A stretch of DNA of 21,936 bases. It comes from a virus. This document shows positions 1 to 21,936 of the stretch, one piece after another; positions within the stretch are counted from its first letter, which is position 1; the number at the start of each line of letters is the position of its first letter. A program made the translations under genes and the position numbers. The DNA lies in IMG/VR virus record IMGVR_UViG_3300038441_001201, positions 1 through 21,936 of that record. The stretch is one strand, 5' to 3'. The notes under the pieces are model-generated. The model was not told where the DNA came from, did not search any database, and saw nothing but the letters and a program-made list of their open reading frames with translations.

Positions 1-1451
1 AGGATGCGATCGCGGTCGGCCGCATCCTGTTCCTCGTCTATGCGAGCTCGGACACCGATATCGGTGGTGCATTGCGGCAGCAGTTCATCGGCGATCACGG
101 TTTCGTGCTGACCACGGGAGGCGGCACCAACGATGGCTACTTCGAGGACGAGGGGTCGATCAGTGGTGCGGCATTCGTGCACCTCATCGACGGCACGGAG
201 GGGTACACCGAGACGTTGACCGTCACCACGCCTGGGTCGGAGACCATCCTGTGCTACATGGCGGTCATCGAGGGTGTGGCGACGTCAGCCTCCGGGACGG
301 ACTGGACATTCGCGGAGGACACGACCGGCGCTGGGCCTTCGGTCTCGGGCTGGGCGGCGCAGAACGAGATCGGGTACTCCGTCGGTATCGACACCGCGGC
401 CATCACCGCGGGCAGCTACACCAACCGGGCCTCCCTGGCGAGCGGCGGCGTGGCGCTCCGGGTCCAGCAGGGGGACTTGACGGGCGGCTTCAATCCGGGC
501 GCGTTCACGATGACCGGCACGTCCAAGCACAGCTTCACCATCGCCGGTCGCTACACCGATCCGGGCTGGGGCTCCATCCCCCTCGGGCGGGGTGTCTATC
601 ACGATGGGCCGTGGGATGGCGGGAACCAGTACCACCCGGTCATCCTGGGTACGGCGACCGCGACGGTATCGGCGGGCATCGGCCTTATCACCGTCACGGC
701 CGACGGGACGACCGTATCGATGGTCCTGATCTCTGATGCGCCCGACAGTCTGAATGGTGAGCCGTGGGGACCGTGGGCCGATGGGGCCGCGAAGCTCCGG
801 TACAAGTGGAAGGTCAGTGCTCTCGGAGATGTCGGTGATGGTGCTGCCAACCTGCTCGACTTCCTCGTCATCACGAAAGACTGGCGAGGGCGGTTCCGGT
901 ACAACCTCGGGGATGCGCTGACCTACGTCTATCAATCAGGAGGCGACGAGCGCGGCATCGTCGTCCTCCAGACGGCCTCGGCAGTCGCGAGTGACTTCAT
1001 CCCGCTGACGCTCGTGGCCGACACCTATTACTGGACCGAGATGGACTTCCGTGACACGCGGGTCAGGATGCGCCACTACGCGGACGGCGACACCGCTCCG
1101 ACCGCCTGGGATATCGATGTCGCGAAGATCGACGAGGACCTTGGCGAGAGCGATGTCAAGCAGCTGTGGATCGATGTCTCGGCTAACAGCGGGATGACAT
1201 TCTCGTTCGACGAGGCGTATGCGCAGATCGGCGTCCCGGGTAGTACCGAGGAGCCCGGTCATGACGATGCGTTCCGCGGCGACGGTGTCACGACGACGTT
1301 CACCTGGCGCCCGTGGACCGGCCCCATCTGGCTCTATATCGATGGCATCCTGACCGAGCCGGCATCGACCGATCCGGTGCTGGGGACGTTCACGTTCAGC
1401 CGTGCTCCGGCTGTCGATGCCTACATCATCCCGCTGGCGACGACGGCATGA
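1..1451 (+). CDS. Partial phage tail/appendage protein, 5' end outside window
   Basis: The reading frame is open to the left edge (first full codon at base 3), so the true start lies outside the window; a TTG at 72 is only an internal candidate. The visible part is about 482 residues, rich in Gly, Thr, Asp and aromatic residues, with no membrane segment. The stretch around WTEMDFRDTRVRMRHYADG resembles the strand pattern of concanavalin/LamG-like jelly-roll modules found in phage tail proteins. The last 60 residues (FRGDGVTTTFTW, then LYIDGILTEP) resemble a C-terminal tail-fibre-type repeat. The stop overlaps the ATG of the next gene (ATGA), so this is the first visible member of a four-gene structural operon. 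A host-surface or virion role is inferred from composition and neighbours; the exact protein is not recognised. Confidence 0.7.
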   Translation, partial: DAIAVGRILFLVYASSDTDIGGALRQQFIGDHGFVLTTGGGTNDGYFEDEGSISGAAFVHLIDGTEGYTETLTVTTPGSETILCYMAVIEGVATSASGTDWTFAEDTTGAGPSVSGWAAQNEIGYSVGIDTAAITAGSYTNRASLASGGVALRVQQGDLTGGFNPGAFTMTGTSKHSFTIAGRYTDPGWGSIPLGRGVYHDGPWDGGNQYHPVILGTATATVSAGIGLITVTADGTTVSMVLISDAPDSLNGEPWGPWADGAAKLRYKWKVSALGDVGDGAANLLDFLVITKDWRGRFRYNLGDALTYVYQSGGDERGIVVLQTASAVASDFIPLTLVADTYYWTEMDFRDTRVRMRHYADGDTAPTAWDIDVAKIDEDLGESDVKQLWIDVSANSGMTFSFDEAYAQIGVPGSTEEPGHDDAFRGDGVTTTFTWRPWTGPIWLYIDGILTEPASTDPVLGTFTFSRAPAVDAYIIPLATTA

Positions 1452-2299
1452 GCACCGACGAGTTCGACATCACGATCAGCGACTCCACGACCCCGCCCGT
1501 ACCGGGTCGCCGTCGCAACAACTTCACGGCGACGACAGACCCGACCGCCGATCACGACTGGATCCTCGGCTCATTCGACCCGGACCATAACTACGAGGTC
1601 GGCTCGAGGTGGATCAACACGGTCACGGGTACGGTCTGGACGTGCGTCGACTCGACGACCACGGCTGCCGTATGGACCGAGGGCGGCGGCAGCAGCGGTA
1701 TCAGCCTCCATACCGACCTGACCGTCAACGGTGCCTACGATGTCGATCATGACGATGGCGTCGTCCATGACCTGACGCTGGATGGCAACGCGACCCTGAC
1801 GCCGATCGCCACGACCGTCGTCTCGGGTGACGCGATCGAGATGGCCGTCATCATCCGCCAGGACTCGGGTGGCGGGAACACGCTCGCATGGGGCGGCACG
1901 ATCGACTGGGAAAGCGGCTCCGCGCCCACGATGCCCACAGCGGGCGACGCCTTCATGACCGTCCACTTCCGCTCGGTCGATGACGCAGCCTCGTGGATCG
2001 GCTACTCGGGCTCGGGTGGCGGGCCGGATCTGTCCGCGGTCGACTTCCTGGTGGGGACGGCATCGGGCTTGCTCTCGGGTGAGATCGTCGTCGGTACGAC
2101 TCCGGGTGGCGAACTCGGCGGGACGTGGGCATCCCCCACGGTCGATACCACCCACAGCGGCTCATCACACGCCAGCATCCTGTCGGGGTCGAATGCGGTC
2201 GGTCCGATCCTCATCTCGGACACGCACTCGACGCCTATCATCTTCGCGGACCTGATCCTGTCCGAAGACGAAGACGATTTCCTGTACGCGGACCCATAG
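1448..2299 (+). CDS. Probable phage tail/appendage structural protein
   Basis: 283 residues. The ATG at 1448 overlaps the previous stop by four bases (ATGA), which decides the start although the frame extends further upstream. The N-terminal 40 residues are low-complexity and Thr/Pro rich. A segment near residues 55-75 (GSRWINTVTGTVWTCVD, then AAVWTEG) matches a short motif common in phage minor tail and fibre proteins, where a Trp-rich strand precedes a Gly-rich hinge. The remainder is Gly/Ser/Thr/Asp rich beta-type sequence with an acidic C-terminus. There is no signal peptide or membrane segment. Position between two other structural genes supports a virion protein, perhaps a fibre or collar component. 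No enzymatic motif is visible. Confidence 0.65.
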   Translation: MSTDEFDITISDSTTPPVPGRRRNNFTATTDPTADHDWILGSFDPDHNYEVGSRWINTVTGTVWTCVDSTTTAAVWTEGGGSSGISLHTDLTVNGAYDVDHDDGVVHDLTLDGNATLTPIATTVVSGDAIEMAVIIRQDSGGGNTLAWGGTIDWESGSAPTMPTAGDAFMTVHFRSVDDAASWIGYSGSGGGPDLSAVDFLVGTASGLLSGEIVVGTTPGGELGGTWASPTVDTTHSGSSHASILSGSNAVGPILISDTHSTPIIFADLILSEDEDDFLYADP

Positions 2300-2308
2300 G
2301 AGGGCGAC

Positions 2309-3121
2309 ATGCCCAGTGGCGGCAAGATCAGCGAGGCGCAGATCTACGGGTTGACGATCCGAGAGTCTGCCAACGACGGCAGTGACTTCACCAATCCGGC
2401 TGCCGACTTCCGGCGTGTCTTCCTCGGTGAGGACGGCGAGTGGCATTCCAAGGACTCGGCTGGGTCTGTGGCAGGCTTCGCTGGCTCAGGCATCTCGGCG
2501 ACGCTCGCGGACGCCGCTGGCGATACCCTCGTCGCGAGCGGTGCGGATGCATGGGCCAGGCTCGCTCTTGGTGCGGCAGGTGGGCGGTATTCGCGCATCA
2601 ATGGTGCCGTGGCGTGGAACGCGGGTACGTCATTCCCCACGGCGGCGACCGGCGACATCTATCACCGGACGGACCTGACGCCCGCTGAGTGGCGCTACGA
2701 CGGTACGCGGTGGCGCTGCACCTGCGTCCATACGGTGGCTGCGGGTGTTTACGACACGACGGCAGCGAGCATCGTTCTGCCCGCGACGATCTTCGACGTA
2801 GCAGGGCTGGACGTGTGGGCTATCGATGCGCCTTGCGGCTCTGCGCTCACGTCAGGGACTCACAACGGGAGCAACCACTACACCGTCGATGTCTACAAGA
2901 TGAACGCAGCTGGATCGGGTGGCACCGGCTCCGCGATAGTATCGACCACGACCCATACGATCGGAACGGGTACGAACAATCTCCAGAGTTTGCCGCTCGC
3001 GATCGGGGCCGTCGTGGATGTATCCGCGACGCCTGCCATCGTCTTCATCCTCGGAGAAGTAGGCACCGCAGGTTCCCTCCGCTTCTGGGGCTCGTTCCGG
3101 TTCCAGTACATCGCGACGTGA
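2309..3121 (+). CDS. Probable phage tail/appendage structural protein
   Basis: 270 residues. A strong AGGAGG lies at 2298-2303, five bases before the ATG. The N-terminus is repeat-like. Around residues 55-140 it carries the pattern GDTLVASGADAWARLALG followed by GDIYHRTDLTPAEWRYDGTRW, which recurs in tailed-phage fibre and minor structural proteins: a short beta module ending in a YDGTRW-type turn. The C-terminal half (from about 140) is a hydrophobic, beta-rich domain ending in FWGSFRFQYIAT, typical of trimeric or jelly-roll receptor-binding tips, though that comparison is inference. Its TGA overlaps the GTG of the next gene (GTGA). No catalytic motif is seen. Confidence 0.65.
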   Translation: MPSGGKISEAQIYGLTIRESANDGSDFTNPAADFRRVFLGEDGEWHSKDSAGSVAGFAGSGISATLADAAGDTLVASGADAWARLALGAAGGRYSRINGAVAWNAGTSFPTAATGDIYHRTDLTPAEWRYDGTRWRCTCVHTVAAGVYDTTAASIVLPATIFDVAGLDVWAIDAPCGSALTSGTHNGSNHYTVDVYKMNAAGSGGTGSAIVSTTTHTIGTGTNNLQSLPLAIGAVVDVSATPAIVFILGEVGTAGSLRFWGSFRFQYIAT

Positions 3122-4134
3122 CCCTGGTCACGGGGCCGCTGTTCACGGGTGAGGCGACGCACGACTGGCTGACATGGACGCCTGACGGCTCGCCCGCCAC
3201 GATCGACAGCGGGGCCAACTACAAGGCGTTCCCCGGGGTCGCACGTCTGACCGCGACGAAACTCCTGCTCGTCTACTACTCGGGGACCGCGCACGATGCC
3301 AACGGCGTCGTGACCGGACGCATCGGGACCCTGACCGGGACATCGGTGTCGTGGGGCTCGCCGTGGGACATCTACGACCATGCCGAGGACGTGCGCTGTG
3401 AGGATGCCGTCTCCGTCATCGGTTCCACCGTCGTCATCATGGCACGGCTCTACAACGGGCTCGTCAATCATGTCCCGTTCATCCTCGTCTGCGATGACGT
3501 GTCCCCGATCCTGTCGAGCTCGTCGACCTGGACGCAGGTGGACATCGCCTTCTCCGAGGGTGCTGACGAGAACCTCGGTATCGGGCGTGTCATGCGGCTG
3601 CGGAACGGCACGTACCTCATCGCAGCCACGGCCTGGACCAGCGGGACTTCCACGGCGGGCGTCCTCATCAGCGACGACCTCATGGACTGGACCGCACCGA
3701 CATGGGTACCCATCGGGTCATCCGGGTCACTGTCCGAGATCTGCGTGGACGAACTGGCGGACGGCTCCCTGTTGGCGACTCTGCGCCGGGAGACGGGAAC
3801 GCAGACGTACCAGGCCACATCGCAGGACCACGGTGCGACCTGGACGACACCTGCTGCTGCCCACGACGGCTACGGTCTGCCGATGTTCCGGGCGCTCACC
3901 GATAGGACGCTGCTGACGGTCGGGCGTGATCCGGCGACCTCCGACATGGAGTGGCGTGTTTCGCAGACCCACGGTGTGACGTGGGAGAACGAGTCCATCC
4001 TGGACACGACGGGGACGCTGGGTGTGTACGCCAGCCTTGTGCAGCTGGACCACGACAACGTCCTCTGCGTCTACGGCGTCGAGGTCTCAGCGTCCGACGC
4101 GGACCTCTATTCGCAGGTGTTCACGCGGACGTAG
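3118..4134 (+). CDS. Sialidase-like (Asp-box/BNR) beta-propeller tail protein
   Basis: 338 residues from the GTG at 3118, which overlaps the preceding stop by four bases (GTGA). A clear Asp-box, SQDHGATW, sits at residues 235-242. A degenerate copy, SQTHGVTW, is at 282-289, and a weaker SDDLMDW is at 185-191. These are the beta-hairpin turns of sialidase-fold propeller blades, and the length fits one six-bladed propeller. The segment SEICVDELADGSLLATLRRE (207-226) closely follows the sialidase pattern that supplies the catalytic Glu and the second Arg. The N-terminal Arg-Ile-Pro motif is not recognisable at the expected place (YKAFPGVARL), so catalysis is uncertain. As the last gene of the tail operon it may bind or trim host-surface glycans. 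It has no signal peptide, consistent with a virion-borne protein. Confidence 0.75.
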   Translation: MTLVTGPLFTGEATHDWLTWTPDGSPATIDSGANYKAFPGVARLTATKLLLVYYSGTAHDANGVVTGRIGTLTGTSVSWGSPWDIYDHAEDVRCEDAVSVIGSTVVIMARLYNGLVNHVPFILVCDDVSPILSSSSTWTQVDIAFSEGADENLGIGRVMRLRNGTYLIAATAWTSGTSTAGVLISDDLMDWTAPTWVPIGSSGSLSEICVDELADGSLLATLRRETGTQTYQATSQDHGATWTTPAAAHDGYGLPMFRALTDRTLLTVGRDPATSDMEWRVSQTHGVTWENESILDTTGTLGVYASLVQLDHDNVLCVYGVEVSASDADLYSQVFTRT

Positions 4135-4171
4135 GTACTAGTACTTATTGCCGGCCTGGCGCAGCACCGGC
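4135..4171. repeat. Short palindrome and hairpin after the tail operon
   Basis: A perfect 10-base palindrome GTACTAGTAC (4135-4144) directly follows the sialidase-like stop. Next is an imperfect hairpin with arms GCCGG (4150-4154) and CCGGC (4167-4171), with CTG/CAG pairing inside the loop. No T-tract follows on either strand, so a classical intrinsic terminator is not supported. It lies in the only gap between the convergent tail and early operons and may help end transcription. Confidence 0.35.
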
Positions 4172-4183
4172 CACCATCATGGG

Positions 4184-4282
4184 ATGGATGAGAAGCTCCT
4201 GCGGGACATCGCGGTCGTCGTGATCGCACTGCTCCTGATCTTCCGGCCATTCCCACGCAAGAGCAAGGACGAGGAGCCCTAG
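4184..4282 (+). CDS. 32-residue single-pass membrane microprotein
   Basis: A small frame begins MDEKLLRD, followed by a hydrophobic stretch IAVVVIALLLIF and a basic tail FRPFPRKSKDEEP. That is the layout of a single membrane helix with charged flanks. Its TAG (4280-4282) and the TAG of the leftward dioxygenase gene (4279-4281 on the other strand) share the bases CTA, so the two genes meet tail to tail. The ribosome-binding site is weak (GGGATGG before the ATG). The gene could be the last member of the tail operon. Function unknown; confidence is limited by its size. Confidence 0.45.
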   Translation: MDEKLLRDIAVVVIALLLIFRPFPRKSKDEEP

Positions 4283-5256
4283 CCAGCCTCCAGGGCCATC
4301 TCCTCGACGGGATCCAGCAGGACCCTGTTCGGGCCTCGCTCCACCGCCATGCGCCGCTCGTTGAAGGCTTCGGCGCGGGCCATCTCCTCATCGGGCGAGC
4401 CGCACTCGGCCATCTTGGTCCGGTAGTAGCAGACGATGCTGATCCGCTCCGAGCCGCAGGTATCGTGGCCTGCGTAGTACTTCTTCGAGCCGATCGGGTT
4501 GCCGCAGACGTCGCAGCGCATGAACGTATTGCCGTGCCACTCGTGGGCATCCATGAGCAGCAGGTCGCCATGCTTCATGTCGACTCCCAGGCGGTACTCC
4601 GGGAACACGAACACCCCACCCGAGTAGTTTCCATAGCGCAGAACGGCCAGGGTGCTGAAGCCTTCCTCCAGGTCGCCGGAGTCGGTATGGATGCCGGTGG
4701 GGTAGGAGTTGTTCACCGTGACGGTGGTGAAGGCCGTACCTGGCACCACCCAGTAGGGATCGGTGTCCCGGACGCGGCGCATCTGCTCGGCATAGCGCTC
4801 GGGCACATGCTGCCGGAAGTAGCCATCGATGGCCCGGAACAGGGGGAACAGGCCACTGAACTGCTCGGTCTCCCTGCCTGACCAGGCGGTGAGGCGGCAG
4901 TACTGCTTCGACCCGGAGGCTTCGAAGGCTCCGACGATGGCGGAGCTCACCGTGGGGGCACGGCTGCGCGTCTGATCCTCGAAGTTCCTGTACCTTCGAC
5001 CACCACTGGCGGCTCCGCGGTTGTCCGTCTCCATGCCGCGCAGCTCGTGCAGGGTCGCATACGACTCCGCCAGCAGGGCCTCATCGAGGGCACCCGGCAG
5101 GTAGATCGCGAGCAGCTTGCCATCGGCGCGATTGACGATAGTAGGGCCGGTCATGCGGATGTCGTAGTTGTCCGGCCCCATGATCTGACCCTTGTGCTCC
5201 GCCACATCGGCGACGCGCGTCCGGATACGGAGCTCGCTGAACGTGTAGTCCTTCAC
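4279..5256 (-). CDS. TET/JBP-family 2-oxoglutarate/Fe(II) DNA base dioxygenase
   Basis: 325 residues from the GTG at 5256, chosen because it overlaps the previous stop as GTGA; another GTG at 5268 would add four residues. The core reads TTVTVNNSYPTGIHTDSGDL, with an iron-binding HxD (His190, Asp192). Then come strands GFSTLAVLRYGNYSGGVFVFPEY, a distal His in DAHEWHGN (His241), and Arg271 in RISIVCYYR for 2-oxoglutarate. This order and spacing match the JBP/TET thymine or 5-methylcytosine dioxygenases. An insert between the distal His and the Arg holds C-x2-C and H-x2-C (Cys248, Cys251, His264, Cys267), a possible zinc site. Expected reaction: oxidation of the base methyl group in DNA to hydroxymethyl. 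Neighbouring kinase and AADT-like genes point to thymine as substrate, but this is inferred. Confidence 0.8.
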   Translation of the reverse strand: MKDYTFSELRIRTRVADVAEHKGQIMGPDNYDIRMTGPTIVNRADGKLLAIYLPGALDEALLAESYATLHELRGMETDNRGAASGGRRYRNFEDQTRSRAPTVSSAIVGAFEASGSKQYCRLTAWSGRETEQFSGLFPLFRAIDGYFRQHVPERYAEQMRRVRDTDPYWVVPGTAFTTVTVNNSYPTGIHTDSGDLEEGFSTLAVLRYGNYSGGVFVFPEYRLGVDMKHGDLLLMDAHEWHGNTFMRCDVCGNPIGSKKYYAGHDTCGSERISIVCYYRTKMAECGSPDEEMARAEAFNERRMAVERGPNRVLLDPVEEMALEAG

Positions 5257-5435
5257 TGCCCACCCCACTTGATGCGCTTCGGTGCGGGGACGCCAGCCTG
5301 CGGCAGACCCGGTGGGGTCTTACGCTGGACCTGTGCCATGGGCGTCCCACCGAAGGCTCGCATATCGGGAGTATATCTGCCAGGGCCAAGATCCACACTC
5401 TCGGTGTGACCGGGCCAGTTCCGTCGTATCTTCAT
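5253..5435 (-). CDS. Small basic protein between kinase and dioxygenase
   Basis: 60 residues, Pro/Gly/Arg/Lys rich (begins MKIRRNWPGH, ends KRIKWGGQ), with no cysteine and no hydrophobic segment. The start is secured by AGGAAGGAG followed by AACGGA directly before the ATG. The stop overlaps the dioxygenase start by four bases, implying translational coupling. The basic, disordered character could suit a nucleic-acid-associated accessory peptide; no family is recognised. Confidence 0.65.
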   Translation of the reverse strand: MKIRRNWPGHTESVDLGPGRYTPDMRAFGGTPMAQVQRKTPPGLPQAGVPAPKRIKWGGQ

Positions 5436-5449
5436 TCCGTTGCTCCTTC

Positions 5450-5965
5450 CTATGCCCGGAACGCAAGGGCGACCGGGTCGTCCATCATCGCGACCTGCAC
5501 ATCCAGTGGCAATGCTGCATCGATGGTGGCAGTGACGTAGGGTGCCAGGTTGCGGACCTTGGTGGCCCGACCCTTGAGCCAGGTCGCATCCTGATCCGAG
5601 CCGCGCAGCGCTCGCCGCATCGCGGCCAGGCGTGATCCTTCCAGCGAGTAGACCGTGACCGTGTAGCCGAGGCGCTTGGCAGCAGCGAAGAACGTCTCGT
5701 TGCCAAGGCGGTCGCCTTCGCCCAAGACGAGTGCGGGGCCGACGGCTTCCAGGTATTGCTGCACGGCAGGCTGGATCGACATAGGCAGGGAGTCGGTCCC
5801 ACCGAAGTCCTCCCGTGCCTTGCCGAGCTCGGTCACCCCATTGTCGTGGCGGCGCAGGTAGAAGGGATCAGCCGTCGTCTCCGGCTCCGAGCCAGCAGTG
5901 AGTCGATCCACGAGGGTCGTCTTGCCGACTCCCGGTTCGCCTACGATGTACGTCAGATACTTCAT
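5450..5965 (-). CDS. P-loop kinase, 5-hydroxymethyl-dU DNA kinase-like
   Basis: 171 residues; the ATG at 5965 overlaps the previous stop (ATGA). A Walker A motif, GEPGVGKTT, is at residues 9-17 after a first beta strand (KYLTYIV). Further motifs are GKAREDFGGTDSLPMSIQPA, then ALVLGEGDRLGNETFF (Walker B-like strand with acidic residues), then YTVTVYSLE, RRALRGSDQDATWLKGR and TKVRNL. This motif set corresponds to the phage P-loop kinases found with thymine-hypermodification enzymes, which phosphorylate 5-hydroxymethyluracil in DNA. Adjacent dioxygenase and AADT-like genes support that role. A nucleotide kinase acting on free nucleotides is the main alternative. Confidence 0.75.
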   Translation of the reverse strand: MKYLTYIVGEPGVGKTTLVDRLTAGSEPETTADPFYLRRHDNGVTELGKAREDFGGTDSLPMSIQPAVQQYLEAVGPALVLGEGDRLGNETFFAAAKRLGYTVTVYSLEGSRLAAMRRALRGSDQDATWLKGRATKVRNLAPYVTATIDAALPLDVQVAMMDDPVALAFRA

Positions 5966-6162
5966 CCGAGCCTCCTCGCTAGGGCATGGGCATGCCGCCA
6001 TGCATCGTTCGGGTCGACCCCGAGCGGCAGCGGGGTATCCAGGTCCTCGGCTAGCTGCCGCAGGGCCGGAGCCGAGTAGTTCGCCAGCAGCCAGGTCCGC
6101 GTCCGATCTACGGTGGCCCGGAGCTGGTCAGCCTGCGGCTGATGCCGCTGCTCGTAGTTCAT
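5962..6162 (-). CDS. Small helical protein in the modification cassette
   Basis: 66 residues, mostly predicted helix (QLRATVDRTRTWLLANY, ALRQLAEDL, AWRHAHALARRLG), with no cysteine. AGGAGG nine bases before the ATG (on the minus strand) supports the start at 6162 rather than an in-frame ATG upstream. It overlaps the end of the phosphatase gene by 35 bases and the kinase start by four. Its position inside the cassette suggests an accessory or partner protein; no family recognised. Confidence 0.65.
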   Translation of the reverse strand: MNYEQRHQPQADQLRATVDRTRTWLLANYSAPALRQLAEDLDTPLPLGVDPNDAWRHAHALARRLG

Positions 6163-6619
6163 CCGGGGGGTCCTCCTCGATAGCAGGGAGCGAGCGTAGG
6201 TAGGCCTCGAAGGCAGGATTGGCAACCGCACTCGGCTTCACAGCCCTGACGTGGGCCAGGGCCACCGCACCGGGACAGCCATGCAACTCCCGGACCACGA
6301 GGGCTGCGACGAACATCGACCTGTTACGGCCCGCATGGCACTGTATGAGGACGCGGCCTCCGAGAGCGATCTCCTGGAGGCAGCGGGCCACCGCAGCCGT
6401 TACCCGCGCCACGTCGATAGCCTTCCCATCTGGCATCGGGAACCAGCTCACATGCACTCCATAGAGAGACCAGTTCACATCGAGCGTCCGGTTCCAGACG
6501 CTCACGGCGTGGCTGATGCCGTACTCGCTGACGATTGCCCGGTGCTGCCCAGGCGTCGCCCGGAGCGTATTCGCACTCACGTACAGCTGGCCCGGTAGGA
6601 CCGTTACGATGCGGGCCAT
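6128..6619 (-). CDS. Dual-specificity-type protein phosphatase fold
   Basis: 163 residues from the ATG at 6619, overlapping the AADT-like gene by 16 bases. The sequence RVLIQCHAGRNRSMFVAAL (residues 89-107) carries the C-x5-R-S signature of the cysteine phosphatase superfamily, with nucleophile Cys94 and phosphate-binding Arg100. The His normally before the Cys is Gln93. A likely general acid is Asp64 in WFPMPDG, and the preceding strands (GISHAVSVWN) fit a compact DSP domain. Length is typical for a single domain. Proteins are the usual substrates of the family. Its position between hypermodification enzymes makes a phosphorylated base intermediate, nucleotide or modification enzyme a conceivable target, which is inference only. 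Confidence 0.8.
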   Translation of the reverse strand: MARIVTVLPGQLYVSANTLRATPGQHRAIVSEYGISHAVSVWNRTLDVNWSLYGVHVSWFPMPDGKAIDVARVTAAVARCLQEIALGGRVLIQCHAGRNRSMFVAALVVRELHGCPGAVALAHVRAVKPSAVANPAFEAYLRSLPAIEEDPPDELRAAASAAG

Positions 6620-7605
6620 CGCACCGGGTTCGCAAGGTCGGTGGTGGCGAGATGGTCGAAGAGGAGATCCGTCCAGACATAGCCGAAACGCGGTAGGGCC
6701 TGGCCGCACCCCCGCGGCTCGCTCCAGCCACGCAGCTCGCCGAGGGCAACGGTCGGGTGGGCATGTTTCCGGATCTCCCACATGGCCGACTCGAAGGCCG
6801 GATCCACTGCCCGGACCTTGCTGTGGTACTCGATCTCGCTGTCCAGGCTGCGGCCGGGATACTGCTTGCCGGCCCAGGCCTGCTTGTACTCGCAGAGCCA
6901 GACCTGGATCGCGAACATCGAGTGTCCGGTCTCCGCAGCCAGCTCCGCACCGAGGTGCTCGAAGGCTGGCAGGTCGGCGAGGAGGCGCAACAGCGACCAC
7001 CCCGCATGCATCAGGGCGAGCCCTTCCGCAGGGGACCAACCATCCTTCGCCCGCATGTCGGGCTGCGCAGTGACGTACCCGAGCCGATGGAGGGCCTCGA
7101 GCAGCTTCATCTTGATGTACCGCCCGACCCCGTAGACGGCATCGATCGAGCGCCAGGCATCCTCGTAGCGGGCACGGGCCGTCGGGACGTGGCGGGTCCA
7201 GGTGGCCCACGTCCGGAGGTAGCGGAGGGTCTTCTCCGGGGTGCGGATGGCCCGTCGTTCGCGACGGTACGGGAGCTTGTGTTCCCGCAGCCAGACGAGC
7301 ACCTCCTCATCCTCGGCAGCGGCGAAGATGTGGGCGGGCCAACTCTGCCAGAAGTACTCCGCAGCAGGGCCGTTGTACCAGGCTCCGTAACAGCCGACCA
7401 GCCAGAGCTGTTCCCGCGGGCTCAACTCCTTGGCTTGCTCGACGATGTTGACCATGTGATAGTCCGGCCCACCAAGGGCACCATCGTAGGTCGTGAAATC
7501 CGCGAACCAGGCCCGATGGGCCTCGGGGGTGGGGGCAAGTCCCACTTCGGACCTTGCGGACCGGGAAGGGTCGTTTCCGGTAGCCTCGAAGGATGCTACG
7601 GTCAT
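6604..7605 (-). CDS. aGPT-PPlase/AADT-like DNA base-modifying protein
   Basis: 333 residues; the ATG at 7605 overlaps the previous stop (ATGA). The protein is largely helical. A helix-hairpin-helix-like element, VYGVGRYIKMKLLEAL (157-172), recalls DNA glycosylase-type folds. Preceding helices contain REQLWLVGCYGAWYNG (64-79), and the C-terminal part has WLCEYKQAW (236-244) followed by KQYPGRSLDSE (247-257). This combination matches my recollection of phage alpha-glutamyl/putrescinyl-thymine pyrophosphorylase-like proteins, later renamed amino acid:DNA transferases, which act on pyrophosphorylated 5-hydroxymethyluracil in DNA. The neighbouring 5hmU-kinase-like and JBP-like genes strongly support the assignment. 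Which amine is transferred cannot be told. Confidence 0.7.
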   Translation of the reverse strand: MTVASFEATGNDPSRSARSEVGLAPTPEAHRAWFADFTTYDGALGGPDYHMVNIVEQAKELSPREQLWLVGCYGAWYNGPAAEYFWQSWPAHIFAAAEDEEVLVWLREHKLPYRRERRAIRTPEKTLRYLRTWATWTRHVPTARARYEDAWRSIDAVYGVGRYIKMKLLEALHRLGYVTAQPDMRAKDGWSPAEGLALMHAGWSLLRLLADLPAFEHLGAELAAETGHSMFAIQVWLCEYKQAWAGKQYPGRSLDSEIEYHSKVRAVDPAFESAMWEIRKHAHPTVALGELRGWSEPRGCGQALPRFGYVWTDLLFDHLATTDLANPVRWPAS

Positions 7606-7883
7606 GCCGCAACCTCCCGCGCAGCCCGACAGGTCACAAGGTCGCAGCCCTTGAAGGTCAGGCCCTGGCCGCGGTGCCAGACGAGGTGCCGTGCATGCTG
7701 AAAGCGGAGCATCCGGGCACGAGCATCCCGATCCCCCTGCTGGTAGGCTCGCTCCAGTGGGGCGAGGTGATCGGGGGTGCTGAGCCCGAGGCACGCTGCC
7801 ATGAATGCCGGATCGTGGCAGCCTGCCTCCAGGCACTCGGAGCGGGCCTTGTCACGGGACTCGATCACGCAGAAGACGCTCAT
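7602..7883 (-). CDS. Cysteine-containing small protein in the cassette
   Basis: 93 residues. ATG at 7883 overlaps the ParB-like stop, and the stop overlaps the AADT-like start (both ATGA), placing it firmly in the operon. It is Arg/His/Cys rich (FCVIESRDKARSECLEAGC near the start, FKGCDLVTCRAAREVAA at the end) and mainly helical in between. Six cysteines could form metal sites but are not in a textbook spacing. Possible nucleic-acid or partner-binding role; no family recognised. Confidence 0.65.
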   Translation of the reverse strand: MSVFCVIESRDKARSECLEAGCHDPAFMAACLGLSTPDHLAPLERAYQQGDRDARARMLRFQHARHLVWHRGQGLTFKGCDLVTCRAAREVAA

Positions 7884-8890
7884 GCTGCGCAGTCCGCGCA
7901 GAGGGTGAGCTCCGCGGAGTAGGTCGGATCGGTATGCCAGTTGCCATCCTTGGTGCTGAGGCCGCAGATGCTGAGGCGCTGGTCCTCCTTGCGGAGCCGG
8001 TGGTAGATGTCGCCGCGGCGCTCGCCGTTCAGGTCGTACATGACCCACGGTTTGCTCGTCGGATCGGTGACCAGAGCCGAGGCTCGGAGCGGACTCGCGA
8101 CCGCCTTCGGCTCGGCCTGCGGCATCTCGTCGCTGGAGTCGAGCATCTCCTCCAGTCCGACCTGACCCGGCACGACCGGAGGTGGGGGTGGCCCTGCGGG
8201 GACGGCTTCGCCTGCCTCGGCTGCGACGCAGCGCTTCAGGGCCTCCAGGCAGACATGCGCTGTGGACTTCTGGCCCCAGGCCTTTGCGAGCGTCTTGACC
8301 GCCTCCATGAAGACCTGATGGTCGACCACGCTGAAAGTCAGTGGGGCCTCCTTCATCTTGACCGCACTGGTCTTGGCCTGGCGGGCAGCCTCGGCATCCT
8401 CCTCACCGGGCCGATCCCCAAGGAAGGCTGCATCGGTGACCCCGGTGATGTCGACGAGGCCATTGGCCTGCTCCACCACATCGGCAATCTCATCCATCGA
8501 CCATATGCTGAGCTTGCTGTCCGGGCCGAGCATCTCGAGCAGGGCAGCAGCCGCCTTCGCATCGTTGCTCGCGAGATCGGAGGTCAGATTGTCGTCCAGT
8601 AGGTAGGCAGCTGCCTCGTCATCGGCGGCATCGATGATGATCGCAGCGATGGAGGGCCAGCCGAGCTTCTTGGCAGCCTGCCAGGTGCCGTTGCCCTTGA
8701 GGATGTAGTTGGTCCCACGCTGGATGACGATGGGACTGCGCTGCTGGTGCAACTGGAGCGAGGCTGCGATCTTGTCGAGCCGATGCCGCCTGGCATTGCC
8801 CGGGTAGGGGGTGAAGTCGTCGATGGGGCGCTCGAAGACTCGCAGCTCGGGTGCGATCTTCGCTTCGAAGCCGATGGTGGTGTCGCTCAT
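7880..8890 (-). CDS. ParB/sulfiredoxin-fold protein
   Basis: 336 residues. The start is preceded by AAGGAG and AACGGA next to the ATG. Residues 15-105 form a ParB N-terminal-like domain: FERPIDDFTPYPGNARRH, then LDKIAASL, SPIVIQRG, ILKGNGTWQAAKKLGWPSI and AYLLDDNLTSDLAS. The classical ParB box GxRR is replaced by KGNGTW, as in many phage and methylase-associated members. A predicted helical region, a Pro-rich linker (about 230-240) and a C-terminal part ending in LTLCADCAA follow. This superfamily includes ATP- or CTP-using enzymes and DNA-binding proteins. Location at the head of the hypermodification cassette suggests a role in modification or its targeting rather than partitioning; no ParA partner is present. 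Confidence 0.75.
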   Translation of the reverse strand: MSDTTIGFEAKIAPELRVFERPIDDFTPYPGNARRHRLDKIAASLQLHQQRSPIVIQRGTNYILKGNGTWQAAKKLGWPSIAAIIIDAADDEAAAYLLDDNLTSDLASNDAKAAAALLEMLGPDSKLSIWSMDEIADVVEQANGLVDITGVTDAAFLGDRPGEEDAEAARQAKTSAVKMKEAPLTFSVVDHQVFMEAVKTLAKAWGQKSTAHVCLEALKRCVAAEAGEAVPAGPPPPPVVPGQVGLEEMLDSSDEMPQAEPKAVASPLRASALVTDPTSKPWVMYDLNGERRGDIYHRLRKEDQRLSICGLSTKDGNWHTDPTYSAELTLCADCAA

Positions 8891-9150
8891 TCCGTTCTCT
8901 CCTTCGCAGCGGCACGGGTGCGCCGCTTGTACTCACGCTGATATTCGCGTCGTCGCTGGACACGCCCCTCGCCCTGGATCACATGGTAACTCCGCGGACA
9001 GGCCAGGCGGCCATCCTCATGGAGCCAGCCCTGCGCACCAGAAGGCTCGTGGATCCACACGACGGATCCGCCGCAGCCCTGGCATGGGCAGGGGCCGAGG
9101 ACGTAGGGGTCGGGAATAGGGACAGCAGCGAGGAAGTCTCGCAGTGGCAT
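8887..9150 (-). CDS. Small zinc-ribbon-like protein
   Basis: 87 residues. A CPCQGCGG motif (residues 21-28), a further Cys at 51 (LACPRS) and a His (SYHV, 55) suggest a zinc-binding fold. The C-terminus is strongly basic (RRREYQREYKRRTRAAAKER), apt for nucleic-acid binding. GGAG precedes the ATG, with AACGGA at 9157-9162. The stop overlaps the ParB-like start as ATGA. It is the first gene after a 176-base non-coding interval, so it may open the modification transcription unit. Function unknown. Confidence 0.65.
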   Translation of the reverse strand: MPLRDFLAAVPIPDPYVLGPCPCQGCGGSVVWIHEPSGAQGWLHEDGRLACPRSYHVIQGEGRVQRRREYQREYKRRTRAAAKERTE

Positions 9151-9180
9151 AGGCGCTCCGTTTCTTCATGGGTGGGCGGT

Positions 9181-9241
9181 GTGCCCCGGACTCGGCGAAG
9201 CAGAACGGAAGAACTGCCGGCAGCTGTTGTATCCGGGGCAC
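9181..9241. repeat. Perfect 10-bp inverted repeat in operon leader
   Basis: Arms GTGCCCCGGA (9181-9190) and TCCGGGGCAC (9232-9241) are fully complementary and enclose 41 bases containing the palindrome CTGCCGGCAG. The structure lies upstream of the zinc-ribbon and ParB-like genes and would be in their leader RNA if transcription starts near 9280. It is too short for a tRNA. Possible roles are an attenuator, an RNA stability element or a protein-binding site. Confidence 0.6.
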
Positions 9242-9261
9242 CTTGGCTACCGGCACCGAGC

Positions 9262-9276
9262 GGCGGTAGGACCGCC
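9262..9276. repeat. Small hairpin in the same leader
   Basis: GGCGGT and ACCGCC form a perfect six-pair stem around a three-base loop (AGG). It lies just downstream (on the minus strand) of a possible -10 element and upstream of the longer inverted repeat. No T-run follows, so a terminator is not claimed. Confidence 0.4.
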
Positions 9277-9285
9277 ACCGGGGGA

Positions 9286-9315
9286 ACGTTACCGCCTGGC
9301 TGCTCCGTTCGTAAA
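9286..9315 (-). promoter_or_regulatory. Tentative leftward promoter for the modification cassette
   Basis: On the minus strand, TTTACG (9315-9310) and TAACGT (9291-9286) are 18 bases apart. The -35 region resembles the two stronger early promoters (TTTACA). Transcription would begin near 9279, leaving a structured leader of about 130 bases before the gene starting at 9150. The -10 match to consensus is only moderate. Confidence 0.35.
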
Positions 9316-9326
9316 GTCATGCCCTG

Positions 9327-10073
9327 TCAACCCTCCTGGGTGACGATGAACGGCTGGCAGGCCGAGCATTCATAGGGACTGCCCGCGTGTTTCTCGATGA
9401 TGTGCCGACGCTGGACATCATCCGGTGCCCACTCGAGGCCGCCACCCTCCTCGGCGGGGCGGCGCTCGCGGTCGAAGCCGACAGGCACGTATCCAGAGAC
9501 GACCGGTTCGCCGCAGTGGAACGCCACTCCCATCGGCATGGGGGCGGCGCATACCTGACAGACCGTGCCGGGGACCATCCCATCGGGGCGGCGCCCGCGG
9601 TGCCGGGCAAGGGCGGCGTCCACGTCATCAGCCCACCGTCGAAGGTCAGCCTGCACCCTGCGGTCCACGTCACCGCCTCGGGCATCGTCGGTCTTGTCCA
9701 TGTACTCAGCGACAGCCCGGAGAAGGTCACCACCGTGGAAGCCACCCTCCAGCGGGACCGACGCCCGGAAATCCAGCGCCCGGAGTGCCGCGTCCCGCTC
9801 GGCCTCCGCGTCGGAGAGGGCGGCTGACGCTTCGGCTTCCGTATCGTCCTGCTCGTAGCCCAGCCGTTCGACGGCATCGGCCATGCCCCGGAGCGCCGCG
9901 TCCCGCTCGGCCTCCGCTTCGGAGAGAGCGGCGAGGACTCGGGCGGTGTCGCAGGGCCACTTGGTAGCGACCTCGGCTCCGTCCTCGATGTCCGTACACC
10001 ACTCGCACCGCCCGAACTGGTTAGCCCTGTGCCGCGCCTCGATGGCTGCCCGGTCGGCATCGGAGAGGGTCAT
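9327..10073 (-). CDS. Coiled-coil protein with terminal cysteine motifs
   Basis: 248 residues from the ATG at 10073; a GTG 33 bases upstream is possible but less likely. The N-terminal 30 residues hold RCEWCTD. Two near-repeats of LSEAEAERDAALRGM/LSDAEAERDAALRAL form an Ala/Glu-rich coiled coil. A central helical part follows, then CQVCAAPMPMGVAFHCGEPV and a terminal HIIEKHAGSPYECSACQPF with clustered Cys/His. The metal-binding termini and coiled coil suggest an oligomeric zinc-containing protein. Similar small proteins are common in actinophage early regions; no specific function is known to me. Confidence 0.65.
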   Translation of the reverse strand: MTLSDADRAAIEARHRANQFGRCEWCTDIEDGAEVATKWPCDTARVLAALSEAEAERDAALRGMADAVERLGYEQDDTEAEASAALSDAEAERDAALRALDFRASVPLEGGFHGGDLLRAVAEYMDKTDDARGGDVDRRVQADLRRWADDVDAALARHRGRRPDGMVPGTVCQVCAAPMPMGVAFHCGEPVVSGYVPVGFDRERRPAEEGGGLEWAPDDVQRRHIIEKHAGSPYECSACQPFIVTQEG

Positions 10074-10252
10074 CGGGCGAGACTGCGAGCCATGCGACGA
10101 GCGCACCGTTCAGCAGCACGGGCTCGTCGATGCCTGTGGTGACAAGGGTGCATGGAGTACCACAGCACCCCGACATACGCCTTCGACAGACCCGTCCCGG
10201 TGTTGGTGACGACGGCCCAGTTCCAGCCCGTAACGGTTGTGCCCATGTTCAT
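10070..10252 (-). CDS. Short unknown protein with a possible internal frame change
   Basis: 60 residues as read. ATG at 10252 overlaps the previous stop, and the stop overlaps the next start, both as ATGA. The first 36 residues (MNMGTTVTGWNWAVVTNTG onward) look like a normal beta-type protein with mostly G/C third bases. After the run CCC at 10148-10146 the frame becomes His/Arg-rich (HHRHRRARAAER) with poor third-base GC, while the frame one base further reads LVTTGIDEPVLLNGALVAW. This may be an indel or a +1 frameshift. Function unknown. Confidence 0.45.
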   Translation of the reverse strand: MNMGTTVTGWNWAVVTNTGTGLSKAYVGVLWYSMHPCHHRHRRARAAERCARRMARSLAR

Positions 10253-10773
10253 CGCTCCGGCTCTCCGGTGACGGGCTCGTCGAGGGCGGCGGCGATGGCT
10301 TCGGGGAGGGTGGGGCCTTCGCCGGTGATGCGAGGCTTATTGACGCCGTTCTCGTACTTGCCTCGGTCAATGGTGACGAGCCAGCCGCCAACGTAGTCGT
10401 CCGCAGGGTCGGGAGCCAGCCAATGGATACTCACGTCATGATCTTTGGGCAACCGCTCCACCGCCGCTCCGATCGCCGCCAGCCGGTCCTGCTCGGCGGC
10501 CTGCGCAGACTCGGCTTGCACCTTGCCGAGAGCGATGGATGACACGATGACCTCCTCCAGCGCGTCCCCGACCGGCGCGATGATGTAGCCGAGCGACGCG
10601 AGCGCATCGACGAGCAAGCCCCAAGGGTCAGGGTGTCGGTCACGCTGGATGCCCTTGGTGATGGAGACGCCTGCGGCTACGGCTGCCTGCGCCAGCGCAT
10701 CGCGGGGGTCGTCAGCGGGGCGGTGACAGACGCAGTTCTCAGGATGAGTCAGATAGGGCGGGTCAGCGGGCAT
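10249..10773 (-). CDS. Unknown early protein, 174 residues
   Basis: ATG at 10773 is preceded by GAGGAGG at good spacing, and the gene overlaps the end of the upstream gene by 11 bases. The N-terminus has a Cys/His cluster (HPENCVCHRPADD, residues 10-22). A helical middle contains QAESAQAAEQDRLAAIGAAV. The C-terminal half (VSIHWLAPDPADDYVGGWLV, then EGPTLPEAIAAALDEP) resembles a small alpha/beta domain of the sort that ends with a helix pairing strands in many phage hypothetical proteins. Predicted soluble. No family assigned. Confidence 0.65.
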   Translation of the reverse strand: MPADPPYLTHPENCVCHRPADDPRDALAQAAVAAGVSITKGIQRDRHPDPWGLLVDALASLGYIIAPVGDALEEVIVSSIALGKVQAESAQAAEQDRLAAIGAAVERLPKDHDVSIHWLAPDPADDYVGGWLVTIDRGKYENGVNKPRITGEGPTLPEAIAAALDEPVTGEPER

Positions 10774-11035
10774 CGGGGGCCTCCTCGGTCGCGACGAGCC
10801 AGGCGATGATCGCGTCATTCAGTTCGGCGTCAGCGACGAACTCGCGCGGGTGGCCGTAGTCGATGTCGTGCCACGCCTCCGCTGCCTCGACGAGCGCGGC
10901 CAGGGCCTTGCCCGTGGTGGTGGCGGCTCGGCGCTCGGCTCGCTCGTCGTGGATAGAGAGATCCGAACAGATGGTCCCATCGCCGTGGTTGACCTCCCGA
11001 TCTATCGCGGCCAGTCCGCGTGTCAGTCTGTCCAT
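10763..11035 (-). CDS. Unknown small acidic helical protein
   Basis: 90 residues beginning MDRLTRGLAAIDREVNHGDG. The ATG shares its A with the TGA of the transglycosylase gene (TGATG), implying reinitiation. The sequence is mainly alanine-rich helix, with no Cys cluster or membrane segment. Soluble; function unknown. Confidence 0.6.
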   Translation of the reverse strand: MDRLTRGLAAIDREVNHGDGTICSDLSIHDERAERRAATTTGKALAALVEAAEAWHDIDYGHPREFVADAELNDAIIAWLVATEEAPDAR

Positions 11036-11361
11036 CAGTACCACCCATTCCTGTCCTGGAAGCGCAGCGCGGCGCAGAAGCCACCGTAGCGGCCCCTGGC
11101 GTAGCCCGTGCCCCATCGGACCTGCACCGTGGCACTGTTGCGCCAGTTCCGGCCCGCGCTCCGCATGCGACGTCCGGGGTACGCCTGCGGGATGCCGTAC
11201 GCCTTGCCGGTGCGGGCATGGACGCTCCAGTGGGACTCGTTCGCCCAGAGGACGTGGGCGCAGTGGAAGGCGCGCTCCGATGTGCGGTCACGGAGCCAGT
11301 CACGGGCATGCTGGACGTTGGGCGTGAACGTCATGGCAGCGGCGAGCAGGAGCGCGATCAC
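11035..11361 (-). CDS. Secreted SLT-type lytic transglycosylase
   Basis: 108 residues from a GTG at 11361 that overlaps the previous stop (GTGA) and has GGAGG then AACGGA upstream. The first 13 residues (MIALLLAAAMTFT) are a short signal-peptide or membrane-anchor-like stretch. The rest matches the compact soluble lytic transglycosylase domain of actinobacterial secreted proteins: HCAHVLWANESHWSVHA carries the catalytic Glu. GKAYGIPQAYPGRRM follows, then ATVQVRWGTGYARGRYGGFC. Two Cys could form a disulfide. Expected reaction: cleavage of the MurNAc-GlcNAc bond of peptidoglycan with formation of 1,6-anhydroMurNAc. It sits in the early operon, far from the lysis module, which is unusual. Confidence 0.85.
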   Translation of the reverse strand: MIALLLAAAMTFTPNVQHARDWLRDRTSERAFHCAHVLWANESHWSVHARTGKAYGIPQAYPGRRMRSAGRNWRNSATVQVRWGTGYARGRYGGFCAALRFQDRNGWY

Positions 11362-11891
11362 GTCCGTTCCTCCGTGACCTGGAAGCCGAAGCCTTTCAGG
11401 ATCTCGCCGAACTTCCCCTCGCGCGCGGGCGTGGGCGCGCGTTGGTTACCTTCAGTAATACCGTTACCCTCCCTCACTCCCTCACTCACTCCCTGAGGAG
11501 TTACACGAGACTTACCTTGAGTTATATCTGACTTACCGTAGCGTCGGGACATGCCGAGCTTGCCTCCTTCCGATTGGGCGACTCGTTGGGCAATGGCTGG
11601 ACCGACGTGGCGCTCCCAGGCTTGTGCCGGGATACGATGCTCGTCGTCGAGGAGCTTCACTGCGACCAGGCGGTCGATCCTTTCAGGGGTGGCACTGACG
11701 TAGCCTTCGGCCTCCTCTGCGGTGACGCGTCGTGCCTCTGCCCAAGACTGAAGCAGGGTGGAGAAGTGCACGGCAACAGTGGCAGCATACTCACCCTCGT
11801 CGCCCCGAAGCAGCTTCTGGAGGCGGATCATCTTGGGGTCACCGAGGTAACCGACCTCCACATCCGCTCGCTTGAAGCCAGCAGCACTCAT
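11358..11891 (-). CDS. Replication-initiator/DnaD-like winged-helix protein
   Basis: 177 residues; ATG at 11891 overlaps the HNH gene stop (ATGA). The N-terminal 110 residues (ADVEVGYLGDPKMIRLQKLL, then YAATVAVHFSTLLQSWAEARR, then SATPERIDRLVAVKLLDDEH) follow the pattern of the N-terminal winged-helix domain of phage replisome-organiser proteins, where a helical bundle senses chromosome end or origin binding. The middle is a low-complexity linker rich in Gly, Ser and Thr. The C-terminus (KFGEILKGFGFQVTEERT) is short, lacking the helicase-loader domain usual in longer relatives. Context beside RecT/exonuclease genes supports a DNA-replication role. Confidence 0.55.
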   Translation of the reverse strand: MSAAGFKRADVEVGYLGDPKMIRLQKLLRGDEGEYAATVAVHFSTLLQSWAEARRVTAEEAEGYVSATPERIDRLVAVKLLDDEHRIPAQAWERHVGPAIAQRVAQSEGGKLGMSRRYGKSDITQGKSRVTPQGVSEGVREGNGITEGNQRAPTPAREGKFGEILKGFGFQVTEERT

Positions 11892-12196
11892 GCGTCCCAC
11901 ACCATCGGGTACAGACGGGTGAGATAGGCCCGCTGTGCTTCGAGTCCGCGGCGGGAGGTGGCCCAGCCACCATCGATGTGATGGTAGGCACAGACCGTGA
12001 CGAGGTGGGCCTCGTCGTCCGGGGCCTTCTTGCCCATCATCGGCTCCTCCTTCACATGGTTCAGGGTGAGCATGCCCTTGCAGGGTCGGTTCTCCGACAG
12101 GTCCAGGCGTGGGGCCATGCAGCCGAGGTCGCGGTTGGAGACGCGCACCCGGAGGGCCGTCCAGCCATCGGCCTGTGCGGAGAGGATGTCGGTCAC
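11888..12196 (-). CDS. Small HNH endonuclease
   Basis: 102 residues from the GTG at 12196, which overlaps the RecT stop (GTGA). The stretch GMLTLNHVKEEP supplies the first conserved His (His47), and HLVTVCAYHHIDGGWATSRRG supplies the later metal-binding His (about 72-73) with Cys69. Spacing is as in short phage HNH proteins. The N-terminal part (WTALRVRVSNRDLGC) forms a small beta segment. The likely activity is a metal-dependent nick or cut in DNA, perhaps in recombination or packaging. Its place beside RecT suggests recombination or replication. Confidence 0.65.
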   Translation of the reverse strand: MTDILSAQADGWTALRVRVSNRDLGCMAPRLDLSENRPCKGMLTLNHVKEEPMMGKKAPDDEAHLVTVCAYHHIDGGWATSRRGLEAQRAYLTRLYPMVWDA

Positions 12197-13044
12197 TCCG
12201 GCTCCCCACTGACAGCAGCGAGGGCCAGGTCGGCGGCAGGTGAGCGTGGTGGTGCCGGAGCTTCGCGCTCGTCCTCGATGGAGTCCAGCCGATTGAGGAC
12301 CTGCATCTGCGGCGAGGTGGGCAGGCGCTTCCGTAGCCGCCGCAGGACCGTCTTCCGGCCCATCTCACCGGGCGCATCGCGCCAGGCATTCACCCGGTTC
12401 CCACCCGCTCGGGAGTACTGGGCACGGACCTTCTGCACCTCGGCCTCGGTCATGACCTCCAGCATGCAGAAGCCATCGTTCATGATCGCATAGGCATACC
12501 AGTAGCGGAAGCCACCCCGGTCTTCGACGTTGCCATCCTCGTCCTTCTCGGCCTGGAATGGCGTGTGCTTGAACCAGCCACCCTGCCGATCCCACCCGTA
12601 GGCGAATTCGTCGCGGTCGTAGACCACCTGGCAGTCGACGTTGCGGACCAGGCCGGAGTTACGGATCTGCCGCAGCTGGCCGCGGTACTCCACCAGCACG
12701 GTCGCAATGCCACCATACTCCACGATGGCAGCCTCACCCGTGAACGGCTCTAGCCCGAGGGAGGCGAGATCCTTGACGGCCTGCACCAGCGACTCCGGGG
12801 TGGCCTTCGCGAGCAGGTCGGACTGCTTCGCAAGGAGACTGAAGACGACCCCCATGAACCGCTCGGCGAGAGCGGGGTCCTTGCCCAGCATGGCACGGAC
12901 GGCCTTCATGTCGGGGCTGTTCTTGCTGAAGGCGGATGTCACCTTCTCGTAGGTCGCAGTCGCCTTCGCTGGAGCTGCGACCAGGGCACGGGTGACTGGA
13001 GGTGGGCCAGGGTCTTCTTGGGTGAAGCGTGGGTCGGTCATCAT
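12193..13044 (-). CDS. recT: RecT-family single-strand annealing protein
   Basis: 283 residues; the ATG at 13044 overlaps the exonuclease stop (ATGA). The family core is evident: FMGVVFSLLAKQSDLLAKAT, SLVQAVKDLASLGLEPFTGE, then IVEYGGIATVLVEYRGQLRQ and SGLVRNVDCQVVYDRDEFAYG. A C-terminal helical and basic part (EMGRKTVLRRLRKRLPTSP) and an acidic tail follow. RecT anneals complementary single strands and works with a 5'-3' exonuclease; here the partner is the gene immediately upstream. Length is close to the usual 270-300 residues. Confident assignment. Confidence 0.9.
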   Translation of the reverse strand: MMTDPRFTQEDPGPPPVTRALVAAPAKATATYEKVTSAFSKNSPDMKAVRAMLGKDPALAERFMGVVFSLLAKQSDLLAKATPESLVQAVKDLASLGLEPFTGEAAIVEYGGIATVLVEYRGQLRQIRNSGLVRNVDCQVVYDRDEFAYGWDRQGGWFKHTPFQAEKDEDGNVEDRGGFRYWYAYAIMNDGFCMLEVMTEAEVQKVRAQYSRAGGNRVNAWRDAPGEMGRKTVLRRLRKRLPTSPQMQVLNRLDSIEDEREAPAPPRSPAADLALAAVSGEPE

Positions 13045-14066
13045 TCCTCCGTGAGTGCGTAATGCATGCGCCGCGAACCGGGTCGCGGCCTGCTGTAGAG
13101 GCCTTCCAGGGTGGGATTGGCCAACTGGATATGCCCCAGGCGGGCGACGTACTCCGGATCGTCACCGGGATCGGCCATTGCGAGCAGCTCGTCCACCATC
13201 TCGGCACGGATCGCTGCGACGCGCTCCCAGTCGAAGTCGACCCCATCCTTGCTCTTCTTCCAGGTGATGGTGCCGAAGGGTCCCTCCACGCCATCGGCAT
13301 CCCCGATGAGCTCGCGCACCCGGTTCTCGAGCTTCGCCTGCACCGCCTGCGCCTGGGTCACGTTGTAGCGGGTCTTGACCAGCTCGTCGATGATGGCCTC
13401 CTGCTCCGGGGTGGCGACGCGGATGGTGCCATCGTTCTGCGGGAAGTGCCGCCGGAGCCAGGCCGAGTCCAGGTCAGAGCCGCTGACCGGTGGGGGGATG
13501 CGGGCCTCGTACCCTGCCCAGAACCGAGCTAGCTCCTCCACCAGCGAGGTGAGGAACGGCTCGTTGCGCGGCACGATGTAGCGGCGGAAGGTGTGATGCC
13601 CGAACAGCACCGCGACATCGGTCGTATGCGCATCGGTGACCAGCATCTGATGCTGGACCTGTGCCCAGACATCGGGTGGGATGTCCTCCGTATCGGCATC
13701 GCCCCAGCCGCGCATGTAGGCACGGGTCTTGCACTCGACGATGTAGCGGGAGCCACCCGGTCCGAGCTTGCGGTAGTCCAGGTGGCAGAACAGATACGGG
13801 ATGGTGGGATGCCAGTGCGTGCGCCGGTCAGCGCGGACGCGATCCCCCGTGGCGACCTGATACATCTCCGCGACCGCTGCCTGCAATCGTAGCCCGAGCC
13901 AGGCAGGCAGACTCATGCCGCTGTCGGGCTGCGGATCGACCAGGCGCTCGTAGACGGTCAGCGCCGTGCCGTACTTCGACAGGCCGAGGATCTTGGGCGT
14001 ATCGGTGGACCCGATGCCCCGACCCGCATCCCGCGCATCGGCCAGGGCCTCGATGGCATCGGTCAT
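13041..14066 (-). CDS. YqaJ/lambda-exonuclease-family recombination nuclease
   Basis: 341 residues; ATG at 14066 overlaps the stop of the upstream gene (ATGA). The N-terminus GRGIGSTDTPKILGLSKYGT is the typical YqaJ start. Acidic metal ligands appear in order: Glu67 (AAVAEMYQVATG), Asp97 (LFCHLDYR), and Glu111-x-Lys113 in YIVECKTRAYMRG. VWAQVQHQMLVTDAHTTDVAVL is the conserved substrate-binding helix. The last third is a helical extension (YNVTQAQAVQAKLENRVREL) often seen in phage members. Expected reaction: processive 5'-3' degradation of double-stranded DNA to leave 3' tails for RecT. Direct adjacency to recT completes the SynExo pair. Confidence 0.9.
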   Translation of the reverse strand: MTDAIEALADARDAGRGIGSTDTPKILGLSKYGTALTVYERLVDPQPDSGMSLPAWLGLRLQAAVAEMYQVATGDRVRADRRTHWHPTIPYLFCHLDYRKLGPGGSRYIVECKTRAYMRGWGDADTEDIPPDVWAQVQHQMLVTDAHTTDVAVLFGHHTFRRYIVPRNEPFLTSLVEELARFWAGYEARIPPPVSGSDLDSAWLRRHFPQNDGTIRVATPEQEAIIDELVKTRYNVTQAQAVQAKLENRVRELIGDADGVEGPFGTITWKKSKDGVDFDWERVAAIRAEMVDELLAMADPGDDPEYVARLGHIQLANPTLEGLYSRPRPGSRRMHYALTEE

Positions 14067-14296
14067 GATCGCTGGAACTCCGTATAGACCGCGACCCAGG
14101 CCTCATGCTCCGGATGATCCGGTTGGCCCCAGCCGATGGGAGCGGAGTGGAAGAGTTGCCGGACCAGTGGCCTCAAGCGCTCGCGTTCCATCTCCGCTGC
14201 CTCGCACTCGACCGCATCGAGGTGCTTGATCCACAAGTCAGCAGGCGGTAATCCCTCGAGATCGGCCAGCATCCGCTGCCTCGCTGTCCATGTCAT
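14063..14296 (-). CDS. Unknown small Trp/Glu-rich protein
   Basis: 77 residues; ATG at 14296 overlaps the previous stop, and its TGA overlaps the exonuclease start (both ATGA). Mainly helical and charged (LDAVECEAAEMERERLRPL) with a Trp-rich end (WGQPDHPEHEAWVAVYTE). No motif recognised; a cofactor of the nuclease/annealase pair is possible given the coupling. Confidence 0.6.
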   Translation of the reverse strand: MTWTARQRMLADLEGLPPADLWIKHLDAVECEAAEMERERLRPLVRQLFHSAPIGWGQPDHPEHEAWVAVYTEFQRS

Positions 14297-14538
14297 CGTG
14301 CTGCCTCCAGTGCCGCGGCTCGCCGCAGGACCCGTTGCCGACGTTCGGCGACCGCGACTCGGCTGATACCGAGCCTCCGAGCGATGACCGCATTGCGCTC
14401 ACCGATCATGGAGAGGAACACCGCATCCTCCGCAGCAAGGTCCTGCGCCCACTTCAAGACCAGGGCTGCGCGATAGTGCTCCCGGCAGTGCTGGTTCCGA
14501 TTGGCGATGGGCTTGCCGCAGTCCGGGCAGGCCTTCAC
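14293..14538 (-). CDS. Zinc-knuckle plus helix-turn-helix protein
   Basis: 81 residues from a GTG at 14538 overlapping the preceding stop (GTGA); a longer frame exists but is shadowed by the upstream gene. The first 20 residues, VKACPDCGKPIANRNQHCRE plus His, supply C-x2-C and H-C-x2-H metal ligands. The second half reads FLSMIGERNAVIARRLGISR followed by VAVAERRQRVL, a clean helix-turn-helix of the sigma-region-4 or Trp-repressor type. Likely a DNA-binding regulator of early genes; target unknown. Confidence 0.7.
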   Translation of the reverse strand: MKACPDCGKPIANRNQHCREHYRAALVLKWAQDLAAEDAVFLSMIGERNAVIARRLGISRVAVAERRQRVLRRAAALEAAR

Positions 14539-14744
14539 TTCCGCAGTTCTCCCAAGATATCGTCGACGAGCTGCGCGACGGAGTCCCCCTCGGCGACCAG
14601 GACGTCCCCGTTCCCGGTCATGACCTCCAGGCTGTAGACAACCGGGTCCACCAAACGGGCCAGGCCCCAGTTCGGGACCTCGTTCGGATAGGCGGCCCGA
14701 ATGGCGGCATCCAGCTCTTCGAGGCGTTCCCATTGCTGCTTCAT
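14535..14744 (-). CDS. Unknown protein, paralogue of the gene at 15202
   Basis: 69 residues; ATG at 14744 overlaps the previous stop (ATGA). The sequence WERLEELDAAIRAA, VPNWGLARLVDP and LVDDILGELRK lines up with WERLAELGPALRSS, RPVWGLERYDHP and AVENILGQLRT of the neighbour upstream. The two genes are thus tandem paralogues, this one being a shorter version without the N-terminal cysteine region. Small alpha/beta protein; no function recognised. Confidence 0.65.
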   Translation of the reverse strand: MKQQWERLEELDAAIRAAYPNEVPNWGLARLVDPVVYSLEVMTGNGDVLVAEGDSVAQLVDDILGELRK

Positions 14745-15202
14745 CGCGCAATCCGGACGTTGACCGGCTCGAATTCGCTCCCCTCGACTCCGATGCCGTC
14801 CGTGGTGACCCGATCACCCTCGGGGGGAGGGTTGGTTACTCCCTGGCGCTCCTGGGCCGCCGTTCGTAGTTGTCCGAGGATGTTCTCCACGGCATTCACG
14901 ACGGTCACCCGGAGGTCGCTCGCCATCATCTCGGGGTAGGTCGGTGGCTGGCCGGCATCCCAGACCTCGATCTCGTAGCCGGTTGGGGGATGGTCGTAGC
15001 GCTCCAGGCCCCACACCGGACGGGCGAACAGGCCACTACTTCGCAGGGCCGGACCGAGCTCCGCGAGGCGCTCCCACCTCTGGGGAGGCTCGGCCTTGCC
15101 GCAGGCGCAGGTCCAGGCATAGTCGCCATCTTCCATCTGGCCAGGAGTCGGGGCCTGGAGGTATTCGTGGTCATGTCCGGTCATACGCTGCCTCTCGTTC
15201 AT
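14741..15202 (-). CDS. Unknown protein with N-terminal Cys pair, paralogue of the gene at 14744
   Basis: 153 residues; ATG at 15202 overlaps the VRR-NUC stop (ATGA). The first 40 residues contain HDHEYLQAP and YAWTCACGKAEP, a possible half zinc site with nearby His. Then comes the module shared with the downstream neighbour (about residues 40-115). A polar C-terminus ends VNVRIAR. Soluble. Function unknown. Confidence 0.65.
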   Translation of the reverse strand: MNERQRMTGHDHEYLQAPTPGQMEDGDYAWTCACGKAEPPQRWERLAELGPALRSSGLFARPVWGLERYDHPPTGYEIEVWDAGQPPTYPEMMASDLRVTVVNAVENILGQLRTAAQERQGVTNPPPEGDRVTTDGIGVEGSEFEPVNVRIAR

Positions 15203-15579
15203 GGGTAACCTCGTAGGGTGCGATAGATCGAGCCAGAGTCCAGGTCGTGCGGGTACCAGAGGTAGGCCTCCTGCCCCGCAGTTGCGAACAGCTCGAGCAT
15301 GCGGACCTGCTCGTCCCGCAGGTGCCCGCTGTCGCTCTTCAGCTCGGCGAAGAGCACGCGCTGCTGCTTCGGGTGGACGAGGAACAGGTCGGGCCAGCCT
15401 GCGGCCAGGTCGCCCCGCGTTGGGGTGCGCCAGCGGCGACGGCTGTCCTGGAGCGGCTTCACGTACATGCCGCGCCATCCGAGCAGATGAGCCATGCAGG
15501 TGCCATCGCAGCGGGGTAGGAAGTACTCGTCCGAGCCGGCCTCGCACAGGATGGCACGACGGAGGTCAGCCTCCAGCAT
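15199..15579 (-). CDS. VRR-NUC domain nuclease
   Basis: 126 residues from ATG at 15579; a GTG at 15582 would add one residue. The gene overlaps the one upstream by 14 bases. Catalytic pattern of the PD-(D/E)xK VRR-NUC family: an N-terminal Glu (EADLRRAI), then RGDLAAGWPDLFLVH with Asp64, RVLFAELKSDSGHL with Glu79-x-Lys81, and RDEQVRMLELF with Gln91. Single-domain phage members of this length are thought to act on branched or flapped DNA during replication or recombination. The two extra cysteines (RCDGTC) are not part of the usual motif. Confidence 0.85.
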   Translation of the reverse strand: MLEADLRRAILCEAGSDEYFLPRCDGTCMAHLLGWRGMYVKPLQDSRRRWRTPTRGDLAAGWPDLFLVHPKQQRVLFAELKSDSGHLRDEQVRMLELFATAGQEAYLWYPHDLDSGSIYRTLRGYP

Positions 15580-15886
15580 CACGCAGCCAGGCGACGATGC
15601 GTTCGGGCGACCAGTGGTGATCGTCGTTCAGATGGATGACGGCAGCGATCGACCCACAACCGGCTGGGCACAGGATGGGTTCGGAGGTCACGCTCCACGA
15701 GCCGGTGAAACCACCGAGCATCGCGAAGCCGACCACGCAGGCCGCAGTGATGGGTTGCTTGGTGGCCTCCTCCCAGGGGACCTCACGACGACCGTTCCGG
15801 TAGTACGCACCATGCGCGACCTTCAACTCGGGGTAACGGGTGCGGGCCTTCTCGATCGCATCGGCTAAGGCAGCCGTATCGCTCAT
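15566..15886 (-). CDS. Unknown protein, 106 residues, Cys/His-containing
   Basis: ATG at 15886 overlaps the upstream stop (ATGA). An N-terminal helix (ALADAIEKARTRYPELK) is followed by AYYRNGRREVPWEEATKQP. A region ILCPAGCGSIAAVIHLNDDHHW with C-x3-C and several His, and a terminal helix WSPERIVAWLRDAGG, complete it. The terminal helix recalls short phage proteins whose EQIADWLR-type segments pack on a strand pair. Possibly metal-binding. Not assigned. Confidence 0.6.
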   Translation of the reverse strand: MSDTAALADAIEKARTRYPELKVAHGAYYRNGRREVPWEEATKQPITAACVVGFAMLGGFTGSWSVTSEPILCPAGCGSIAAVIHLNDDHHWSPERIVAWLRDAGG

Positions 15887-16257
15887 GGGGTAACTCCATG
15901 CTTCAGGTGGAAGGCGCAGCGCTTCGTCCAGGTCTTGCCATCGGCTGCTCGGGTGCAGCCGCACAGGAACGTCATCGGCAAGATGGGGGCAGCCACGGCA
16001 GGCGACTTCACCGCAACAGCGGCAGGCTCTGGGGCCACCTGCCGTGGCCTGGGATGCAGGATGTAGCGGCACAGCCGCCTGCGGCCATCGGGCAAGGTGC
16101 CCTGGTCGACCGTCTCGATCCGGTGCCCATCGAGTTTCAGGTGGAAGACGAGGTCCGCTGCGCGGGTGATCCCCTCGCGGTAGACGAGGTCGTGGTTGTC
16201 GACCCCCCGTGGGCCTGCCGCGATGAGCAGTTCCAGCAGCCGTTCGCGCTGGCTCAT
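15883..16257 (-). CDS. Winged-helix protein with cysteine-rich tail
   Basis: 124 residues; ATG at 16257 overlaps the stop of the membrane microprotein (ATGA). Residues 1-65 (QRERLLELLIAAGPRGVDNH, then LVYREGITRAADLVFHLKLD, then GHRIETVDQG) fit a winged helix-turn-helix. An Ala/Pro/Val linker (EPAAVAVKSPAVAAPILP) leads to a cysteine-containing end: FLCGCTRAADGKTWTKRCAF plus HLKHG. This combination suggests a DNA-binding regulator or replication accessory with a metal-binding tail. Target unknown. Confidence 0.65.
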   Translation of the reverse strand: MSQRERLLELLIAAGPRGVDNHDLVYREGITRAADLVFHLKLDGHRIETVDQGTLPDGRRRLCRYILHPRPRQVAPEPAAVAVKSPAVAAPILPMTFLCGCTRAADGKTWTKRCAFHLKHGVTP

Positions 16258-16361
16258 CGGCCGCGCCACAGCAGGTAGGCCGTGATCAGGAAGTAGGCGA
16301 GGACGCAGACCAGCACGATGCCCGAGAGGATGTAGTACCAGTCCGGTGCTGCGTAGCTCAC
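16254..16361 (-). CDS. 35-residue single-pass membrane microprotein
   Basis: GTG at 16361 overlaps the previous stop (GTGA), and the TGA overlaps the next ATG (ATGA), so the frame exactly fills the gap between two genes. The product has a polar start (SYAAPDWYY), a hydrophobic span (ILSGIVLVCVLAYFLITAYL) and a basic end (WRGR). This is a single membrane helix with the basic end presumably cytoplasmic. Function unknown. Confidence 0.7.
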   Translation of the reverse strand: MSYAAPDWYYILSGIVLVCVLAYFLITAYLLWRGR

Positions 16362-16573
16362 TTCCCGGTCTCCCGCAGCAGCGCATCGGCAGCCTGGATG
16401 GCTCGCCGCCAGCCTTCCTCGAAGCCTTGCTGGATCAGGTTCTCGATGTAGTCGTGATCCGCCGCGCCGGTCGTATCCGGCAGCGTGTCCATGCGGTACC
16501 GGGCGAACTGGGTGGCTGCCTCGGCAATGGAGCCTAGGGCGAGCAGCCGTGCCCGAATGTCGGTGGTGGTCAT
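16358..16573 (-). CDS. Unknown helical protein, 71 residues
   Basis: The start is supported by AAGGAAGGA followed by AACGGA before the ATG. It is the first gene after the 16718-16746 promoter. Predicted helices: TTDIRARLLALGSIAEAATQ and NLIQQGFEEGWRRAIQAADA. Soluble; no cysteines; no family recognised. Confidence 0.65.
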   Translation of the reverse strand: MTTTDIRARLLALGSIAEAATQFARYRMDTLPDTTGAADHDYIENLIQQGFEEGWRRAIQAADALLRETGK

Positions 16574-16717
16574 GCTTCCGTTCCTTCCTTCATGTGGTGC
16601 CGGTGCGCCACTCCCGGCCTTTCATCCCCTCGGCCTTGCGGCTCCCTTCCCGTGTGCCTGGCGGCAGTGACGGTCTTTCGGGTTCCCGGTTGCCCGGAGA
16701 GGGTGGGCGACCTGATC

Positions 16718-16746
16718 ACGATACGCCACCTGGCGCGGTCTGTAAA
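16718..16746 (-). promoter_or_regulatory. Leftward sigma70-type early promoter
   Basis: On the minus strand TTTACA (16746-16741) and TATCGT (16723-16718) are separated by exactly 17 bases. The -35 matches five of six consensus bases and is preceded by CCCC, as in the promoter at 18809-18837. Transcription would begin near 16711 and read into the gene at 16573 after a leader of about 135 bases, which holds no convincing gene. Confidence 0.6.
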
Positions 16747-16752
16747 GGGGTC

Positions 16753-16833
16753 TCAGCCGAGCATCCCCCGAGAGTTGCCGCCCCACCAGAGTGCGCCACC
16801 CAGAGCGCCGAGCCTGAACAGTCGCCAGAACAT
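16753..16833 (-). CDS. 26-residue membrane microprotein
   Basis: AAGGAGG lies seven bases before the ATG, one of the best ribosome-binding sites in the region. The ATG shares its A with the preceding TGA (TGATG). The product, starting MFWRLFRLGALGGALWWGG, is short and hydrophobic with Arg at the start, like small membrane-associated peptides. It ends just before the promoter that drives the next transcription unit. Function unknown. Confidence 0.55.
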   Translation of the reverse strand: MFWRLFRLGALGGALWWGGNSRGMLG

Positions 16834-17027
16834 CAGAAGACCCTCCTTGCACCGTAGCCGCAGAGCCGATCCCCGCAGCATCGTCCGGCGTACTTGCGAT
16901 GGGCGCGGCAGCGGGTGGTCGCCGCCTGCGTGAACAGGACGACGGGGCACCCGCGCCATTCGCACTTCATGACGTTGGGGAAGCCGCGAGCGGCGGCGCG
17001 CTGGATGAGCGGCAGGGTGTTGGTCAC
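16833..17027 (-). CDS. Small Cys-rich zinc-finger-like protein
   Basis: 64 residues from a GTG at 17027 overlapping the previous stop (GTGA). Metal-type spacing is visible: CEWRGC, then TTRCRAHRKYAGRCCGDRLC, with the basic residues of a nucleic-acid-binding finger. No further motif. Function unknown. Confidence 0.65.
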   Translation of the reverse strand: MTNTLPLIQRAAARGFPNVMKCEWRGCPVVLFTQAATTRCRAHRKYAGRCCGDRLCGYGARRVF

Positions 17028-17263
17028 TTGATCGTGACCTGGCTGCTCTTGACGATCACCTGGCCGTAGAAGCGCCGATCACGCTCCGGGTCCGGCCCTA
17101 CGAAGAAGTAGGTGCCATCCGGGGCTTGATCGACCGGCCCATCGTACTCGTTGCCGAAGAACGAGGTCGCCTGTAGCGAGACGGTCTGGCCTGCTGCCAG
17201 GGCCTCCTTGACGGCCTTCTTCGACTTGGGCCTCCGGTAGTCCACGTAGATGCCTTGCGTCAT
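17024..17263 (-). CDS. Unknown beta-rich protein, 79 residues
   Basis: ATG at 17263 is preceded by GGGAAGG and AACGGA. An in-frame GTG at 17329 would lengthen it by 22 residues but lies in a hairpin stem. The N-terminus is basic (YVDYRRPKSKKAVKEALAAG), followed by strands VSLQATSFFGNEYDG, GTYFFVGPDPERDRRFYGQV and IVKSSQVTIK. Similar to small phage proteins of unknown function. Soluble. Confidence 0.65.
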   Translation of the reverse strand: MTQGIYVDYRRPKSKKAVKEALAAGQTVSLQATSFFGNEYDGPVDQAPDGTYFFVGPDPERDRRFYGQVIVKSSQVTIK

Positions 17264-17319
17264 GTCCGTTCCTTCCCTTGTGACCTGCCTCATCAGCACC
17301 GGGTGGTCGGTTCCGGCGG

Positions 17320-17352
17320 ACCAGCCCACGCTCCTTTCCTACGAGGGCTGGT
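17320..17352. repeat. Eight-pair inverted repeat between early genes
   Basis: ACCAGCCC (17320-17327) and GGGCTGGT (17345-17352) pair perfectly around a 17-base loop. On the minus strand the loop carries AGGAAAGGAG and the alternative GTG start at 17329 borders the stem, so the structure could hide a ribosome-binding site. It may otherwise be an intercistronic processing or termination element. Confidence 0.5.
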
Positions 17353-17364
17353 TTCGGCTTGGGA

Positions 17365-17565
17365 TCATCCATAGGCGGGCCGGTAGCGGTCCTGGATCGG
17401 GAATGCCTTGTCACGTGCCAAGCGGGCGACCGTTGGCAACGGGTGCCGTGCGCAGGCCACCTTCAGCCGGCAGCGCAGGCAGGGGGTGGGTGGCTTCATG
17501 GACTGGTCCACCGAGGCGGTTCCTCGCCGAATACGGCCCGGTAAACGATGACCCTCGGTGCTCAC
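17365..17565 (-). CDS. Small basic protein with CxxC...C motif
   Basis: 66 residues; GTG at 17565 overlaps the previous stop (GTGA). An internal ATG at 17499 is a possible later start. Cysteines in PCLRCRLKVACARH suggest a zinc knuckle; the rest is Arg/Pro-rich and basic. Function unknown. Confidence 0.55.
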   Translation of the reverse strand: MSTEGHRLPGRIRRGTASVDQSMKPPTPCLRCRLKVACARHPLPTVARLARDKAFPIQDRYRPAYG

Positions 17566-17744
17566 TTGGCGACCTCCAGTACGATCTCGTAGCGGCCATC
17601 AGCGAGCCGCTCGTGGTACAGCACCCGAGCCGTGAGTGCTGCGGGATGCCCTGCGGCCTGAGCCTTGCGGCGGGCCGTTGGTTTGGCAAGGTCGAGGGTG
17701 GGAGCCGAGACGATGTAGGAGCGACCTTCCGGTGCGGGCAGCAT
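17562..17744 (-). CDS. Unknown 60-residue protein
   Basis: ATG at 17744 shares its A with the previous TGA (TGATG); a GTG three bases earlier is also possible. The sequence alternates strands and a helix (SYIVSAPTLDL, TARRKAQAAGHPAAL, RVLYHERLADGRYEIVLEVA) and could be a small ferredoxin-like or ACT-like alpha/beta fold. No catalytic residues stand out. Unknown. Confidence 0.6.
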   Translation of the reverse strand: MLPAPEGRSYIVSAPTLDLAKPTARRKAQAAGHPAALTARVLYHERLADGRYEIVLEVAK

Positions 17745-18073
17745 CACAGTCGCTCGGCATTGGCATACGCGATATGGACCGGCATACCCTCGTGGACTAC
17801 CGCATACTCAGCGTTGTGGGCATGAGCGTCGTCGCTGGTGAACACGGTCCCTACCGGGATCGTGTGCGTGCGGCCGATCCCCCACCGCAGTTCGGAAATC
17901 GTTCGGATAAGGACGACGGTGCGGTTCGCGAGGTGCTCGGGGGAGGCGATGTGGGCGGCGATAGCCTCGGAGTCCCATAGGCGACCGCGGCGCTCGGCGA
18001 TGGAATAGGTGCGGTCGCAGCGCGAGCCGCGTGGGGCCGGGCAGCCCAGGTGAGTGCGGGGGTCGTAGTTCAT
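17744..18073 (-). CDS. Unknown protein with N-terminal Cys pair
   Basis: 109 residues; ATG at 18073 overlaps the upstream stop in a TGATG junction. The N-terminus HLGCPAPRGSRCDRTYS could be a partial zinc site, and HIASPEHLANRTV follows. The C-terminal half is beta-rich (ELRWGIGRTHTIPVGTVF, then AHAHNAEYAVVHEGMPVHIA). Soluble. Function unknown. Confidence 0.6.
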   Translation of the reverse strand: MNYDPRTHLGCPAPRGSRCDRTYSIAERRGRLWDSEAIAAHIASPEHLANRTVVLIRTISELRWGIGRTHTIPVGTVFTSDDAHAHNAEYAVVHEGMPVHIAYANAERL

Positions 18074-18366
18074 CACAGGACCTGGAAGCCTGCGTCGGCC
18101 AACTCATCCGCGACGAACGTCAGGTCGGACTTCAGGTTGAGCGCTAGCCAGCGGGCAGCCATCGGGCCATCGAACAGGCCCCAGGTGAGGTCTTCGTTGT
18201 CCTCGCCGGTGGTCATGACCGCGATCCCCTGGCCATCCACGACGATTGCTGTGGGCTGCCCGTCGACGGTGGCCTCCCAGGTGATGATCGGGTCGCGGCC
18301 GTCGCTGAACGGCTCGGCTCCCGGGAAGATCTCCTGATCGGACTCGGTGAAAGGCTGAAACATCAT
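18073..18366 (-). CDS. Unknown acidic beta-rich protein, 97 residues
   Basis: Two consecutive ATGs open the frame at 18366 and 18363; GGAG of AACGGAGCGC is closer to the usual distance from the second. Acidic, with strands IITWEATVDGQPTAIVVDG and LTWGLFDGPMAARWLAL, and a final helix FVADELADAGFQVL. Possible small anti-host or regulatory protein by position (second gene of the early operon) but nothing in the sequence proves it. Confidence 0.6.
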   Translation of the reverse strand: MMFQPFTESDQEIFPGAEPFSDGRDPIITWEATVDGQPTAIVVDGQGIAVMTTGEDNEDLTWGLFDGPMAARWLALNLKSDLTFVADELADAGFQVL

Positions 18367-18401
18367 GCGCTCCGTTGTCTTCGCTTGGCCTGCCTCATCG
18401 G

Positions 18402-18440
18402 GCGTGGACGGCCAGTTCCACGCGACCGCCCGAAGGCGGT
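18402..18440. repeat. Two adjacent hairpins in an early intercistronic gap
   Basis: GCGTGGA (18402-18408) pairs with TCCACGC (18417-18423) around eight bases. Immediately beyond, ACCGCC (18425-18430) pairs with GGCGGT (18435-18440) around CGAA, which on the minus strand is a UUCG tetraloop. They follow the stop of the first early gene (18446) by five bases. Candidate transcript-processing, stability or attenuation element; no U-tract on the minus strand. Confidence 0.55.
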
Positions 18441-18445
18441 TTCGG

Positions 18446-18802
18446 CTACAGCCGTTCGATCACCTCCTTCGCGGCTGCCTTCGCAGCGGGTGCTGAGCCC
18501 CGCCACTCCTTTCCGTAGTAGCAGTCTAGGCAGACAGACCGACCTCGATAGCCGCGCCGACGTTCGACCGTCCCGTAGCGGAGTGGCTTCCCGTGGAAGG
18601 CCGCATGGGCGGCTTCGCTGGCCTTGACACGACGGGCCGCGACCTCGCCCGCAGCAGCAAGCCGAAGCTCGATGGCGGGAACGTCGGTTAGGTCAGGGAT
18701 CGGCGACGCATGAAGCGTCGCGAGGTCGGCGTCGGTCAGGGTGCCGAGGTAGTCGTACATCGCCTGACCGCGCATCACAGCCGCTTGATCGGAGGGCTTC
18801 AT
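18446..18802 (-). CDS. First gene of the leftward early operon, unknown
   Basis: 118 residues. The ATG lies six bases after a -10 element, so its mRNA is probably leaderless; no ribosome-binding site would be needed. Helical N-terminal half (MKPSDQAAVMRGQAMYDYLG, IELRLAAAGEVAARRVKASE) followed by RRRGYRGRSVCLDCYYGKEW, a basic segment with a C-x2-C pair, and a terminal helix AAKAAAKEVIERL. First early genes of phages often encode host-takeover or regulatory proteins; here that is only inference. Confidence 0.65.
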   Translation of the reverse strand: MKPSDQAAVMRGQAMYDYLGTLTDADLATLHASPIPDLTDVPAIELRLAAAGEVAARRVKASEAAHAAFHGKPLRYGTVERRRGYRGRSVCLDCYYGKEWRGSAPAAKAAAKEVIERL

Positions 18803-18808
18803 GAGAGT

Positions 18809-18837
18809 ATCTTACGACATCCAGTGCCGTTTGTAAA
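18809..18837 (-). promoter_or_regulatory. Leftward early promoter with leaderless start
   Basis: TTTACA (18837-18832) and TAAGAT (18814-18809) on the minus strand are 17 bases apart, with CCCC before the -35. The expected start, six to seven bases after the -10, coincides with the A of the ATG at 18802. The arrangement matches leaderless transcription, common in high-GC Gram-positive bacteria. Confidence 0.65.
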
Positions 18838-18846
18838 GGGGGTTAG

Positions 18847-18893
18847 ACCGGTTGATTCAAACCTAATGTGAGTGAATGCCTTTCCAACCGGCA
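18847..18893. promoter_or_regulatory. Divergent region between early and lysis operons
   Basis: The 193-base gap between the leftward early gene and the rightward membrane genes holds an inverted repeat, CCGGTT (18849-18854) and AACCGG (18888-18893), around AT-richer DNA. It sits beside the early promoter and could be a protein-binding site. A possible rightward -10 (TAATGT, 18864-18869) lacks a good -35, so a lysis promoter is not firmly identified. Confidence 0.35.
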
Positions 18894-18995
18894 AGTGAGG
18901 GGGTAAGGTTCGCCCCGTGGCTGCGTTCACCGTATGCCTGGCGTCGTGTCGGGCCGCCTGGCCTCCTCCGGCGGTCCCGGACGCCTAACAGGGAT

Positions 18996-19196
18996 GTGGA
19001 CGACAGCGGTTTCACACCGTACCGCCAGGCCCTGGCCGTCCTCATGTTCTCGGTCGTCGCCTTGATCGTCGTGGCGGACTCGATCGGGATCGGCCGACGA
19101 GTGGATCCGGTGGTGCTGGGCATCCTCGTGACGACCGGCTCGGCCCTTATCGCGGTCGACGTGCGTGACTTCATCCGAGACATCACGAGCCGATGA
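18996..19196 (+). CDS. Two-segment membrane protein, lysis module
   Basis: About 66 residues from a GTG at 18996; a longer frame from ATG 18876 is open but its added N-terminus is Arg/Pro-rich and looks non-coding. Two hydrophobic spans (ALAVLMFSVVALIVVA and PVVLGILVTTGSALIAV) with a short polar turn between (DSIGIGRRVD) and a charged tail DVRDFIRDITSR. This hairpin topology resembles small holin-type proteins, and it opens a run of membrane genes before a peptidoglycan-acting enzyme. The stop overlaps the next ATG. Confidence 0.55.
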   Translation: MDDSGFTPYRQALAVLMFSVVALIVVADSIGIGRRVDPVVLGILVTTGSALIAVDVRDFIRDITSR

Positions 19197-19483
19197 TGGA
19201 TAACCTTCACCTGCCTGATGTCATCAGTCTGCCCGAGGCGATAGCCGTCATCGTCCTCGGGGTCGGGACCGGCTTCTGGTTGTGGCGCCGGGGGCCGATC
19301 AGGCTTGGGATCGCCTGGGTGGCGGGGACCGTGTTCTTCGGGCTGATGGTCGCTTCTCGGGTGCTGCTATACCCCGAGGAACCGATGCTCGCTCAACTGC
19401 GGGCTTGGACGCTCGTGCTGTTCACCCTGTACTGCGCCACGATCGGCGCGACCTGGCGCACTCTCGATCACGTCGCGCATTGA
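19193..19483 (+). CDS. Three-segment membrane protein
   Basis: 96 residues; ATG at 19193 overlaps the previous TGA, with a second ATG three bases later. Hydrophobic spans: AIAVIVLGVGTGFWLW, LGIAWVAGTVFFGLMVAS and LRAWTLVLFTLYCATIGA, joined by short loops with Arg (WRRGPIRLG). Three helices in under 100 residues is common for holins and small phage membrane proteins. Its exact role in lysis is unknown. Confidence 0.65.
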   Translation: MMDNLHLPDVISLPEAIAVIVLGVGTGFWLWRRGPIRLGIAWVAGTVFFGLMVASRVLLYPEEPMLAQLRAWTLVLFTLYCATIGATWRTLDHVAH

Positions 19484-19830
19484 CGACCGATGCCATCACC
19501 GTCCCGGCTGGCCTCATCCTCATCGCCCTCATCGCGGCCGTCGTCGCACCGATTGCCCTCGTCCTGGTCATGTCCGGCGTCCATGCCCGTGAGCGACAGG
19601 CGGACTGGCACCGCTCGGTCATGCTGGAAGGCAAGCTTGACAGCGTCCATATGCTCGTCAACAGCAACCTGACGACCATCATGCAGAACGAGCTCTCCGC
19701 TCTGCAGGCACTCGCAGCCCTGTTGCGTATCCCGCACGACCCGTATGCTGGAGAGCCTGAGCTACCTGTCCTCGAGCAGCGCATCGAAGTGCTCCGCGAG
19801 GATCTGGAGAACAGGATCACGAAAGACTGA
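19480..19830 (+). CDS. Membrane-anchored coiled-coil protein
   Basis: 116 residues from a TTG at 19480 overlapping the previous TGA (TTGA). One N-terminal membrane helix (GLILIALIAAVVAPIALVLV), a basic juxtamembrane segment (HARERQADWHRS), then an amphipathic coiled coil (MLEGKLDSVHMLVNSNLTTI, LSALQALAALLRI) and a C-terminal helix EQRIEVLREDLENRI. The shape recalls inner-membrane spanin-like or holin-associated proteins, but the VNSNLTT segment also occurs in unassigned phage membrane proteins. Position among lysis genes favours a lysis role. Confidence 0.65.
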   Translation: MTTDAITVPAGLILIALIAAVVAPIALVLVMSGVHARERQADWHRSVMLEGKLDSVHMLVNSNLTTIMQNELSALQALAALLRIPHDPYAGEPELPVLEQRIEVLREDLENRITKD

Positions 19831-19834
19831 TGCC

Positions 19835-20053
19835 GTGCCGCAACAGACCGCCGATGTCATCGCCCTCATCCTCACCGGTGTCGTCGCCGTCGTCGTGCTG
19901 CTCACCGCGGTCGGCGTCATCTGGATCGAGATCACGCAGCCTCGGGGGGAGATCGACCAGGCTGTCGACGCCATCGGGCGCATCCTCGCGGCGCTGGTCG
20001 CCGCTCTCGTGGGCTACATGGCCGGACGCAAGGTGAACGGAGGAGGTTCCTGA
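19835..20053 (+). CDS. Small two-segment membrane protein
   Basis: 72 residues from a GTG at 19835. Hydrophobic spans VIALILTGVVAVVVLLTAVG and ILAALVAALVGYMAG flank a polar EITQPRGEIDQAVDAIG loop, and the protein ends in Gly and Lys (GRKVNGGGS). The two-helix form fits holin-like or pore-forming peptides. It precedes the cysteine peptidase with a TGATG junction, so the two are translationally coupled. A holin or pinholin role is plausible, not proven. Confidence 0.6.
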   Translation: MPQQTADVIALILTGVVAVVVLLTAVGVIWIEITQPRGEIDQAVDAIGRILAALVAALVGYMAGRKVNGGGS

Positions 20054-20667
20054 TGGCACTCGTCTACACGCCGAAGCATCAGGCGCAGCTGGGACGGGGG
20101 ACGCCAGTCCCCGGTGCCACACGCGGCTCGCTGGACTGCGGGGTCCGGACCGTCCAGGTCGGCATCGACAAGCTCACCAACGGGCAGCTGGTCCCGAGCG
20201 TCACCGAGATCCGGCAGCGGATGGGGAGACCGGGGCCGCAGCCGACGAACACGACGAACGCCGACCAGGCGGTCGAGTCCTACGGAGCTCAGATGGCGCG
20301 CATCGACCGTCGTGGCCTGGACTACGACAAGTTCACGGGACCCGGGTTCGAGCCGCACATCCTCGATGCCATCAAGCGGGGCGACGGGGTCCAGGTGGCG
20401 GTCGATTACGGGGTCTTCAACCGGCGCATGAAGCGACGCGGCGAGAAGACCGGGGACCCGAACTTCGAGGACGGGCACAGCCTGTACATCATCGGGTTCC
20501 GAAGATCCAAGGTGGCCGAGACGTTCCTGTACGACAGCCTCGACGATAAGAGACGGCCTGGTATCCCCGACGGGCCGCGATGGGTGCCGTTGTCCCCCGT
20601 CCTCGAGGCATGGGAGGCATTCGGGCACTTCCTCGGGATCTTCCGGGGCGGAGAAAGGACACTCTGA
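20053..20667 (+). CDS. C39/papain-like cysteine peptidase, probable endolysin
   Basis: 204 residues. AGGAGG six bases before the ATG fixes the start. Candidate catalytic residues occur in the order of papain-like peptidases: Cys29 (ATRGSLDCGVRTVQVG), His142 (FEDGHSLYIIGF) and Asp161 (TFLYDSLDD). The region DAIKRGDGVQVAVDYG between them fits the family, and C39-like modules are common as lysin catalytic domains of actinobacteriophages. It would cut peptide stems or bridges of peptidoglycan. No signal peptide or wall-binding repeat is seen, so release probably depends on the membrane proteins encoded around it. Confidence 0.7.
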   Translation: MALVYTPKHQAQLGRGTPVPGATRGSLDCGVRTVQVGIDKLTNGQLVPSVTEIRQRMGRPGPQPTNTTNADQAVESYGAQMARIDRRGLDYDKFTGPGFEPHILDAIKRGDGVQVAVDYGVFNRRMKRRGEKTGDPNFEDGHSLYIIGFRRSKVAETFLYDSLDDKRRPGIPDGPRWVPLSPVLEAWEAFGHFLGIFRGGERTL

Positions 20668-20831
20668 TGACGATGGATCTGGTCGACGAGAACGAGAACG
20701 AGCGGGATGCAGTCCCTGAGCGGCTACCTGAGATGGACCGTTCCGAGGGCCAGAGTCGCCTTGATGACGATCAGGATGACGATGCCGTCGCGCCTGATGC
20801 GAAGCCACTGCCGGGTCAGGAACCCGGATAG
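20667..20831 (+). CDS. Small acidic disordered protein
   Basis: 54 residues; ATG at 20667 overlaps the peptidase stop (TGATG). Very acidic and polar (DENENERDAVPERL, SRLDDDQDDDAVAPDAKPLP), with no hydrophobic or cysteine residues. Such proteins in phages can be DNA mimics or chaperone-like partners, but here nothing specific is seen. Confidence 0.6.
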   Translation: MTMDLVDENENERDAVPERLPEMDRSEGQSRLDDDQDDDAVAPDAKPLPGQEPG

Positions 20832-20845
20832 GAAGGGACTGACGA

Positions 20846-21232
20846 GTGAACATCACCGAGCTCCTGACGGCATTCTTTGCCACGCAATCGGGTCAACTCG
20901 CGGTCCTCATCCTGATCCTGCCGACGGCTGATTGGATCAGTGGTGTGGCAGCGGCCATCAGGGACGGCACGTTCCAGTTGGATGCGGTCTTCGCTGTCGG
21001 TCGCAAGCACTTCGCTCGCGTCTTCGGCATCTGGACCCTGCTCATCACGGGTTACGTCGTCGAGACGTGGATCGTGCCGGTCGTGGACATCCCCGCCGTC
21101 AGCGCGATCGGCGTGGGTGCCGCTGGCCTGTATGCGCTGGAGACCGTCGGCTCGATCGCTCGCTCGTGGGGGCCGACCACTGGACCTGCGCTCCTGACGA
21201 GGGATGTCGCGCAGCCGGTCCCGACCGACTGA
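20846..21232 (+). CDS. Phage holin-like membrane protein
   Basis: 128 residues from a GTG at 20846 after AGGAAGGGA. The first helix (LAVLILILPTADWISGVAAA) contains the DWISGV element that resembles the D-x-x-T/S-G motif of toxin-secretion/phage-lysis holins. The segment AIRDGTFQLDAVF follows, then spans FGIWTLLITGYVVETWIVPV and AIGVGAAGLYALETVGSIA. The C-terminal tail is polar. Topology and position next to wall-degrading enzymes support membrane permeabilisation for lysis. It is the most convincing holin in the window. Confidence 0.75.
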   Translation: MNITELLTAFFATQSGQLAVLILILPTADWISGVAAAIRDGTFQLDAVFAVGRKHFARVFGIWTLLITGYVVETWIVPVVDIPAVSAIGVGAAGLYALETVGSIARSWGPTTGPALLTRDVAQPVPTD

Positions 21233-21233
21233 G

Positions 21234-21377
21234 ATGGCGAGCATCGGCGAGGCCAAGATGGACCTGACGATCAGGCAGCGCTGGGACGCGACCGACCCGT
21301 TGACGGCGGTCGCGTTCTGGACGTTGATGCTGACCCTCGGGTGCATCGTCGGATACGTGCTGGGGCAGGTCGCTTGA
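21234..21377 (+). CDS. 47-residue single-pass membrane protein
   Basis: ATG at 21234 lies one base after the holin-like stop (TGAGATG), giving tight coupling. A polar N-terminus (SIGEAKMDLTIRQRWDATD) precedes one membrane span (VAFWTLMLTLGCIVGYVLGQ). This layout suits an accessory holin or antiholin, but no family is recognised. Its TGA overlaps a TTG that could start the next gene. Confidence 0.6.
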   Translation: MASIGEAKMDLTIRQRWDATDPLTAVAFWTLMLTLGCIVGYVLGQVA

Positions 21378-21379
21378 AG

Positions 21380-21936
21380 ATGGGCCTGGCGACCATCGAA
21401 GCCTATAGCGGTGCCCCCGTGGCGCAGGCTGACCTCGTCGCGCAGTGGATCAGCCTGACGCCTGGGTGGGCAGGCATGAGCTACCGCTTCTCGTGGGGCA
21501 GGCCCGTCATCTATCTGGAGTCCCACTTAGGGCCAGCCGGGTACCAAGACCTGATCGAGGAGCGATACGACCGTGCCCTCGGGGACATCAAGGCCGATCT
21601 GCCGGTCGATGCTATCGTGCGCTGGGACCACGAGATGGACGGCCCTGCCAACGAGTGGCGCACCTGGGGCGGCATGGAGCCGCGTCGGTACAAGCGAGGC
21701 TGGCGGCATGTCGCCGAGATCATGGGGCCGATGTTCTGGTGCCCGACCAGCGTCAAGAGTCGGTGGGATCCGTACTTTCCGGGAGCGGAGTACGTGAGCC
21801 ATGTCGGCTTCGATTACTACGATCACGGTAAGCGCATCCCGTTGACCGAGGGCCTCAAGACGAGGCTGGCGGCCCTGCGCAGGCTGGCCCCGGACAAGCC
21901 GCAGCTGCTCGGGGAGCTCGGGTCGGCCGCCATCAA
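21380..21936 (+). CDS. GH26-like glycoside hydrolase, 3' end outside window
   Basis: At least 185 residues; the frame is open to the right edge. ATG at 21380 is used; a TTG at 21374 overlapping the previous TGA is the alternative. Motifs in order: GMSYRFSWGRPVIYLES, IVRWDHEMDGPANEWRTWGG with proposed acid/base Glu85, RYKRGWRHVAEIMG, MFWCPTS, YFPGAEYVSHVGFDYYDHG and KPQLLGELGS with proposed nucleophile Glu179. This is the pattern of the GH26-type (beta/alpha)8 barrel. Its likely substrate is a polysaccharide of the host wall or capsule. It may be part of lysis or carried on the virion. Confidence 0.75.
   Translation, partial: MGLATIEAYSGAPVAQADLVAQWISLTPGWAGMSYRFSWGRPVIYLESHLGPAGYQDLIEERYDRALGDIKADLPVDAIVRWDHEMDGPANEWRTWGGMEPRRYKRGWRHVAEIMGPMFWCPTSVKSRWDPYFPGAEYVSHVGFDYYDHGKRIPLTEGLKTRLAALRRLAPDKPQLLGELGSAAI

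Follow-up and report, generated by a model that had tools for sequence, protein, structure and literature searches.

In the phages M6, PaMx11, ViI and phiW-14, a TS-like dUMP hydroxymethylase makes 5hmdU in the nucleotide pool, and a transferase of the ADDT (amino acid:DNA transferase) family works with a phosphorylated 5-hydroxymethyluracil (5hmU) intermediate. The viral locus described here resembles these phages in its ADDT-type transferase and in the predicted intermediate, but its 5hmU source would be a TET/JBP-type dioxygenase. The M6-type phages also differ from it in that the M6 kinase belongs to PF18748, that they have no TET/JBP gene, and that no dual-specificity phosphatase (DSP) was found with their transferases. 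In kinetoplastid base J synthesis and in the phage TET/JBP-glycosyltransferase systems, on the other hand, the first step, as predicted for our locus, is hydroxylation of the base in DNA by a TET/JBP enzyme, but the decoration is done by a glycosyltransferase. Among the relatives of our dioxygenase, a glycosyltransferase, which we take to be TAGT-like, almost always stands in place of the kinase and the ADDT.

The Rhodococcus phage Tonitrus has a five-gene cluster whose annotation, from 2025, suggests a role in thymidine hypermodification (PMC11955845, PP978825). Like our locus, Tonitrus clusters ParB, TET/JBP, aGPT-Pplase2/ADDT and Ploopntkinase3 kinase genes without a TS-family gene, and unlike it, as known by annotation, has no phosphatase gene, a transferase of another ADDT clade and another gene order. 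In the phages Phelemich (Mycobacterium), Kozie and MO526 (both Microbacterium), the TET/JBP-type, ADDT and kinase genes are adjacent as in our locus, but an FAD oxidoreductase is added and a DSP is absent; these clusters adjoin the terminase, and their genes carry the labels QueTGT, terminase small subunit or hypothetical. Iyer et al. reportedly predicted in 2013 that TET/JBP products are a starting point of hypermodification, in operons of TET/JBP, ADDT and kinase. From this prediction and the Tonitrus annotation, the basic idea is not new. In the literature, which was covered in part with full text included, we found no description of the DSP partnership, of a DSP-ADDT fusion or of a quantified exchange of 5hmU sources, and no report on the chemistry of any phage with TET/JBP and ADDT.

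The DNA analysed here (the window) spans 21,936 bases and makes up an entire IMG/VR record, which is possibly a fragment. The genes of interest occupy positions 8890 to 4279 of the minus strand, in the order ParB, 93-aa ORF, ADDT-like transferase, DSP, 66-aa ORF, kinase, 60-aa ORF and TET/JBP dioxygenase. Most neighbouring genes overlap, as ATGA, as GTGA or by a few nucleotides, and the one short gap follows the kinase gene; the arrangement therefore looks like a single operon with translational coupling. The dioxygenase start was placed at the GTG at 5256, which overlaps the stop of the preceding ORF as GTGA; an alternative start is at 5268. An ORF of locus L001 was 44% identical to the 93-aa ORF across 38 aa. 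An earlier note on this DNA had listed the dioxygenase, kinase, AADT-like and ParB-fold proteins as coupled on one strand. All four, with all the motifs given for them, were found there with overlapping or nearly overlapping genes, and the DSP gene and three small ORFs had to be added to the list.

Table 1. Genes of the predicted DNA-modification operon in the window
Feature	Coordinates	Strand	Basis
ParB-fold protein, 336 aa	7880..8890	-	PHROG 723; Pfam ParB_N; co-occurrence with TET/JBP
Small ORF, 93 aa	7602..7883	-	Sequence; shares bases with the ParB stop and, as ATGA, with the ADDT start
ADDT-type amino acid:DNA transferase, 333 aa YGVGRYIKMKLLEALHRLG	6604..7605	-	Pfam via relatives, profile, fold
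Dual-specificity (CX5R) phosphatase (DSP), 163 aa	6128..6619	-	DSPc; gene overlaps ADDT gene
Small ORF, 66 aa	5962..6162	-	Sequence; overlaps the end of the DSP gene and the start of the kinase gene
Candidate 5hmU-DNA kinase (P-loop, Ploopntkinase3 family), 171 aa	5450..5965	-	PF18751 and profile
Small ORF, 60 aa	5253..5435	-	Sequence; stop overlaps dioxygenase start (GTGA)
TET/JBP-family Fe(II)/2-oxoglutarate dioxygenase, 325 aa	4279..5256	-	Pfam Tet_JBP; fold

The proposed JBP-type dioxygenase matched Pfam Tet_JBP with an E-value of 1.4e-16 (60.6 bits; cut-off, 34.9), and its HxD...H...R residues, H190, D192, H241 and R271 in the 325-aa numbering, were invariant in 48 relatives, as expected from the motif first noticed. 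The structural model (pLDDT 93) places this iron and 2-oxoglutarate site on a DSBH fold. It matched TET2 with a Z score of 22.5 and NgTET1, CMD1 and CcTet with Z scores of about 20, while the non-TET AlkB/FTO folds gave 15 or less.

The kinase, in which the motifs GEPGVGKTT and WLKGR are present, had been taken as a 5hmU-type kinase. It matched Pfam Ploopntkinase3 (PF18751; E 1.1e-21, 77.7 bits; cut-off, 27), and in the Pfam search did not match PF18748 (HMUDK), to which M6 gp54 belongs, so that membership in PF18748, the tested family, was rejected. A relation to that family is nevertheless supported by a comparison of profiles, in which the family of the window kinase and that of the M6 5hmU-DNA kinase aligned with an E-value of 1e-10 at 97% probability. 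The tested 5hmU-DNA kinase is active on hmU, but not on hmC, in DNA (PMC6457204). The window kinase is a candidate for phosphorylating 5hmU in DNA, by analogy to the distant PF18748 family from which this specificity is extrapolated. PHROG 800 and some phage records label the kinase family as terminase small subunit. We rejected this assignment, since the gene adjoins ADDT in Phelemich and Kozie, and the M6 kinase has the same label.

The transferase contains the motif LCEYKQ...QYPGRSLD and has a DNA-glycosylase-like helical fold with a helix-hairpin-helix. Its assignment as AADT-like holds through relatives and fold, while the window protein itself scored 18.1 bits against Pfam ADDT (PF18724), under the cut-off of 26.2. 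A close relative in locus L011 (E 1e-53) exceeds this cut-off, and the family profile matched two solved ADDT proteins with E-values of 8e-12 (25qc) and 1.6e-5. The model (pLDDT 93) was superimposed on 8z2n, the 5-phosphomethyl-dU glycinyltransferase of PaMx11 (PUGT, gp46; PDB 8z2m, 8z2n), with a Z score of 17.7 over 239 residues at 3.0 A, and the next structural match was a DNA glycosylase with a Z score of 10.2. The LC..K...YP motif region is shared with PUGT, although the identity is about 14% and a constant DSP partner distinguishes the window's clade. By analogy to these proteins, we infer that the transferase moves an amine onto phosphorylated 5hmU.

Searches for relatives gave 31 viral loci via the dioxygenase, 35 via the ADDT alignment and 80 via the kinase alignment; a search with the window ADDT-like protein as the sole query found none. 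Iterated local profiles were then used to compare the gene content. Among 105 ADDT-bearing locus groups, TET/JBP was present in 71, a TS-like hydroxymethylase in 17 and both in none, where collection through the dioxygenase and the kinase inflates the TET/JBP count. In the groups collected through ADDT alone, the corresponding numbers were 12, 16 and 0 (Fisher p 1.6e-5, a value that ignores relatedness). The kinase type followed the front end, i.e., the 5hmU source: in these ADDT-collected groups, all with TET/JBP had the Ploopntkinase3 type and all with TS had the HMUDK type. Since an inspection limited to flanks may miss genes, Pfam models were also run on the entire records of 25 members of the clade to which the window's transferase belongs. 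Of these records, 13 had TET/JBP, 11 had TS, one had neither and none had both. About six front-end changes are needed on the transferase tree, a quick tree with SH-aLRT support only. The complete genomes of cultured phages agree with this pattern. Phelemich, Kozie and MO526 have ADDT with a TET/JBP-type match below the Pfam cut-off, Tonitrus has ADDT with a Tet-like protein by record annotation, and neither a TS-family gene nor a C5-methyltransferase was found in these four genomes, whereas the phiW-14, M6 and ViI genomes have ADDT with TS. These co-occurrence counts, which are affected by locus collection and by relatedness, indicate that TET/JBP is a substitute for the TS-like hydroxymethylase in otherwise alike pathways.

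The DSP carries the active site CHAGRNR, with the D in PMPDG as a general-acid candidate. The window protein matched Pfam DSPc with an E-value of 6e-5 (23.3 bits, under the cut-off of 33.5), and 33 of 34 DSP relatives matched DSPc; Cys94 and Arg100 of CX5R are invariant in all 34 aligned. In the transferase tree, the window falls in a fully supported clade of 39 rows, and a DSP accompanies all 39, counting one fusion (L080/L081), in which transferase and DSP, in this order, share one frame of 625 residues. No DSP was found with the transferases outside this clade in the tree. At 80% identity, the clade comprises 13 TET/JBP clusters, 13 TS clusters plus the fusion, and 3 clusters with no front end assigned. 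Thus, the front ends alternate inside the clade, and the DSP is always kept with the transferase. From this constancy and the fusion, the DSP is probably an obligatory partner of this transferase clade and performs a further chemical step.

Since the DSP tracks the transferase, and not the kinase or the 5hmU source, a role on the donor or product is favoured over clearing of the kinase product. The most likely role, for which we see about an even chance, would be removal of a phosphate brought by the transferase's donor. In a specific form of this reading, which we hold more tentatively, the transferase would exchange the phosphate of 5-phosphomethyluracil for an amine that itself carries a phosphate, for instance phosphoserine or phosphoethanolamine. 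The DSP would take off this second phosphate on DNA, and the resulting base would be one not seen before; TS-like and TET/JBP enzymes would be alternative feeders of this back end. Alternatively, the DSP might clear unreacted 5-phosphomethyluracil, reverting it to 5hmU and letting RNA polymerase read the DNA. A template with phosphorylated hmU is indeed transcribed at 37% of unmodified DNA (PMC6457204), and the DSP adjoins the kinase in several loci. However, such a general need predicts a DSP in the other ADDT clades of the tree, which have a kinase and no DSP; moreover, the fusion partner of the DSP is the transferase, not the kinase, and the DSP is retained when the kinase family swaps. We therefore regard clearing as unlikely, at perhaps one chance in a few, and prefer the role on the transferase's donor or product.

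The ParB-fold assignment is confirmed by PHROG 723 (E 5e-29), with Pfam ParB_N at 20.9 bits below its cut-off. Of 84 ParB-bearing groups, 80 also have TET/JBP and none has TS. ParB accompanies TET/JBP under every decoration, i.e., TAGT-like glycosyltransferase, kinase with ADDT, and FkbM methyltransferase (HTVC112P). This pattern, in which ParB is never found with TS, suggests that ParB serves the dioxygenase.

Taken together, the order of the genes, their families and folds, and the pattern of co-occurrence make it rather probable that the operon performs post-replicative thymine hypermodification. TET/JBP, probably recruited or targeted by ParB, would turn thymine of the phage's own DNA into 5hmU by hydroxylating its methyl group, and hydroxylation on the DNA itself would make a modified nucleotide pool unnecessary. 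The P-loop kinase would convert 5hmU to 5-phosphomethyluracil, the ADDT-type transferase would swap the phosphate for an amine, probably an amino acid or an amino-acid derivative, and the substrate of the DSP would be something that transferases of this clade consume or produce. FAD, PLP and radical-SAM genes were not recognised in the scanned parts of the window, so a simple amine adduct is possible as the final base. The order dioxygenase, kinase and amine transfer proposed in the earlier note thus agrees with the sequences, the folds and the mutual exclusion of TET/JBP and TS; the kinase family had to be changed and the omitted phosphatase included. The purpose is likely to shield phage DNA from host nucleases. 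It is rather unlikely that the operon instead acts on host DNA or RNA, or marks a few sites as a signal. ParB could target few sites, and base J replaces only about 1% of thymine in kinetoplastids (PMC10276184), but in the characterised ADDT phages much of the T is replaced, namely 30 to 40% in M6 and ViI (PMC9599517), which favours bulk protection.

The target of the dioxygenase would be thymine, not cytosine, because TET/JBP replaces the TS-like hydroxymethylase across relatives. This reasoning assumes that the TS-like enzymes are of the M6 type. The base-facing positions D195 and R279, from the alignment to TET2, are ambiguous between T and C, and as a criterion for the target base the active-site positions were rejected, since they did not separate the loci by back end. 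The claim that the dioxygenase makes 5hmU on DNA is supported by sequence, fold and above all the exclusion pattern, with thymine as the inferred base. No TS-like dUMP hydroxymethylase is present in the 21.9-kb record, which may be a fragment, so one elsewhere in this phage's genome is possible; in the whole records of the TET/JBP relatives, a TS-like hydroxymethylase is absent.

It is unlikely that the dioxygenase acts on 5-methylcytosine (5mC), with the kinase and the transferase decorating 5hmC rather than 5hmU. The solved folds closest to the dioxygenase are 5mC oxidases, and D195 aligns with the base-contacting position of TET2 and NgTET1. In the relative L082, which has a C5-methyltransferase gene, the TS-like protein has Asp, as dCMP hydroxymethylases do, where the other TS-like proteins keep Asn, and this enzyme may be a cytosine version. 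However, a C5-methyltransferase is absent from the window record, from 30 of 31 related records and from the complete phages with the same module. In addition, the window's transferase clade partners M6-type TS-like enzymes in other phages, M6 phage DNA contains modified thymidine (PMC6449724), and a solved ADDT relative carries the title of a 5-phosphomethyl-dU transferase. Thymine thus remains the preferred target. Least probable of all is a DSP that has nothing to do with the pathway and serves as a protein phosphatase in host takeover. Although ordinary dual-specificity protein phosphatases are near to its family, its presence in 39 of 39 rows of one ADDT clade, across unlike phages and two front ends, and the L080/L081 fusion led us to reject a chance neighbour.

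If the proposed role is true, the DSP would add a new reaction type to the pathway and be a candidate tool enzyme for dephosphorylating modified DNA, a removal that one group at first tried without success (PMC6457204). The reading also implies that 5hmU-derived bases would be made from thymine on finished DNA, without a hydroxymethylase, in Tonitrus, Phelemich, Kozie and MO526. The thymine role of TET/JBP would be assigned here by genetics rather than by sequence likeness, and the repeated exchange of front ends within one transferase clade shows that phage DNA-modification pathways are modular.

In the related viral loci L002, L084 and L053/L054, the kinase, the amino acid:DNA transferase (ADDT) and the dual-specificity phosphatase (DSP) were joined by a TAGT-like glycosyltransferase, and the presence of this enzyme besides the other three suggests a mixed or further decoration. 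The general-acid Asp was apparently replaced in the DSP loop of L002, L084, L120/L121 and L079, and some TAGT-bearing loci fall within this DSP subgroup. Pelagibacter phage HTVC112P (L158, 3336-5558) has consecutive genes for ParB, TET/JBP and an FkbM-family methyltransferase, the last of which is a possible alternative decoration of the oxidised base.

In Phelemich (L033, NC_022063.1), gp2 (810-1673), labelled as queuine tRNA-ribosyltransferase, gave a weak TET/JBP match below the cut-off, and gp5 (3330-3869), labelled as terminase small subunit, is the kinase. Both labels are likely misannotations, which recur in related mycobacteriophages.

Recombination genes were found on the minus strand at 12193-15582 of the window.

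Other genes of the window
Gene	Position	Strand	Remark
RecT	12193-13044	minus	recombination
YqaJ exonuclease	13041-14066	minus	recombination
VRR-NUC nuclease	15199-15582	minus	recombination
Glycosyl hydrolase family 26-like protein	21341-21936	plus	extends past record end
BNR-repeat protein	2689-4134		

Locus L082 (G051:C1:33291-36053), in which Asp replaces Asn in the thymidylate-synthase-like protein (WPYDVV), the ADDT, DSP and kinase genes adjoin the gene for this protein, and a C5-methyltransferase-like gene is located upstream, may represent a variant of this pathway for cytosine.
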